Part shown: piece after piece, positions 1-64,000 of the stretch | How positions within the stretch are numbered: the stretch's first letter is position 1 | Layout: every line of letters starts with the position of its first letter | DNA from: Actinobacteria bacterium IMCC26103 | GTDB lineage: Bacteria; Actinomycetota; Actinomycetes; Nanopelagicales; Nanopelagicaceae | Assembly (NCBI GenBank): GCA_002284875.1 | Contig: CP015604.1 | Location: 930,001-994,000 of the forward strand | DNA: 64,000 bases | Reading direction: 5' to 3' | Program-made: the position numbers and the translations under genes | Notes under the pieces: generated by a model | The model's database searches: none | Seen by the model: only the letters and a program-made list of their open reading frames with translations | Told to the model about the DNA's origin: nothing

Positions 1-885
1 GGCGTAACTGTAGATATCCAGAATGCAAATGGTGACAAAGCTGCTTTTGCAACAATTGCCGATCAAATGTTGACAAAAGGTGCAAAAGTTCTAATCATGG
101 TCAATCTTGATTCAGATTCTTCTAAAGCTGTTCAAGACAAGGCAAAAGCACAAGGCGTGCCAACAATTGACTACGATCGTCTAACTCTTGGCGGATCTGC
201 TTCGTATTATGTCTCTTTCGACAACGTCTCTGTAGGAAAATTGCAGGGAGAAGGAATAGTTAATTGCTTGAAGGCTAAGGGAGTCAAGAAACCACGAGTG
301 GTCTATCTCAATGGTTCCCCAACCGACAACAATGCAACTTTGTTTAAGCAAGGATATAAGTCTGTTGTTGATCCTTATCTAAAATCAACCGGTGGAACTC
401 TAGTTGCAGATCAAGCGGTACCAGATTGGGACAACGCAAAGGGTGGAGTAATCTTCGAGCAGATGCTTACGAAAGCTAAAGGAAAGCTCGATGCAGTTGT
501 TTCTGCTAATGAGGGACTTGGCCTTGCTGCTGTCGCAGTTCTGAAGAAGAATCGACTCAATGGAAAGGTTTGCGTTTCTGGACAGGATGCAACTGTTGAT
601 GGTCTTCGTGCGGTGCTCACTGGTGATCTTTCAAACACTGTGTATAAGGCTATTAAGGCGGAAGCACAAGGAGCGGCAGATCTTGCAGTAGCTTTGATTA
701 ACGGAAAGACTGCGAAGACAAATGGAACTACTGATAATGGAGTTTCCAATGTACCTTCGGTTCTTCTCGTGCCAGTTGGAATCACAAAAGAGAATGTTAA
801 ACTTGTGATCGCCGATGGTTTCCAAAAGAAAGCCGATGTATGTAAGGGAATTGCCCAACTTTGTACAAAGTTTGGCGTTAATTAG
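1..885 (+). CDS. xylF: Sugar (probably D-xylose) ABC transporter substrate-binding protein, 5' truncated
   Basis: Frame 1 is open from the first base of the window to the TAG at 883-885, so the signal peptide and N-terminus lie outside. The visible 294 residues match the periplasmic sugar-binding fold of the XylF/ribose-binding type. The DYDR segment followed by YYVSFDNVSVGKLQ, the SPTDNNATLFKQG stretch and the SGQDA segment are the sugar-contact regions typical of XylF. The C-terminus ends in NGVSNVPSVLL and a DGF segment, as XylF does. The protein would deliver a pentose to the XylGH transporter encoded just downstream. Xylose specificity is inferred from similarity; other monosaccharides cannot be excluded. 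No xylose isomerase or kinase is visible in the window. Confidence 0.85.
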   Translation, partial: GVTVDIQNANGDKAAFATIADQMLTKGAKVLIMVNLDSDSSKAVQDKAKAQGVPTIDYDRLTLGGSASYYVSFDNVSVGKLQGEGIVNCLKAKGVKKPRVVYLNGSPTDNNATLFKQGYKSVVDPYLKSTGGTLVADQAVPDWDNAKGGVIFEQMLTKAKGKLDAVVSANEGLGLAAVAVLKKNRLNGKVCVSGQDATVDGLRAVLTGDLSNTVYKAIKAEAQGAADLAVALINGKTAKTNGTTDNGVSNVPSVLLVPVGITKENVKLVIADGFQKKADVCKGIAQLCTKFGVN

Positions 886-902
886 CCCTTACGTTTGAAA
901 TC

Positions 903-947
903 TAATAAGTGGCTGGGCTAATAGAATTTAAGCCCAGCCACTTATTA
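903..947 (+). promoter_or_regulatory. Perfect 17-bp stem-loop between xylF and xylG
   Basis: Bases 903-919 are exactly complementary to 931-947 with an 11-base loop (920-930). The right arm is not followed by a T run, so it does not look like a classical intrinsic terminator. Its place, 17 bases after the binding-protein stop and 20 bases before the ATPase start, suggests an mRNA 3'-end stabiliser or partial terminator that keeps binding-protein mRNA in excess over ATPase and permease mRNA. That role is inference. Confidence 0.75.
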
Positions 948-967
948 CAACCTGAAGGGAATTTCCT

Positions 968-1720
968 ATGACCAGCCCGATCCTTTCTTTGCGTGGAATC
1001 CAAAAAAGTTTTGGTCCAGTAGAAGTACTTAAACGTGTGGATTTCGACGCATATTCAGGGCAAGTAACTGCCTTAGTGGGCGACAATGGTGCCGGTAAGT
1101 CCACACTCATTAAATGTATGTCAGGGATCTATGGAATCGATGCTGGCGAATATTTCTTCGAAGGTGAGAAAATTCAGATAAGTGGACCCAGAGATGCAAC
1201 ATCTTTAGGGATTGAAATCGTTTATCAAGATCTAGCTCTATGCGACAACTTAGATATTGTTCAAAATATGTTTTTAGGCAGGGAGATAATTAACCGTGGA
1301 ACTCTAAGCGAAGAGACCATGGAGACACTCGCACGGAAGACGCTCGATGGCTTAAGTGTTCGCACAGTAAAGTCAATTCGACAACTGGTTTCTTCTCTTT
1401 CAGGAGGACAACGACAAACTGTTGCTATTGCTCGTGCGGTTTTATGGAATAGTAAAGTTGTTATTCTTGACGAACCGACTGCTGCATTGGGAGTTGCACA
1501 GACTGAACAAGTTCTCAATTTAGTACGTCGACTTGCTGACAAAGGATTGGCAGTAATCCTAATTTCACACAATTTAAGGGATGTTTTTCAAGTTGCCGAC
1601 AATATTGCAGCTTTATATCTCGGGCAGATGGCTGCACAGGTTAAAACGCGAGAAGTGACAGATTCCCAAATTATTCAATTGATAACCACGGGCATGCATT
1701 CAAAGAAAAGTGAGGCATAA
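968..1720 (+). CDS. xylG: Sugar ABC transporter ATP-binding protein (single ABC domain)
   Basis: The 250-residue protein is one complete ABC ATPase. It has Walker A GDNGAGKST (38-46), signature LSGGQRQ (144-150), Walker B VVILDEP (164-170) and the switch histidine His201. It would couple ATP hydrolysis to import through the downstream permease. E. coli XylG and RbsA are about 500 residues with two fused ABC domains; this one is the short form, also known from other bacteria, and would act as a homodimer. The ATG at 968 has a GAAGGGA-like ribosome binding site about 8 bases upstream. The permease start follows the stop by one base, so the two are translationally linked. Substrate assignment rests on the XylF-like neighbour. 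Confidence 0.88.
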   Translation: MTSPILSLRGIQKSFGPVEVLKRVDFDAYSGQVTALVGDNGAGKSTLIKCMSGIYGIDAGEYFFEGEKIQISGPRDATSLGIEIVYQDLALCDNLDIVQNMFLGREIINRGTLSEETMETLARKTLDGLSVRTVKSIRQLVSSLSGGQRQTVAIARAVLWNSKVVILDEPTAALGVAQTEQVLNLVRRLADKGLAVILISHNLRDVFQVADNIAALYLGQMAAQVKTREVTDSQIIQLITTGMHSKKSEA

Positions 1721-1721
1721 A

Positions 1722-2942
1722 ATGGGTAAAAATTATGATGTCGCACCGCTCCAGGAATGGTCAAGTGAATACTTTAAGAGGGTTAAATCTGGAGACATGG
1801 GTGCCCTGCCAGGTGTATTGGGCTTAATAGCTCTATGCATTGTTTTTGGTGCGATGAGCGAAGTTTTTCTGACCCCCGGAAACTTTGCCAATCTACTCAC
1901 GCAAGCTGCATCTGTGATGGTAATCGCCATGGGTCTTATATTTGTTCTCCTGCTTGGAGAAATTGACTTATCGGCGGGATTTGCTTCAGGAGTATGTGGC
2001 GCCGTTTTGGTCATTCTCATCACTAATCATGGCGTTGCATGGTGGGTGGCATTGTCAGTTAGTATTTTGTTTGGTGCGCTACTTGGACTTGCTATTGGAA
2101 TCTTGGTTTCTCAATTAGGAATTCCATCCTTTGTGGTGACTTTGGCTGCTTTCCTTATGTTCCAGGGCTTACTTCTATTATTGGCTGGCGAGGGCGGAAC
2201 TATCCGGGTCGAAGATCCGGTGATACTCTCGATTCAAAATAGTAATTTGTCGCCACTTGTATCGTGGCTATTTTTTGCTGTTTTGGCGGTGGTATATGTA
2301 ATAGCTGGACTTACCAAGATCTATTTGCGATCTAAAAAAGGGTTGAAATCTAATTCTCTGACTATTTGTACCATCAAAACTAGCGGTGTCTTATCTATAT
2401 TCGGCCTAGGAGTCTATTTCCTAAATCTAGAACGTTCAAATAATCCAGAACTAGTCAGTCTTAAGGGAATGCCTTATGTAGTTGTAGTAATTCTTTTCCT
2501 TTTGATAGTTGGAACATTCGTTTTGAATCGTACAAGATACGGACGTCACTTGTATGCAGTTGGAGGAAACCCGGAGGCAGCGAGAAGAGCAGGTATCAAT
2601 GTTAAAGCAATTAGAACAAGTGCATTTGTAATCTGTTCATCTTTTGCTGCTGTAGCAGGTATGCTTTTTGCATCTCGGCAAAACTCAATTTCACCCACCA
2701 CAGGAGGATCAGCGACCCTGCTTTATGCTGTGGGAGCAGCTGTTATCGGAGGTACCTCACTCTTCGGTGGCAAAGGCAGAATGAGTGACGCAGTCCTCGG
2801 TGGTTTCGTTGTTGCAATCATTGATAATGGTATGGGGCTACTTGGTTACGCAGCTGGAATAAAGTTTATTGTGACTGGTTTGGTCCTTCTGATTTCTTCC
2901 AGCGTAGATGCCTTAACTCGCAAAAAAACTTCAAGTGGTTAA
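1722..2942 (+). CDS. xylH: Sugar ABC transporter permease
   Basis: The 406-residue hydrophobic protein belongs to the BPD_transp_2 permease family (XylH/RbsC/FrcC). Many membrane segments are visible from about residue 30 to the end. The conserved cytoplasmic stretch GRHLYAVGGNPEAARRAGI lies before the last membrane segments and is the family's ATPase-contact region. An internal basic loop (LRSKKGLKS) splits the protein as in XylH. I chose the ATG at 1722 because a GAGG motif sits six bases upstream, overlapping the end of xylG; a GTG at 1710 would add four residues. It forms the membrane channel for the sugar bound by the upstream binding protein. Confidence 0.88.
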   Translation: MGKNYDVAPLQEWSSEYFKRVKSGDMGALPGVLGLIALCIVFGAMSEVFLTPGNFANLLTQAASVMVIAMGLIFVLLLGEIDLSAGFASGVCGAVLVILITNHGVAWWVALSVSILFGALLGLAIGILVSQLGIPSFVVTLAAFLMFQGLLLLLAGEGGTIRVEDPVILSIQNSNLSPLVSWLFFAVLAVVYVIAGLTKIYLRSKKGLKSNSLTICTIKTSGVLSIFGLGVYFLNLERSNNPELVSLKGMPYVVVVILFLLIVGTFVLNRTRYGRHLYAVGGNPEAARRAGINVKAIRTSAFVICSSFAAVAGMLFASRQNSISPTTGGSATLLYAVGAAVIGGTSLFGGKGRMSDAVLGGFVVAIIDNGMGLLGYAAGIKFIVTGLVLLISSSVDALTRKKTSSG

Positions 2943-2960
2943 ATTTTGGATTAATACCTG

Positions 2961-3566
2961 ATGATTTTTAGTTACCATCCCACAAAGTTGCATTTACTGC
3001 AAACCACGAGTTACCTCATGGATAAACTGCCTGATTACACAATCACAATCGAAGAGGTTCTGAAAGAATCAGGTATTTCTAAAGGCTCTCTGTACCATCA
3101 TTTTGAGGACTTTCAACACTTAATTGAGACTTGTCGAGTCTATAGGTATGGACTTTGGATTGATGCCACTATTGAATACCTGAGTTCAAGAATTTCCACA
3201 TCAACATCAAGAGACGACTTGATTAAAATTTTTGAAGAGATTACAAAAGCTGTTCACGCTGATCGACGAAGCGATGCAAGGTCAGATAGAGCGGCTACAT
3301 TGGCTCTAGCTTTAAAGAATGAAAGAATGAATAGCATGTTAGGGGAAGAGGTTAAACAATTAACTTTGTCCATCTCATCCATTATCGATAATTTAATTGA
3401 AAAAGAATACTTCGAAGACAGCACTAATCCAAAGGCGTTTGCAACCTTCATCCAAGCGCTTGCGCTTGGAAAAATCGTCAATGATTACAACCCAGAAGGT
3501 GTATCGGAGAAAGAGTGGAATGAGATGCTTATGAATATTTATGTTAAGGTTTTTTTCAAAAAATAG
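2961..3566 (+). CDS. TetR-family transcriptional regulator
   Basis: The 201-residue protein has a TetR-type N-terminal helix-turn-helix. A first helix (about residues 8-24) is followed by TIEEVLKESGISKGSLYHHF (about 29-48), where SKGSLYHHF is the hallmark recognition helix. The remaining 150 residues are a divergent helical ligand-binding domain with no recognisable ligand class. It lies 18 bases after xylH in the same direction, so it probably controls the sugar transporter, itself, or both. That is inference. Base composition is AT-rich compared with the genes after 4484. Starting at the internal ATG at 3019 would remove helix 1 of the DNA-binding domain, so 2961 is preferred. No clear Shine-Dalgarno sequence is seen. 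Confidence 0.82.
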   Translation: MIFSYHPTKLHLLQTTSYLMDKLPDYTITIEEVLKESGISKGSLYHHFEDFQHLIETCRVYRYGLWIDATIEYLSSRISTSTSRDDLIKIFEEITKAVHADRRSDARSDRAATLALALKNERMNSMLGEEVKQLTLSISSIIDNLIEKEYFEDSTNPKAFATFIQALALGKIVNDYNPEGVSEKEWNEMLMNIYVKVFFKK

Positions 3567-3662
3567 AATAATTTGGTTTTATCCGAGGATGCCTAGGATT
3601 ATCAAGCAGTTCTGAAAATTGAAATGCCGGCAGTTAACGTCAGCCAAATTTGACCATGAGAT

Positions 3663-3682
3663 AATCCAAATTTAGATTTTTT
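3663..3682. terminator. Possible weak terminator between tetR and tRNA-Val
   Basis: The near-palindrome at 3663-3678 (one mismatched pair, no extra loop) is followed by a run of six T at 3677-3682. It sits between two convergent transcription units, the sugar locus on the plus strand and tRNA-Val on the minus strand. The stem is AT-rich and would be weak, so confidence is low. The rest of 3567-3683 shows no gene. Confidence 0.3.
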
Positions 3683-3683
3683 G

Positions 3684-3755
3684 TGGACGATACTGGGATC
3701 GAACCAGTGACCCCCACAATGTCAATGTGGTGCTCTACCGCTGAGCCAATCGTCC
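3684..3755 (-). tRNA. tRNA-Val (anticodon GAC)
   Basis: On the minus strand a 72-base cloverleaf folds completely. The acceptor stem GGACGAT pairs with ATCGTCC, the D arm is GCTC/GAGC, and the anticodon stem CCACA/TGTGG carries the loop TTGACAT, so the anticodon is GAC (Val). The T arm is ACTGG/CCAGT with TTCGATC in the loop. The discriminator is A and the 3' CCA is not encoded. It is the last member of a Gly-Cys-Val tRNA group, here separated from tRNA-Cys by a protein gene. Its 3' end faces the AT-rich sugar locus. Confidence 0.96.
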
Positions 3756-3810
3756 GGGTGTAAATGTTTTCGGTAGGTATTAAATTGTTGGGAAAGTATA
3801 GCCGAGCGAA

Positions 3811-4155
3811 TTAACGCCCAAAATCATCCTCAATACGCTCAATATCATCTTCGCCAAAATAAGTTCCGGTCTGAACTTCTACGAAGATAACCTGAGAGCT
3901 ACCGATATTTTCAATGCGGTGTAAGTCACCGATTTCGATATCGATTGAATCTCCTGCGCCCATTTCAAAGGTATCGCCATTGATCGTGATGCGTGCATCG
4001 CCTTCGACGATGAACCAATGTTCGGCGCGCTTTTGATGGCGCTGATAAGAAAGTCGCTTACCTGGTTCTACCCAGATAGTTTTTACTTTGTGAGAATCGC
4101 TCTCAGACGAAATCTCATAACGTCCCCAAGGACGTTTTGATTCATCTTCTGTCAT
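3811..4155 (-). CDS. Small cupin protein, mannose-6-phosphate isomerase type II C-terminal-like
   Basis: The 114-residue protein is a single cupin barrel. It starts with the RPWGRYE motif, followed by KTIWVEPGKRLSYQRHQKRAEHW and a second motif with GDLHRIEN, as in the C-terminal domain of bifunctional ManC/AlgA and in stand-alone phosphomannose isomerase type II cupins. Metal ligands are probably His in QRHQKRAEHW, Glu in the same motif and His in GDLHRI. The start at 4155 is chosen because AGGAG lies about eight bases before it; an upstream ATG at 4182 would add nine residues with no such site. No nucleotidyltransferase domain is present. The gene sits between tRNA-Cys and tRNA-Val on the same strand and is probably co-transcribed with them. 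The substrate is unknown; mannose-6-phosphate/fructose-6-phosphate isomerisation is a guess. Confidence 0.8.
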   Translation of the reverse strand: MTEDESKRPWGRYEISSESDSHKVKTIWVEPGKRLSYQRHQKRAEHWFIVEGDARITINGDTFEMGAGDSIDIEIGDLHRIENIGSSQVIFVEVQTGTYFGEDDIERIEDDFGR

Positions 4156-4193
4156 CTGTATCTCCTGATCGACTCTGATCATTCTTTACTTTG

Positions 4194-4264
4194 AGGTCGG
4201 AACGGGATTTGAACCCGTGTAGAGGGATTTGCAGTCCCTTGCCTCGCCTCTCGGCCATCCGACC
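4194..4264 (-). tRNA. tRNA-Cys (anticodon GCA)
   Basis: The minus strand gives a 71-base cloverleaf. Acceptor GGTCGGA pairs with TCCGACC, the anticodon stem AGGGA/TCCCT has loop CTGCAAA (anticodon GCA, Cys), and the T arm is ACGGG/CCCGT. The discriminator base is T, the known identity base for tRNA-Cys. CCA is not encoded. It follows tRNA-Gly in the same direction with a 70-base spacer. Confidence 0.96.
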
Positions 4265-4334
4265 AAACCTTTACTTCTTCACTTATAGAGAAACCGCCAC
4301 CTGAAAAATTAATTCCAAAGCGGCGGTCCATCCG

Positions 4335-4407
4335 AGCGGACGACGGGGTTCGAACCCGCGACCTGAACCTTGGCAAGGTTCCGCGCTACCAGCTGCGCTA
4401 CGTCCGC
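4335..4407 (-). tRNA. tRNA-Gly (anticodon GCC)
   Basis: A 73-base cloverleaf on the minus strand: acceptor GCGGACG pairs with CGTCCGC, the D arm is GCGC-type, anticodon stem GAACC/GGTTC has loop TTGCCAA (anticodon GCC, Gly), and the T arm is GCGGG/CCCGT with TTCGAAC. The discriminator is T and CCA is not encoded. It is the promoter-proximal member of the Gly-Cys-cupin-Val group. Confidence 0.96.
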
Positions 4408-4423
4408 ATTTCGTGCGGGGGCA

Positions 4424-4453
4424 AATCTAGCGCAGCAAGGGGCTAACCGCCAA
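4424..4453 (-). promoter_or_regulatory. Candidate promoter of the tRNA-Gly/Cys/cupin/Val unit
   Basis: On the minus strand TTGGCG (4453-4448) and TAGATT (4429-4424) are spaced by 18 bases, which fits a housekeeping sigma factor promoter. The -10 box ends 16 bases before the first base of tRNA-Gly. The match is only fair and is not tested. Confidence 0.4.
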
Positions 4454-4470
4454 AGCGAGAGATTTCACCG

Positions 4471-4476
4471 TAGCGT
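4471..4476 (+). promoter_or_regulatory. Candidate -10 box for leaderless pabB
   Basis: TAGCGT fits TANNNT and ends seven bases before the ATG at 4484, so transcription would begin at or next to the start codon. No Shine-Dalgarno sequence is visible there. Confidence 0.4.
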
Positions 4477-4483
4477 TACGCCT

Positions 4484-5482
4484 ATGGATCTGCGCGATGA
4501 CTGCTTCTGGATGGGCGGCAGGTTTGCATATTCGCTCGTTGAAGTTAGCGATGATCTTTCGCGCTTAGATGATGGCAATTTCTGGGCGCTTACTATCTCC
4601 TTCGAAGGCCGGGTTCGCTTGGCGCGGTTTGCGCAAAATTACGCTGCGAATTTCCCTGTGCAAGCAATTCAATGGCAGGCACTTGCCACCAGTTGGAAAT
4701 CATCGCTGGATCAATCTGCCTATTGCGAATACGTAGCAAATATTCGCGAATCAATCGCTGCCGGTTGGGTCTATCAAGTAAATGCTTGTAGAACTTTGAG
4801 CGCAGATTTTCATGGAGATCAGATTGCATCGTTATTTGCAAAGTTACTTGCAGAAAATCCAGCTCCTTACGCCAGTTATCTAGCAATTCCCGAGGTACAA
4901 ATTGCATCGGCTTCGCCAGAACTTTTTCTTCGCCGCAATGGAGATCAACTAGTAACTTCCCCGATAAAGGGCACGCAGAAGTTGAGTGAAGCGGGCTTTG
5001 GAAACAAAGATCGTAGCGAGAATGTGATGATCGTTGATTTGATGCGTAATGACCTGGGGCAGATCTGTCGCCCAGGTACCGTCGATGTTGCAGAGCTGCT
5101 ACGCAGTGAAGATCATCCGGGTTTGCGCCACTTGGTCTCCGATGTTGTCGGATCACTTAAAAAAGATCTAACTTGGAGCCAAATTCTTAAGGCGCTTTTG
5201 CCGGCTGGATCAATTAGCGGTGCGCCGAAGAGCTCAGCGCTGAAGGTAATTAGTGAACACGAACCGGTGGCGCGCGGACCTTACTGTGGAATTCTGGGTT
5301 GGGTACAAGGAGATAAGTGCGAACTCTCGGTTGCCATTCGCACCTTTTGGAACGCCAAAGACGGACAATTGCGCTTTGGAACTGGTGCAGGAATTACTTG
5401 GGGGAGTGATCCCCTGGCCGAATGGGAAGAGACTCAGTTAAAGGCTCGTAAATTAATTTCAATTGCTGGGGGAAATATCTAA
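4484..5482 (+). CDS. pabB: Aminodeoxychorismate synthase component I (chorismate-binding)
   Basis: The 332-residue protein is a chorismate-utilising enzyme of the PabB/TrpE/MenF family. Conserved elements are SPELFLRR, the PIKGT motif, whose lysine is diagnostic of PabB rather than TrpE, then DRSENVMIVDLMRNDLGQI, LLPAGSISGAPK and GTGAGITWGSDP near the C-terminus. It would aminate chorismate at C4 for folate synthesis. The upstream frame is open back over tRNA-Gly, so the ATG at 4484 is taken as the start; it leaves a shortened N-terminal half compared with full-length TrpE. The next gene is the lyase pabC, overlapping by one base, which supports the folate role. The glutamine amidotransferase subunit PabA is not next to it. 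Confidence 0.85.
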   Translation: MDLRDDCFWMGGRFAYSLVEVSDDLSRLDDGNFWALTISFEGRVRLARFAQNYAANFPVQAIQWQALATSWKSSLDQSAYCEYVANIRESIAAGWVYQVNACRTLSADFHGDQIASLFAKLLAENPAPYASYLAIPEVQIASASPELFLRRNGDQLVTSPIKGTQKLSEAGFGNKDRSENVMIVDLMRNDLGQICRPGTVDVAELLRSEDHPGLRHLVSDVVGSLKKDLTWSQILKALLPAGSISGAPKSSALKVISEHEPVARGPYCGILGWVQGDKCELSVAIRTFWNAKDGQLRFGTGAGITWGSDPLAEWEETQLKARKLISIAGGNI

Positions 5483-6246
5483 TGCAGATTTGGCTCAATG
5501 ACGGACTCGTCGCTGCCGCCTCTGCTGGCGTTGCGCTAGATGGCTGGCCTGATGGTGAAGGTATTTTCGAAACTATTAAAACTGAAAATGGCGAGATATT
5601 TGAATTAGGTCGGCATATGCGGCGTGCTATTGATGCTGCTGCACAAAAGAATATAAAACTGCCTGATGAAGATCTAATCCGGGTTGCCATCTCGAAATTA
5701 TTGGCTGCGGAGCCACATACCGTAGGGCGCCTGCGATTGTTATTTTCCAGCGATCGTTTTGTTGCAGTGCATCAACTCTATGAGGAGATAACTACGCCGG
5801 CCAAGTTAACGGTGATTACCGATCCTTCTGAAGTCGCAGGCATTTCTATAAAAACTTTTCCATATCAACACCGTTTAAGTTTATTGGCAAAGGCGCAAGC
5901 GTTGGGATTTGATGAAATTATCTGTCTTAATTCAGATCTGGAAGTAACAGAAGGTGCCGTCTCTAATTTTATATTTCGCATAGGTGGTACTTGGGTCACA
6001 CCACCGCTTTCTTCCGGTGTCCTACCCGGAGTACAGCGGGGGATAGTGATTGAGCGCTGTGGCGTTGGCGTCCAGTTAATCAGCAAAGCGGATTTAGTGC
6101 GGGCGGATGCGGCATTTGTTATATCGAGTTTAAAGCTGGCGCTATCGGTTGCAGAGATTGATGGCGTCGCTATGAAAATTGATGAAGATTGCGCAGCACT
6201 TGAAGCAAATATTCGGGCAAAGACGTTAAAGCATTCGGTAGGCTAG
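5482..6246 (+). CDS. pabC: Aminodeoxychorismate lyase, class IV aminotransferase fold
   Basis: The 254-residue protein is a fold-type IV PLP enzyme. The probable Schiff-base lysine is Lys124 in ISIKTFPY, which lines up with the IKSLNY and LKHLNR lysines of D-amino acid aminotransferase and E. coli PabC. The cofactor glutamate lies in [10 protein letters not shown] (154-163), followed by [14 protein letters not shown]. It would split aminodeoxychorismate into p-aminobenzoate and pyruvate. The ATG overlaps the pabB stop (TAATG), so the pair is translationally coupled. A class IV amino-acid aminotransferase is the alternative, but the pabB context favours PabC. Confidence 0.85.
6239..6244 (+). 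promoter_or_regulatory. Candidate -10 box for leaderless thrS
   Basis: TAGGCT fits TANNNT and ends six bases before the thrS ATG at 6251, inside the last codons of pabC. No ribosome binding site is visible. Confidence 0.35.
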
Positions 6247-6250
6247 CCAT

Positions 6251-8239
6251 ATGTCGCAGATATCGATAACCGTAGATGGTGCACGCACCAGCGTGGAAAG
6301 CGATGCTCGCCCAACCCAAATTTTTGCCGAACGTAAAGACATTGTCGTCTGTAAGGTAAATGGAGTTCTGAAAGATCTTTGGACTCAAATTACTGACGGC
6401 GATGTAATTGAGGGAATTTCTATCTCCTCACCAGATGGTTTGTCGGTGCTACGCCACTCAACTGCCCACGTCATGGCGCAAGCGGTGCAGCAAGTCTTTG
6501 CCCAGACTCGACTTGGAATTGGACCACCAATCACCGATGGTTTTTACTACGACTTTGATCCAGAACGCCCTTTCAATCCAGAGGATTTAGAGAAGATTGA
6601 AAGTGCGATGCGTAAGATTGTTAAAGATGGTCAAAGATTTCGCCGTCGCGTAACTTCTGAATCCGATGCGCTAAAAGAGTTGGCACACGAGCCGTATAAA
6701 TGTGAATTGATCGGATTGAAATCAGGTGCCGTTGATGAAGCTAGCGTTGAAGTCGGCGGAGCTGAGCTAACGATTTATGACAACTTAGGTCGTGATGGCC
6801 AGCCCGTTTGGTCAGATCTCTGTCGCGGGCCACATCTGCCTTCCACAAAACATATTCCAGCATTTAAGTTGATGCGCACAGCAGCGGCATATTGGCGCGG
6901 TTCTGAAAAGAATCCGATGTTGCAACGAATTTATGGAACAGCGTGGCCCTCAGCAGAAGAGTTAGCCGCCTATTTAGAACTACTCGCCGAAGCAGAAAAG
7001 CGCGATCATCGTCGCCTAGGCACTGAACTAGATCTATTTTCATTCCCAGAAGAGATTGGTTCTGGCCTTGCCGTCTTTCATCCCAAAGGTGGAATCATTC
7101 GCCGGGCGATGGAAGATTATTCGCGCAAGCGCCATGAAGATGAGGGTTACGAATTTGTTTACTCACCACATTTAACCAAGGCTGCGCTCTTTGAAAAATC
7201 AGGCCACTTGCAGTGGTACTCCGAAGGTATGTATCCACCAATGGTTATGGATGAAGAACTTCATGCCGATGGCACCATAAAGCGCGCCGGCCAGCAGTAC
7301 TACATGAAGCCGATGAACTGCCCCTTTCACAATCTAATCTTTGCCTCACGTGGTCGCTCATATCGCGAACTCCCACTTCGTCTCTTTGAATTCGGCACCG
7401 TTTATCGTTACGAAAAATCAGGTGTGATTCAGGGCCTGACTCGCGCCCGCGGATTTACTCAAGATGATGCCCATATTTACTGCACCAAAGAACAAATGGT
7501 TGGCGAACTCGATTCGCTTTTAACATTCGTTCTTAATTTATTGCGCGATTACGGCTTAGAAGATTTCTACCTCGAACTTTCTACCCGTAACCCTGAAAAA
7601 TCAGTTGGTGAAGATGCTGATTGGGTAGAGGCAACAGAGGCTCTGCGGAAAGCAGCCCTTGCTCAGAATTTAGAGTTAGTCCTTGACGAAGGCGGCGCTG
7701 CGTTCTACGGTCCGAAGATTTCAGTACAAGCAAAAGATGCGATTGGTCGTACCTGGCAGATGTCTACGATCCAAGTTGATTTCCAATTGCCACAAAGATT
7801 TGAACTTGAATATTCAGCAACTGATGGCACACGTCAACGTCCGGTAATGATTCACCGTGCGTTATTTGGTTCAATCGAAAGATTCTTCGGTGTTTTAACA
7901 GAGCACTATTCCGGCACCTTCCCTCCATGGCTTGCGCCCGTGCAGGTTACTGCGATTCCGGTAGCTGAGGCCTTTGCCGATTATCTAACTGGCGTTGTAA
8001 AAGAGTTTAAATCCGCTGGAATTCGCATCGACTTAGATTCATCCGATGACCGTATGCAGAAAAAGATTCGTAACGCCCAGATGCAGAAAGTTCCATATAT
8101 GTTGATCGCAGGCGAAGAAGATCAAGCTGCCGGCAAGGTATCTATTCGTTATCGCAACGGAGATCAGAAGAACGGCATTGCAGTTGCGGATGCAATCGCT
8201 GAGATTCAGAGCGCAATTCGCGATCGCAAGCAGGTTTAA
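6251..8239 (+). CDS. thrS: Threonyl-tRNA synthetase
   Basis: The 662-residue class II synthetase has all expected parts: a TGS domain (about 1-60), an editing domain with HSTAH (His69/His73), Cys191 and His195 for deacylating Ser-tRNA(Thr), a catalytic core with zinc ligands Cys357, His408 and His535, motif 2 RYEKSG near 386-391 and motif 3 near 535, and an anticodon-binding domain from about residue 555. It charges tRNA-Thr in the cytoplasm. It is directly followed by the HIT hydrolase and the phosphatidylinositol genes, exactly the actinobacterial neighbourhood known from mycobacteria. Length and motifs are normal. Confidence 0.98.
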
Positions 8240-8241
8240 CA

Positions 8242-8763
8242 ATGGTTGATCCAACACCTGGAATGCCAGATCGTTGGGCGCGCCTGTGGGCGCCGCATCG
8301 TATGGAGTATTTAAAAGGCGAGAATCGTCCGTTGGGCGATAACGACGTCAGCTGTCCATTCTGTCGTGTCCCAACCTTGGATGATCAAGCAGGTTTGATC
8401 GTGGCGCGAGGAAATACTGCCTACGTTGTAATGAATCTATATCCATATAACGCGGGCCATCTCTTGATCTGCGCTTATCGCCACGTTGCTGATTTAACTG
8501 ACTTAACTAAAGAAGAACGTGATGAGATCTCTGAAATGACTGCACATGCCATGGTTACCTTACGTAAAGTTTCCTCGCCCGCAGGCTTTAACTTAGGAAT
8601 GAATCAAGGCGCTATTTCAGGTGCGGGCGTGGCCGAACATATCCATCAACATGTGGTGCCGCGTTGGTCGGGAGATGCCAACTTTATGCCGCTAATTGGT
8701 CAAACAAAAGTTATGCCAGTTCTACTTTCTCAGACACGAGATGAGCTAGCTGCCGCCTGGTAA
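8242..8763 (+). CDS. HIT-family hydrolase (AP4A phosphorylase-like)
   Basis: The 173-residue protein carries the histidine triad HIHQH (133-137) followed by VVP, the catalytic signature of HIT nucleotide hydrolases and transferases. A CPFC pair (38-41) in the N-terminal part can bind zinc with downstream histidines, as in the mycobacterial diadenosine tetraphosphate phosphorylase family encoded at the same position beside pgsA1. It probably cleaves dinucleoside polyphosphates. It starts two bases after the thrS stop, so the two are co-transcribed. The family link to AP4A is known for the mycobacterial neighbour; activity here is inferred. Confidence 0.88.
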   Translation: MVDPTPGMPDRWARLWAPHRMEYLKGENRPLGDNDVSCPFCRVPTLDDQAGLIVARGNTAYVVMNLYPYNAGHLLICAYRHVADLTDLTKEERDEISEMTAHAMVTLRKVSSPAGFNLGMNQGAISGAGVAEHIHQHVVPRWSGDANFMPLIGQTKVMPVLLSQTRDELAAAW

Positions 8764-8769
8764 AAGACT

Positions 8770-9342
8770 TTATTGCAACTGATCAATATAACTTTTCACG
8801 ATATCGATACCTATGCCATTGGATACGACGATAGGTATCGCCGGAAATAGTAAGCCAGCTGCGAAAGCTCCCTCACCAGCACCAGCAATATCTTCCAAAT
8901 ACTCTTCGCGAAATTCGGCGACCATTTCTTCATGCTCATGCTCGCCGACAGAAACAGTCGGGGGGTTTGTGCTGTAGTCGAGTATTTGCAAATCACTTAA
9001 AGAAATCAAGGCAATTGGACTGCCGGTTTCAGAGTGCAATACTAAATAAGGTGTGACCAATTGATCGAATACACGATTGGCTAACATGATCGCATCTTCA
9101 AAATCAGCGTCACTTCCTTCTAGTTCATTAACAACAACTAGTCGAGGCAGTTGATAATCACTTAAAGCTTGCCATTGATCAATCGTGTCTTGGTCGATTC
9201 CTGCCGCAGGATTAATTGCAAATATCGCAAGATCAGAATCGGAGATCACTTCGCTCGCCACCTGTGCGCTAAACAAATTAGCGATCGCCTGCGGTTGGGC
9301 CGAGACATGTCCGTATACGTGGATACGTTTAAGAGAACTCAC
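8770..9342 (-). CDS. EF-G GTPase-domain-like protein lacking the P-loop
   Basis: The 190-residue protein is not a standard annotated gene, but its layout mirrors the G domain of elongation factor G. GHVSAQPQA (11-19) sits where the GHxxxGKT P-loop should be. AIFAINPAAGIDQDT (39-53) matches the DAxxGVxxQT region. PRLVVVNELE (66-75) replaces PRxxFVNKMD, and DADFEDAI resembles the ADFxxxV segment. The EEYLE stretch and PAIPIVVSNGIGIDIV (167-182) match the YLE and PVxxGSAxxxxGI regions. The nucleotide-binding lysine and the NKxD motif are both lost, so GTP binding is unlikely. Start is GTG at 9342. It is convergent with the HIT gene and divergent from pgsA. Function unknown. Confidence 0.7.
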   Translation of the reverse strand: MSSLKRIHVYGHVSAQPQAIANLFSAQVASEVISDSDLAIFAINPAAGIDQDTIDQWQALSDYQLPRLVVVNELEGSDADFEDAIMLANRVFDQLVTPYLVLHSETGSPIALISLSDLQILDYSTNPPTVSVGEHEHEEMVAEFREEYLEDIAGAGEGAFAAGLLFPAIPIVVSNGIGIDIVKSYIDQLQ

Positions 9343-9349
9343 AGGCGTC

Positions 9350-9355
9350 AGAATA
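9350..9355 (-). promoter_or_regulatory. Candidate -10 box for the leaderless EF-G-like gene
   Basis: On the minus strand TATTCT ends seven bases before the GTG at 9342, matching TANNNT at the spacing expected for a leaderless transcript. Confidence 0.4.
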
Positions 9356-9381
9356 GGTGAATTTCCGCCCTTGAGCCTACG

Positions 9382-9984
9382 ATGGTGGCGATGTTAAGCG
9401 CCTCTTTAAAGCCAGCCGTAACCCGCGCCATCAATCCACTAGCGCGCGGTGCCCTTCGCATGGGCATAACTCCTAATGCCGTCACATTCACGGGAGCGAT
9501 TGGATTAGTCGCTAGCGCTCTCTATTTCTATCCGCGTCAAGAGTTTTTTATTGGAACTTTACTTATCGTTTTCTTTGCCCTGAGCGATCTCTTTGATGGT
9601 GCGATGGCGCGAATCTCACACGCTGGAGCAAGTCGCTGGGGTGGATTCCTGGATTCAACGATTGATCGCATAACAGATTCTGCAATATTGCTCGGTTTAT
9701 GTGTTGCGCTAATTAATAGTAATGATCCTCTGGTTCCTGTTGCCCTTGGTGCGCTAGTTGCAGGGACTTTAGTTCCCTATATTCGGGCAAAAGCGGAATC
9801 ACTTGGAATCGAATGCTCGGGTGGTATTGCTGAACGCACAGAGCGTCTCATCATCGCCCTGACGGCAATAGGTTTTGAAGGGCTAGGTATCCCATATGCA
9901 CTTGCAATTGGGGTTTGGCTACTTTTAGCCCTTGGGGCGATAACGGCTGTACAACGGATATTGATCGTTAAGGCGGCGTTGTAA
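9382..9984 (+). CDS. pgsA: CDP-alcohol phosphatidyltransferase, probable phosphatidylinositol phosphate synthase
   Basis: The 200-residue membrane protein has the full CDP-alcohol phosphotransferase motif: D69xxDG, AR at 76-77, Gly87, Asp91 and Asp95, set at the end of a membrane helix. Several further helices follow. In actinobacteria the enzyme between the HIT gene and the PIM acyltransferase joins CDP-diacylglycerol to inositol-1-phosphate, the first step toward phosphatidylinositol and PIM lipids. That specificity is inferred from position, because the motif alone does not tell inositol phosphate from glycerol phosphate. The ATG at 9382 is followed by another at 9391; neither has a strong ribosome binding site. 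It starts 39 bases from the divergent EF-G-like gene. Confidence 0.88.
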   Translation: MVAMLSASLKPAVTRAINPLARGALRMGITPNAVTFTGAIGLVASALYFYPRQEFFIGTLLIVFFALSDLFDGAMARISHAGASRWGGFLDSTIDRITDSAILLGLCVALINSNDPLVPVALGALVAGTLVPYIRAKAESLGIECSGGIAERTERLIIALTAIGFEGLGIPYALAIGVWLLLALGAITAVQRILIVKAAL

Positions 9985-9988
9985 AGCA

Positions 9989-10879
9989 ATGAACTTGGAC
10001 CATCTTGTAGCTGTTGCATATTTCACGGGCTGGAAGTTGGTTAGAGCCCTACCCGAGAAATTTGCCTACGTCTGCTTCGAACGGATCGGAAGAATCACCT
10101 TGCGCCGCAACGCAGCTCCAATTCAAAGGTTGCGCAGTAATTTGCAACGAGTCTGCCCTGAAAAAGATAACGCTGCCATAGATCAACTGATGGTGGATGC
10201 GGTCTCCTCTTATATGCGTTACTGGTGTGACACATTCAGATCACCGGATTGGTCTAAAGAACGGATAAAAAATACGGTAACGGTTACTCGCGAAGAGCTG
10301 CTAACCGAACCGATGCGCGATGGTCGCGGAGTCGTAATCTCACTGCCTCATGCTGGTAATTGGGATCATGCCGGTTCATACTTTTGTGGAATGGGTTTTC
10401 CTCTTGTCACGGTGGCCGAACGGTTAAAACCAGAAGCTCTTTTCAATAAATTTTTAGAGTATCGCCAGAATATGGGAATGGAAGTTCTCGCCCTAGATGG
10501 CAGATCCATGGCGACACTTATGCAACGCGCTAGAGATGGTGCGCTGATTGCTCTGGTAGCAGATCGAGATTTATCACGCAGTGGTATAGATGTAAATTTC
10601 TTTGGTCATCCAGCGCGCATGCCCGCCGGTCCCGCTCTCTTAGCTGTCAGAACTGGGATTCCACTTGTTACGGCCTTTGTTTCATATACGCCCACGGGGA
10701 TTCATGTGGAGTTCAATAGCGTTCCGATTCCTTCGGAAGGCACAGACTCAGAACGAGTTGCGCAAGTAGTTCAAACTTGTGCCGATCATTTTGCGCAAGG
10801 GATCGCTAAAGCTCCGCAAGATTGGCATATGTTGCAAAGAATCTGGATAGATGGCGATTTCCAGGAGCGCAGCGCATGA
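9989..10879 (+). CDS. Lysophospholipid-type acyltransferase, PIM acyltransferase-like
   Basis: The 296-residue protein belongs to the lauroyl/myristoyl (HtrB) acyltransferase family. The catalytic HxxxxD is HAGNWD at 121-126. An ADRDLSRSGIDVNFFG segment and a PAGPALLAVRTGIPL segment are the family's acceptor-binding blocks. In mycobacteria the equivalent gene between pgsA1 and pimA (PatA, Rv2611c) acylates the mannose of PIM, so this is the best guess here, at the inner face of the membrane. It begins four bases after pgsA and its stop overlaps the start of pimA in ATGA, so the three genes form one unit. Confidence 0.85.
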   Translation: MNLDHLVAVAYFTGWKLVRALPEKFAYVCFERIGRITLRRNAAPIQRLRSNLQRVCPEKDNAAIDQLMVDAVSSYMRYWCDTFRSPDWSKERIKNTVTVTREELLTEPMRDGRGVVISLPHAGNWDHAGSYFCGMGFPLVTVAERLKPEALFNKFLEYRQNMGMEVLALDGRSMATLMQRARDGALIALVADRDLSRSGIDVNFFGHPARMPAGPALLAVRTGIPLVTAFVSYTPTGIHVEFNSVPIPSEGTDSERVAQVVQTCADHFAQGIAKAPQDWHMLQRIWIDGDFQERSA

Positions 10880-12054
10880 CTTTAAAAAAGTTACGTATCG
10901 GACTTGTCTGTCCGTATGGATGGGATACCCCGGGTGGGGTTCAGAACCATGTGCGCGATTTAGCTGAGTACTTAATTGCTAAAGGACATTATGTTTCGGT
11001 CCTAGCTCCAGTAATCGATGAAAATGCCATCCCGGATTATGTGACTAGCGCCGGAAAACCAATCTCAATTCCATATAACGGTGCGGTTGCACGCGTCCTG
11101 TTTGGTCCCATTGCATTCTCGCGAGTAAGACATTGGATTACAAACGGCAAGTTCGATCTACTCCACTTACATGAACCGGCAATTCCTTCCATATCTTTAC
11201 TTGCATGTTGGGCTGCCGAAGGGCCACTGGTTGGAACATTCCACGCTGCAGCCAAACGTCAGAAAGCGATATTTGCAATTGGTCCAATCTTGGAACCAGT
11301 TATCGAAAAACTTTCGGCGAGAATTGCGGTAAGCGAGGCCGCGCGCGAGACCCTTACCGAACATTTACAGACCGATGCAGTGGTTGTGCCAAATGGAATC
11401 TATGCCGACCGTTATCGCGATGGCGAAGTTCGTGCGCAATGGAGTGGCAACACCTTAGGTTTTATCGGAAGATTTGAAGAGCCTCGCAAGGGCTTATCTG
11501 TGCTGCTGGAAGCGTTACCAATTATCGCGCGCTTTGCTCCTGATGTTCGAGTCATCGTGGCCGGACCAGGCGATAGTAAAGATTTTGAAGATCAGATCGA
11601 CCCGCAATTGCACCACCGCTTTGAATTCCTTGGGCGTATTAGCGAGAAGGATAAAGCTGACTTCTTATCTTCGGTTGCTTTATACATCGCACCAAATACA
11701 GGCGGTGAATCATTTGGAATCATTCTCGCTGAAGCACTAGCTGGGGGAGCGGCAGTTGTGGCAAGTGATATTCCCGCCTTTGTCTCCCTGCTTGGTAATG
11801 GCGAATACGGTGCGCTCTTTGAGTCCGAAAATCCGCAGGAATTGGCTAAGGTCGTCATAGACCTGTTACGTGAAAAAGATAAGAGGTTGTCGCTGGCTCG
11901 ACGGGGTAAAGAATATGCGCAACGTTTTGATTGGGATGTAGTTGCTGAAAATATTTTCTCTATTTATGAAATGGCCTTGGTCGGCAGCAACGGAATTTCT
12001 CTCTCATCTGAAAATCGCGCTTGGAATCGTTTTCTTGGACGGGAAGGTGATTAA
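10876..12054 (+). CDS. pimA: Phosphatidylinositol alpha-mannosyltransferase-like glycosyltransferase
   Basis: The 392-residue protein is a GT4-family GT-B glycosyltransferase. The N-terminus reads RIGLVCPYGWDTPGGVQNHV, typical of PimA. The C-terminal nucleotide-sugar motif GGESFGIILAEAL has its conserved glutamate at 278. PimA transfers the first mannose from GDP-mannose to phosphatidylinositol. The start is the ATG at 10876, which overlaps the upstream TGA (ATGA); an open extension upstream lies inside the acyltransferase gene. The cluster pgsA-acyltransferase-pimA is the conserved actinobacterial start of PIM biosynthesis. Confidence 0.9.
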   Translation: MTLKKLRIGLVCPYGWDTPGGVQNHVRDLAEYLIAKGHYVSVLAPVIDENAIPDYVTSAGKPISIPYNGAVARVLFGPIAFSRVRHWITNGKFDLLHLHEPAIPSISLLACWAAEGPLVGTFHAAAKRQKAIFAIGPILEPVIEKLSARIAVSEAARETLTEHLQTDAVVVPNGIYADRYRDGEVRAQWSGNTLGFIGRFEEPRKGLSVLLEALPIIARFAPDVRVIVAGPGDSKDFEDQIDPQLHHRFEFLGRISEKDKADFLSSVALYIAPNTGGESFGIILAEALAGGAAVVASDIPAFVSLLGNGEYGALFESENPQELAKVVIDLLREKDKRLSLARRGKEYAQRFDWDVVAENIFSIYEMALVGSNGISLSSENRAWNRFLGREGD

Positions 12055-12558
12055 ATGGAGAGATATTTCTTTTTAGTACTATTCGTCATCTTTGCGCTCT
12101 GGTACTTGTCTTATTCGGCAACTCGTTTGGATCGTTTACACCATCGTGTGGAAACTAGTTGGGCAAACTTGGATGGATTACTGCAACGTCGTGCTGCAGT
12201 GGCTTTAGAGATTGCCAAGAGCGATATCGCCGACCCTGCTTCCTCGCTTCTACTAACTGCAGCAGCACATCAGGCGCGTGATGCTCAGATGAAGACGCGG
12301 TCTCAGGCTGAGAGTGGTTTGTCTGGTGCGTTAGGACTGCTCTTAAATGATGGCCATTTAGTTGAAGGTGTGATCGAGAGAGATTTGCTTCGCGAACTTT
12401 CGGAGCTAACTGACAAGATTCGGATTGCGATTGCGATGCATGTTGATGCTGTAACCCGCACGCAGATGGTGCGAGCCAAGCCAGTCTTTAAGATCTTTAG
12501 ATTAGCCGGACGGGCACCGCTACCTGTTACCTACGAATTCGAAGCTGATGTCCTTTAA
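12055..12558 (+). CDS. LemA-like membrane-anchored protein
   Basis: The 167-residue protein starts with one membrane segment (about residues 4-20) and continues with a charged helical domain. VETSWANLDGLLQRR resembles the conserved helix of LemA proteins (WxxIDxQLxRR), and a C-terminal stretch with HVDAVTRTQMVRAKPVFKIF and a FEA ending fits the same family. The match is distant, so the call is tentative. Mycobacteria have a Nudix gene at this place. The ATG directly follows the pimA stop, and the end overlaps the next gene by 11 bases. A role in the cell envelope is inferred from the membrane anchor and neighbours. Confidence 0.55.
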   Translation: MERYFFLVLFVIFALWYLSYSATRLDRLHHRVETSWANLDGLLQRRAAVALEIAKSDIADPASSLLLTAAAHQARDAQMKTRSQAESGLSGALGLLLNDGHLVEGVIERDLLRELSELTDKIRIAIAMHVDAVTRTQMVRAKPVFKIFRLAGRAPLPVTYEFEADVL

Positions 12559-13591
12559 GAAATTTCTTAAACGCACCGCTGGCTTAGCCTCGATCGCCGT
12601 TGTCGCTATTGCGCTCTTTAATTTTCTACCCTCAGTCAAAGTTGTCACTTTGATTCCTAATTTGGGTAAATCAGAGCCAACTAATTCACTTAGCGGTCGA
12701 GTAGGCAGCGATGGTCCGATCCTGGTTGTGAAGATCGATGACACTCCACCAGCACATCCGCAAGCCGGTTTAGAAGATGCAGATGTTGTTTACATCGAAC
12801 AAGTCGAAGGTGGGCTTACCCGACTTGCAGCGGTTTTTAGTTCCAAAATTCCACAGGTAGTGGGCCCGGTTAGAAGTGCGCGCATTTCAGATATCGAAAT
12901 TCTGCAGCAGTACGGTCGAGTAGCCTTTGCCTATAGCGGTGCACAATCAAAATTGCTGCCAGTTATTGCGGCGGCGAATCTCGAGAACTTAGGTGCGCAA
13001 CGCCAATCACCGGAGATTTACGCAACTGATCCATTGAGGGTTGCACCAACAGCAATGATGCTACAAGCGCGGAAATTGATGACTAACGCTGCAGCGTCAA
13101 AATTACCTATTGCTCAATCTAAACCGATTGGTTGGAGCTTCGGTGATGGACCAGATACCGGGACTGCTGTCGCATCCGTGAAAGTTTCATGGCCAGCTAA
13201 TTCTTACGATGCCACCTGGTCACTGTCGCAAGGGCGTTGGTTGTTGTCACAGAGAGGCGTTCCAGATTTGTCTGCATCTGGATTGCAATTAGGTCCGACT
13301 ACATTTTTGATTCAATTGGTTTCTATTTCACCTTCGGAATATCACGACAAAGTTGGTGGTGTGACTCCATTTAGTCAAACGATTGGAACCGGTACTGGAT
13401 ATGTACTACGTGACGGTCTTGCGATTGCAGCAAATTGGAATAGATCCACCGGTGATCAGGGAACGACTTGGTTTGATAAATCGGGTAAAGAGATCAAATT
13501 TGCTCCAGGTCAGGTTTGGATCGCCTTAACCGATAAAGAGCCGGTTTTCACGCCCAAGGCTGCGGATGCGCCATCGCCCGCCACAAAGTAG
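12548..13591 (+). CDS. DUF3048 (YerB-like) membrane-anchored extracytoplasmic protein
   Basis: The 347-residue protein has a basic N-terminus and a membrane segment (about 10-28), then a large extracytoplasmic domain. The block GPILVVKIDDTPPAHPQAGLEDADVVYIEQVEGGLTR, read in pieces at about 55-90, and PVRSARISDIEILQQYG are characteristic of DUF3048 proteins such as Bacillus YerB. No lipobox cysteine is seen at the N-terminus, unlike many family members annotated as lipoproteins, so it is probably anchored by the helix. Function is unknown. It overlaps the LemA-like gene by 11 bases, so the two may act together at the envelope. Confidence 0.8.
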   Translation: MSFKKFLKRTAGLASIAVVAIALFNFLPSVKVVTLIPNLGKSEPTNSLSGRVGSDGPILVVKIDDTPPAHPQAGLEDADVVYIEQVEGGLTRLAAVFSSKIPQVVGPVRSARISDIEILQQYGRVAFAYSGAQSKLLPVIAAANLENLGAQRQSPEIYATDPLRVAPTAMMLQARKLMTNAAASKLPIAQSKPIGWSFGDGPDTGTAVASVKVSWPANSYDATWSLSQGRWLLSQRGVPDLSASGLQLGPTTFLIQLVSISPSEYHDKVGGVTPFSQTIGTGTGYVLRDGLAIAANWNRSTGDQGTTWFDKSGKEIKFAPGQVWIALTDKEPVFTPKAADAPSPATK

Positions 13592-13640
13592 TATTGGTCT
13601 AATAGTTTTTATATTAAGAGCCAATTTAAGGGAGTAAGTC

Positions 13641-14528
13641 ATGTCAGAGGCAGTCGGCACAGCGCGCGTTAAACGCGGAATGGCAGAGATGCTAAAGGGC
13701 GGCGTCATTATGGATGTCGTAAACGCTGAACAAGCCAAGATTGCACAAGATGCTGGCGCCTGCGCTGTTATGGCGCTAGAGCGCGTACCGGCAGATATTC
13801 GCGCCCAAGGCGGCGTCGCTCGTATGTCTGATCCAGATATGATCGAAAAAATTAAAGCTGCAGTAACAATTCCGGTGATGGCCAAGGCACGTATCGGCCA
13901 TTTCGTTGAAGCACGCATCCTTGAATCACTCGGCGTGGATTACATCGATGAATCTGAAGTTTTGACTCCTGCGGATTATGAAAACCATATCGAAAAGTGG
14001 GATTTCAAAGTTCCTTTCGTATGCGGTGCTACGAATTTGGGTGAGGCGCTACGTCGCATTAACGAAGGCGCAGCGATGATTCGTTCCAAGGGCGAAGCAG
14101 GAACAGGCGATGTATCCAATGCAATGATGCATATGCGCAAAATTGGTGGAGAAATTCGTCGCCTCTCCTCGATGCGCGAGGATGAACTTTATGTGGCAGC
14201 CAAAGAACTTCAGGCTCCCTTTGCACTTGTTAAGGAAGTTGCTGAAACCGGCAAACTTCCAGTCGTACTTTTCACAGCTGGTGGAATCGCAACTCCGGCA
14301 GATGCAGCGTTAATGATGCAGATGGGCGCCGATGGCGTATTTATCGGTTCCGGCATCTTTAAATCGGGAGATCCAGCAACACGTGCAGCAGCTTGCGTTA
14401 AGGCAACTACCTTCTTTGAAGATGCCAAGGTATTGGCAGAGGTATCACGAGGGCTAGGAGATGCGATGGTTGGAATTAACGTTGCAGACTTACCTGCACC
14501 TCATCGCTTAGCCGAGCGCGGCTGGTAG
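13641..14528 (+). CDS. pdxS: Pyridoxal 5'-phosphate synthase subunit PdxS
   Basis: The 295-residue TIM barrel is strongly conserved. The phosphate and ribose-5-phosphate site includes Asp25 in VIMDV, the Schiff-base lysine Lys82 in MAKARIGHF, and the second lysine Lys150 in [11 protein letters not shown]. With PdxT it makes PLP from ribose-5-phosphate, glyceraldehyde-3-phosphate and glutamine-derived ammonia, forming a 12+12 complex in the cytoplasm. The ATG has GGGAG about eight bases upstream. It follows a 49-base spacer after the DUF3048 gene and is paired with pdxT 13 bases downstream. Confidence 0.98.
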
Positions 14529-14534
14529 TAATTT
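14529..14534 (+). promoter_or_regulatory. Candidate -10 box for leaderless pdxT
   Basis: TAATTT begins on the base after the pdxS stop codon and ends seven bases before the pdxT ATG. It would allow separate leaderless expression of the glutaminase subunit. Confidence 0.35.
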
Positions 14535-14541
14535 ACTTTCG

Positions 14542-15135
14542 ATGAAGATCGGTGTTCTTGCGCTGCAAGGCGATTTCCGTGAACATATCCAGGCCGCCAA
14601 GGCATCAGGTCATGCCGCTTTAACAGTACGCAGACCGGAAGAGTTAGATGAAGTAGATGCCTTGATATTGCCTGGTGGCGAATCGACAACAATTGCGCAG
14701 TTAGCTCAAACTTTCGATCTCTTTCTTCCAATCAGGAAGCGAATTGCTGCAGGTATGCCGGTTTACGGCTCATGCGCTGGAATGATTTTGCTAGCAGATC
14801 GGATAGTCGATGGCGCCGCCGGTCAAGAGACATTCGGCGGGATAGATATGACCGTTCGTCGAAATGCATTTGGTCGTCAAGTTGACTCTTTTGAAAGCGA
14901 TTTAACTTTTAATCAGGAACTTCTTCGTGCTGTCTTTATCCGGGCTCCGTGGGTAGAAGAAGTAAGTCAAAAAGTTGAAATCTTGGCAGATGTTCAAGGA
15001 AGCGATGGCAAACGCCATGCAGTAGCAGTGCGCCAAGGTTCGCTATTGGCCACATCGTTCCATCCAGAATTGACAGGGGATTTACGCGTGCATCGCTACT
15101 TCTTTGATCAAGTCTGTGCCGGCGCGATAAAGTAG
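14542..15135 (+). CDS. pdxT: Pyridoxal 5'-phosphate synthase glutaminase subunit PdxT
   Basis: The 197-residue class I glutamine amidotransferase has the nucleophile Cys78 in YGSCAG and the catalytic pair His174 and Glu176 in [16 protein letters not shown] near 44-50 and the RAPW segment near 135 are PdxT-specific. It releases ammonia from glutamine and passes it to PdxS. Location immediately after pdxS confirms the pairing. Confidence 0.97.
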
Positions 15136-15186
15136 CCCCATTGCAAAAGCTCCAAATCCGATCCCAGTTTGATTGAGGTGTTTTAA

Positions 15187-15939
15187 ATGTCCGGCCATTC
15201 CAAGTGGGCAACGACAAAGCATAAAAAAGCGGTCATCGATAGCCGACGCGCTAAGAATTTCGCTAAGCTAATTAAGGCGATTGAAGTTGCATCACGCAAC
15301 GGTGGACCTGATGTTGATGGCAATCCAACTTTATTTGATGCAATTGCTAAAGCTAAGAAGAATTCCATGCCCGCTGACAATATTGATCGCGCGGTAAAAC
15401 GTGGTGCAGGTCTTGAATCTGGTGGAGCTGACTGGCAGACGATTATGTATGAAGGCTACGGTCCAAATGGCGTTGCCATCATGATCGAATGTCTATCTGA
15501 TAATCGCAATCGCGCCGCCTCTGAAGTTCGCGTTGCTGTAACTCGCAATGGTGGATCAATGGCCGATCCAGGTTCAGTTGCCTATCTTTTCAATCGCAAG
15601 GGCGTAATTATTGTTAATAAGGTTGCGGGCGTGACTGAAGAGAGGATTTTGGAAGCAGTTCTTGAAGCTGGCGCGGAAGAAGTAAATGATCTCGGGGATT
15701 CCTTTGAAGTAGTTTGCGAAGCAAGTGATCTGGTAACAGCTCGAACCGCACTGCAGACAGCAGGCATCGATTACGAATCCGCCGATTCATCGTTCCTGCC
15801 TTCTATGACTATTCCGCTTGATGCAGAGGGCGCTACCAAGGTATTTGAACTTATCGATGCGATTGAAGAGTTAGATGATGTGCAGAATGTATTCAGTAAC
15901 TTCGATGTCTCCGATGAAGTTATGGCGAGCCTTTCCTAA
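15187..15939 (+). CDS. yebC: YebC/PmpR-family DNA-binding regulatory protein
   Basis: The 250-residue protein begins [13 protein letters not shown], the hallmark of the YebC/TACO1 family, followed by [11 protein letters not shown] and the [10 protein letters not shown] segment. Family members act as transcriptional regulators or help ribosomes at difficult sequences such as polyproline; which role applies here is not known. GAGG precedes the ATG by nine bases. It lies directly upstream of ruvC, as in most actinobacteria. Confidence 0.95.
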
Positions 15940-15958
15940 CAGCGCGCACTTGGCGTCG

Positions 15959-15964
15959 TAGGCT
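15959..15964 (+). promoter_or_regulatory. Candidate -10 box for leaderless ruvC
   Basis: TAGGCT matches TANNNT and ends eight bases before the ruvC ATG at 15973. A GAGG at 15967-15970 is only two bases from the ATG, too close for a normal Shine-Dalgarno site. Confidence 0.35.
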
Positions 15965-15972
15965 GTGAGGTT

Positions 15973-16527
15973 ATGAGCCAACGAGAAATCCGAGTCCTGG
16001 GAGTAGACCCAGGTCTGACTCGTTGCGGTGTTGGCGTAATTGAAGGCGCTCCCGGTTCGCAACTTCGTCTTATAAATGTAGGCGTAATCCTGACCCCCAG
16101 CACAACGGCTTTAGAACTCCGCCTTCTGCAATTGGAGCGCGAGCTAACGCAATGGATTGAAGATAATCGTCCAGATGTAGTTGCAGTCGAACGAGTCTTC
16201 TCGCAGCACAATGTCCGAACCGTTATGGGAACTGGCCAAGCCGCTGGTATTGCGTTACTTGTTGCAGCTCGCGCTGGAATTCCAGTTGTCATGCACACGC
16301 CTAGTGAAGTCAAGGCAGCAGTAACCGGATCAGGTCGCGCCAATAAAGTGCAAGTTGCGGAAATGGTTAAACGATTGCTGGCGCTAAAAGAGATTCCTAA
16401 ACCAGTCGACAGCACCGATGCGCTGGCGCTTGCGATCTGTCATATCTGGCGCGGCTCTGGTGATTCGAAGTTAGCGGCAGCTGTGATTGCTGAAAAATCT
16501 CGGTTGGCTAAGTTGGTAGGCAAATGA
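15973..16527 (+). CDS. ruvC: Holliday junction resolvase RuvC
   Basis: The 184-residue RNase H-fold nuclease keeps the four acidic catalytic residues: Asp12 in [10 protein letters not shown], Glu72 in AVERVF, and Asp145 and Asp148 in [13 protein letters not shown]. It cuts four-way junctions held by RuvAB. The stop overlaps the ruvA start (ATGA), so ruvC, ruvA and ruvB are translationally linked. Confidence 0.97.
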
Positions 16528-17129
16528 TTTCGCTCATAAACGGCACGGTGCGTTCGCTTACCTCTGATCGCGCAATTGTTGAGGTTGGGGGAGTTGGATT
16601 GTCGATCACCATAACTGCCGGAACTAGCGCGCAGTTAAATATTGGAGCACCCGCGCAGTTCTATACATGTCTAGTTGTCCGTGAAGAATCGCTCACTCTC
16701 TTTGGATTTTTAGATGACGGTGCCCGATCGCTCTTTGAACTTGTGCAGACCGTAAGTGGAATTGGACCAAAAGTAGCGATGTCTATAGTTGCAGCGCTCT
16801 CACCTGGCCAACTTGCCTTAGCGATTGCAAATGAAGATATTTCGGCAATTGAGAAAGTGCCGGGTATTGGTCGCAAAGGTGCGCAACGTTTGATTCTGGA
16901 GCTCAAAGGCAAGTTAACCGATTTCGGTTCTGGCGGTAAGAGTGCACATCATCAACCTGCTTGGCGTGAACAACTTGCCAGTGCGTTAATTTCCTTGGGT
17001 TTTTCTGCCAAAGAATCCGATAGCGCTATAACTAACGTTGTCAATCAGATATCTGAAGAAGGCGGAGATGCCAATTCTGCGGAGTTATCTGATCTCCTTA
17101 AGCGCGCTCTGCAAAAGGGTGGTCGTTAG
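16524..17129 (+). CDS. ruvA: Holliday junction branch migration protein RuvA
   Basis: The 201-residue protein has an OB-fold N-terminal domain (about 1-65), two helix-hairpin-helix motifs ([11 protein letters not shown] near 77-87 and [13 protein letters not shown] near 112-124) and a small C-terminal helical domain that contacts RuvB. It binds four-way junctions and loads RuvB. The ATG overlaps the ruvC stop, and ruvB follows two bases later. Confidence 0.97.
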
Positions 17130-17131
17130 TT

Positions 17132-18184
17132 ATGAGCGATGAGCGCTTAGTTAGTCCAGATTTTGCAAATGATGATTCTGCAGCCGAACATGCGCTTCGC
17201 CCCAAAACTCTCAAGGAATTTATCGGTCAACATAGAGTGCGTGATCAAATCGATGTACTTCTTACGGCGGCGCGCCAACGAAATTCCGCCGCTGACCACA
17301 TTCTTCTATCTGGCCCACCTGGACTTGGCAAGACAACTCTGGCTTTAATTTTAGCCAGCGAAATGCAGACACCCATTCGCATAACAAGTGGGCCCGCAAT
17401 TACTCATGCCGGAGATCTGGCCGCTATTTTATCTTCGTTAGTAGAAGGTGAAATTTTATTTCTAGATGAGATTCATCGCCTGCCACGTCCGGCTGAAGAA
17501 TTGCTCTATCTGGCAATGGAAGATTTTCGAGTAGATGTGATTGTTGGGAAAGGGCCAGGAGCTACAGCTATTCCATTGCAATTGCCGCGTTTTACCTTAG
17601 TTGGCGCAACTACTCGAGCTGGTTTATTGCCGAGCCCACTTCGCGATCGCTTTGGATTTACTGCGCATTTGGATTTCTATGAAGAAAATGAGTTAGAAGA
17701 GGTACTACGACGCAGCGCAGCGCTCTTGCAATTGGAAATTGATGCCAAGGCCGTTAGCGAAGTTGCCAGCAGATCCAGAGGAACACCCCGAATTGCCAAT
17801 CGTTTACTTCGCCGCGTGAGAGATTATGCGCAGGTTAGATCTGGGGCTAAAGGCGCAACGCATCTAACGCATAGTGATGCGATGGCAGCCCTGGAAATGT
17901 ATGAAGTAGATGAAAAAGGTTTAGATCGCCTCGATCGATCGGTTCTGGTTGCACTAATTGAACGATTTAACGGGGGGCCAGTAGGTCTTTCAACGCTAGC
18001 GATAGCCGTTGGCGAAGAGACTGAAACTGTGGAATCGGTGGCCGAGCCATTTTTAGTTAGAAATGGCTTTATGGCGCGTACTCCGCGCGGACGAATCGCA
18101 ACGGCGCAAGGCTGGGCGCATGTGGGACGAACACCACCTGCTGGGGCTGCGACGCTTTTCGACACGCCCGTCGATGACGCCTAG
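17132..18184 (+). CDS. ruvB: Holliday junction branch migration ATPase RuvB
   Basis: The 350-residue AAA+ motor has Walker [10 protein letters not shown] (61-69), Walker B with LDEIHR (111-116), sensor 1 near VGATTRAG and the C-terminal winged-helix domain. It drives branch migration together with RuvA. Length and motifs are typical. Its TAG stop (18182-18184) also forms the first bases of a putative promoter -10 box for secD. Confidence 0.98.
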
Positions 18185-18187
18185 ACT
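18182..18187 (+). promoter_or_regulatory. Candidate -10 box for leaderless secD, overlapping the ruvB stop
   Basis: TAGACT is a TANNNT hexamer that ends eight bases before the secD ATG at 18196. Its TAG is the stop codon of ruvB. No ribosome binding site is present in the 11-base gap, which supports a leaderless secD transcript. Confidence 0.45.
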
Positions 18188-18195
18188 CTGCTCCT

Positions 18196-19734
18196 ATGTC
18201 CACACCAAATAAAACTGTGAAGAGCCCTGCCCGCTCTGGCCGATCTCTCGTGATCCTGGCTGTGATCCTGCTCGGCTTAATTGTTACCACTTTTATTCAA
18301 GGCGCTTCCTCTGTCCGTCTTGGCCTCGATCTGCGCGGAGGTACTAGCGTCACGCTGCAACCTCGCGCATCCAATGATGCCAACAAGATAACAACTGAAG
18401 CAGTTGACCAAGCGGTAACAATTATTCGCCAACGCGTTAACTCACTTGGCGTGGCTGAAAGTGAAGTAACCGCGCAGGGTAGTGGAACAAATCGCCAGAT
18501 CGTAATCTCGGTACCAGGCGATAGCGGCCGTCGCGTTGTTGATCTAGTTGGGCAGACAGCCGAACTGCGTTTTCGCCAAGTACTAGCCGAAAGCGCTGGA
18601 GTTTCCAATCCTGCAGATACTGCAACAGCGGCAACTCCTGCTGCTGGTGTATCACCAGAAATTAACGCCCGATTTGCAGCACTGGACTGTACAAACTCTG
18701 CTAATCGTCAAGGTACGGGCGCCGATGCACCGACTGACACAATTGTTTCCTGTTCACGCGAAGGTGGTGCTAAGTACATTCTTGCTCCTGCTGAAGTTCT
18801 CGGCCAGCAAGTATCTGCGGCGACCGCCGGTTTTAATCCGCAGCAAGGAGTTTCCTGGTTTGTTTCACTGACTTTCAACGGTGACGGAACCAAAGCTTTT
18901 GGCGCTTTAACTAATCGCGTGACCACGCTAGCTTCACCACTTAACCAAGTTGCAATTGTTCTTGATGGCCTAGTGGTTTCTGCCCCACGTATCAACGAAG
19001 CGATTCCATCTGGCAACGCACAGATCACTGGTTCATTTTCGCAAGTTGAAGCGCAAGATTTAGCTAACGTTCTTAAATATGGAGCGCTTCCTCTCGCCTT
19101 TGATCGCGGCGAAGTCCAACAAGTATCACCAACACTTGGAGCTGACCAATTACATGCCGGTCTCTTGGCAGGATTCCTCGGTCTTGGCCTGGTAGTTATT
19201 TACTCACTTCTCTACTACCGCGGACTAGGTTTAGTAACAGTGGGATCTCTCGCCGTTGCCGGTGGACTTGTTTATCTACTGTTCTTAGTCTTGGGTAAGA
19301 GCATCGGGTTCACGTTAACTCTGGCTGGTATCGCAGGTGCAATCGTTGCGATCGGTGTTACCGCTGACTCATTTATCGTCTTCTTCGAACGTATCCGCGA
19401 TGAAGCGCGCGAAGGTAGATCTCTCCGTTCTGCCGTCGAAAGCGGTTGGATAAAGGCGCGACATACGATTTTAGTAGCCGATGCAGTTTCGCTAATCGCT
19501 GCAGTTCTTCTCTACTTCTTTGCAGTCGGAGGCGTTCGTGGATTTGCATTTACTTTGGGTCTGACCACATTGGTTGATCTATTTGTTGTCTTCTTCTTTA
19601 CAAAGCCGATCGTCACCATTCTTGCAGGTGTTGATTTCTTCGCCTCCGGACACCGACTTTCTGGTTTATCGCCAAAGAGCATCGGTATTAAACCGACTAC
19701 AAATCAAGTAACTACTTCAACTTTGGAGGCATAA
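18196..19734 (+). CDS. secD: Protein translocase subunit SecD
   Basis: The 512-residue membrane protein starts with one helix (about 14-34) and LGLDLRGGT, the SecD hallmark. A large extracytoplasmic P1 domain follows, then five more helices in the C-terminal half with the VTADSFIVFFERIRDE loop. SecD with SecF uses the proton motive force to help pull proteins through SecYEG. Part of P1 near residues 130-200 is rich in Ala, Thr and Asn and looks like a linker. In most actinobacteria yajC precedes secD; here ruvB ends 11 bases upstream and yajC is missing from the locus. Confidence 0.96.
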   Translation: MSTPNKTVKSPARSGRSLVILAVILLGLIVTTFIQGASSVRLGLDLRGGTSVTLQPRASNDANKITTEAVDQAVTIIRQRVNSLGVAESEVTAQGSGTNRQIVISVPGDSGRRVVDLVGQTAELRFRQVLAESAGVSNPADTATAATPAAGVSPEINARFAALDCTNSANRQGTGADAPTDTIVSCSREGGAKYILAPAEVLGQQVSAATAGFNPQQGVSWFVSLTFNGDGTKAFGALTNRVTTLASPLNQVAIVLDGLVVSAPRINEAIPSGNAQITGSFSQVEAQDLANVLKYGALPLAFDRGEVQQVSPTLGADQLHAGLLAGFLGLGLVVIYSLLYYRGLGLVTVGSLAVAGGLVYLLFLVLGKSIGFTLTLAGIAGAIVAIGVTADSFIVFFERIRDEAREGRSLRSAVESGWIKARHTILVADAVSLIAAVLLYFFAVGGVRGFAFTLGLTTLVDLFVVFFFTKPIVTILAGVDFFASGHRLSGLSPKSIGIKPTTNQVTTSTLEA

Positions 19735-19737
19735 GCG

Positions 19738-20802
19738 ATGTCAAAGCTAACTGGACTTGGTGGTCGTTTATATACAGGCGAGACATCATTTGATTTCATT
19801 GGAAAACGCCGCCGGTGGTATTCAATCTCTGCCATCTTTATCTTGCTATCGATCGGTGCGCTGGCGATCCAAGGACTTCACCTTGGAATTGAATTTAAGG
19901 GCGGCTCCTCCTATACCGTAAATAAATCAGGCATTAGCGTTGAGCAAGCTCGCACCTCTGTCGCTGGCGCCGGCATTCCTGGCGAGATCATTGTCCAGAA
20001 AATTGGAAATGATAAAGTCCGTATTCAAACTGGCGCACTCACCTCGGAACAATCCAAAGCGGTCGAGGCCTCGCTGACTCAGACCTTTAACGTAACGCTC
20101 GAATCGATCGACACTCAACTAGTTGGTCCATCATGGGGTAAGGAAATTACTAAGAAGGCGCTCTATGGCCTCTTCGCCTTCTTGCTTGTCATCATGCTCT
20201 TCTTAGCAATGGCCTTTGAGCCAAAGATGGCGATCTCTGCAATCGTTGCAGTTATTCATGACGTCTTCATTACCGTCGGAATTTACGCACTGGTCGGATT
20301 TGATGTTACGCCCGCGACGGTAATTGGTTTCTTAACAATTTTGGGTTATTCGCTCTATGACACAGTGGTTGTCTTCGATAAAGTCCGCGAGAACACCAAA
20401 TCAGTTGCGGCTGTCGGCAAAGTTACCTATTCGCAAGCGGCTAACTTGGCGGTCAATCAGACCATCGTTCGCTCGGCCAATACTTCGTTAATCGCGTTAT
20501 TGCCTGTGGGATCAATCCTCTTTGTTGGCGCTGGCCTGCTTGGCGCAGGAACGCTTAAGGATCTCTCTCTAGCACTATTTATTGGCCTAGCCGTCGGTAC
20601 TTACTCTTCAATCTTTATCGCACCACCGTTCCTTGCCTCACTTCGCGAAAAAGAGCCAGCGATGCAGGCTCTTGCCAAGCGCGTGGCATCTCGCGGGGGA
20701 GCAGTTGCTGAAACAGTTACGGCTGCATCTGCCCGACCTGTCTTTGCACCAAGTGCTAATCGTGGACCACGCAATCAACCAAAACGTAAAGGGCGCAAGT
20801 AA
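19738..20802 (+). CDS. secF: Protein translocase subunit SecF
   Basis: The 354-residue protein has six membrane segments, the GIEFKGGSSY motif near residue 43-52, an extracytoplasmic P1-like domain, and the YSLYDTVVVFDKVREN loop near 200-220. It forms the SecDF complex with the gene three bases upstream. The C-terminal tail is basic (ends in KRKGRK) as in other actinobacterial SecF proteins. Confidence 0.97.
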   Translation: MSKLTGLGGRLYTGETSFDFIGKRRRWYSISAIFILLSIGALAIQGLHLGIEFKGGSSYTVNKSGISVEQARTSVAGAGIPGEIIVQKIGNDKVRIQTGALTSEQSKAVEASLTQTFNVTLESIDTQLVGPSWGKEITKKALYGLFAFLLVIMLFLAMAFEPKMAISAIVAVIHDVFITVGIYALVGFDVTPATVIGFLTILGYSLYDTVVVFDKVRENTKSVAAVGKVTYSQAANLAVNQTIVRSANTSLIALLPVGSILFVGAGLLGAGTLKDLSLALFIGLAVGTYSSIFIAPPFLASLREKEPAMQALAKRVASRGGAVAETVTAASARPVFAPSANRGPRNQPKRKGRK

Positions 20803-20853
20803 AGCGAGTTAATTCGCCACTGGCGCAAAACCAACGAGAGACGATAACGAGAT

Positions 20854-23013
20854 ATGGCCAATGACATACTCGTTGCGCCGCTGGTTTCTGCGTTAAGAGA
20901 GAATCATCCGACCAGTCGCTTCGCCGATGTAGAACGTGCATATGAGATTGCCAAAGTTGCCCATACCGGTCAGCTGCGCAAATCCGGCGAAGATTACATT
21001 ACGCACCCAGTCGCAGTCTCTTTAATATTGGCTGAACTTGGTTTAAATGACACAACGATAATCGCATCTCTGTTGCACGATACTGTTGAAGATACGCCTT
21101 ACTCACTAGCGCAATTGCGTAACGATTTTGGGGATGAGATCGCCAATTTAGTCGATGGCGTCACGAAGCTAGATAAATTAACTTACGGTCCAACGGCGGA
21201 GGCAGAGACAGTTCGCAAGATGGTTGTTGCGATGTCTCGCGATATCCGCGTGCTGGTTATCAAATTAGCCGATCGTCTACATAATGCTCGTACCTGGAAA
21301 TATGTCTCAACCGAAAGCGCTGAACGCAAGGCCCGTGAAACTTTAGATATCTATGCACCGCTGGCCCATCGCCTTGGAATGAACGCCATCAAATGGGAGC
21401 TAGAAGATCTCTCCTTTGAAGTATTAGAACCAAAGAAGTTCGAGGAAATTTCTCGCTTAGTTGCCGAGCGATCACCATCACGCGATGCGCTGACGAAAGA
21501 GGTAATTGACGCGGTCCAAAGCGATTTAACTCAGGATTCAATCACTGCGACGGTAACCGGACGCAAGAAGCACTTCTTTAGCGTCTATCAAAAGATGGTA
21601 GTTCGTGGCCGTGATTTCAATGATATTTATGACCTAGTCGGTATCCGAGTTCTAGTTAATGATGTTCGCGATTGCTACGCCGTACTCGGCGCCATCCATG
21701 CGCGTTGGTCGCCAGTTCCGGGAAGATTTAAGGATTACATCGCAATGCCGAAATTCAATCTTTATCAATCGCTGCATACGACAGTGATTGGTCCCAACGG
21801 CAAGGCCATTGAAATTCAAATTAGAACCTTCGATATGCATTCACGTGCAGAATTCGGTATCGCCGCACACTGGAAATACAAGCAGGGAAGTGAATCTAAC
21901 TCTTCATCTCCCGAAATGCTTTGGCTGCGTCAATTGCACGAATGGCAGAAGGAGACAGAAGATCCGTCTGAATTTTTGGAGGCGCTGCGCTTTGATTTAG
22001 GAAGCCCTGAAGTCTTCGTCTTCACACCAAAGGGCAGCGTTATCGCACTGCCAGGTGGATCAACGCCGGTCGACTTCGCTTATTCGGTGCATACCGATGT
22101 TGGCAGTCGCTGCGCGGGTGCAAAGGTAAATGGCCGGTTAGTTCCCTTGGATTCTCGCTTAGTAAATGGTGATGTGGTTGAAATTGTTACCAATAAGAGC
22201 GAAAACGCCGGGCCATCGCGGGATTGGCTCAACTTCGTTAAATCACCACGTGCGCGCTCAAAGATTAAGGCGCACTTCAGTAAAGAGCGTCGCGAAGAAG
22301 CCATCGATGCCGGGCGCGAATCTATAGCTCGACAGATGCGCAAAGCGGGATTGCCGCTGCAGAAAATTTTTGCTGGGCATTCACTTTTGGAACTGGCACA
22401 TGATCTGCGTTACCCGGATATTTCTGCGCTCTATAGCGCAGTGGGAGATGGCCATGTTTCAGCGGCATCGATCATTGAAAAATTAGTGCATGCTCTAGGT
22501 ACTGAAGATTCACACCCCGAACCGACTATGGAAAATATCCCAACGGGCTCTCACGTGGTTCGACGTTCTAGCAGTGCGATTGAAGTTGAAGGCGTAGGGG
22601 ATGTCTTAGTAAAGCTGGCTAGATGCTGTACGCCAGTACCTGGGGATTCAATTATTGGTTTTATTACCAAAGGCTCCGGTATTTCTGTGCATCGAGAAGA
22701 TTGCATCAATGCCGCCGATTTGCAACAAAATCAAGGCGAGCGTATTGCTAATGTGCGATGGCTGGAAGGGGCGGGTAGCGTCTTTTTGGTAAATATCCAG
22801 GTTGAGGCTCTGGATCGCCCGCGACTATTAGCAGATGTAACACGGACTTTGTCAGAGCAGCAGGTAAATATTCTTAGCGCAGCTGTTAATACTTCAAAGG
22901 ATCGGACAGCTATCTCAAAATTCACCTTTGAAATGGCAGATGCCACGCATTTAGATTCAGTTTTAGCCGCCGTTCGCGCCGTTGAAGGCGTGTACGACGT
23001 TTATCGAAATTAG
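20854..23013 (+). CDS. rel: Bifunctional (p)ppGpp synthetase/hydrolase Rel
   Basis: The 719-residue protein has an intact HD hydrolase domain (His75-Asp76 in SLLHDTVEDT), a synthetase domain with YQSLHTTV near 304-311, then TGS, helical, zinc-finger-like (CCTPVPGD) and C-terminal ACT domains. It is therefore a long-form RelA/SpoT homologue able to make and degrade (p)ppGpp in response to starvation on the ribosome. In mycobacteria the order is secD-secF-apt-rel; apt is absent here. Its stop overlaps the convergent DUF349 gene by four bases. Confidence 0.97.
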   Translation: MANDILVAPLVSALRENHPTSRFADVERAYEIAKVAHTGQLRKSGEDYITHPVAVSLILAELGLNDTTIIASLLHDTVEDTPYSLAQLRNDFGDEIANLVDGVTKLDKLTYGPTAEAETVRKMVVAMSRDIRVLVIKLADRLHNARTWKYVSTESAERKARETLDIYAPLAHRLGMNAIKWELEDLSFEVLEPKKFEEISRLVAERSPSRDALTKEVIDAVQSDLTQDSITATVTGRKKHFFSVYQKMVVRGRDFNDIYDLVGIRVLVNDVRDCYAVLGAIHARWSPVPGRFKDYIAMPKFNLYQSLHTTVIGPNGKAIEIQIRTFDMHSRAEFGIAAHWKYKQGSESNSSSPEMLWLRQLHEWQKETEDPSEFLEALRFDLGSPEVFVFTPKGSVIALPGGSTPVDFAYSVHTDVGSRCAGAKVNGRLVPLDSRLVNGDVVEIVTNKSENAGPSRDWLNFVKSPRARSKIKAHFSKERREEAIDAGRESIARQMRKAGLPLQKIFAGHSLLELAHDLRYPDISALYSAVGDGHVSAASIIEKLVHALGTEDSHPEPTMENIPTGSHVVRRSSSAIEVEGVGDVLVKLARCCTPVPGDSIIGFITKGSGISVHREDCINAADLQQNQGERIANVRWLEGAGSVFLVNIQVEALDRPRLLADVTRTLSEQQVNILSAAVNTSKDRTAISKFTFEMADATHLDSVLAAVRAVEGVYDVYRN

Positions 23014-24338
23014 TTAAATTCCGCCAAAGATTTTTCAGCTTCAGCGAGCCAGACTTTACGGGCAACTGCTGAATCAAGTGCTTCCTTGGCCTTCTTGGCA
23101 TTTCCTGCCGCTTCAGACTTTGCAGCGATTTTCTCGTAATTTGCGATTGAATCAGCAAGTTGTTTCACCACATCTGCCGCGCGGGCCTTAGCGGCAGGAT
23201 CTGTCTTACGCCAGATTTCTGCCTCTGCGCTCTTTATTGCTTCTTCGACTTTTGCAACGCGCGCATCTAGTGCGGCACGCTTATCACGGTGAGTGATTCC
23301 AATCTTGGTCCAAGCGTTAAAGAGTTCGCGGAAGGCCGCCTTAGCCTGCTTTAAATCAGAAAAAGGAACCAGCGCTTCGATTTGAACAATTAACTCCTCG
23401 CGCTTGATTAAGTTAGCGCTCATCGATACTTCGCGCTTTTCTAAATCAGCGTTCTTTGCTGTGAAGAATTGATCTTGGGCGGCCTTGAATTTTGCCCACA
23501 ATTTGGCATCATCACTTGGCTTGCCACGACCGGCGGCCTTCCATTGATCCATAAGTGTTTTGAATTTACGAGCTGTCGGAACCCATTCAGTAGAAGTTGC
23601 CAAGGCAGTTGCTTCTTCAACTAGCGCTTTCTTAGCAGCCGTTACCTTTGAGGTTGTCTCTTCCAAGGTCGCAAAGTGGGTACGACGGCGCTTATCAAAT
23701 TTATTGCGTGATGCGGAAAAACGCTTCCAGAGATCAGCATCTGCCTTCTTATCTAAACGAGGCGCTGACTTCCACTCTTCTAGAAGAGTCTTAAGGCGAT
23801 CGCCAGTTACCTTCCAGCTTTCTGAGAGAGCGAGTGACTCAGCCTCGGCAACTATCTTCTCTTTTTCAATTAAAACTTGTTCCCGGCGGGCAGCCTTATC
23901 AGCGGCTTCGGCGGCCTTCTTGGCTTCATATGCTTCGCGATGGCCTTCAATTAGAGGTTCGATCTGTTCAACTGAGGCGGAAAGGGCAGCGAGATCACCA
24001 ACGCCATTTAGCTCGGCTACTTGCTGGCGCAATTTCTTAACGGCGTCGTAGGCATCAGATGGGACCACTGCACCGCTTGTGACGCGCGCTGCGGTAAGTG
24101 CGACTTCAGATGCTAGAGCTTCAAACTTGCGAACAAAATATTGCAACGCTTCTTCGGCAGTTTTGCCGGGGTATGAGCCCACTGCTTTCTCTCCTTGTGG
24201 AGTGATTACATAGACAGTTCCGTCTTCAGCTACTCGACCGAATTTTGAAGGATCACCGATTAGGGCGCTAGCTGCACTTAAAATAGTTGGTGCAATCGGT
24301 GCGATATTGATTGATCCTGGAGTTATGTTCTCGGTCAT
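23010..24338 (-). CDS. DUF349-repeat coiled-coil protein
   Basis: The 442-residue protein is highly charged and helical. Three DUF349-type repeats are recognisable, each with a WK or W core followed by LWxxFxxAxxxFF-like helices (around residues 190-345). An N-terminal part includes a DGTVYVITPQGE segment. The family is widespread next to rel in actinobacteria; its function is not established. The start at 24338 is chosen because GAAAGGAAAAA precedes it; an open extension to 24491 would run into the divergent gene's leader. The C-terminus overlaps rel by four bases in tail-to-tail fashion. Confidence 0.88.
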   Translation of the reverse strand: MTENITPGSINIAPIAPTILSAASALIGDPSKFGRVAEDGTVYVITPQGEKAVGSYPGKTAEEALQYFVRKFEALASEVALTAARVTSGAVVPSDAYDAVKKLRQQVAELNGVGDLAALSASVEQIEPLIEGHREAYEAKKAAEAADKAARREQVLIEKEKIVAEAESLALSESWKVTGDRLKTLLEEWKSAPRLDKKADADLWKRFSASRNKFDKRRRTHFATLEETTSKVTAAKKALVEEATALATSTEWVPTARKFKTLMDQWKAAGRGKPSDDAKLWAKFKAAQDQFFTAKNADLEKREVSMSANLIKREELIVQIEALVPFSDLKQAKAAFRELFNAWTKIGITHRDKRAALDARVAKVEEAIKSAEAEIWRKTDPAAKARAADVVKQLADSIANYEKIAAKSEAAGNAKKAKEALDSAVARKVWLAEAEKSLAEFN

Positions 24339-24480
24339 GGTTTTTCCTTTCAGCGCGTCGGCTCGTTTAAGCCTTCGTTGTTGGAGCGTGTAAGACGGAT
24401 ATTGCAGAGATAAAAGGTACCCTGTCTTAGTGCGCAGTGAAAGTTCGCGCTTAAATATCGGGTTACTGGAGGGGTTATTT

Positions 24481-25137
24481 ATGTTTGTCACCTCCTATCC
24501 AGCTCCGATGTATGCCACAAATTGCTGGATCATCGCTTCAGCCCCTGGGCATGAGTGCATCATCATCGATCCAGGTATGCCGGATATTTCCCATGAGATA
24601 ACCGCCATCGTCGCCGAGTATCACCTGAAACCAGTAGCCACCTTAATGACACATGGACATCTGGATCACACTTTTTCGGTAAAACCTTTGGCTGATGGGT
24701 ATGGGATTCCTAGTTATATACATGCCGAAGATCGCGAATATTTATTGAAGCCGCAAGGCGCACATGGCCCAGAATTTATTGCAACTTTAGATGCAATGAT
24801 TTTCGAAGAGCCGCTTGATATGCGCAATTTAAAACACGGCGAGTTAATTGAAATTCTTGATATGAAGATCCTTGCAATCCATTCACCAGGACATACAAAA
24901 GGCAGCACAATGTTCTCCATAAATGATGAGCTCTTAATTTCTGGGGATGTCCTCTTTGCCGGCGCGATTGGCAGAACAGATCTACCTTCAGGATCACACG
25001 ATGCCATGATCAAAACCTTGAAAACACGGGTTCTCCCGCTCAGCGATGATCTGCGAGTACTACCAGGGCATGGACCTGAGACCACAATTAAATTCGAGCG
25101 AAAAAATAACCCTTATCTGAAAGAATTACGGGTATGA
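24481..25137 (+). CDS. Metallo-beta-lactamase-fold hydrolase, glyoxalase II-like
   Basis: The 218-residue protein has the zinc-binding motif [10 protein letters not shown], a later HSPGHTKGS motif and a terminal LPGHGPET motif, all standard for the MBL/glyoxalase II group. It is cytoplasmic and probably a thioester hydrolase; the true substrate cannot be read from sequence. The ATG at 24481 is supported by GGAGG nine bases upstream; an upstream ATG at 24430 lacks this. The stop overlaps the hisS start in ATGA. The same gene pair occurs in other actinobacteria. Confidence 0.9.
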
Positions 25138-26396
25138 AGTACGAAAAGATCCAAGCGCCAAAAGGGGTTAGCGAATACGCGCCTCCACTTTCGGCTGCCT
25201 TTGAATGGGTTCGTAGCTCCTTAATTGCTCCAGCAAAATTGGCGGGATATCAATTGATGGAACTGCCGGTATTTGAAGATACCGCTCTCTTCTCACGCGG
25301 AGTCGGTGAATCTACAGATGTAGTTTCCAAGGAGATGTACACCTTCGAAGATCGCGGCGGTCGTTCAATCACACTTCGCCCCGAAGGCACAGCCGGGGTA
25401 ATGCGCGCGGTAATTGAGAAAGGTCTGGATCGCGGACAACTTCCAGTAAAGGTTTGGTATTCGGGCCAATTCTTCAGAGCAGAACGTCCACAGGCAGGTC
25501 GCTACCGTCAATTTTATCAAGTTGGAATCGAGGCAATTGGCTTAGATGATCCGGCAATTGATGCTGAAGTAATTGCTATTGCAGATCAAGGATTTAAAGC
25601 AATTGGGCTACGTAACTATCGCCTGGAAATTACATCGCTAGGAGATTCGCAATCTCGCGCAGCACATCGGGTGGATTTACTTAAATTTATCGCCAAGCTA
25701 GATCTTGACGAAGCAACCAGTGCGCGCGCAGCAATAAATCCACTACGTCTATTTGACGATAAACGTCCGGAGATGAAAGAGGCGATGCAGGGCGCACCGT
25801 TATTACTTGATTATCTGTCGCCAGAATCTTTAGCCAATTTCACACAAGTAAAGAAGTATTTAGATCAGATGGACATTGCCTACGAAGTAAATCCGCGCAT
25901 GGTGCGCGGTTTGGATTACTACACCGGAACGACCTTTGAATTTATTCATGCAGATCTTGGCGCCCAATCTGGGATTGGTGGCGGAGGACGTTATGACGGA
26001 CTTATGGAAATTCTTGGTGGGCAATCACTTTCTGGCATTGGTTTTGGTTTAGGTGTTGATCGCGCACTGCTTGCAGCACAAGCCGAGGGAGCAATTAAAG
26101 AAGATCAATTCACATCTGATCTATTTATTATTCCACTGGGCGATAATCAGAAATCAGATGCTTTGTTCATAGCGACGCAACTTCGCGCGGCCGGAATTCG
26201 TACCGAGATTGCTTTCGGCGATCGCGCCTTAAAGGGGGCGATGAAGGCTGCCGATAAGAGCGGATCACGCTATGTCGTGATTATTGGTGATTCTGAGGTT
26301 GCATCCGGCATCGTTGAACTCAAACGTATGAGCGATGGCACGACAACTTCGGTTAAGATTAGCGAATTACAGAAGGCCCTAATCGGGGCTCTCTAA
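25134..26396 (+). CDS. hisS: Histidyl-tRNA synthetase
   Basis: The 420-residue class II synthetase has motif 2 ([11 protein letters not shown]), the HisA motif [14 protein letters not shown] and motif 3 ([12 protein letters not shown]), then a C-terminal anticodon-binding domain. It charges tRNA-His. It overlaps the metallo-hydrolase gene by four bases and is followed 36 bases later by aspS. Confidence 0.97.
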
Positions 26397-26432
26397 AGTT
26401 TCTGTTAAGAATTTAAGGCGGGCAATCACGAG

Positions 26433-28181
26433 ATGTTACGTACCCACGACGCTGGTTCATTGCGCGCAACCGATGCCGGTCAAATTGTTTCTCTGGCTGG
26501 CTGGGTAGCTCGTCGTCGCGATCATGGCGGCGTTGCCTTTATCGATCTACGCGATGCCACCGGCTCTGTTCAAGTCGTTATCCGCGATGAGGCGCTAGCT
26601 GGCCAATTACGCGCAGAATGGTGTTTGCAGATCACGGGCGAAGTTGTTTTACGTCCGGACGGAAATGCCAATTCAGCGTTACCAACTGGTGCCATCGAAA
26701 TTATGGGCGATGATGTCAAAGTATTGAGTGAATCTGCAGCACTTCCTTTTCCGGTAGATAGTGGCAATGAATCAGAAATTTCAGAAGAAGTTCGCTTGAA
26801 GTATCGCTACTTGGATCTACGTCGCGAGAAGCCAGCGGCTAATTTGCGATTGCGTTCAAAAGTTACTTCGACAATCCGGCGTGTAATGGAAGATCTGGAT
26901 TTCCTAGAGATTGAAACTCCTTACTTAACCCGCAGTACCCCAGAAGGAGCGCGTGATTTTCTAGTGCCAGTTCGCTTGCAACCCGGTAGCTGGTACGCGC
27001 TTCCTCAATCTCCACAACTCTTTAAGCAGTTATTGATGGTTGCGGGTATGGAGCGTTACTACCAAATCGCACGCTGTTTCCGCGATGAAGATTTCCGCGC
27101 CGATCGCCAACCAGAATTCACCCAACTCGATATTGAGATGTCCTTTATTGATCAAGCAGATATTTTGGCAGTTGCTGAGAAATTGTTAGTCAGGATTTGG
27201 AAAGAGGCGGTTGGTTTCGAAATTAAGACCCCGATTCGCCACATGACATATGCAGATGCCATGCAGAACTATGGTTCTGATAAGCCAGATCTACGTTTTG
27301 ATCTGCAACTCGTAGAACAGACAGAGTTCGTTGCCAAGACAGAATTCCGAGTCTTCCAAGCACCTTATGTTGGCAGCGTCGTAATGCCAGGGGGTGCATC
27401 ATCTCCACGTCGCGAGTTAGATGCTTGGCAAGATTGGGCGAAAGCACGTGGAGCTAAAGGTTTGGCGTACATTCTTGTAAATGAAGATGGCACTTTAGGT
27501 GGTCCGGTTTCCAAAAATATTTCAGAAGTAGAAACTGCGGGAATTGTGCAAGCAGCTGGCGCTAAGCCAGGAGATGCAATCTTCTTCGCAGCTGGCGAAC
27601 GCAGCGCATCACTGCAACTACTTGGCGCGGTTCGCTTAGAAATCGGCAAACGCTGTAACCTAATTAATGAGGGCGCCTGGGAATTTCTCTGGGTAGTCGA
27701 TGCGCCGATGTTTGAACCAACCGATAACGGGGGATGGACTGCGGTGCACCATCCATTTACTGGACCTAAACCAGAGTTTGCAAAGAGCTTTGCGACAGAT
27801 CCTGCAAATGCGCTGGCTTATGCCTATGACATAGTTCTTAACGGTACTGAGCTCGGTGGTGGATCGATTCGTATCCACGATCGCCAAATTCAGAAGGATG
27901 TCTTTAGCGTAATTGGGCTTAGCGATGAAGAAGCTACCAGCAAATTTGGTTTCTTACTTGAAGCATTTAACTATGGACCACCACCACATGGTGGAATCGC
28001 ACTCGGTTTAGATCGCGTTTGCGCATTGCTGACCGGTAGCGATTCGATTCGCGAAGTAATTGCATTCCCAAAGACTGCCAGCGGCGGAGATCCGCTAACT
28101 GGTGCGCCAACGCCAATCACGCCAGCACAGCGTAAAGAGAGCGGCATCGACGGCCTACCGAAAGCCGAAAGCAAGAGTTAA
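26433..28181 (+). CDS. aspS: Aspartyl-tRNA synthetase
   Basis: The 582-residue protein is the bacterial-type AspRS. It has an N-terminal OB-fold anticodon domain (about 1-105), the catalytic core with motif 2 [18 protein letters not shown], the inserted GAD domain in the middle, and motif 3 [14 protein letters not shown] near the C-terminus. It charges tRNA-Asp and possibly tRNA-Asn if a GatCAB pathway exists; that cannot be judged from this window. Confidence 0.97.
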
Positions 28182-28256
28182 GAGTCTTCTCAGGTAGGCT
28201 CTACTTATTAACTTTTCTTAACTATAACCAGCAGTACCTAGCGAGAGGCGCGAAGA

Positions 28257-28628
28257 ATGGTGACCGGCCCAGGAGGAATAGCGACGATAATTGCTGCTTG
28301 CTCTCTGCTTGTCATTGCCATCGCCATCTCTTACGCGGTGATTCGAATTGGTCGCTTTATTGATGAGGCAAAGACCTCTCTGAAGACCATGACAGATGAG
28401 ACCGCTCCACTAATTCATGAATCAACTAGAACTGTTGAATTGATCAATAGTCCGCTCGAAAGCTTTGCTCGTATTACCAAGAATGTTGAAGATGTGACAA
28501 GCAAAGTTGCTGATGCGACAACCGGTTTTATGGATAAGAGTGGACCTGCGGTAAAGGTGGCGGGTGCTCTCATCAGCGCAGCAAATATGAAGAAGGCGCG
28601 CTCCAAAAAGAAGAAGAAGGCTGAGTGA
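28257..28628 (+). CDS. DUF948 membrane-anchored protein
   Basis: The 123-residue protein has one N-terminal membrane segment (about 7-29), a helical middle part rich in Thr, Glu and Asp, and a strongly basic tail with repeated lysines. This fits DUF948 proteins, which often sit between aspS and alaS in actinobacteria. The function is unknown. It is preceded by a 75-base gap and ends nine bases before alaS. Confidence 0.85.
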   Translation: MVTGPGGIATIIAACSLLVIAIAISYAVIRIGRFIDEAKTSLKTMTDETAPLIHESTRTVELINSPLESFARITKNVEDVTSKVADATTGFMDKSGPAVKVAGALISAANMKKARSKKKKKAE

Positions 28629-28637
28629 ACCCAGAAA

Positions 28638-31313
28638 GTGGAATCCGCCGAGATCCGTTCGCGCTGGCTGCGCTTCTTTGAAAGTGATAACCGCGAAGGT
28701 TTAAAACATACCGTGGTGCCATCGGCATCTTTGATTGCAGATGACCCGAACTTGTTGTTGGTAAATGCCGGAATGGTTCCATTCAAGCCATATTTCTTAG
28801 GTGAAGTAACCCCGCCTTACAAGCGCGCTACATCGGTACAAAAATGTGTGCGTACTTTAGATATTGATGAAGTTGGAAAGACTACTCGCCATGCATCTTT
28901 CTTTCAGATGTGCGGAAATTTCTCTTTTGGAGACTATTTTAAAGAAGGAGCAATTTCTCTAGCTTGGGATTTATTAACAAGATCAATATCCGATGGTGGT
29001 TATGGTTTCCCAGAAGATAAATTATGGGTAACTGTTTATCTAACTGATGATGAGGCGGCCGATATTTGGCATAAAAAGATCGGAATCCCAAAGGAGCGAA
29101 TTCAACGCCGCGATATGGCCGATAACTTCTGGTCGATGGGAGTACCAGGGCCATGTGGTCCATGTTCGGAAATTTACTTCGATCGCGGGCCAGCTTACGG
29201 AATTGATGGCGGACCAATAGCCGATGAAAATCGTTATTTAGAGATCTGGAACTTAGTCTTTATGCAGAACGAACGCGGTGCTGGTGGCGATAAGAATGGT
29301 TATCCAATTCTTGGTGAGCTTCCTGCCAAGAGCATTGATACCGGCTTAGGACTTGAGCGAACCGCAGCTTTATTGCAAGGTGTTGAAAATATCTACGAGA
29401 TCGATACGACTATGCAGATATTAAATCGTGCCATGGATCTAACTGGTGTTAAGTATGGCGCTAACGAGAAATCTGATATCGCACTGCGCGTTATTGCAGA
29501 TCACGCACGAACATCGGCAATGTTAATTGGTGATGGCGTAACCCCAGGCAATGAAGGCCGCGGTTACGTTCTGCGTCGCATGATGCGCCGCACCATCAGA
29601 AATATGCGCTTGCTCGGTACAAATGATCCGATTATGTCGGAGCTGACCGTGGCCGCGATTGGTGCCATGGGGCCACAATATCCAGAGCTAATTAGCGATT
29701 CCAAACGTATTCTTGCGGTATCTGTGGCCGAAGAAGAATCATTCTTGCAAACCTTAAAGAGCGGTACGCAAATCTTCGATCTTGCTTCAACGCAACTTAA
29801 GAAAGAGAAGAAGAAGATTTTGTCGGGGGATGAGGTATTTAAACTTCACGATACTTACGGCTTCCCATTTGATCTAACCTTGGAAATGGCACGCGAACAA
29901 GGCTTGGAAGTAGATGAAGCTGGCTTTACTCGTTTAATGAAAGAACAGCGCGATCGCGCAAAAGCTGATGCTAAGGCTAAGAAGAGCGGCCACACCGATT
30001 TAAGTGAGTATAAGAAGATTGCTGACGTAAACGGCGCTAGCGAATTTATTGGCTACAGCCACATCAGATCTGAATCCAAGATCAACGGAATTCTCGTCGA
30101 CGGTATAAGTGTTAAGAGCGCCAGCGCAGGTGTTGATGTAGAAATCATCTTAGATCGCACGCCTTTCTATGCTGAAGGCGGCGGGCAGTTAGCAGATGGC
30201 GGAAAGATCACTTTAGCAAGCGGTGCGATCGTGGAGATTGATGATGTGCAATCACCTGTTAAGGGATTATCTGTGCATCGCGGTCGGGTACTTTCTGGTG
30301 AAGTATCTCTCGGTGATGATGGTTTAGCTGAAATTGATAATGAGAGACGTAACGCGATATCTCGCGCCCATACTGCAACCCATATGGTTCATAAAGCCTT
30401 CCGTGAATTATTGGGCGAGACTGCCACCCAAGCAGGTTCCGAGAATTCTCCGGGTCGCTTCCGCTTTGATTTTCCCTCAACTGGCGCAGTCCCAGAAAGT
30501 GTTTTAAATGATGTCGAATCACGAGTGAACACTTTGTTGTTGGAGGATTTAGAAGTTAGTGCAGAAGTCATGGCGCAAGATGCCGCTAAGAAGATTGGCG
30601 CCATGGCTCTCTTCGGTGAGAAATATGGAGATCAAGTACGTGTGGTCAGCGTTGGAGATTGGGCGCGCGAACTCTGTGGTGGCACTCACGTTGCTAGATC
30701 AGGACAACTTGGCGTTGTAAAACTACTCAGTGAATCTTCTATCGGCGCAGGCGTGCGTCGCGTGGAAGCACTTGTTGGTGTAGATGCCTACCGCTTCTTA
30801 GCACGCGAACATATCTTGTTAAATTCTCTGACCAGCCTGATCAAAGGCTCACGCGCTGAAGAGTTACCTGAGAAAATCTCTGATCTTCTGATAAAGATGA
30901 AAGAGATTGAGAAAGAGCTCGCTGCTGTTCGTTCAGCAGCTGCGATGTCGGATCTCTCATCGGTTGCAGCTAAAGCGCAAGAATTAAATGGAACTTCTGT
31001 GATTGCAACGCAGATCGGCGATGGAATAGTTGCCGAAGATCTACGCAAGATCGCTTTAGATCTTCGTGCGCGCAGCGCTGATTCGGTTGTGGTTCTAGTC
31101 AGCGTCGTTGAAGGTAAACCGGTATTGGTCGCCGCAGTTAGCGATGCTGCGCGCGCTAAAGGTATTAAGGCTGGTGCGCTGGTAAAGATTGGTTCCACAA
31201 TTCTTGGCGGGGGCGGGGGCGGTAAAGATGATTTTGCCCAAGGTGGCGGAACTTCTATCGCTGACGTTTCAGCGGCGTTAGCAGCAATTACTAAGGCGCT
31301 GTCAGGTAATTGA
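28638..31313 (+). CDS. alaS: Alanyl-tRNA synthetase
   Basis: The 891-residue protein has the class II catalytic core ([12 protein letters not shown] and [15 protein letters not shown] near the N-terminus), the editing domain with the zinc ligands HTATHMVH and CGGTH, and the C-terminal C-Ala domain ending in [15 protein letters not shown]. It charges and proofreads tRNA-Ala. The start is GTG at 28638, nine bases after the DUF948 stop. The end overlaps ruvX by one base. Confidence 0.97.
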
Positions 31314-31735
31314 TGGCGCGTATCGGCCGTCGAATCGCTTTCGACTATGGCGATGTGCGTATAGGTGTCGCCATTTGTGATCCAGATGGAATTTTAGCTA
31401 CACCAATTGCAACTTTGCAGAGCAAAGCCCCCTCACTAAAAGCGGAGATTGCCAAGTTGCTCGAAGAGTACGAACCCGTCAAGGCCTATGTTGGAAATCC
31501 CAAATTGTTAAATGGATCCGATGGCAGCGCTGTGGCTAAAGTTTTAGAGTTCACTGAATTTCTTACTTCTAATTTTGATCTGCCAATTACCTTAGTAGAT
31601 GAGCGCCTTTCCACAGTTACCGCTGCTAAAAAACTTCGTGAGTCAGGCATTGATGCCAAAGGCGCAAAGGCTCTAATCGATGCTGCGGCAGCCGTTGCGA
31701 TTCTGGAGCAGGGACTGGCTAATGAAATTCGCTAA
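31313..31735 (+). CDS. ruvX: Holliday junction resolvase-like YqgF/RuvX
   Basis: The 140-residue RNase H-like protein has the first acidic site in AFDYGDVRIGVA, the second in VDERLST and the third near the C-terminal IDAAAAVAILEQ. The family contributes to 16S rRNA 5'-end processing and resembles RuvC. The ATG overlaps the alaS stop (TGATG) and its end overlaps mltG by 14 bases. alaS-ruvX-mltG-aroE is a common actinobacterial order. Confidence 0.93.
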   Translation: MARIGRRIAFDYGDVRIGVAICDPDGILATPIATLQSKAPSLKAEIAKLLEEYEPVKAYVGNPKLLNGSDGSAVAKVLEFTEFLTSNFDLPITLVDERLSTVTAAKKLRESGIDAKGAKALIDAAAAVAILEQGLANEIR

Positions 31736-32756
31736 CCCGGCTCTCCTTCGAGTTTTCTCAGCGCTGGCAGTCGTTTCGATTTTTACAGCTGGAGTACACG
31801 AAATGCGTAAGGGTGGCGGGGCGGCGGCCGATTTTCCTTGTACGACCAATAGTTCGCAAGAGATTGTGATTGCTATTGGGGAAGGTGCAACTGGAACCGA
31901 GATCGCACAAGAGCTTTTTCAAAAGGGAGTTGTCAAATCTAGCGTTGCATTTTTCCGCGTTGCGGTAGGCGATAAACGTTCCCAGAGAATTGCGCCGGGA
32001 ACGCACCGTATTCAATTAGGAATTTGTTCTCGGGATGCGCTCGAGCAACTTTTAGATCCCAAACGCATCTCCGGCTTGATTAACATATTTGAAGGCGCAT
32101 GGAATAGCGAAGTTTTTGCGCAGATGGAGGCCGCCGGTTTTGCAAGCCAGGACATTTTGGCGGCTGTAAAGTCGATTAAGTTGCCGACCGGTTATAAAAC
32201 CTTAGAAGGTTTACTTTTTCCAGCTCAATATTCATTTGCTAAGGGCACGACAGCGCAGGAGGCCATCAACGTGATGGTGGAGCGCGGAGTCTCTGAAATA
32301 TCTAAATCCCAGATATCAGCAGGAAGTGGCAAGTATCTTCCCCAACAGTTGTTAACGATTGCTTCGATCATTCAGGCCGAGGCCGATCTTAAGGATTTCA
32401 GTAAAGTCTCGCGCGTAATTCGTAATCGGCTTGAAAAAGGTATGCCGTTGCAGATGGATTCAACGATTCATTATGTTAAGAAAGTTCGTGGAAAGATCTT
32501 CTTGAGCACCGCGTCAACCCTCTTAAAATCTGATTACAACACCTATCGCAAATATGGACTTCCTCCAGGGCCCATAGGCAATCCAGGTTCAGCAGCGCTG
32601 GTTGCATCGGTAAACCCTGCACCAGGTGACTGGATCTACTTTATAACTGTGGCTCCCGGCGACACTCGCTTCACTTCCAGTAACGATCAATTCAATCTAT
32701 GGAAGGCTGAGTACAAGAAAAATTTGCGAGCCGGAGCCTTTAGGAGCACCAAGTGA
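31722..32756 (+). CDS. mltG: Endolytic murein transglycosylase MltG
   Basis: The 344-residue protein has one N-terminal membrane segment (about 8-24), a LysM-like extracytoplasmic part and the YceG catalytic domain. The likely catalytic glutamate is Glu220 in ASIIQAEA, with DSTIHYV and NTYRKYGLPPGPIGNPG as further family marks. MltG cuts nascent glycan strands at the membrane. The ATG at 31722 lies inside ruvX and places the helix at the N-terminus; an upstream ATG at 31680 would add 14 mostly basic residues. Confidence 0.93.
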   Translation: MKFANPALLRVFSALAVVSIFTAGVHEMRKGGGAAADFPCTTNSSQEIVIAIGEGATGTEIAQELFQKGVVKSSVAFFRVAVGDKRSQRIAPGTHRIQLGICSRDALEQLLDPKRISGLINIFEGAWNSEVFAQMEAAGFASQDILAAVKSIKLPTGYKTLEGLLFPAQYSFAKGTTAQEAINVMVERGVSEISKSQISAGSGKYLPQQLLTIASIIQAEADLKDFSKVSRVIRNRLEKGMPLQMDSTIHYVKKVRGKIFLSTASTLLKSDYNTYRKYGLPPGPIGNPGSAALVASVNPAPGDWIYFITVAPGDTRFTSSNDQFNLWKAEYKKNLRAGAFRSTK

Positions 32757-33586
32757 GCACACAACATCTGCGCGGGGCGGTACTTGGATCTCCGATTGCC
32801 CATTCACTTTCACCTCTACTGCATAAGACTGCATTCAAAGCCCTCGGTATAACCGGTGAGTACACCGCCCTTGAAGTAAGCGGTGGAGGGCTTCAAAAAT
32901 TTCTGGAAGAACGCGGAAGTGAATTCGACTATCTATCTTTGACGATGCCACTTAAAGAAGAAGTATTAGAATTGCAGTCCAGCGATAAAGTTATTGTAAA
33001 AGTTGATGAATTGGGAAAGCGAATTCAATCTATCAATACCTTGGTGAAGACTGGTGATGGTTGGAGCGCTACCAGTACTGATGGATCTGGTTTTGTAAAA
33101 TCTTTGGTAAATGCTGGCTATGACCGCTTTGAAAGAGTTTTGGTGTTAGGCGCTGGTGGCACTGCGCGCGCTGTGGCAGGCGCATTAGACGACATCGCTT
33201 CTTCGGTAGATGTGATGCGCCGCAGCGTTCGTCGTAGCCCCGCCATCGCAGCTTGTTTTCAAAAGATCGAATGTTCTTTTCTGGATTGGGATGATTCCGC
33301 TGATCTAAGCAGTTACGACCTGGTGGTTAATACAACGCCGTCGGGAGCTGCAGATTTGGTGGCAGAGAATTTATCGCGCAATATCAAAGGTCTCTTATTT
33401 GATGTTCTGTATAAACCCTGGCCAACACTATTGGCCAGGCGTTGGAGTGATTCAGGCGGAAAGATCATTAGTGGCCTTGAGTTATTGCTCTACCAGGGGA
33501 TAGATCAACTCAGCTTGGTTACCGACTTAGCCGGCACGGAGATCGATAAAGATCTTCGTTTAGCCTTGGTTAACGCAACCACTTAA
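32753..33586 (+). CDS. aroE: Shikimate dehydrogenase
   Basis: The 277-residue enzyme reduces 3-dehydroshikimate with NADPH. Catalytic Lys68 lies in LTMPLKEE, shikimate binding uses GSPIAHSLSP at 12-21 and SINTLV, and the NADP site is VLGAGGTARA (131-140). The start is a GTG overlapping the mltG stop (GTGA). It opens a run of shikimate genes: aroE, then aroC, aroK, aroB and aroQ after one peptidase gene. Confidence 0.95.
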   Translation: MSTQHLRGAVLGSPIAHSLSPLLHKTAFKALGITGEYTALEVSGGGLQKFLEERGSEFDYLSLTMPLKEEVLELQSSDKVIVKVDELGKRIQSINTLVKTGDGWSATSTDGSGFVKSLVNAGYDRFERVLVLGAGGTARAVAGALDDIASSVDVMRRSVRRSPAIAACFQKIECSFLDWDDSADLSSYDLVVNTTPSGAADLVAENLSRNIKGLLFDVLYKPWPTLLARRWSDSGGKIISGLELLLYQGIDQLSLVTDLAGTEIDKDLRLALVNATT

Positions 33587-33632
33587 TCCACAGCCTGATC
33601 TATCCAAAGGTTTTCTTCATTAGCCTTTTGCG

Positions 33633-34031
33633 GTGTTTATCGCCCTAGTAGTTTTCTCTTCTTATCTAACTTTTAAAGATCTACGTACTCACCGAATTGC
33701 CAATAAATCTTTACTGCTGGGGCTCTTTGGATTTGCAGCACTTTCTTGCATCCAGGGCTCGAGCATTCACCCCAAGAGCCTTTTGATAAGCGCTTTGGTT
33801 GCACCCATCTTTCTCAAATTTAGGTTGGGGGCAGGCGATGTGAAATTGCTCTTTCTGCTATCGACTTTCTTTCTACCATCCTCCCTGGTGGCTCTCCTTA
33901 AATTCTTAACAGCGCTATCTGCAATATCCACGCTATTGATATTTCTTCATACAGTAGGTGGTAGATCTTTACGCTCCGAGATCGCATTCGCGCCCGCGAT
34001 CTGTGGCGCGGTTATTTGGTGCGCAAAGTAA
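33633..34031 (+). CDS. Small A24 prepilin-peptidase-like membrane protein
   Basis: The 132-residue hydrophobic protein carries both aspartate motifs of A24 aspartic peptidases: Asp16 in [11 protein letters not shown] and Asp69 in GAGDVKLL. Four or so membrane segments are visible. The N-terminal methyltransferase domain of full-length PilD-type enzymes is absent, as in other short A24 (TadV-like) proteins. It would process type IV pilin-like or Tad pilins at the membrane, but no pilin genes are in the window. The GTG at 33633 is the likely start. The position between aroE and aroC is conserved in actinobacteria. Confidence 0.8.
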
Positions 34032-34050
34032 GGCGTTCTTCTGCCACAAT

Positions 34051-35238
34051 ATGCCAATGCGTTGGTTAACTGCAGGCGAATCCCATGGTCCAGCGCTCTC
34101 GGCAATTATCGAGGGCATTCCAGCAAGCGTTGAGTTAACCTCGAAAGATATCGATTATCACTTAGCCCGACGTCGTCTGGGATTTGGTCGTGGAGCACGA
34201 CAGAACTTCGAAGCAGATAAAATTTCAATTCTCGGGGGAATCCGTTTAGGACTGACTCAAGGCGGACCAATCTCAATTCAAGTTGGAAACTCAGAATGGC
34301 CTAAGTGGGAAAAGGTCATGTCAGCTGATCCAGTTCCTTTAGATGAGATTAAAGATTTGGCTCGTAATGCTCCGCTATCTCGCCCACGTCCAGGACATGC
34401 AGATTTAGTTGGAATGCAGAAATATGATTTAGATGATGCGCGTCCAATTTTGGAACGTGCCAGTGCCCGTGAAACTGCGGCACGTGTGGCACTTGGCGCA
34501 GTTGCGCGCGCTTTCCTACAACAGAGCGTGGGCATAACTATTTTGAGCCATGTCGTTTCAATCGGTCAGGCGCGGATTCCCGAAGGTACCGCTCTGCCGA
34601 AAGCTGAAGATATGGAGCGCATTGATGCAGATCCGGTTCGCTGCGCAGATCCAGCAACAAGTTTGTTAATGATCGCTGAAATTGAAGCAGCGCATACAGA
34701 TGGTGACACGCTCGGTGGAGTCTGCGAAGTTCTGGCATACAACGTGCCACCAGGTCTTGGTTCTCATGTTCACTGGGATCGTCGCCTAGATGCACGTTTA
34801 GCTGGTGCAATGATGGGCATTCAAGCGATTAAGGGCGTGGAAATCGGTGACGGATTCCGCACCGCAACTCGTCGCGGATCAGTTGCCCATGATGAGATCG
34901 AACGCGGTAAAGATGGATTGATAACTCGACGTACCGATCGCGCCGGTGGTACCGAAGGCGGAATGTCGAACGGTGAAATATTGCGCGTAAGCGTTGCGAT
35001 GAAGCCGATCTCAACTGTTCCAAAAGCGCTAGATACGATCGATGTAAAGACCGGCGAACCCGCTAAAGCAATCAATCAACGATCAGATGTTTGTGCGGTA
35101 CCAGCATCAGGTGTCGTGGCAGAAGCTATGGCAGCGCTAGTTCTTGCCGAAGCTGTTCTCGAAAAGTTTGGTGGCGATAGCATCACTGAGACGCGACGAA
35201 ATTACGAGTCATATATCGCAAATCTTCGATTCAAGTAG
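34051..35238 (+). CDS. aroC: Chorismate synthase
   Basis: The 395-residue enzyme turns EPSP into chorismate using reduced FMN. Conserved marks are [16 protein letters not shown] at the N-terminus, [34 protein letters not shown] and the [18 protein letters not shown] segment. The start is ATG 34051 or 34057; both give the same N-terminal motif within two residues. The upstream open frame lies inside the peptidase gene and was not used. Confidence 0.97.
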
Positions 35239-35243
35239 GCCAG

Positions 35244-35750
35244 ATGTCGAAATCAATCATTCTGATTGGCCCACCTGGATCCGGTAAATCTACGATTGGC
35301 AAAGCATTAGCCCGCAAGCTGCAGAAATCATTTGTAGATACCGATGATGTAATTGAGTCGCGAACCGGAACTTCTATCTCACAAATTTTTGTTGATAAAG
35401 GCGAGCCCTGGTTTCGTGAACTTGAACAGACGGTCTTATCTGAAGAGCTAAGTAAATTAAATGGAGTCCTCGCACTTGGCGGAGGTGCACCACTTTCGCA
35501 AAGCGCCCAGCAGCTTCTGCAATCCGTGGATGCCGCAGTTATCTATCTAAGCGTTTCACTTGCTACTGCCGCACCACGCGTAGGTTTCAATCGCGATAGA
35601 CCCTTACTTTTGAATAATCCGAGAGCTGCTTGGCAGGAGCTAATGGATAAACGCCGTCCAATATATGAGGCGCTTGCGCACTATATTGTGATTGTCGATG
35701 AGCGCGCTCCAAAGGATATTGTCGATGAGATTGTTACTCTGACACAGTGA
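35244..35750 (+). CDS. aroK: Shikimate kinase
   Basis: The 168-residue P-loop kinase has Walker A GPPGSGKST (9-17), the shikimate-binding DTDDVIE, the FRELE segment and LALGGGAP. It phosphorylates shikimate at O3. It starts five bases after aroC and overlaps aroB by four bases. Confidence 0.96.
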   Translation: MSKSIILIGPPGSGKSTIGKALARKLQKSFVDTDDVIESRTGTSISQIFVDKGEPWFRELEQTVLSEELSKLNGVLALGGGAPLSQSAQQLLQSVDAAVIYLSVSLATAAPRVGFNRDRPLLLNNPRAAWQELMDKRRPIYEALAHYIVIVDERAPKDIVDEIVTLTQ

Positions 35751-36802
35751 GTAACGTGAAAGTCACTGCCGAGCGCAGCTACGAAGTCTTAATTGGCGCC
35801 GCATGGAAATCTGAATTAGCGAACGCTTTAAAGGGGCGAACTCGCGCTGCGATAATTGTCTCCGAATCGATGCAAGAGAGTTTGGGGAGTCTGGAAAGCG
35901 GCGATACCGAAATTTTCACCTTCACAATTGCCGATGGTGAAGCAGGAAAATCAACTACAACTCTTATGCAGGTCTGGAATTGGTTAGGCGCAGCTGGCTT
36001 TACCCGTAACGATTTAATCGTCGCTATCGGGGGAGGAGCAACCACCGACTTTGGTGGTTATGCAGCAGCTTCTTGGTTACGCGGAATTGATTGGGTCGCC
36101 ATTCCAACGACCGTAGCTGGAATGGTTGATGCGGCAATCGGCGGAAAGACGGCAATCAATAGCGACTATGGCAAGAATTTAATTGGCGCTTTCCATAGCC
36201 CTATATCTGTGATTATCGATTTCGAATGGCTTGCGACTCTCTCTGATCGAGACTTTGCCGCCGGTTTAGCTGAAGTTGTGAAGGCAGGATTTATAGCCGA
36301 TGGCACAATCCTGGATCTCATGCGCGGCAAGGATTTGGCAACACTTCGCAGAGATCGAAAAGTCATCGCAGAACTTATTGCGCGCGCCGTCGCAGTAAAG
36401 GCTGAAGTAGTTAGCTCAGATTTCAAGGAGAGTTTTGCGCGCGAGGCGTTGAATTACGGCCACACCTTGGGGCATGCCATTGAATTAGAAAGTAAGTTCT
36501 CACTTCGTCATGGCGAATGTGTAGCCATCGGCATGGCTTTCATGGCCCACTTACAGCTAGCGCTCGGTTTGATCACCAGTGAGTTAGCACAAGAGCATCT
36601 CGATATTCTGCAAGGTTTAGAACTTCCGATTTCCTACAAGCGTCAATCTTGGCCGACATTGCTCGCCAATATGTCGCTTGATAAAAAGGCGCGCGGAAAA
36701 TCCCTCCGGTTCGTTACCATTACCGGTATAGGAAAGACAGATCGTCTGGAGAATCCAGATGAGCAGGTACTACTCGCAGCATATGAGAAGGTGAGTTCAT
36801 GA
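35747..36802 (+). CDS. aroB: 3-dehydroquinate synthase
   Basis: The 351-residue enzyme converts DAHP to 3-dehydroquinate with NAD and a metal ion. Conserved blocks are DGEAGKS, AIGGGATTDFGGYAAAS, PTTVAGMVDAAIGGKTAIN, the metal-binding GLAEVVK and the NYGHTLGHAIE histidines. The start is GTG overlapping the aroK stop (GTGA). Confidence 0.96.
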   Translation: MSNVKVTAERSYEVLIGAAWKSELANALKGRTRAAIIVSESMQESLGSLESGDTEIFTFTIADGEAGKSTTTLMQVWNWLGAAGFTRNDLIVAIGGGATTDFGGYAAASWLRGIDWVAIPTTVAGMVDAAIGGKTAINSDYGKNLIGAFHSPISVIIDFEWLATLSDRDFAAGLAEVVKAGFIADGTILDLMRGKDLATLRRDRKVIAELIARAVAVKAEVVSSDFKESFAREALNYGHTLGHAIELESKFSLRHGECVAIGMAFMAHLQLALGLITSELAQEHLDILQGLELPISYKRQSWPTLLANMSLDKKARGKSLRFVTITGIGKTDRLENPDEQVLLAAYEKVSS

Positions 36803-37230
36803 AGGTTTTAATTATCAATGGACCAAATTTGTCTCGCCTAGATATTCGTGATTCAGCAATTTATGGCGATATGACATATGCGCAATTAGTTTCACATATC
36901 GATAGCGCAGCAAAGACCCATGGATTTACTGCCGATATCCGCCAGAGCGATGATGAAGCAACGATCATTGGTTGGCTTCACGAAGCCGCCGACACCAATA
37001 CTCCGGTAATAATCAACCCGGCTGCCTTTACCCATTATTCATATGCGATCAGAGATGCTGCCGAGTTAGTAAAAGCACCGCTAATTGAAGTTCATCTATC
37101 TAACCCACTGGCTCGTGAGGAATTTCGTCACACTTCAGTGATCTCTGGTGTTGCTAATGGAACTATCGGTGGATTTGGTCCGAATTCCTACGTCTTAGCG
37201 CTGATCGCCCTCAAGGCGTTAACTTCATAA
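36799..37230 (+). CDS. aroQ: 3-dehydroquinate dehydratase, type II
   Basis: The 143-residue protein matches type II dehydroquinase: NGPNLSRLDIRD, the catalytic tyrosine in IYGDMTY, the catalytic histidine in INPAAFTHYSYAIRDA, and the HLSNP segment. The RQSNHEG block of the family reads RQSDDEA here, a small departure at a substrate-loop position. It overlaps aroB by four bases and closes the aro set. Confidence 0.93.
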   Translation: MKVLIINGPNLSRLDIRDSAIYGDMTYAQLVSHIDSAAKTHGFTADIRQSDDEATIIGWLHEAADTNTPVIINPAAFTHYSYAIRDAAELVKAPLIEVHLSNPLAREEFRHTSVISGVANGTIGGFGPNSYVLALIALKALTS

Positions 37231-37254
37231 ATCATCAGGTAAACTTTCCCGATA

Positions 37255-37273
37255 GTCTTCGAAAATCGAAGAC
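37255..37273. repeat. 8-bp inverted repeat with 3-base loop between aroQ and efp
   Basis: Bases 37255-37262 pair perfectly with 37266-37273 around AAA. There is no T run after it, so it may be a factor-dependent terminator hairpin after aroQ or a protein-binding palindrome before efp. The rest of the 116-base gap shows no gene and no clear promoter. Confidence 0.5.
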
Positions 37274-37346
37274 CAACCGCGCTCAATAAATCTAGTCAAG
37301 GGCAATTGGTTGATGAATTGCGCTAAATGCGCGAACTGGAGTCATC

Positions 37347-37907
37347 GTGGCAACAACAAATGATCTTAAGAATGGCATGACCTTGGATATTGAAGGTCAA
37401 CTATGGACCGTTGTTGAATTTCAGCACGTGAAGCCAGGAAAAGGTCCAGCGTTCGTTCGCACCAAGTTAAAGCAGGTTCTAACTGGAAAAGTTGTCGATA
37501 AAACCTTTAACGCTGGTGTGAAGATCGAAGTTGCGATTCTAGAAAAGCGTGAGATGAACTTCCTTTACAAGGAAGGTGAAGATTTCGTCTTTATGGATAA
37601 TAAGACCTTTGACCAGATGAATATCAGCGCAGCAACTGTTGGCGATGCCTCGCAATATATGTTGGAGAACACTGAAGCAATCGTTGCTATCCATGAGAAC
37701 AACCCGCTTTATATCGAGCTTCCTGCATCAGTTGTTCTCACCGTTACCTATACCGAACCAGGCCTGCAAGGAGATCGCTCTTCTGGTGGCACAAAGCCGG
37801 CAACTGTAGAAACTGGAATTCAGATTCAAGTACCGCTCTTTATCAAGCAAGATGAGAAAGTACTTGTTGATACCCGCGATGGCTCTTACCAAGGTCGCGC
37901 TAACTAG
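37347..37907 (+). CDS. efp: Elongation factor P
   Basis: The 186-residue, three-domain protein relieves ribosome stalling at polyproline. The tip loop reads KPGKGPAF with the candidate modified lysine at Lys32. The C-terminus has the [19 protein letters not shown] and the GSYQGR motif. The likely start is GTG at 37347, giving the standard [11 protein letters not shown]-terminus; there is an upstream GGAG at a usable distance. nusB overlaps by one base. Confidence 0.96.
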
Positions 37908-38329
37908 TGTCAGCTAGAAGCAAGGCTCGCAAACAGAGCCTTGACCTACTCTACGAAGGCGATATCCGCGGTCAAGCGCCGGCGGATTTATTAGCGCTAC
38001 GTGATGTAGTCGAAGAAGGACCTGATGCCAGGCCGATTCGTGAATATACAAAAGAGTTGATCGCAGGAATCGGTGAAAATCGTCGCAAGATTGATGAGTT
38101 GATCTCAACATATGCGCAAGGCTGGGATATGGATCGCCTACCAGCTGTGGATCGTAATATTTTGCGTCTTGGAATTTACGAAATTCTCTGGTGTAAAGAG
38201 CTAGCAGATGCCGTCGCTATCGATGAGGCGCTGAATTTAGCGAAAGAGTTATCAACCGATGACTCGGCAACATATATTCACGGAGTTTTAGGGCGTATTG
38301 CATCAATTAAAGATAGCCTGGCGATTTAA
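37907..38329 (+). CDS. nusB: Transcription antitermination factor NusB
   Basis: The 140-residue all-helical protein starts SARSKARKQSLDLLYE, the typical NusB arginine-rich N-terminus, and has WDMDRLPAVDRNILRLGIYE in the second half. It binds boxA RNA with NusE for rRNA transcription. The start is GTG overlapping the efp TAG. It is convergent with the BldD-like gene, one base apart. Confidence 0.95.
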   Translation: MSARSKARKQSLDLLYEGDIRGQAPADLLALRDVVEEGPDARPIREYTKELIAGIGENRRKIDELISTYAQGWDMDRLPAVDRNILRLGIYEILWCKELADAVAIDEALNLAKELSTDDSATYIHGVLGRIASIKDSLAI

Positions 38330-38330
38330 C

Positions 38331-38837
38331 TTACCTTAAGGTTATCTTCCACTGTTTCAACCACTGGCTAAATAATTCTCGCTTCATCGCTAGTAAAAGA
38401 GTGAGAGTATCTAAATCACTGGCGCGAAGAGTCAGAATTTCACCATTCCAATCACCTCTGCGTTGGGCAATGGCTATTAAAAAATTATGAAGGCTGCGGA
38501 ACTCATTCTCGCTCTGTCTTGTGGCTAACACCGCGCTCTGGCGGAGATCAAATCTTTCGATCTCAACCTTGTTTTTTACGCCGCCTTCGGGCGCAGCAAG
38601 AAGTTCGGCAACCGGTATGGCGAAGAGATTGGCGAGTTCTAAGCAACGGGCAAGTGAGATCGCGCGAGTCCCACGTTCATAGGAGCCCATCACCACCGAT
38701 TTTATTGAGCCGTGTGATTTGCTTTCGATATCGTGCAAAGTCCAACCCCGTGCCTTACGCAAGGTGCGAAGCCGCAGGGCAACCGATTTAGGGGTGGGTT
38801 GGGTAAAAGGTGCGAGGTTATCGATCTTTGATGTCAT
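38331..38837 (-). CDS. bldD: BldD-like transcriptional regulator with c-di-GMP signature
   Basis: The 168-residue protein has an N-terminal XRE-type helix-turn-helix (about 18-75; RLRTLRKARGWTLHDIE and SYERGTRAISLARCLELA) and a C-terminal helical domain. That domain carries the c-di-GMP binding signature of Streptomyces BldD, RxD-X8-RxxD, as RGD at 127-129 and RASD at 138-141 with exactly eight residues between. Length (BldD is 167) and position between nusB and pyrR also match Streptomyces. The start at 38837 is preferred over the upstream ATG at 38885 because a TANNNT box lies seven bases before it. In Streptomyces BldD represses development genes when bound to c-di-GMP; targets here are unknown. 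Confidence 0.9.
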   Translation of the reverse strand: MTSKIDNLAPFTQPTPKSVALRLRTLRKARGWTLHDIESKSHGSIKSVVMGSYERGTRAISLARCLELANLFAIPVAELLAAPEGGVKNKVEIERFDLRQSAVLATRQSENEFRSLHNFLIAIAQRRGDWNGEILTLRASDLDTLTLLLAMKRELFSQWLKQWKITLR

Positions 38838-38844
38838 GGCGCAT

Positions 38845-38850
38845 AGGCTA
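38845..38850 (-). promoter_or_regulatory. Candidate -10 box for leaderless bldD
   Basis: On the minus strand TAGCCT ends seven bases before the ATG at 38837 and fits the recurring leaderless pattern. No Shine-Dalgarno sequence is present. Confidence 0.4.
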
Positions 38851-38905
38851 GAGATCGACTTAACGCGCCCATGTTTCTCATCCACAGGGCCCGCTCTTTA
38901 CGGTG

Positions 38906-38911
38906 TATCAT
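38906..38911 (+). promoter_or_regulatory. Candidate -10 box for the pyr operon
   Basis: TATCAT lies 57 bases before the pyrR ATG and 20 bases before the PyrR-binding hairpin, so a transcript starting just after it would carry the hairpin. No convincing -35 box is seen. Confidence 0.35.
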
Positions 38912-38931
38912 TTGCCAACATCCTTTAACGA

Positions 38932-38949
38932 CCCGTCCTGCGAGGCGGG
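38932..38949 (+). promoter_or_regulatory. PyrR-binding hairpin in the pyr operon leader
   Basis: CCCG (38932-38935) pairs with CGGG (38946-38949) around a 10-base loop TCCTGCGAGG. The loop with its flanks matches the PyrR-binding consensus RUCCNGNGAGGY known from Bacillus and actinobacterial pyr leaders. The ribosome binding site AAGGAG (38951-38956) begins two bases after the hairpin, so PyrR bound with UMP would block translation start of pyrR. This is the translational repression type reported for mycobacteria rather than attenuation. Confidence 0.8.
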
Positions 38950-38962
38950 GAAGGAGATTTAA

Positions 38963-39496
38963 ATGAGCCTTGTCCTGCCTGCGCCAGATTTAACACGCGC
39001 GCTAACTCGTATTTCTCACGAGATCCTAGAACGTAACGCCGGTTCAGCAAATATCACCTTGCTAGGGATTCCAACTAGAGGTGCGCATCTAGCCAGACGT
39101 ATCGCTGAGATTATTACCAAGATTGAAAACGCCCCGGTTCAGGTTGGCACCTTAGATATCACCTTGCATCGCGATGACTTGCGGCTGCGACCACCTCGTG
39201 CGCTGATGCCGACGGTAATTCCCGCATTGGGCGTTGAAGGTAGAGATGTAATTTTGATCGATGATGTTCTCTACTCTGGCAGAACTATCCGCGCAGCCCT
39301 TGATGCACTGGGGGAGATAGGTCGCCCCAAAACCGTGCAGCTAGCGATATTGGTCGATCGCGGTCATAGAGAGCTGCCGATCCGGGCTGATTATGTTGGA
39401 AAGAATATTCCTACCTCGCGAGAACAGAGCGTCGTAGTTCATCTAACTGAGCTTGATGGCGTCGATGAAGTACTCGTTGAAGGAAGTGCAGAATGA
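38963..39496 (+). CDS. pyrR: PyrR bifunctional regulator/uracil phosphoribosyltransferase
   Basis: The 177-residue PRT-fold protein has the PRPP loop [16 protein letters not shown] and the [13 protein letters not shown] segment. PyrR binds pyr mRNA in response to UMP and has weak uracil phosphoribosyltransferase activity. It opens the pyr operon, has a strong AAGGAG site six bases upstream, and its own leader carries a PyrR-binding loop. The end overlaps pyrB by four bases. Confidence 0.96.
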
Positions 39497-40440
39497 AGCA
39501 CTTACTCTCGATCAACGATTTATCCAAGGCTGATGCAATCTCAATTTTAGATACCGCTCAAGAACTAGCGCGGGTCAGCGATGGACCGATGAAGAAGTTA
39601 CCAACTTTACGTGGTCGCACCATCGTTAATCTCTTTGCTGAAGATTCCACGCGGACGCGAATTTCCTTCGAAGCTGCAGCCAAACGTTTATCCGCCGATG
39701 TGATCAATTTCTCGGCTAAAGGCTCGAGTATCAGCAAGGGTGAATCCTTAAAAGATACTGCGCAGACTTTGCAAGCGATGGGCGCCGATGCAGTAATCAT
39801 TCGCCATGGCGCATCAGGTGCGGCCCAGCGGTTAGCAGATTCACAATGGATGTCGGGTTCGGTAATTAACGCCGGCGATGGAACACACGAGCACCCTAGC
39901 CAAGCTTTATTGGATGCCTTTACTATCCGCAAACATCTTTCAAAAGGGGCAAGCGATCTTGCAGGATTGCGGATTGCGATAGTCGGAGATGTTTTACATT
40001 CCCGAGTTGCCCGCTCAAATGTTCTCTTACTTTCGAAATTGGGCGCCCAGGTAATTCTGGTGGCTCCGCCTACATTGTTACCAGTTGGAATCGAAAGCTG
40101 GCCGTGTGAAATATCTTATGATCTAGATGCTGTCATAAAGAGCGTTGATGCGATCATGATGTTGCGAATTCAGATGGAGCGAATGAATGAATTATTCTTT
40201 CCTAATGCGCGTGAATACTCGCGTTACTTTGGGCTAAATAGTGACCGCATGAAGGCGTTAAAGCCCGATGCAATCGTTATGCACCCAGGTCCCATGAATC
40301 GCGGCTTGGAGATTACGGCAGATGCTGCAGATGGCGCGCGGTCGGTAATTGTTGAGCAGGTTGCAAATGGAGTCAGTATCCGAATGGCGATTCTATATTT
40401 ACTTCTGGCGGGCAGCCAAGAAATCGGAGCGGCGCTATGA
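39493..40440 (+). CDS. pyrB: Aspartate carbamoyltransferase catalytic subunit
   Basis: The 315-residue enzyme has the carbamoyl phosphate motif [11 protein letters not shown], the [10 protein letters not shown] loop, [11 protein letters not shown] and HPGPMNRG. It condenses carbamoyl phosphate with aspartate. No regulatory subunit gene (pyrI) is present, as usual in actinobacteria; catalysis is regulated by transcription or by PyrR. Overlaps at both ends give tight coupling. Confidence 0.97.
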
Positions 40441-41747
40441 CAATAGATAATTACTTGCTTAAAGGGTTATTTCTTCCTGATGGCAGCGTTAGTGATATTG
40501 AAATTCGCAGCGGCAAGATTTCTGGACTCGGAAAAGATTTAGTAAAGAGCGAAGACCTGACAGAGATCGACCTTAAAGGCTGCGTCGTTCTACCTGGATT
40601 GGTAGATCTACACACCCACTTGCGCGAGCCTGGCCGGGAAGATGCGGAAACAGTTCTGTCAGGAACTATGGCAGCAACTAAAGGTGGTTATGTTGCGGTA
40701 TCTGCGATGGCAAATACCTCACCGGTTGCCGATACTGCAGGAGTTGTTGAGCAGGTTTACGCCCTTGGACAGAGCGCTGGATTTGCCGATGTCTTTCCAA
40801 TTGGTGCAGTAACTGAAGGGTTGCGGGGAGAAAGCCTTTCGGAAATGGGTGCGATGGCTGATTCGCGAGCGCGAGTAAGAATTTTTAGTGATGATGGTAA
40901 TTGCGTCTTTGATCCGCTGGTGATGCGTCGCGCTCTGGAATATGTAAAGAAATTTGATGGTGTTATTGCCCAACATGCGCAGGATCCACGATTGACTATT
41001 GGGGCGCAGATGAATGAGGGAGAAATTTCTTCGCGCTTAGGTTTAAAGGGTTGGCCGGCAGTTGCTGAAGAAGCGATCATTGCACGCGATGTTCTGATTG
41101 CCGATCACGTTAAATCTCGCCTACATATCTGCCATTTAACGACAGCAGGGGGAGTTGAGATAATTCGTTGGGCTAAGGCGCGCGGCATAGATGTAACCGC
41201 GGAAGTCACACCACATCACTTACTTTTAACTGATGAAAGCGCTTTGAGTTACGATCCAATTTTTAAGGTAAATCCACCGCTACGTACTCAGCGCGATGTT
41301 GAAGCTTTGCGCGAAGGTTTAGCCGATGGAACGATCGATATCGTTGCAACTGATCATGCACCTCACCCGGCTGAGGCGAAAGAGTGTGAATGGCAGGAAG
41401 CGGCCTTCGGCATGCTTGGCCTGGAGAGCGCGCTAGCAATCGTTAATAAGGTTATGGTGGCTACAGGTTTGCTGACGTGGGAAGCGGTGGCAGATCGCAT
41501 GAGTTACGCACCAGCACGTATTGGCCGCTATGAAGAGCACGGTCAAAAGATCGAAATTGGCAGCCAAGCCAACTTAACTGTGATTAATCCGACGCAGACC
41601 TTTCGCGTGGATCGCGACCTAGTTGCCTCGCGCAGTCGCAATACTCCCTTCCATGGAATGGAGTTACAAGGTGTCGTTAGCGCAACGATTTATCGTGGCC
41701 ACCCAACTCTTCTCAATGGCAAACTCTCTGCAATCGGGGAGCGCTGA
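40437..41747 (+). CDS. pyrC: Dihydroorotase
   Basis: The 436-residue class I dihydroorotase of the amidohydrolase superfamily has the metal-binding [10 protein letters not shown], a carbamoylated-lysine region replaced in part by the FSDDG segment, the [10 protein letters not shown] motif and the ATDHAPH motif. It cyclises carbamoyl aspartate. It overlaps pyrB by four bases and carA by one. Confidence 0.96.
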
Positions 41748-42874
41748 TGGCTAAAGCATTTCTAGTTTTAGATGACGGGCGAATATTCGAAGGTAAGTCT
41801 TGGGCAGCAACCGGTCGCACCTTTGGTGAAGCGGTTTTTCAAACTGGAATGACTGGCTATCAAGAGACTTTGACTGATCCAAGTTATCATCGTCAGGTTG
41901 TAGTTATGACCGCACCACACATCGGTAATACGGGTGTAAATACTCCAGATAATGAATCTAAGAAGATTTGGGTCGCTGGTTTCGTTGTAAGAAATCCTTC
42001 AACAATTACCAGCAATTGGCGCAGCGAAAAAGATTTAGAAGCTGAGCTTATAGATCAGGGAATTGTGGGCATTCAAGGCATCGATACTCGAGCGCTTACT
42101 CGCCATTTACGCGATCGTGGCGCTATGCGGGTAGGAATCTTTTCCGGTATTGAAATTTCACGAGAAGAGATGATCATTGAAGTCCGTAAGACTGAAGCAA
42201 TGTCCGGGGCTTACTTGAGTGCAGATGTTTCAACAGCGCAGCCTTATATTGTTCCAGCAGTTGGGGTTAAAAAATTCACGGTTGCCGCAATTGACCTAGG
42301 AATTAAGGGTGCAACTCCGCGCGCACTTTCCGCCCGTGGGGTAGAAGTTCATGTTCTACCTTTCAATTCAACTCTAGAAGATATAAAGGCAATTAACCCA
42401 GATGGTGTTTTTCTATCCAACGGGCCAGGCGATCCTGCGACGATGACCGATGTTGTTGACCTAGTACGTGGAATTCTTTTAGAAGAAATTCCTATCTTTG
42501 GAATCTGTTTCGGTCATCAGATATTAGGCCGCGCACTTGGATTTGAGACGTATAAATTGCAATTTGGCCATCGTGGAATTAATCAACCAGTTCTAGATAA
42601 AAACACCGGGAAAGTTGAGATCACCGCGCATAACCATGGTTTTGCTATCAAAGCTCCAACTGAAGGTGTTTTCAATACCGTATTCGGCTCCGGCGAAGTA
42701 ACTCATGTCGGTCTAAATGATGGTGTTGTCGAAGGTTTGCAACTCTTAGACCGCGGAGCTTTTAGCGTGCAATATCACCCGGAAGCGGCAGCCGGTCCGC
42801 ATGATGCGGCTTACCTCTTTGATCGGTTTGTGGATTTAATGGCGAAGTATCCTCGTAAAGTTGGGGTGAATTAA
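41747..42874 (+). CDS. carA: Carbamoyl phosphate synthase small subunit
   Basis: The 375-residue glutaminase subunit has an N-terminal carA domain ([22 protein letters not shown] region) and a class I amidotransferase domain with the nucleophile cysteine in GICFGHQ and the catalytic pair in QYHPEA. It delivers ammonia to CarB. Start and stop overlap the neighbouring genes by one base each (TGATG and TAATG). Confidence 0.97.
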
Positions 42875-45800
42875 TGCCACGCGATACCTCCATTAAAAGC
42901 GTTTTAGTAATTGGCTCAGGACCAATTGTGATTGGTCAAGCGTGCGAATTTGATTATTCCGGAACTCAAGCTTGTCGCGTACTTCGTGCTGAAGGCGTTC
43001 GCGTGATTTTAGTTAACTCTAATCCAGCAACAATCATGACCGATCCAGAATTTGCAGATGCAACTTATATCGAGCCGATCACGCCCGAATTTATTGAAAA
43101 GATCATCGCCAAGGAACGACCTGATGGGGTTCTGGCAACGCTCGGCGGTCAGACTGCGCTCAATGCTGCCATCGGTCTTCAGAAAGCCGGGACGCTGGAA
43201 CGCTATGGAACAAAGTTAATTGGCGCCGATGTCGATGCGATTGAACGCGGAGAAAATCGCGAGATCTTTAAAAGCATCGTGTCCAAGATTGGCGGAGAGT
43301 CAGCCAAATCAGTTATCTGTCACACCATGGAGGAAATTATCGCTGGTGCTGCGATCTTGAATTATCCGGTCGTTGTTCGTCCATCTTTTACGATGGGTGG
43401 ACTTGGCTCAGGAATCGCATTTGATGAAGAGAATCTGCGCCAGATTGCAGGCGCTGGCCTGCGCCACAGTCCAACATCTGAAGTACTTCTCGAAGAATCT
43501 ATCTTGGGTTGGAAAGAGTACGAGCTCGAGGTCATGCGTGATTCATCTGACAACGTGGTGATTGTCTGCAGTATTGAAAATATTGATCCGATGGGCGTTC
43601 ATACTGGGGATTCAATTACGGTGGCACCAGCACTGACGCTTACCGATGTGGAATTCCAGAAATTGCGTAACCTATCGATCGACATCATCCGCGAAGTTGG
43701 GGTAGCAACTGGTGGTTGCAATATTCAATTTGCAGTAAATCCTGATAATGGACGCATCATTGTTATTGAGATGAACCCACGCGTATCTCGCTCCAGCGCT
43801 CTGGCTTCGAAAGCTACGGGATTTCCAATCGCTAAGATCGCGACCAAATTGGCGATTGGCTACACCTTGGATGAGATCAAAAATGATATTACGCAAGTAA
43901 CGCCAGCATCTTTCGAGCCAACCCTCGATTACATCGTGGTCAAGGCGCCACGATTTGCCTTTGAAAAATTTGCCGATGCCGACCCTCGTTTAACAACGAC
44001 TATGAAGAGCGTCGGTGAGGCTATGGCGATTGGACGTTCTTTCCCAGAAGCGTTGATGAAAGCGCTGCGTTCGTTGGAACGCAAGGAGGCGATCTTTCAA
44101 TTCCCAGCCGATACATCCGGCATTGATAAGGCAAGGCTCTTGCAATCGATGAAGATTCCAACCGAATACCGCTTGCAGCAAGTACAACAAGCGATGTGGG
44201 CGGGTGCCGATATTGAAGAGATCTTTGCAGCCACCAAGATTGATCGTTGGTTCTTACATCAACTCGAATTGATTAACACCCGCGCCCGTGAGCTGGCTCA
44301 GCCTGGCGAGTTAACAGTGGAAGTTCTACGTTCTGCCAAAGAAATGGAATTTTCAGATGCCCAAATTGCTGCACTGCGCGGAATTACGGAAGAAGATGTT
44401 CGCAAGGTGCGCCATCACTTAAATGTCAGACCAGTTTATAAAACAGTTGATACTTGCGCGGCAGAATTTGAAGCTTTCACTCCTTATTATTATTCAAGTT
44501 ACGAAGAAGAGACCGAAGTTAAACCACGTACCAAGCCTGCAGTAATCATCTTGGGCAGTGGCCCTAATCGCATTGGTCAGGGTATTGAATTTGATTATTC
44601 ATGTGTGCATGCATCTTTTACGCTTCGTGAAGCCGGCTTTGAAACTATAATGATCAATTGCAATCCTGAGACCGTTTCAACAGATTACGACACATCAGAT
44701 CGCTTGTACTTCGAGCCGTTAACTCTGGAAGATGTCCTTGAAGTCATCCATGCCGAAACGTTGGCTGGTCCGGTACTCGGTGTTATTACACAGCTTGGTG
44801 GGCAGACACCGCTAGGTCTTGCAGCAGGGTTAAAAGCCGCTGGCGTTACGATCTTAGGAACCTCACCTGAAGCGATAAATCTGGCTGAAGAGCGCGGTGC
44901 TTTCGGAAGAGTTCTAGAAGAACAGGGATTAACTGCACCAGAGTTTGGAATGGCGGCCTCGCAAATGGAGGCGTTAGCGATCGCAACTCGTATCGGTTAT
45001 CCAGTTTTGGTCCGCCCATCATTTGTACTAGGCGGGCGCGGAATGGAAATTGTTTATGATGATGCTTCTCTTTCTGGTTTTATCAGTCGAGCAACTGAGA
45101 TAACCCCGGATCATCCAGTTTTAGTAGATCGTTTTCTAGATAGCGCGATCGAAATTGATGTTGATGCGCTCTACGATGGCCACGAATTATTCCTCGGTGG
45201 CGTAATGGAGCACATTGAAGAAGCAGGAATTCACTCAGGTGATAGCGCCTGCGTCTTACCAGCAATGACGATTACGGCAACTCAGAATAAGGCGATCCGT
45301 GAGGCGACCTTGAAGATTGCGCAAGGCGTAGGAGTTCTAGGACTGATCAATATTCAATTCGCTATGGCTGAAGAAGTTTTATATGTTCTCGAAGCCAATC
45401 CACGCGCATCGCGCACCGTGCCCTTTGTCAGCAAAGCAACTGGAGTTCCTCTGGCTAAAGCAGCAGCCCGAATCTCTTTAGGAGCAACCATTGCTGATCT
45501 AAAATTAGAAGGCTTGCTACCTAATTCGGTAGATGGAGTTGCTAAGGGCATCTCGGTAAAAGAGGCAGTTCTTCCTTGGAATCGTTTCCGTCGCACCGAT
45601 GGTCGCGGCGTTGATGCAGTTCTGGGACCTGAAATGCGTTCGACCGGTGAAGTAATGGGTATTGCAGATACATTCGGTGAAAGTTATGCCAAATCACAAA
45701 TTAGCGCCTTCGGTTCGCTACCAAAGAGTGGAACTGTCTTTATTTCCTTAGCCGATAAAGATAAGGAATCAGGAATCTCTCCCGCCCGAGCGCTTCTTTC

Positions 45801-46140
45801 CCTTGGTTTTAAACTGCTCGCTACCGGTGGCACCGCAGATTTTCTAGCAGTAAATGACATCTTGGCACACAAGGTCCGTAAGAATTCGGAAGGCTCTGGC
45901 CCAATGGGGGAGCGCACTATCGTTGAGCTTCTAAATAGTGGAGATGTTGATCTAGTGATTAATACACCGGTAGGGCGTGGAACTCGTGCTGATGGTTGGG
46001 CGATTCGAACCGCTGCGGTGCAACGTTCTATTCCGTGCATCACCACGACTGCCGGATTTAGTGCTGCAGTTGAAGGAATCAAGGCGCTGCAACGCGGTGA
46101 GCTATCTGTGCTGCCAATTCAGGAATGGTTGAAGAAGTAA
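42874..46140 (+). CDS. carB: Carbamoyl phosphate synthase large subunit
   Basis: The 1088-residue protein contains the two homologous ATP-grasp halves (each opening with a VxGSGPxxIGQGxEFDYS motif near residues 12 and 562) and a C-terminal allosteric domain with [11 protein letters not shown]. It makes carbamoyl phosphate from bicarbonate, ammonia and two ATP for pyrimidine and arginine synthesis. It is the largest gene in the window. Confidence 0.98.
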
Positions 46141-46988
46141 TGTCAGAGATCAATCGGGGCGCAGCGCATCTCAACGCAACAGTTTTAGCTAATAAGCGAG
46201 TTGGTCAATACCATCAAATAGTTTTAGGGATTGGCGATCTCGTTAAGAATTGTCGCCCCGGAAATTTTGTGGCTATTAAGGTCGGAGGAGATTCTTCCAA
46301 AATGATCCTGCGCCGCGCCTTTGCAATCTCTCGTGTGGCCGAAAGCGTTAGCTTTGGTGGAACTATGGAACTCATCGTTGCCCCTCATGGCAGTGGTTCG
46401 AAATGGCTCTGCTCGCAAAGTGAAGGCGCGGAATTAGATATCGTTGCGCCACTCGGCACCGCTTTTGGAATTCCTACTCAACCAGTGAATGCACTTCTTG
46501 TCGGCGGCGGTTACGGTTCAGCACCGCTCTTTGGTTTGGCTGAAGTTTTAAAGTCGCGCGGTTGCAAAGTTGATATGTTATTAGGTGCCTCAACTGGCGG
46601 AAAAATTTACGCTCCCATGGAAGGTAAGCGCTCGGTTAATTCCCTAAAGATTTATACCGAAGATGGATCGATGGGTGAGCTAGGTCGGGTTACTGAACCG
46701 ATATTGAAATTGGTCGAAGATAAGGCAGTCGATGTTATTTATTCTTGTGGGCCGATGGGAATGTTACGCGCGATATCGGAGATCACGGCCGGAAGCGATG
46801 TTGTCCACCAATGTGCAGTTGAGGAAGCTATGGCATGTGGCATCGGAATTTGTATGACTTGCGTTCTTCCGGTAAAGGATGACTCTGGTCAAATATCAAT
46901 GCTGCGATCCTGTATTGATGGTCCGGTTATGGATGGTTCACAAGTGCAATGGCACTTGGTCGGACAAGTACCAGAGGTCGCCCCATGA
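46140..46988 (+). CDS. pyrK: Dihydroorotate dehydrogenase electron-transfer subunit
   Basis: The 282-residue protein is of the ferredoxin-reductase type. It has an FAD domain (RRAFAISR), an NAD domain (VGGGYGSAPLFGL and YSCGPMGML) and a C-terminal [2Fe-2S] cysteine cluster in CAVEEAMACGIGICMTC followed by SCIDGPV. PyrK passes electrons from the class 1B PyrD to NAD. The ATG at 46140 overlaps the carB stop; a possible upstream start at 46125 is inside carB. The end overlaps pyrD by four bases. Confidence 0.93.
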   Translation: MSEINRGAAHLNATVLANKRVGQYHQIVLGIGDLVKNCRPGNFVAIKVGGDSSKMILRRAFAISRVAESVSFGGTMELIVAPHGSGSKWLCSQSEGAELDIVAPLGTAFGIPTQPVNALLVGGGYGSAPLFGLAEVLKSRGCKVDMLLGASTGGKIYAPMEGKRSVNSLKIYTEDGSMGELGRVTEPILKLVEDKAVDVIYSCGPMGMLRAISEITAGSDVVHQCAVEEAMACGIGICMTCVLPVKDDSGQISMLRSCIDGPVMDGSQVQWHLVGQVPEVAP

Positions 46989-47923
46989 GCAACTTCGATT
47001 TCTCTACAACTTTAGGAAACGCCTTCTTTAATACGCCAATCTTTACCGCTAGTGGGTGTGCTAGTTCAGGAAAAGAGTTATCCCAATTTTTTGCGCTAAG
47101 TGAAATAGGCGCAGTAGTTACAAAGTCGGTGATGAATAAGCCGCGCTATGGCCGCCCAACGCCACGTATGGCAGAAACGCCATCTGGAATGCTCAATTCC
47201 ATTGGTCTACAAGGCCCCGGAATAGATGCCTTTCTAGCTAAAGATATTCCATGGCTCGTTGAACAAAAATCTCGAGTCATCGTTTCAATCGCAGGTGAGA
47301 CTGTTGAAGAGTATGCAACCTTGGCTCGCAAGGTTAGATCAGTTGCCGGTATTAGCGCCCTAGAAGTGAATATCTCATGCCCAAATGTAGAAAATCGGGG
47401 CTTGGTTTTTGCCTGTGATCCGGAAGCATCACGTCGGGTAGTAGATGGCGTGCGCAGAACAATTGGCGGTGAGATTCCGATCATCGCCAAACTCTCACCT
47501 GATGTAACTAATTTGCCAGCGATTGCCCAAGGCGTCGTAGATGCTGGCGCAGATGCATTAGCTCTGATAAATACCGTTTTAGGCATGGTCATCAATTTAG
47601 ATTCAATGCGTCCACATTTAGGTGGCAAGACAGGTGGTTTATCTGGGCCAGCAATTCGACCAGTTGCAGTGCGAGCTATTTATCAAGTGCATGCAGCGAT
47701 GCCACAAGTTCCAATTTTAGGAATGGGCGGAGTTTCATCTGGCCGAGATGCGCTAGAACTTATTTTAGCTGGCGCATCTGGAGTAAGCGTTGGTACCGCT
47801 AGTTTTGGAAATCCGCACGCAGTAATTGAAATTCAGAGAGAGCTGCAAGAGCTCTTAATTGCAAAGGGTTTTCCTTCTCTAAAATCTGCAGTTGGATATG
47901 CCCATCGTGAGGAGAGCCAATGA
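46985..47923 (+). CDS. pyrD: Dihydroorotate dehydrogenase, class 1B catalytic subunit
   Basis: The 312-residue FMN TIM barrel has the class 1 catalytic cysteine Cys132 in VNISCPN, NTVLGM and the glycine-rich phosphate site ILGMGGVSSGRDALE. With PyrK it forms the NAD-linked class 1B enzyme, cytosolic and not quinone-dependent. The ATG overlaps the pyrK stop (ATGA). Confidence 0.96.
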   Translation: MSNFDFSTTLGNAFFNTPIFTASGCASSGKELSQFFALSEIGAVVTKSVMNKPRYGRPTPRMAETPSGMLNSIGLQGPGIDAFLAKDIPWLVEQKSRVIVSIAGETVEEYATLARKVRSVAGISALEVNISCPNVENRGLVFACDPEASRRVVDGVRRTIGGEIPIIAKLSPDVTNLPAIAQGVVDAGADALALINTVLGMVINLDSMRPHLGGKTGGLSGPAIRPVAVRAIYQVHAAMPQVPILGMGGVSSGRDALELILAGASGVSVGTASFGNPHAVIEIQRELQELLIAKGFPSLKSAVGYAHREESQ

Positions 47924-48630
47924 AAGCCCCGATTATCTTGGCGGTAGATACTTCAGATTTTGAGACCGCGATCGCTTGGATTAAAGCGACGGAAAATTCG
48001 GTCAGCGTTTATAAGTTGGGGCTTGAGTTCTACTTAAATTTTGGCGCCGCAGGTGTTGCGCAAGTTATGAAACGTACTGGCGCAGATATCTTTTTAGATC
48101 TAAAACTCCACGATATTCCACATACAGTCGCGGGAGCCGCCAAGGCGATCGAAGAACTTAAACCACGTTTTCTTACGGTACATTCCAGTGGGGGACGAGC
48201 CATGGTCGCAGCCGCTGCACAAGCAGTGCCAGATATTTCCATTACCGCAGTTACGATCCTTACCTCACTTTCAGAATCTGATTTATTTGAAATTGGCTAT
48301 GCCAGCCCCGCATTAGAGAGCGCGGTTGCGCTTGCGAAATTAGCGGTGGCTGCAGGTGCAAAGGCGTTGGTTTGTTCACCTCTTGAAACAGCGGCTATTC
48401 GCAGCGCCGTTGGTCCAGAGCCAATCATTATTACGCCAGGAGTCAGGCCGATATCTGAGCAAGGAAATGACGATCAGGTACGCACTATGACTCCGGCCGA
48501 TGCAATCGCTGCAGGTGCAAACTATGTTGTGATTGGCCGTCCTATCACCAAGGCATGGGCTGGTGGAGCCGAAGCTATGACGGAGAAAGCGCGCGCCATA
48601 GGCGATGAAATTCTCGAAGCACTTGCGTAG
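47920..48630 (+). CDS. pyrF: Orotidine 5'-phosphate decarboxylase
   Basis: The 236-residue enzyme has the catalytic DxKxxD motif in DIFLDLKLHDIPHT and the phosphate-binding TPGVRP and VIGRPI segments. It makes UMP and ends the operon. Its TAG stop (48628-48630) is also the start of a candidate -10 box for the next gene. Confidence 0.97.
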   Translation: MKAPIILAVDTSDFETAIAWIKATENSVSVYKLGLEFYLNFGAAGVAQVMKRTGADIFLDLKLHDIPHTVAGAAKAIEELKPRFLTVHSSGGRAMVAAAAQAVPDISITAVTILTSLSESDLFEIGYASPALESAVALAKLAVAAGAKALVCSPLETAAIRSAVGPEPIIITPGVRPISEQGNDDQVRTMTPADAIAAGANYVVIGRPITKAWAGGAEAMTEKARAIGDEILEALA

Positions 48631-48633
48631 AGT
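48628..48633 (+). promoter_or_regulatory. Candidate -10 box for leaderless mihF-gmk, overlapping the pyrF stop
   Basis: TAGAGT ends six bases before the ATG at 48640. Its first three bases are the stop codon of pyrF, the same arrangement as at ruvB-secD. Confidence 0.4.
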
Positions 48634-48639
48634 TCACTT

Positions 48640-49518
48640 ATGCCGATTCCACCAAAGTTAACTGCGCAACAGCGAGCGGCGGCACTAGCCAAATCAACAG
48701 CCTCGCGTCAAGTACGTGCAGCAGTCAAAGCGCGCGTCAAATTGGGAGAGCTTTCATTATCTGCCGTCTTTGATCTGGCGCAAAACGATGAAGCTATAGC
48801 CAAGATGCGAGTTGCCGAACTTCTAGAATCTTTCGCTGGTGTTGGAAAGATTCGTGCGCTTGCAATGTTGGAGCGTTTGCAGATTTCACAGACGCGACGA
48901 ATCCAAGGCTTGGGTGTTGCACAGCGCCAAAATCTCTTAAAAGAATTTCCCGATCGGGTAGCGGCTGCCCAACGCGGCAAGCTAATTGTTCTCTCTGGGC
49001 CCGGTGGTGTCGGAAAGAGCACGGTCGCCAAAGCTTTACGCGAGACTGGAGAATTCTGGGTTAGCGTTTCGGCAACAACCAGAATCGCGCGCCATAATGA
49101 AGTAGATGGTGTCGACTATTTCTTCTATAGCGATGAAGAATTTGATAGCGCGGTAAAGTCAGCGCTCTTTCTGGAATGGGCAGAGTTTGCAGGAAATCGT
49201 TACGGGACTCCACGCAAACCTGTAGAAGATGCGTTGCGTGATGGGAAGAGCGTTCTTTTAGAGATTGAGATTGCTGGAGCTAAGCAGGTAAAAGAGAGCG
49301 CACCTGAGGCGATCCTTATCTTTCTCCAACCTCCATCATGGGAAGAGTTGGTCTCTCGATTAGAAGGTCGCGGTACTGATTCGCCTGAACGTCGGGCGGC
49401 GCGGTTAGCTCTAGCGCAAGAAGAACTCGCTCAGGTGGGAATCTTCGACCATTCTCTAGTAAATGAGCGAGTAGAAGAGGTGGTCGCAAGCCTGATAGGA
49501 TTACTAAATAATCGGTAG
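48640..49518 (+). CDS. gmk: Fusion of actinobacterial integration host factor (mIHF) and guanylate kinase
   Basis: The 292-residue protein joins two proteins that are separate neighbours in mycobacteria and Streptomyces. Residues 1 to about 105 match mIHF/s[16 protein letters not shown], a basic [10 protein letters not shown] region, the helix-two-turn-helix around [17 protein letters not shown], and [16 protein letters not shown]. Residues about 112-292 are a full guanylate kinase with P-loop [16 protein letters not shown], the GMP-binding VDGVDYFF and the [12 protein letters not shown] segment. The reading frame has no stop and no plausible internal ATG or GTG at the junction. The kinase makes GDP from GMP; the mIHF part would bind DNA. 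Downstream rpoZ and coaBC keep the usual order. Confidence 0.92.
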
Positions 49519-49556
49519 TTTTCCTCTACCTTTGCAAGCATTCACAGGAGGTCCAA

Positions 49557-49805
49557 ATGGACGGAATCACTAATCCACCAATCGATGAACTTCTCGATAA
49601 GAGCGGTTCTAAGTACAGCTTGGTTCTCTATGCTGCAAAGCGCGCTCGTCAGATCAATGCATATTATTCACAACTCGGTGAAGGCCTATTGGAGTACGTG
49701 GGCCCGCTAGTTGAGACACACGTTCACGAGAAGCCACTTTCGATCGCGCTTCGTGAGATCAATGAAGGTCTCTTAACGATCGAAAATCTCGAACCAACTG
49801 CTTAA
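49557..49805 (+). CDS. rpoZ: RNA polymerase omega subunit
   Basis: The 82-residue protein has the omega signature [18 protein letters not shown] and a C-terminal [10 protein letters not shown] segment. It helps assemble RNA polymerase and in some bacteria mediates ppGpp binding. A strong AGGAGG site lies six bases before the ATG, in contrast to the mostly leaderless neighbours. Confidence 0.96.
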
Positions 49806-49829
49806 GAAAAATACTTTAACTCAACTCAA

Positions 49830-51026
49830 ATGGCCAAAGTTCGAGAAGTAATTCTCGGGGTTGGCGGCGGCATTGCCGCTTATAAATCTTGTGATCTGCT
49901 GCGCCGGCTACAAGAGCGTGGATATCAAGTCACCGTTGTTCCGACTCCTTCAAGTCTTAATTTCGTAGGCGCAGCAACATGGGAAGCCCTCTCTGGTAGA
50001 GCTGTTACAACCCAGGTCTGGGAACGCGTTGATGAAGTCAGACATATCTCTTTAGCAAATACCGCAGATGCTTTGATCATCGCCCCAGCGACTGCAGATT
50101 TAATTGCGCGAATTGCAGCAGGTAGAGCTGATGATCTACTGACAAATTTGGTTCTGGCTATCGATGTACCGATTTTGATTGTGCCAGCGATGCATCCCCA
50201 AATGTGGAACGATCCAGCAACTCAATCTAATGTGGCGACGCTTCAGTCACGGGGTTTTTCGGTTATGGAACCTGCGATCGGTCGTTTAACCGGAAGCGAT
50301 ATTGGACAGGGAAGATTTCCCGAGACAAATGAGATCATCACTAAATTTGAAGAGGTAACCGAGATTGAGAAGGATTACTTTGGTAAGCGAGTATTAATTA
50401 CTGCAGGCGGTACACGTGAGGCGATAGATCCGGTGCGCTATATCGGCAATCGCTCAAGCGGTAGACAAGGCGCAGCCGTTGCACGTGCTGCACGCGATCG
50501 TGGCGCACAGGTAAAGATGATCTTTGCAAATGCGCAGTTATCACCCGATGAGATAAACGATCTATCTGGAATTGAAATCGTCAGCGTTGAGACTGCAACC
50601 GAGATGTTTACCGCTCTGGAGGAAGCCTTTCCTAAGAGTGATTTACTCGTAATGAGTGCGGCGGTTGCAGATGCTAGGCCTTCGCAATATTCAGAAGGCA
50701 AGATTAAAAAGGGAGAGTTGCGTGACATTGCCCTAGTTGAGAATCCAGATCTTCTGAAATCAATCGCAAAGCTGCGAACCAAGCAGATAGTTGTGGCCTT
50801 TGCTGCAGAGACCAATAACGATTTAGCGGCTGCTCAAGCAAAAATGGAGGCGAAGGGCGCTAATATTCTCTATCTAAACAATGTATCAAATGGTGCGATC
50901 TTCGGATCCTTAGATACAGAAGGCTTTATCATCACGAGCAATGGCGCTCCTATTCCAGTTCCACTGACCAGTAAAGACACGCTTGCCGAGCTATTACTCG
51001 ATCAAGCGCTAAACCAGTTAGGTTAA
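49830..51026 (+). CDS. coaBC: Bifunctional phosphopantothenoylcysteine decarboxylase/synthetase
   Basis: The 398-residue protein combines CoaC (flavoprotein; [20 protein letters not shown] at the start and [11 protein letters not shown] near 112-122) and CoaB ([22 protein letters not shown] read across residues 190-211, plus the KIKKGEL motif). It makes 4'-phosphopantetheine in coenzyme A synthesis. Gene order rpoZ-coaBC-metK-priA is the actinobacterial standard. Confidence 0.96.
51019..51024 (+). promoter_or_regulatory. Candidate -10 box for leaderless metK
   Basis: TAGGTT fits TANNNT and ends six bases before the metK ATG at 51031. It lies in the last codons of coaBC. Confidence 0.35.
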
Positions 51027-51030
51027 TCCA

Positions 51031-52221
51031 ATGTCGAAACGATTATTTACCTCCGAATCAGTAACTGAAGGCCATCCAGATAAGATCGCAGATCAAATCT
51101 CAGATGCAATTTTAGATTCGTTACTGTCACAGGATCCATCTAGTCGCGTTGCGGTCGAGACTCTCATCACCACTGGACAAGTACACGTTGCTGGTGAAGT
51201 TACGACTAATGGGTATGCCGACGTTATGGGAATTGTTCGCGATACCGTTATTGGAATAGGTTACGATTCATCGGTTAAGGGCTTTGATGGCAATAGCTGT
51301 GGAGTTTCTATCTCGATCGGACAGCAATCTCAAGATATTGCTCAGGGCGTAGATGATGCATATGAAAATCGCGTGGCTTCATCTGTCGATCCGTTGGATT
51401 TACAGGGCGCAGGAGATCAGGGCTTGATGTTTGGTTACGCCTGCGATGATACAAAAGAGTTGATGCCGCTTCCGATTTGGTTAGCTCACGAACTTGCCCA
51501 ACAACTTTCTGCCGTTCGCAAATCAGGTGCTTTGCCTTACCTGCGTCCAGATGGCAAGACCCAAGTAACTATTGAATACGATGGCGATAAGGCAGTTGCA
51601 TTAGATACGGTTGTGATCTCGAGCCAACACGCTGAAGAAGTAGATGTTGTTAAGAAGTTAACTCCAGAGATTATTGAACATGTCATCGAACCAGTTCTGG
51701 CCAAGATTGATCTGCCTCGCAAAGATATGCGAACACTTATCAATCCAACGGGGCGCTTTGTGATCGGTGGACCTATGGGAGATGCCGGTTTAACGGGGCG
51801 AAAGATTATTGTCGATACATATGGCGGAATGGCCCGCCACGGTGGTGGAGCATTCTCGGGTAAAGATCCATCTAAGGTTGATCGTTCGGCTGCCTATGCG
51901 ATGCGCTGGGTTGCTAAGAACGTAGTTGCCGCAGGTCTTGCAAGACGTTGCGAGGTTCAAGTTGCCTATGCGATCGGTAAGGCGCAGCCAGTTGGCGTCT
52001 TCGTTGAAACTTTTGGCACAGAAACCGTTCCAGTGCAAAAGATTCAAGATGCGGTAACAACTGTATTTGACCTTCGCCCAGCTGCGATCATCCGCGATCT
52101 AAATCTATTACGTCCAATTTATTCAAAGACTGCTGCCTATGGCCACTTCGGTCGCGAACTTCCTAACTTCACTTGGGAGTCAACATCGCGAGTGGATCAA
52201 CTTCGCGCAGCCGTTAAATAA
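51031..52221 (+). CDS. metK: S-adenosylmethionine synthetase
   Basis: The 396-residue enzyme makes SAM from methionine and ATP. It has the N-terminal [20 protein letters not shown] block (read at 9-28), [12 protein letters not shown], the [20 protein letters not shown] loop and GHFGRE near the end. It starts four bases after coaBC. Confidence 0.98.
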
Positions 52222-52237
52222 CTTTACGGAATTTGCC

Positions 52238-54115
52238 GTGTCGACTGCGCGGCCGCTTCGCCTAAAGACCGAGACGGCAAAACGCACTGAGAAAGTAGCG
52301 GCTGCACATAACCCGATCGCAAAAGTATGGGTTGATAATTCGATTTCTCATCTGGATGGGTTATTTGATTATCTAATTCCAGAGCGTTTTGATCTCGACG
52401 CTAAAGCAGGAGTTCGAATTAGCGTCGATTTTGCAGGACGTGAAGTAGAAGCGCTAATAGTTTCCCGCACCGACGAGGGCGCCGTTGCTGGTCTCAAATT
52501 CATATCTAAAGTTCTCTCGCCAATTGTGGTTGCACCAGCTGGACTGATTAATTTGATAGCGGCAGGTTGTGCGCGTTGGTTGGCCCACCCTTATGATTTT
52601 CTTCGTAGTGCAATTCCACCGCGAATTGTCAGCGTCGATAAGAAGATAGCGGCCGTTGTAACTGAGAAGGCAAAGCGGGGGAGAGGCGGCGCATCTAAGA
52701 CCTTTATCCATATTCAACCGCATGAAGATGCGATGGCAAAAATGGCGGAATTTGCTTTATCAAAAGTAAAAAATGGTTCAGTTTTGATAATTACTCCAGA
52801 AGAGCGAGAACTGCAGTTGCTCTCCGATCATTTGCACGACAGAGCTATTGTGCTCTCTGCTTCGTTGAGCCGAACTGATCGTTATAGGAACTACTTAAGG
52901 TCGATTAGTTCCACCAACCAGATTACTATTGGAACTCGAAGCGCTATCTTCACCTTTCCGCCAGATTTAAAGACGATAGTCATCTTTCGTGAAGGTGCGC
53001 AATCGCATTATGAACCCAGATCTCCGGGATGGAATACTCGAGATCTAGCGATTTTGCGTACGCAAGAAGATGGGTGTGATCTATTTTTTGTTGGGTATTC
53101 GCCCGCCATTGAAACAGGGGCGCTAGCTGAAGTTGGAGAACTTAAGACTTTAACTAAAGGAAACCGCCTTAAGGTAAGCAATTTCGAATCCACCAATGGT
53201 GAACTTCTACCTGGACGTATTTTTTCTCCGATTCGAAGCGCACTTAAGTCCGGTCCGGTTCTCTTTGTAGTGCCACGTAAGGGATATGCCAGTTCGTTAA
53301 TGTGCAAGAAGTGTCGCAATATCGCTAAATGCGAATGTGGTGGAAAGCTCTCCACACGTAGCGCCACTTCTGTACCTGAGTGCGTACTTTGCTCAAAGGT
53401 TTACTGTGCTTTGAAATGTAAATGGTGCCAACAAGATGTAATGATCTTGCTCGGTCGTGGTGGCGAGCGACATCTCGAGGAGATCGGCAGGGCATTTCCA
53501 GGGATACCGGCGCACTTCTCAAATTCCGAATCACCAATTCTGCAGTTGCCAAGAAATCCAGCCTTAGTAATCGCAACGCCTGGCATGGAGCCGCAGATAG
53601 TTGGTGGTTATAGCGCTGTTGTTTTGTTAGATGGTGATTCATTCTTCTCATACTCTGATCTGCGTGCTCAAGAAAGAGCGCGCGAGATCTTCTTTGCCGC
53701 TGCGGCGCTAGTAACGCCAAATGGTGAAGTCATAACTGTAATTAACTCTTCGAACCCCATAACTGCGGCGCTGGCACAGTGGAACCCAAAGGTAATGTTG
53801 ACGAGAGAACTTTCGGAATTACGTGAAGTTGGTTTCCCACCATTTGCTAGATCAATTGTTATAGAAGTTGCCAGCAGCGAAGCAACGTTGATTGTGGCAG
53901 GTCTGAAGAAGGCGATATTAGATGGGAGAGCCCCGGCAAGCACAAAAGTCTTAGGTCCGGCGCAACGTAGCGGAGATAGTGCGAGGATTTTAATTATGGC
54001 GCAGATCAAAGATAGTGAAAAACTCCTAAAATTCTTTTCTGAATATATTCGACACCGCGCCATCACAAAGAAAAAACCAATTTTGCTACGAGTGGACCCG
54101 TACTCGCTTTCTTAA
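52238..54115 (+). CDS. priA: PriA-like primosomal protein, helicase motifs degenerate
   Basis: The roughly 625-residue protein has a PriA N-terminal 3'-DNA-binding domain (VWVDNSISHLDGLFDYLIPERF region), a zinc-binding cysteine cluster (CKKCRNIAKCECGG, then CVLC and CKWC), and the PriA C-terminal domain (LREVGFPPFARSI). The helicase part lacks a Walker A motif, and the DEEH box is replaced by FREGAQSHYEP. This loss is known for actinobacterial PriA, so it is probably a structural primosome factor rather than a helicase. GTG 52238 is the best start because it lies after the metK stop; upstream starts would overlap metK by over 80 bases. Confidence 0.85.
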   Translation: MSTARPLRLKTETAKRTEKVAAAHNPIAKVWVDNSISHLDGLFDYLIPERFDLDAKAGVRISVDFAGREVEALIVSRTDEGAVAGLKFISKVLSPIVVAPAGLINLIAAGCARWLAHPYDFLRSAIPPRIVSVDKKIAAVVTEKAKRGRGGASKTFIHIQPHEDAMAKMAEFALSKVKNGSVLIITPEERELQLLSDHLHDRAIVLSASLSRTDRYRNYLRSISSTNQITIGTRSAIFTFPPDLKTIVIFREGAQSHYEPRSPGWNTRDLAILRTQEDGCDLFFVGYSPAIETGALAEVGELKTLTKGNRLKVSNFESTNGELLPGRIFSPIRSALKSGPVLFVVPRKGYASSLMCKKCRNIAKCECGGKLSTRSATSVPECVLCSKVYCALKCKWCQQDVMILLGRGGERHLEEIGRAFPGIPAHFSNSESPILQLPRNPALVIATPGMEPQIVGGYSAVVLLDGDSFFSYSDLRAQERAREIFFAAAALVTPNGEVITVINSSNPITAALAQWNPKVMLTRELSELREVGFPPFARSIVIEVASSEATLIVAGLKKAILDGRAPASTKVLGPAQRSGDSARILIMAQIKDSEKLLKFFSEYIRHRAITKKKPILLRVDPYSLS

Positions 54116-54140
54116 AGACAATCCTGGCTCGCCTTTAGGC

Positions 54141-54146
54141 TAGACT
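54141..54146 (+). promoter_or_regulatory. Candidate -10 box for leaderless def
   Basis: TAGACT, identical to the box before secD, ends six bases before the def ATG at 54153 in a 37-base gap with no Shine-Dalgarno site. Confidence 0.45.
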
Positions 54147-54152
54147 TGACGC

Positions 54153-54713
54153 ATGTCAATCCAACCAATTCGCTACTTTGGCGATCCGGTCCTAACGACC
54201 CCAGCGTTGGCTGTCGTGGACTTCGATAAAGAGATACGTACTCTGGTTGCGGATTTAACTGAAACGATGTTAGAGGCACCTGGCGCTGGTTTATCTGCGC
54301 CACAAATTGGGGTGGGCTTGCGTGTGTTTGTCTGGGATGTTGATGAAGCCCTTGGCCACTTAATCAACCCGACTTTAGATTTAAGTGTCGAGATGCAAGA
54401 TGGTGAGGAAGGATGTCTGTCTTTCCCCGCATTGAGTTATGAGACCCCTCGCGCCTTTAAGGCGGTTGCTAAAGGCTTCAACATGTACGGTGAGCCAATT
54501 ACAGTTGAAGGCACTGAACTTTTAGCGCGCTGCCTACAGCATGAGACTGATCATTTAGATGGAATCGTCTTTATCGATCGACTTTCAAAGGAAGATCGTA
54601 AGTTAGCGATGAAAGAGATCCGCGAATCTGAATGGTTCAACTCCTCGCTTGCGTTAGGTGCAGATCCAATTGTGAAGCTCTCTCCGCATAGCCCATTTGG
54701 TAAAGGTATTTAG
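54153..54713 (+). CDS. def: Peptide deformylase
   Basis: The 186-residue metalloprotease has all three motifs: GAGLSAPQIG (44-53), EEGCLS with metal ligand Cys88, and QHETDHLDG with ligands His130 and His134 and catalytic Glu131. It removes the formyl group from new proteins. It overlaps fmt by one base. Confidence 0.97.
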   Translation: MSIQPIRYFGDPVLTTPALAVVDFDKEIRTLVADLTETMLEAPGAGLSAPQIGVGLRVFVWDVDEALGHLINPTLDLSVEMQDGEEGCLSFPALSYETPRAFKAVAKGFNMYGEPITVEGTELLARCLQHETDHLDGIVFIDRLSKEDRKLAMKEIRESEWFNSSLALGADPIVKLSPHSPFGKGI

Positions 54714-55618
54714 TGCGTATCGCAGTTGCGGCAACTCCTATTGTGGCTATCCCGACTCTAGATGCGCTTCTTGCAAGCGATCACCAATTAGTTAGCGTAA
54801 TTACGCGAGCAGATGCCCCAGCTGGACGCGGAAGAGAAATGCAAGCCAGTCCAGTTGCACAATGGGCGAAGTCACAGAACTTGCTGACGTATAAGCCTGA
54901 ATCCGTCTCGTTAATGAGTGAATTAGTCAATGATCTGGATCTTGTTATAACAATTGGGTATGGATTTATTATCCCAGACAACATTTTGCAGATTCCGCGC
55001 CACGGATTTATAAATCTGCATTTTTCTTTATTGCCGCGCTGGCGTGGGGCGGCTCCCGTTCAACGCGCGATTGAGTCCGGCGATAGCGTCACTGGAGTAA
55101 CAGTTTTTAAGTTAGATAAAGGAATGGATACTGGGCCAATTTATGCAACTGAGCAGATTGCACTTTCACCAGATTTAAATAGCGGGGAACTCTTGTCGAC
55201 TCTGGCCGAACTTGGTGTTGGTCCAGTTCTGCAAAGCTTGAATCTAATTATGGCTGGGACAGAACCAAAGGTGCAGAGTGAAGTTGGTGCCACACGAGCT
55301 GAGAAGTTAAGTAAAGAGCAAGCCCATATCGACTGGAACCTCGATGCGGTAGCTATACAACGCAAAGTTAACGCCTTCAATCCCAATCCCGGTGCTTGGT
55401 CGCAATTTCGTGGCCAGAATTTGAAGATTAATAAGGTTCGAATTACCGATCAACATCTTGCGCGTGGTGCGATTGAAGCAACTAATAAGAGTGTCTTCGT
55501 AGGAACATCGACGCTCGCCTTAGAAATTCTAGAAGTAACACCTGCAGGTAAATCCACTCTGGCCGCTTCGGCGTGGGCTAATGGCGCCCGTATTACTTCA
55601 ACTGATGTTCTCAATTAG
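54713..55618 (+). CDS. fmt: Methionyl-tRNA formyltransferase
   Basis: The 301-residue enzyme has the folate-binding HFSLLPRWRGAAPVQRA segment, the catalytic Asn/His/Asp region around NLHFS and GMDTGP, and a C-terminal OB-like tRNA-binding domain. It formylates initiator Met-tRNA. The start is GTG overlapping the def stop (TAGTG). rsmB follows after two bases. Confidence 0.97.
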   Translation: MRIAVAATPIVAIPTLDALLASDHQLVSVITRADAPAGRGREMQASPVAQWAKSQNLLTYKPESVSLMSELVNDLDLVITIGYGFIIPDNILQIPRHGFINLHFSLLPRWRGAAPVQRAIESGDSVTGVTVFKLDKGMDTGPIYATEQIALSPDLNSGELLSTLAELGVGPVLQSLNLIMAGTEPKVQSEVGATRAEKLSKEQAHIDWNLDAVAIQRKVNAFNPNPGAWSQFRGQNLKINKVRITDQHLARGAIEATNKSVFVGTSTLALEILEVTPAGKSTLAASAWANGARITSTDVLN

Positions 55619-55620
55619 CC

Positions 55621-56988
55621 ATGGTTGAAGCCAGACGTAACACCTTCAAATCTCCCAAGCCAGATGCAGTCCGCTTATTGGTCTATGACATTTTGCGCGA
55701 AGTTAACCGATCCGATGGTTACTCAAATCTACTTCTACCACAGGCCTTAACTGCAGCAAATTTTGAACAGCGCGACAAGGGATTTGCGACCGAGTTACTT
55801 TATGGAACTCTGCGGATGCAAGGGCGCCATGATTACATCGCTAGCCAAGTTTCAGATCGCCCTTGGTCAGAAGTCGATGAAGGCATAGTCGATGTAGTTC
55901 GTTTAGGTGCTCATCAACTCTTCGAAATGCGAGTTCCATCGCATGCGGCGGTATCGGCCACGGTGGAGCTCGCCCGTAAAGTAACCGGAGAGTCGAAAGC
56001 CTCTTTTGTAAATGCTCTCTTGCGCAAGATGAGCGCCAAAAGTTTAGAAGAATGGTTAGAACCGGCACAACAGATCAAAGATCCCGTCGAGCGTTTAGCA
56101 ATTATCTATTCACACCCAGAATGGATTGTCTCGGCCTACTTTGATTTGCTACGCGATTTCGACGAAGTAGAAGCCTTACTTGCAGCAAATAATGTTGCGG
56201 CGACTCCAACAATCGTTTGGTGGCCGGGTAGATCTAACGCCGCAGAGTTTATTGAACTTGGTGCCACCGCAACACGCTATTCCGACCATGGTTTTAAGTT
56301 CGAGGGCACTCCCGCATCCCTAGAAGCGGTTCGTCACCGTCGCGCGGGTATCCAAGATGAAGGATCACAATTAGTTGCAGAGATTTTTGCCAAGGTAGTT
56401 GCAGATACCGATGATTGGTTAGATCTTTGTGCAGGTCCAGGCGGTAAAGCAGCTCTGCTCTCAGCTCTTGCGAAGGAGAGTGGAAAGAGATTTAGCGCCA
56501 ATGAAGTTTCGCAAGTACGCGCCAAGTTAGTTGAGCAAGTAATTGGTGGGGCCCGGATTCTGGTCAGCGATGGTCGTCAAATATCTTCGCTCGGAGAAGA
56601 ATTTGGTGCAATCTTGGCGGATGTGCCATGTACTGGTTTGGGAGCGTTGCGACGTAGACCGGAAGTACGTTGGCGGCGAACAGTTGCGGATTTGCGTGAG
56701 TTAACGCAGTTGCAGCGCGAGCTTGCCGATGGCGCTATCTCTGTTTTAAAAGATGGTGGATTCTTTGGTTATGCAACCTGCTCACCGCATCTAGCCGAGA
56801 CCAGCATTGCGGTAAGCGATATTTTACGTAAACACCCAGAATTAGAGATCGTCGATTTGATGCCATATCTTCCGGCTGACTTAGAAGGCGCGCTACGCGA
56901 TAAGTCGCTCTCGCTCTGGACCCATCGCCATGAAACCGATGCCATGTATCTAACGGTTTTCCGTAAGAAATTAGCGAGTGAGAATTAG
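55621..56988 (+). CDS. rsmB: 16S rRNA (cytosine-5) methyltransferase RsmB
   Basis: The 455-residue protein has an N-terminal NusB-like domain (about 10-145; RLLVYDILREVNR and FATELLYGTLR) and a C-terminal SAM-dependent m5C methyltransferase domain with DLCAGPGGKAALL, DVPCTGLGALRRRPEVRW and the catalytic ATCSPHLAET cysteine. It modifies 16S rRNA position 967 (E. coli numbering). It belongs to the def-fmt-rsmB-rpe set. Confidence 0.95.
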   Translation: MVEARRNTFKSPKPDAVRLLVYDILREVNRSDGYSNLLLPQALTAANFEQRDKGFATELLYGTLRMQGRHDYIASQVSDRPWSEVDEGIVDVVRLGAHQLFEMRVPSHAAVSATVELARKVTGESKASFVNALLRKMSAKSLEEWLEPAQQIKDPVERLAIIYSHPEWIVSAYFDLLRDFDEVEALLAANNVAATPTIVWWPGRSNAAEFIELGATATRYSDHGFKFEGTPASLEAVRHRRAGIQDEGSQLVAEIFAKVVADTDDWLDLCAGPGGKAALLSALAKESGKRFSANEVSQVRAKLVEQVIGGARILVSDGRQISSLGEEFGAILADVPCTGLGALRRRPEVRWRRTVADLRELTQLQRELADGAISVLKDGGFFGYATCSPHLAETSIAVSDILRKHPELEIVDLMPYLPADLEGALRDKSLSLWTHRHETDAMYLTVFRKKLASEN

Positions 56989-56997
56989 GATACAGAT

Positions 56998-57657
56998 ATG
57001 GCTTCCGAGATCCGAATTACCCCCAGCATTTTAAATGCCGATCATGCGCATTTAGATTTGGAGATTGCCAAAGTTGCAGCCGTTTCAGATTTAATTCACT
57101 TAGATATTATGGATAATCTCTTTGTTCCAAATAAATCATGGGATTTTTCAGAAGCTCAGAAAATTATTGCAGCATGCCCCTTGCCAATTGACGCTCATTT
57201 GATGGTAAATGATGTCGATCGCATCGGCCTTGAATACGCGCACGCAGGAGCTGCAAGCGTGACGATCCATATTGAAGCATCGCAAAAACCATCCACTACG
57301 TTGCAGGGAATTCGAAAGATCGGGGCGCGTGCTGGCTTGGCGCTAAAACCGGGCACTGAGATCGAGGGATATTCTGATCTATTAAGTGACGTTGATATGT
57401 TATTGATAATGACGGTCGAACCAGGTTTTGGCGGTCAGAAATTTATGGCGCAGATGATGGATAAGGTTAGGCGAGCAAAGAAGTTGATCGGAGATCGACC
57501 GATATGGTTGCAGGTCGATGGCGGAATTTCACTTGAAACCATCGCCATTGCTCGCGAGGCGGGAGCCGATACCTTCGTAGCAGGATCTGCAGTGTTTAAC
57601 GCACCCGAACCAGCTGTGATGGTAGAAACTCTCCGTCACGCAGCAGGCGATCTCTAG
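56998..57657 (+). CDS. rpe: Ribulose-phosphate 3-epimerase
   Basis: The 219-residue TIM barrel has [11 protein letters not shown], the metal-binding HLDIMDN and DAHLMV, and the QVDGGIS and AGSAVF phosphate-binding loops. It interconverts ribulose-5-phosphate and xylulose-5-phosphate. Its start is nine bases after the rsmB stop. Confidence 0.96.
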
Positions 57658-57663
57658 TAAACT
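57658..57663 (+). promoter_or_regulatory. Candidate -10 box for leaderless hisE
   Basis: TAAACT begins directly after the rpe TAG and ends seven bases before the hisE ATG. It fits the recurring TANNNT spacing. Confidence 0.4.
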
Positions 57664-57670
57664 CAAACCC

Positions 57671-57934
57671 ATGAAATCATTCGATCAGTTGTGGGAAGAG
57701 TTAGCAGCAAAAGTAGCTAGCGGAGCAACTGACTCGGCAACGGTGGCCGCGGTTAACGCGGGAGTTCACACCATCGGGAAGAAGATATTGGAAGAAGCTG
57801 GTGAGGTCTGGTTGGCGGCTGAACATCAAAGCAATGAAGAGTTAGCGCAGGAGATCAGTCAATTGATCTATCACCTACAAACTTTGATGTTGGCCCGGGG
57901 ATTAAATCCCGCAGATATTTATCGTTACCTATAG
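57671..57934 (+). CDS. hisE: Phosphoribosyl-ATP pyrophosphatase
   Basis: The 87-residue all-alpha MazG-fold protein has [16 protein letters not shown] and the second metal-binding helix [14 protein letters not shown]. It performs the second step of histidine synthesis. The stop is followed 14 bases later by hisG, the usual actinobacterial pair. Confidence 0.95.
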
Positions 57935-57948
57935 AAGAGAGAATTTAA

Positions 57949-58794
57949 GTGTTAAAAATTGCTGTTCCCAACAAGGGATCGCTAGCTGATGCCTCGATCG
58001 CTATCTTAAAAGAGGCGGGCTATCGTCAACGTGTGGATTCTCGTGATCTGGTATTAACCGATCTGGAAAATAGCGTTGAGTTCTACTATCTCCGCCCGCG
58101 CGATATCGCACTATACGTGGGATCGGGTGAATTAGAAGCCGGAATAACTGGCCGTGATTTGTTAATCGATTCCGGCGCTTCAGCTGTCGAAATTCTTGCT
58201 TTAGATTTTGGGGGATCGACCTTTCGTTTTGCAGGACCATCTGGAACTAGCTGGAAATTAGGTGATGTCGCCGGCAAGCGTGTGGCAACGGCTTATCCTG
58301 GTTTAGTTGAAGATTTTCTGCAAAAGAACCAGATTAAGGCTGAAGTTGTGCGCCTTGATGGCGCGGTAGAAAGTAGCGTGCGCTTGGGTGTCGCAGATGT
58401 AATTGCCGATGTTGTTAGTACCGGAAATACTCTACGACAAGCAGGGCTAGCCATTTTTGGAGACCCAATACTGCAGAGCGAAGCTATCTTAATTTCGCGT
58501 AGTGCATCTAATTTGCCAGCAGAGTTAGAAATCATCCTGCGCAGATTGCAGGGCGTTGTGACAGCGCGCCAATATGTTCTTCTTGATTACGATATTCCGA
58601 AGGTAAGTGTAGATAAAGCGTGTGCGATTACACCTGGGCTGGAATCTCCAACTATTTCGCCACTGCAGAAAGCAGATTGGGTAGCAGTTCGCGCAATGGT
58701 TTTACGTAAAGATACCAATCGCCTTATGGATGAGCTTTGGGCACTTGGCGCCCGCGGCATTTTGGTTACTGATATCCACGCTTGTCGCTTATAA
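57949..58794 (+). CDS. hisG: ATP phosphoribosyltransferase (long form)
   Basis: The 281-residue enzyme starts LKIAVPNKGSLADASIAIL and has the PRPP-binding DVVSTGNTLRQAGL loop near 160-173. A C-terminal ACT-like regulatory domain of about 75 residues makes it the long, histidine-inhibited form. It catalyses the first step of histidine synthesis. The start is GTG with a GA-rich site upstream. Its end overlaps the convergent serB gene by six bases. Confidence 0.96.
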   Translation: MLKIAVPNKGSLADASIAILKEAGYRQRVDSRDLVLTDLENSVEFYYLRPRDIALYVGSGELEAGITGRDLLIDSGASAVEILALDFGGSTFRFAGPSGTSWKLGDVAGKRVATAYPGLVEDFLQKNQIKAEVVRLDGAVESSVRLGVADVIADVVSTGNTLRQAGLAIFGDPILQSEAILISRSASNLPAELEIILRRLQGVVTARQYVLLDYDIPKVSVDKACAITPGLESPTISPLQKADWVAVRAMVLRKDTNRLMDELWALGARGILVTDIHACRL

Positions 58795-59991
58795 AGAGTC
58801 GGACTCTTCTACTTCCTCGCGAGTGATTCCGAGCAGATAAAGAACTGAATCCAAATATGGGGCAGAGACTGAACTATCGGCTGCTGCGACGACTGCAGGT
58901 TTTGCGTTAAATGCGATACCAAGACCAGCGATTGCAATCATATCTAGATCATTTGCACCATCGCCAATAGCGATTGTTTGTTCTAGCTCTATTGCATGTT
59001 CGGCGGCAAACTCACGAAGCGCCTGTGCCTTACCGGCACGATCGATAATCGGACCAATTAATTTGCCGGTTAATTTTCCAGCGACAATCTCCAAATTATT
59101 AGCGCGCATATGCTCAATTCCAAGCTCTGCTACTAGCGGTGTGATCACTGTTTCAAAACCACCAGAGACCAAGGCCACGTGATGGCCGAGCTTATGCATA
59201 GTCCGGACTAGGGTGCGAGCACCTGGAGTAAGGGTTATCTCCTTCTGAACATCGGTAAGAACAGATTCAGGAAGGCCTGCCAAAAGGGCAACGCGCGCTT
59301 GTAAACTTTCGGCAAAATCTAACTCACCGCGCATCGCAGATTCGGTTATGGCCGCGATTTCTGCGCCCTTATTTGCTTTAGCGCCCAACAATTCAATTAC
59401 CTCTTGTTGAATCAAAGTTGAATCAACATCCATTACAACTAGTTTCTTGGCCCAACGCATTAATCCACCGGGGGAGATCGCTACATCAATGGCATGCTCG
59501 GCAGCAATTGCGGCAAGTTCGGTTCGCAACTTTCCTAACAGTGCGCCTGAGACGGTGAATTCGATCGCGGTAACGGGATAACTGGCGGTGCGATGGATTC
59601 GCTCAATATTTCCATTATTTAAAGCGATCGTATTTGCAACAACATTTATCGCCTTTGGAGTCAAAGCTTGTGCCAAGACAACGACATGGAGTAATGATTT
59701 CTTGGCGGCGATCTCGGTTATGGCACTTACTTCGAAGGCAGATGCGATATCAACACCGAGGGATTGAGCACATGCTTCTAAATCAGCTTCGATAGCTTTG
59801 GCGTGTGCTGGGCTACAGGATATAAGTACCGTCAGAATTACACGGCCGCGGATAACAACCTGTTCGATATCTAATATGTTGACGGCAAAGGGTGCGAGAG
59901 TTTGAAAGAGGGTCTCAGTAATACCGGGTGCATCGACTCCAGATAGGAGAATTAACCCAGTAAATTGCTCGCTTTTATCGATAGATGCCAT
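58789..59991 (-). CDS. serB: Phosphoserine phosphatase with two N-terminal ACT domains
   Basis: The 400-residue protein has two ACT-like domains (about 5-85 and 95-170) and a HAD phosphatase domain with the nucleophile motif DVDST (188-192), SGGFETVI, and GDGANDLDMI near the end. It makes serine from phosphoserine, and the ACT domains suggest amino-acid feedback, as in mycobacterial SerB2. The ATG at 59991 is preferred; a GTG at 60018 would add nine residues. The divergent ABC gene follows, as in mycobacteria. Confidence 0.94.
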   Translation of the reverse strand: MASIDKSEQFTGLILLSGVDAPGITETLFQTLAPFAVNILDIEQVVIRGRVILTVLISCSPAHAKAIEADLEACAQSLGVDIASAFEVSAITEIAAKKSLLHVVVLAQALTPKAINVVANTIALNNGNIERIHRTASYPVTAIEFTVSGALLGKLRTELAAIAAEHAIDVAISPGGLMRWAKKLVVMDVDSTLIQQEVIELLGAKANKGAEIAAITESAMRGELDFAESLQARVALLAGLPESVLTDVQKEITLTPGARTLVRTMHKLGHHVALVSGGFETVITPLVAELGIEHMRANNLEIVAGKLTGKLIGPIIDRAGKAQALREFAAEHAIELEQTIAIGDGANDLDMIAIAGLGIAFNAKPAVVAAADSSVSAPYLDSVLYLLGITREEVEESDSL

Positions 59992-60063
59992 AACGAGGAG
60001 AAGATTAGCGTGAATCACAGGCGATAAGTTGAGGAATTAACCAGATTCTTCAGTGATTACCGC

Positions 60064-60069
60064 TATCTT
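60064..60069 (+). promoter_or_regulatory. Candidate -10 box for the leaderless ABC ATPase gene
   Basis: TATCTT ends eight bases before the ATG at 60078 and matches TANNNT. No ribosome binding site lies between them. Confidence 0.45.
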
Positions 60070-60077
60070 TTTCATCT

Positions 60078-60872
60078 ATGGAAAATCCGAACGATCTAAC
60101 TGTCCTGGCAATGCAGGGTGTAACCGTCACCCGTGGCCAGCGCAGGATTTTAGGTCCGCTCGATTTTCAAATTCGCAGCGGTGAACGATGGGTAATTCTT
60201 GGCCCAAACGGAGCCGGTAAATCAACGCTCTTAAATATCCTGGCAACGCGGATCTTTCCGACATCGGGCACTGTAAGAATCCTCGATCAAGAGATGGGGA
60301 AAGTGGATCTCTTTGAACTTCGCACACGCATTGGAATTTGTGCAAGCCTATTAGCTGAAGATATCCCTGATGATGAATTAGTTCGCGACGTTGTACTAAC
60401 TGCGGCGTATGCAGTCTTAGGACGTTGGAATGAAGTTTATGATCTTTGGGACGAATCGCGCGCAGTTGCACTTCTGACTACCTTTGGTGTTCGCGATATG
60501 GCAGAGCGCCGTTATTACACATTAAGCGATGGCGAGAAGAAACGAGTTCAAATCGCTCGCGCGCTTATGGCAGATCCAGAACTCCTGCTCTTAGATGAGC
60601 CAACCGCCGGACTTGATCTAGGAGGACGGGAAGATTTGCTACGACGCTTTGCCGAATTCTCAACTGATCCGCTAGCACCAGCCAGTATTGTCGTAACACA
60701 CCACATTGAAGAGATTCCAGTTGGAACAACCCATGCTTTGATCATCAAAGATGGAGCAATTGCAGTTTCGGGTCCAATTGCAGATGTAATAACATCGGAA
60801 CATATGAGCGCGGTATTTGGAATCAACATCTCTGTCACAACGGATAAGGGAAGGTTCTTCGCCCGCAGCTGA
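60078..60872 (+). CDS. Stand-alone ABC transporter ATP-binding protein
   Basis: The 264-residue ABC ATPase has Walker A GPNGAGKST (42-50), a signature with Asp in place of Gly (LSDGEKKR, 149-156), Walker B LLLLDEP (168-174 region) and a switch histidine in VVTHHIEE. The protein resembles the cytosolic ModF/YlmA-like group that has no permease partner. None is encoded nearby; the next gene is ung. The mycobacterial counterpart (Rv3041c) also lies beside serB2. The substrate, if any, is unknown. Confidence 0.88.
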   Translation: MENPNDLTVLAMQGVTVTRGQRRILGPLDFQIRSGERWVILGPNGAGKSTLLNILATRIFPTSGTVRILDQEMGKVDLFELRTRIGICASLLAEDIPDDELVRDVVLTAAYAVLGRWNEVYDLWDESRAVALLTTFGVRDMAERRYYTLSDGEKKRVQIARALMADPELLLLDEPTAGLDLGGREDLLRRFAEFSTDPLAPASIVVTHHIEEIPVGTTHALIIKDGAIAVSGPIADVITSEHMSAVFGINISVTTDKGRFFARS

Positions 60873-61516
60873 TGAAATTTCGCGATCAGCTTCATCCTTC
60901 ATGGCGCGAGGTATTGGCCAATGATCTAGATCTTTTAGATGAGATAGAGTCGAAGATTTCTACTGAGAGCTATCTTCCTCAACACGACTTGGTGATGCGG
61001 GCGTTCTCATCTGAATTCGCTAGTGCAAAGGTACTGATCCTTGGGCAAGATCCCTATCCAAATCCGAGCGATCCGGTTGGTTTAGCATTTTCGATTCCGC
61101 TAGAAAAGAGAAAACTTCCGCCGACCTTAAAAAATATCTTCAAGGAGTTAAATACCGATCTCGGTCTACCCATACCCGACCATGGTGATTTAATGCCCTG
61201 GGCGCAACAAGGGGTAGTACTTCTCAATAGAACTTTGACTTGTCGAAGTGGTGAGAGTAATTCACATTCCAAAATTGGCTGGAACCGTTTTACCGAATCT
61301 TGTGTGAACGCACTTGCCGGATCTGGTTGCGTAGCAATTTTGTGGGGAGCAGGCGCCCAGGAATTAAGTAGCTATTTCTCTGCGAACAAGCTTATTTCTT
61401 CGGCGCATCCGAGTCCGCTCTCGGCATATCGGGGATTCTTCGGGTCCAAGCCCTTTAGTCGAACCAATGAAGCTCTACTTACTTCAGGTATCGCACCTAT
61501 CGATTGGTCGCTATAA
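60872..61516 (+). CDS. ung: Uracil-DNA glycosylase, family 1
   Basis: The 214-residue enzyme has the catalytic water-activating Asp60 in LILGQDPYPNP, the VLLNRTLT uracil pocket segment and the DNA-intercalating loop with His179 in SAHPSPLSAYRGFFG. It removes uracil from DNA. The ATG overlaps the ABC gene's TGA by one base, so the two are coupled. Confidence 0.96.
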   Translation: MKFRDQLHPSWREVLANDLDLLDEIESKISTESYLPQHDLVMRAFSSEFASAKVLILGQDPYPNPSDPVGLAFSIPLEKRKLPPTLKNIFKELNTDLGLPIPDHGDLMPWAQQGVVLLNRTLTCRSGESNSHSKIGWNRFTESCVNALAGSGCVAILWGAGAQELSSYFSANKLISSAHPSPLSAYRGFFGSKPFSRTNEALLTSGIAPIDWSL

Positions 61517-61521
61517 GAAAA

Positions 61522-61553
61522 CGGCGCCCCACGAAATTAATCGCAGGGCGCCG
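61522..61553. terminator. GC-rich hairpin between convergent ung and NCS2 permease genes
   Basis: CGGCGCCC (61522-61529) pairs perfectly with GGGCGCCG (61546-61553) around a 16-base loop. It lies in the 59-base tail-to-tail gap and could end transcription from both sides. Neither flank has a long T run on its strand, so termination would be factor-assisted or weak. Confidence 0.55.
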
Positions 61554-61575
61554 CCTCGGAGCGTCCTATATCTAA

Positions 61576-63012
61576 CTATCCAACCCACGCATTAATTGGT
61601 GAGGATAAGAAGTAGATCATAAAGAGGCCAGATACAAGCAGAAGCAGCGGGTGTACTTCTTTGCCGCGACCTTGGACGTATCGAATGACTACGTGAGTTA
61701 CGAAGCCGGCACCGATACCAACAGAGATGTTGTAGGTAAATGGCATCAAGATAATTGTTAAGAATGCTGGAATAGCAATTCCATAATCTTCCCAATCAAT
61801 GGCCTTGATTTGAGTCATCATTAAGAAGCCGACAATTACTAGTGCTGGTGTCGCTGCCTCGTAAGGAATGATCGCCACAAGTGGCGCCAAGAAAGTTGTC
61901 AGCAAGAAACAGATACCGGTTACAACTGAGGCTAAACCAGTACGTGCGCCTTCACCAACGCCTGAAGCAGATTCAATATAGCTAGTGTTTGAGGAGATGC
62001 TTCCTGCACCACCTGCAACTGCTGCGATTGAGTCGACCAAGAGGATGCGATCATTATTTGGAATATTGCCATCTTTATCAACAAGCCCTGCTTCATGTCC
62101 GATTGCAGTAACTGTTCCGACTGTGTCGAAGAAATCAGAGAGCAATAGAGTAAAGACAATAAGTACTACGGTGATTACCGGTACTCGATCTAAAGATCCG
62201 AAGAGGTTAAATTTACCAAATAGACCAAAATCTGGAGTAGCGACGATGTTATCTGGCATAGCCGGAACATTTAGCCCCCAACCCTTTGGATTGACCTTGC
62301 CAGTTGCACCATCGAAGTTGGGACCGATTTTAAGAGAGGTCTCAACGATTACCGCAGCGATTGTCGCAACGATGATACCGATAAGAATTGCTCCCTTTAC
62401 CTTCTTTACCATCAGACCGATAGTTAGGAAGAGACCAATTGCAAAGATGATGATCGGCCAACCGACAAGTGTTCCACCGTCGCCTAGCGTCACAGGAACT
62501 GGACCAGAAGGTGTCTTACGGACGAATCCGGCATCTACCAAACCGATTAGTGCGATAAATAGTCCGATACCTACAGAAATCGCAATCTTCAATTGGGCAG
62601 GGACTGCCTTGAAGACTGCAGTTCTAAATCCGGTAAGAACCAACACTGTGATGATCAAGCCTTCTAACACGACAAGACCCATAGCATCTGCCCAAGTCAT
62701 TCTCGATGCAATACCTACTGCAACGAAAGTGTTCAGTCCTAGACCAGTTGCGAGAGCTAGCGGATAATTTCCGACTACCCCCATCAGAATGGTTAAGAGG
62801 CCAGCCATAAGAGCTGTCATTGCAGCAACGAGTGCGAGATTAGGGGCATCTGCGCCGCCGATAAATTTTCCATCTGCGTCTTTGGCAAGACCGATGATTA
62901 GTGGATTAAGCGCCACGATATAAGCCATGGTGAAGAATGTGACGATTCCGCCGCGAACTTCTCTAGCTACTGTGGAGCCACGTTGCGATATTTTGAAATA
63001 GCTATCGAGCAT
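61576..63012 (-). CDS. NCS2-family purine permease, AzgA/PbuG-like
   Basis: The 478-residue membrane protein has about 12 membrane segments. TFFTMAYIVALNPLII, ATGLGLNTFVA, the LLSDFFDTVGTVTAIGHEAG segment and SSNTSYIESASGVGEGARTGLASVVTG identify the AzgA group of NCS2 transporters, which import adenine, guanine or hypoxanthine with protons. Exact substrate is not readable. An AGGAAGG-like site precedes the ATG. The 99-base leader is structured (see separate entry). Confidence 0.92.
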   Translation of the reverse strand: MLDSYFKISQRGSTVAREVRGGIVTFFTMAYIVALNPLIIGLAKDADGKFIGGADAPNLALVAAMTALMAGLLTILMGVVGNYPLALATGLGLNTFVAVGIASRMTWADAMGLVVLEGLIITVLVLTGFRTAVFKAVPAQLKIAISVGIGLFIALIGLVDAGFVRKTPSGPVPVTLGDGGTLVGWPIIIFAIGLFLTIGLMVKKVKGAILIGIIVATIAAVIVETSLKIGPNFDGATGKVNPKGWGLNVPAMPDNIVATPDFGLFGKFNLFGSLDRVPVITVVLIVFTLLLSDFFDTVGTVTAIGHEAGLVDKDGNIPNNDRILLVDSIAAVAGGAGSISSNTSYIESASGVGEGARTGLASVVTGICFLLTTFLAPLVAIIPYEAATPALVIVGFLMMTQIKAIDWEDYGIAIPAFLTIILMPFTYNISVGIGAGFVTHVVIRYVQGRGKEVHPLLLLVSGLFMIYFLSSPINAWVG

Positions 63013-63035
63013 GACATACCTTCCTAATTTTGTTA

Positions 63036-63075
63036 ACGGGGGTGGTTGCGACCCCGTGTGAAATGACGGCTCACA
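63036..63075 (-). promoter_or_regulatory. Structured leader of the purine permease gene
   Basis: Two adjacent hairpins are visible in the minus-strand leader: 63057-63052 pairs with 63041-63036 (6 bp, ACGGGG/CCCCGT), and 63075-63071 pairs with 63061-63057 (5 bp). The nearer stem lies about 20 bases before the ATG. They could form an RNA control element, but I do not recognise a known purine riboswitch core. Confidence 0.35.
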
Positions 63076-63111
63076 GACCGAGGGATAAGAGGATTTAAGC
63101 GGATTTATTGG

Positions 63112-63792
63112 TTACTTCGAGGTAAGGCGCGCTACTACTCCGAAGGAAATTGCGACGGATTGACCAATAAGGAGCGCAAATAGCGCAGTTCCGAGCCCAA
63201 TCTTGCCGCCCAAAAGCCCACCGATAATCAGGACAGTTACTTCGATCGCCATGCGAACTCGTCCGACGCGAACACCGGTTCGATTGTGAATGCCAGTCAT
63301 TGCGCCATCGCGCGGACCAGGTCCGAGACCACAAGTTATATATAGGGCTGAACCGACACCTACTAAGGCAATACCTAAGAGTGCGGAAATTAATCCACCG
63401 ATAAAGGTGTGTTGCAAGGGAAAGCGATCAACTCCAAATTGAATAGCGGCAGAGATGATTACGATATTTGTCAGAGTTCCAAAGCCAGGACGTTCGCGCA
63501 GTGGAATCCAAATGAGAAGAACAAAACATCCGGTGAAAAAGGTCGCCCAACCCAGGGTTAGGCCAGATTTAAGACTCAGCCCTTGTGCAAATACTGTCCA
63601 AGGCGCATTACCTAGGTTGGATTGAACTACTAGGGCATCGCCGAATCCGAAGATAGCCAGACCGAAAAATAGGATCAGTACGCGAGAAAGAGATAAATCC
63701 CAACGATGCTTGGCCCGCCAAGGTGTAATCGGGACCGTCTTATGTGGACGAAGGTGAGCTAGTAGCGAGTTAAATCTTGATCCTTGTTCCAT
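63112..63792 (-). CDS. YczE/YyaS-like integral membrane protein
   Basis: The 226-residue protein has about five or six membrane segments. FGFGDALVVQSNLGNAPWTVF and LGPGPRDGAMTGI are typical of the YczE/YitT-related family, whose members are of unknown function. The start is ATG at 63792 without a Shine-Dalgarno sequence; a TACTAT box lies 11 bases upstream on the minus strand. It is divergent from the DUF554 gene. Confidence 0.82.
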   Translation of the reverse strand: MEQGSRFNSLLAHLRPHKTVPITPWRAKHRWDLSLSRVLILFFGLAIFGFGDALVVQSNLGNAPWTVFAQGLSLKSGLTLGWATFFTGCFVLLIWIPLRERPGFGTLTNIVIISAAIQFGVDRFPLQHTFIGGLISALLGIALVGVGSALYITCGLGPGPRDGAMTGIHNRTGVRVGRVRMAIEVTVLIIGGLLGGKIGLGTALFALLIGQSVAISFGVVARLTSK

Positions 63793-63830
63793 TTGGGGAG
63801 TTTATAGTAAGAGAGACAATTTATATCCTC

Positions 63831-63836
63831 TATTGT
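63831..63836 (+). promoter_or_regulatory. Candidate -10 box for the leaderless DUF554 gene
   Basis: TATTGT ends seven bases before the ATG at 63844 and follows the TANNNT leaderless pattern. Confidence 0.4.
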
Positions 63837-63843
63837 TACCGCT

Positions 63844-64000
63844 ATGTTCGTAGGCTTTGGCACAACTGTAAATATTGCAACTATTATCGTCGGTTCTTGC
63901 CTTGGCGTATTAGTTGGTGCTCGTATGTCGTTGCGAACCAGAACGCTAATCACTGAAGCACTCGGCCTAATCACCCTCTTAGGAGCAGTAAGTGCGCTAG
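63844..64000 (+). CDS. DUF554 (YqgA-like) membrane protein, 3' truncated
   Basis: The first 52 codons encode a membrane segment (NIATIIVGSCLGVLVG), then the GARMSLRTRTLITEALGLIT stretch. This start resembles DUF554 proteins (VNxxxIxxGxxxGxxxGxRxxxR...GL). The frame is open to the end of the window, so the gene continues outside. The function of the family is unknown. Confidence 0.75.
   Translation, partial: MFVGFGTTVNIATIIVGSCLGVLVGARMSLRTRTLITEALGLITLLGAVSAL

Follow-up and report, generated by a model that had tools for sequence, protein, structure and literature searches.

The window, a stretch of DNA of 64,000 nucleotides, carries a genuine in-frame fusion of the gene for the nucleoid protein mIHF to the gene for guanylate kinase (Gmk). 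The fusion is not peculiar to one genome, since the same architecture was found across the family of the source organism and again in a second family. In both families, the IHF half evolves approximately two times faster, relative to housekeeping genes, when it is fused to the kinase.

The fused mihF-gmk gene (positions 48640 to 49518 of the window, plus strand) starts with an ATG and comprises 292 codons plus the stop, according to the open reading frame listing and to its translation, which contains no internal stops. The mIHF/sIHF domain occupies residues 1 to 103 (48640 to 48948, plus strand), with an S13-like H2TH part at residues 34 to 103. It is followed by a linker of residues 104 to 112 (48949 to 48975, plus strand), which holds no in-frame ATG, GTG, or TTG, and by the guanylate kinase domain, identified by both profile and structure matches at residues 113 to 289 (48976 to 49506, plus strand). 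All the neighbouring genes considered lie on the same plus strand. The upstream gene (47920 to 48630), which ends 9 bases before the fusion ATG, is taken to be pyrF. Downstream lies an 82-amino-acid open reading frame preceded by AGGAGG (49557 to 49805), presumably rpoZ (omega subunit) given the operon order, and then two open reading frames (49830 to 52221) that we take to be coaBC and metK; the latter two served as rate yardsticks.

Profile searches assigned both parts of the protein to known families. Pfam placed H2TH_5 at residues 34 to 103 and Guanylate_kin at residues 113 to 289, and the NCBIfam models actino_IHF (NF041260; residues 5 to 103) and guanyl_kin (TIGR03263; residues 113 to 289) scored 112.5 and 209.7 bits, respectively, against curated cut-offs of 60 and 160.45 bits. 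The sequence-only reading of the window, which had proposed that a complete mIHF and a complete Gmk share one frame, was thus borne out by a single 292-codon open reading frame with both domains above the curated cut-offs. Rather than being a stand-alone protein of about 105 residues, the size criterion for an actinobacterial IHF, the IHF of the window sits in a 292-codon frame with the kinase. NF041260 is typed in NCBIfam as an equivalog_domain, so longer proteins appear to be allowed by the model, and its curators may know of such proteins. The one reverse-strand frame translated across the fusion gene showed many stops, and another reverse frame contains a mechanical 107-amino-acid open reading frame with a TTG start (48708 to 49031).

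The source genome consists of a single contig of 1,456,516 bases and is 99.99% complete. The named records nearest to the fusion were an Actinobacteria metagenome-assembled genome (MAG; 84% identity) and a Candidatus Planktophila MAG (82%). All 251 genomes searched in the order belong to one family (f1), which would correspond to Candidatus Nanopelagicaceae (order Nanopelagicales, home of Planktophila); matches to the fusion were obtained in 240 of them and no match in the remaining 11. Full-length, stop-free relatives with 81 to 88% identity were present in at least 13 other genomes of the window's genus, and across the window's 14-genome clade the spacing between the domains was unchanged and free of stops. 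Judging from representatives of the 16 f1 genera sampled, 10 carry the fusion (g1, g2, g3, g4, g6, g9, g10, g12, g14, and g16) and 6 carry separate genes (g5, g7, g8, g11, g13, and g15). Among the 74 f1 loci fetched first, a non-random choice, 61 were fused and 13 were split; within the fused genera, some genomes gave two or only weak matches (e.g., G201, G241, G158, G179, and G210). Nothing beyond the unusual architecture speaks for a sequencing or assembly error that joined two genes, and the recurrence of that architecture in many independent assemblies of f1 and in the second family leaves such an error a negligible probability. A search of related genomes for the same fusion had been put forward as a check in the earlier reading, and its outcome in f1 and in the second family rules out the case of an error.

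In that second family (f36), a single stop-free frame covers both halves in 137 of 150 genomes and fails to do so in 11, and the other 2 showed no match. In one of the 11 (G661), the locus is interrupted by contig ends, and another fragment of it continues from the IHF half into the kinase. Family f36 would correspond to Microbacteriaceae, given the names of the fused loci. Thus, in a collection of 80 named loci, 30 were fused (13 of the Nanopelagicaceae type and 17 others) and 50 consisted of separate neighbouring genes. All but 1 of the 17 carry a Microbacteriaceae name or one of 10 genus names, namely, Microbacterium, Curtobacterium, Subtercola, Agreia, Pseudoclavibacter, Leucobacter, Planctomonas, Frigoribacterium, Naasia, and Glaciihabitans. 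Seven of these genera stand among the 40 Microbacteriaceae taxa shown, and we take the other three to be Microbacteriaceae as well. The 50 split loci came mainly from Streptomyces, and also from Cellulomonas, Rothia, Arthrobacter, and others. In agreement with the earlier statement that mihF and gmk are adjacent separate genes in Mycobacterium and Streptomyces, all Streptomyces loci were split, as was the locus taken to be from Mycobacterium (L078). A third group (f34) contributed two fused genomes of genus g102 among the matches listed, with linkers of 18 and 25 residues; the linker is in general short, and its length varies between families. Two metagenome records with the titles Bifidobacterium breve (L174) and Candidatus Fonsibacter lacus (L211) carry a Planktophila-like fused gene and an actinobacterial mihF-gmk pair, and they look mislabelled.

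Many genomes across the phylum have mihF and gmk close together. In a survey of 246 genomes, the only stop-free spanning genes among the matches listed (to about 3e-42) were those of the window's genome and of one f36 genome, and at least 36 rows had both halves in a common frame interrupted by exactly one stop. Split neighbouring genes, which often share a frame and are separated by a single stop, would therefore represent the ancestral state.

To place the fusion on a phylogeny, a tree of six neighbouring genes (taken to be carB, pyrK, pyrD, pyrF, coaBC, and metK; 41 taxa, 2,660 columns, SH-like supports) was used together with a three-gene tree. In the six-gene tree, the split genera g5, g13, g8, and g15 are basal in f1, outside the fused crown, with a support of 1.00. 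The two remaining split genera, g7 and g11, nest inside the fused crown in both trees. In the six-gene tree they group together (support, 0.67) and then with the fused genus g10 (0.82), and their nesting in the fused group has supports of 0.96 and 0.87; in the three-gene tree, g10 groups with g7 (0.56), g11 falls outside them (0.82), and the crown has a support of 0.79. The simplest reading is a single fusion in f1 followed by one or two later splits, in which case some relatives (g7 and g11) would have lost the join again; several independent fusions within f1, in place of one fusion plus splits, could also account for the distribution. The f36 fusion is separate from that of f1 on the tree. 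By parsimony, the fusion arose at least twice, and probably three times. In the basal split genera of f1, mIHF has a slow rate like that of never-fused genes (see below), which speaks against a single older fusion.

An AlphaFold model of the fusion protein (mean pLDDT, 91.4; pTM, 0.62), whose confidence dips to a mean of 68 across residues 101 to 110, points to two rigid domains joined by a flexible linker. The IHF half of the model (residues 16 to 104) matched the sIHF-DNA structure 6bek with a Z score of 16.6 and a root mean square deviation (rmsd) of 0.9 over 89 residues, and the sIHF-DNA structure 4itq with a Z score of 16.1 and an rmsd of 1.2 over 90 residues. The kinase half matched the M. 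tuberculosis Gmk structures 1z8f, 1s4q, and 1znw (Z score, 24.8; rmsd, 2.5). The 50 best Foldseek matches were guanylate kinases only, and the sIHF match came from a second structure comparison.

Conservation of individual residues was checked in 62 fused proteins (46 from Nanopelagicaceae f1 and 16 from f36). In the IHF half, R23, R26, G69, G90, G92, and Q95 were invariant. The other basic sites considered were nearly always basic as well: R12 was present in 60 proteins (L in the other two), K30 in 61 (R in one), R72 in 58 (K in four), R86 in 46 (K in 16), and R87 in 60 (K in two). Two hairpin residues were less well kept, G67 in 52 and K70 in 35 of the 62 proteins. These basic residues and hairpin glycines would contact DNA. 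In the kinase, 13 of 14 checked positions (K126, S144, T147, R148, R151, Y160, E179, Y188, T190, E208, R240, R244, and R255) were invariant in the 62 proteins, and the 14th, residue 127, was S in 47 and G in 15 of them; these positions presumably include the P-loop lysine and the GMP site.

The mean net charge of the IHF half was +7.7 in the window's clade and from +6 to +10 in the other groups. Rough dN/dS values for the 14 genes of that clade, calculated from 41 to 56 usable pairs of 91 and with dS saturated (approximately 2), were 0.064 for mIHF, 0.166 for the linker, and 0.049 for Gmk. The idea that the mIHF half is dead baggage in the window's clade is not favoured, given this purifying selection, the retention of the basic residues, and the charge of +7.7.

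To compare the rates of evolution of the two halves, branch lengths were summed on a fixed three-gene topology and expressed relative to the mean of carB, coaBC, and metK. A total of 69 of 81 regions entered the test (68 of them in the five groups compared), the other 12 being dropped for a missing gene. The relative rate of mIHF was 0.83 for stand-alone genes of the class and 0.99 for the basal split genera of f1 (six members), and it rose to 2.16 in fused f1 and 1.73 in fused f36; the genera inferred to have split again (five taxa) showed a value of 1.93. The corresponding rates of Gmk were 1.36 (stand-alone), 1.29 (basal split), 1.36 (fused f1), 0.90 (fused f36), and 1.30 (re-split). In 60 site bootstraps with the yardstick lengths fixed, fused mIHF was faster than stand-alone mIHF and than basal split mIHF every time, in both families. 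Similarly, the median pairwise mIHF/Gmk ratio was 0.64 for stand-alone genes, 0.90 for basal split genes, and 1.24 for re-split genes, compared to 1.49 and 1.76 for fused f1 and 2.20 for fused f36. A change in the kinase as the cause of the shift in f1 was ruled out, Gmk having a rate of 1.36 when fused versus 1.29 to 1.36 when split, and the slower Gmk of f36 (0.90) leaves the ratio of mIHF to the yardsticks unaffected. A drop in abundance or a narrower role on DNA would explain the faster IHF half.

The number of products made from the fused gene depends on the junction. The earlier reading had described this as lacking an in-frame stop, ATG, or GTG, which proved correct for the window: of the start-type codons ATG, GTG, and TTG, the 35 codons preceding the P-loop hold a single one, the TTG of codon 91 in the mIHF motif. 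Internal starts were then sought in 61 f1 and 43 f36 genes, the stretch tested for ATG running from codon -30 to codon -3 before the GP of the P-loop. No in-frame ATG occurs in this stretch in 13 of the 14 genes of the window's clade or in 40 of the 43 f36 genes, and 5 of the 61 f1 genes lack ATG, GTG, and TTG alike there. No conserved internal kinase start ahead of the kinase fold was found in these 61 f1 and 43 f36 genes. The product would thus be one polypeptide of about 32 kDa, a size estimated from its length.

A continuous frame might nonetheless yield two proteins, either from an internal non-ATG start such as the TTG at codon 91 or by cleavage of the linker, and some features of the junctions agree with this. 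Besides the TTG of the window gene, an ATG is present in the junction of 20 of the 61 f1 genes, and 10 of the 61 have an ATG or a GTG together with a Shine-Dalgarno-like site. Nor is a missing site of this type decisive: of 60 f1 genes, only 1 has such a site at the mihF start itself, which makes Shine-Dalgarno sites uninformative for internal starts. However, the junction ATGs of f1 are scattered in position, and the commonest start-type position is common to only 17 of the 61 genes. The start-type codon shared by 31 of the 43 f36 genes is at position -3, which belongs to the kinase's first strand. Moreover, the 35 codons that precede the P-loop contain no start-type codon at all in 2 of the 61 f1 genes, the window's TTG is present in just 4 of the 14 genes of its clade (its own counted), and the linker of that clade is free of stops and constant in length. 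Two separate proteins are thus very unlikely.

As for copy number, a search of the source genome with the actino_IHF profile gave one match, the fused gene, and the fusion protein used as a query against its own genome likewise gave one match, its kinase half being the only match to this kinase. The second stand-alone mihF for which the earlier reading had suggested looking is therefore absent from the source genome by profile search; the genome of Corynebacterium glutamicum, which served as a control for the profile, does have the IHF. A hidden second copy was also rejected for the fused genomes among 63 chosen genomes, none of which had a full-length one. Of these 63 genomes, 55 had an actino_IHF match and 8 did not (six of f36 and two of f34), none had two full-length matches, and the sole second match was partial (20.5 bits, in G523). 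Matches only at or below the curated cut-off were obtained in G585, G533, and G548, besides the f36 genome G531, whose only hit was partial (20.1 bits) and elsewhere in the genome.

The IHF half has been lost from some relatives. In f36 genomes of genera g135, g138, and g204, mIHF is missing, and the preceding gene, read by eye as pyrF, runs directly up to gmk. The mIHF half is gone at loci L118, L119, L121, and L122, which belong to the f36 genomes G531, G528, G611, and G597, respectively, and no actinobacterial IHF match was obtained in the last three (G597 being only 78% complete). At locus L120 (f36 genome G588, genus g195), a low-complexity N-terminus of Gmk of approximately 95 residues stands in the place of mIHF. 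In f34, the two g102 genomes are fused with a long linker, and the two g66 genomes have no detectable mIHF (G312, G422, G429, and G460 in all). The essentiality that the earlier reading had attributed to mIHF therefore holds in mycobacteria, one study calling mIHF essential in M. tuberculosis (PMC6155035), but not everywhere, as six of the f36 genomes checked have no actinobacterial IHF and a seventh (G531) has just the weak partial hit.

Other components of the same genomes were surveyed in 16 of them. HU-type matches were found in all 16, and Lsr2 was found in none of seven f1, one of six f36, none of one f34, and two of two other genomes; the f36 genome with Lsr2 is G588, unlike the other five checked. 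With Lsr2 in none and HU-type proteins in all of the seven f1 genomes (G000 and six more), the main nucleoid proteins there may be HU and the fused IHF. The genome's only match to a RelA/SpoT domain lies in the window at 21559 to 21891 (G000:C1:951559-951891), within an open frame of 721 codons, which indicates that (p)ppGpp signalling is probably present.

Taken together, the data are quite probably explained by a genuine bifunctional fusion, made as one polypeptide, that is the cell's sole actinobacterial IHF, arose by stop loss, and has both halves working. The stop codon between adjacent, co-directional, and often in-frame genes would have been lost in the ancestor of the Nanopelagicaceae crown, and the joined gene inherited since; the tree and the junctions support the loss of the stop, and we infer that a single mutation was enough. 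From the conserved residues and the fold, the kinase half would convert GMP to GDP as usual and the mIHF half would still bind DNA. The fusion would couple the amount of a nucleoid protein that is normally very abundant to the amount of a metabolic enzyme, and the short flexible linker would carry the kinase to the nucleoid. The doubled rate of mIHF after fusion would fit a reduced role or abundance. The faster evolution could also be a decay of DNA binding, K70 being kept in just 35 of 62 proteins. The join itself seems dispensable, since g7 and g11 are split inside the fused crown, and so does the DNA-binding half in those f36 genomes that keep Gmk without mIHF. A dedicated signalling role is possible, but the data can be explained without one.

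What the join is good for, if anything, separates the remaining readings. We see an even chance that the stop was lost by chance or through streamlining, with the halves unchanged and no regulatory meaning beyond the shared dose; this overlaps with the bifunctional fusion just described and denies only a benefit of the join. It agrees with the ancestral adjacency of the genes, which often share a frame interrupted by one stop, with the apparent re-splits in g7 and g11, with the loss of mIHF from some f36 genomes, and with a linker that is short and variable between families. It sits less well with the retention of the fusion in 137 of 150 f36 genomes, a family that is not strongly streamlined (127 of the 150 genomes are of at least 2 Mb), and with at least two origins by parsimony, each followed by the same change in mIHF rate. 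A regulatory coupling, in which GMP, GDP, or (p)ppGpp on the kinase alters DNA binding or DNA alters the kinase, is unlikely. In its favour, the two genes lie near each other in many genomes of the phylum, and RelA/SpoT was present in all 16 genomes checked, that of the window included, which makes a (p)ppGpp link possible on the basis of gene content. In addition, (p)ppGpp reportedly inhibits GMK in multiple phyla, although not in Proteobacteria (PMC6783271). However, a pTM of 0.62 with low confidence in the linker does not indicate a fixed interface between the domains, and apparent re-splitting and mIHF loss do occur. More specifically, and still less probably, the protein could be a metabolic sensor on the nucleoid, with dimerisation of the kinase converting a monomeric DNA binder into a bivalent, DNA-bridging one whose grip is set by the guanine-nucleotide or (p)ppGpp state. 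If this were true, Microbacteriaceae and freshwater Nanopelagicaceae would have independently evolved the same nucleotide-controlled chromatin protein.

Whichever reading holds, knock-down, drug targeting, or proteomics directed at either protein in Microbacteriaceae or Nanopelagicaceae touches both. Repeated fusion, apparent splitting, and loss of the IHF half together offer a natural experiment that bears on the reason for the proximity of gmk to a nucleoid-protein gene in Actinomycetota and on a possible tie between nucleoid structure and guanine nucleotides. From the doubled rate of the IHF half, one would expect a lower abundance or a changed role on DNA, which can be tested.

No published description of an mIHF-Gmk fusion was found among the open-licence papers listed, which is weak evidence for novelty. 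The words "guanylate kinase" and "fusion" are absent from the main text of PMC6155035, as are "guanylate kinase," "gmk," and "fused" from that of PMC4255298, which discusses sIHF. Both domains are well known, and the origin of the fusion is likely ordinary; it is the joining of a nucleoid protein to a nucleotide kinase, each of them essential in mycobacteria, in two large groups that is unusual. In Bacillus, RemA binds DNA and adjoins gmk, and we take it to represent a protein family other than mIHF. The gmk-rpoZ neighbourhood of Firmicutes with remA resembles the mihF-gmk locus; according to one report, gmk or remA is preceded by a CD25890-type gene in all the Firmicutes genomes examined, and these genes are in turn upstream of rpoZ (PMC8041843).

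In M. tuberculosis, guanylate kinase is called essential in one article (PMC5686395), and deletion of mihF is described in another as having required that gmk and rpoZ be supplied because of polar effects (PMC6155035). The kinase half resembles M. tuberculosis Gmk, Rv1389 (PDB 1s4q/1znw), in having a complete TIGR03263 domain and a Z score of 24.8, and it differs from bacterial Gmk in carrying an N-terminal DNA-binding domain where the latter has a short free N-terminus. Similarly, the IHF half shares with mIHF (Rv1388 of M. tuberculosis) and sIHF (SCO1480 of S. coelicolor) the fold, the basic residues, the hairpin GxG, the RRxxGLG motif, and the adjacency to gmk. However, while mIHF and sIHF are stand-alone proteins, of about 105 residues according to PMC6155035 and of 107 amino acids for SCO1480 according to PMC4255298, here the same domain forms the N-terminal third of a kinase.
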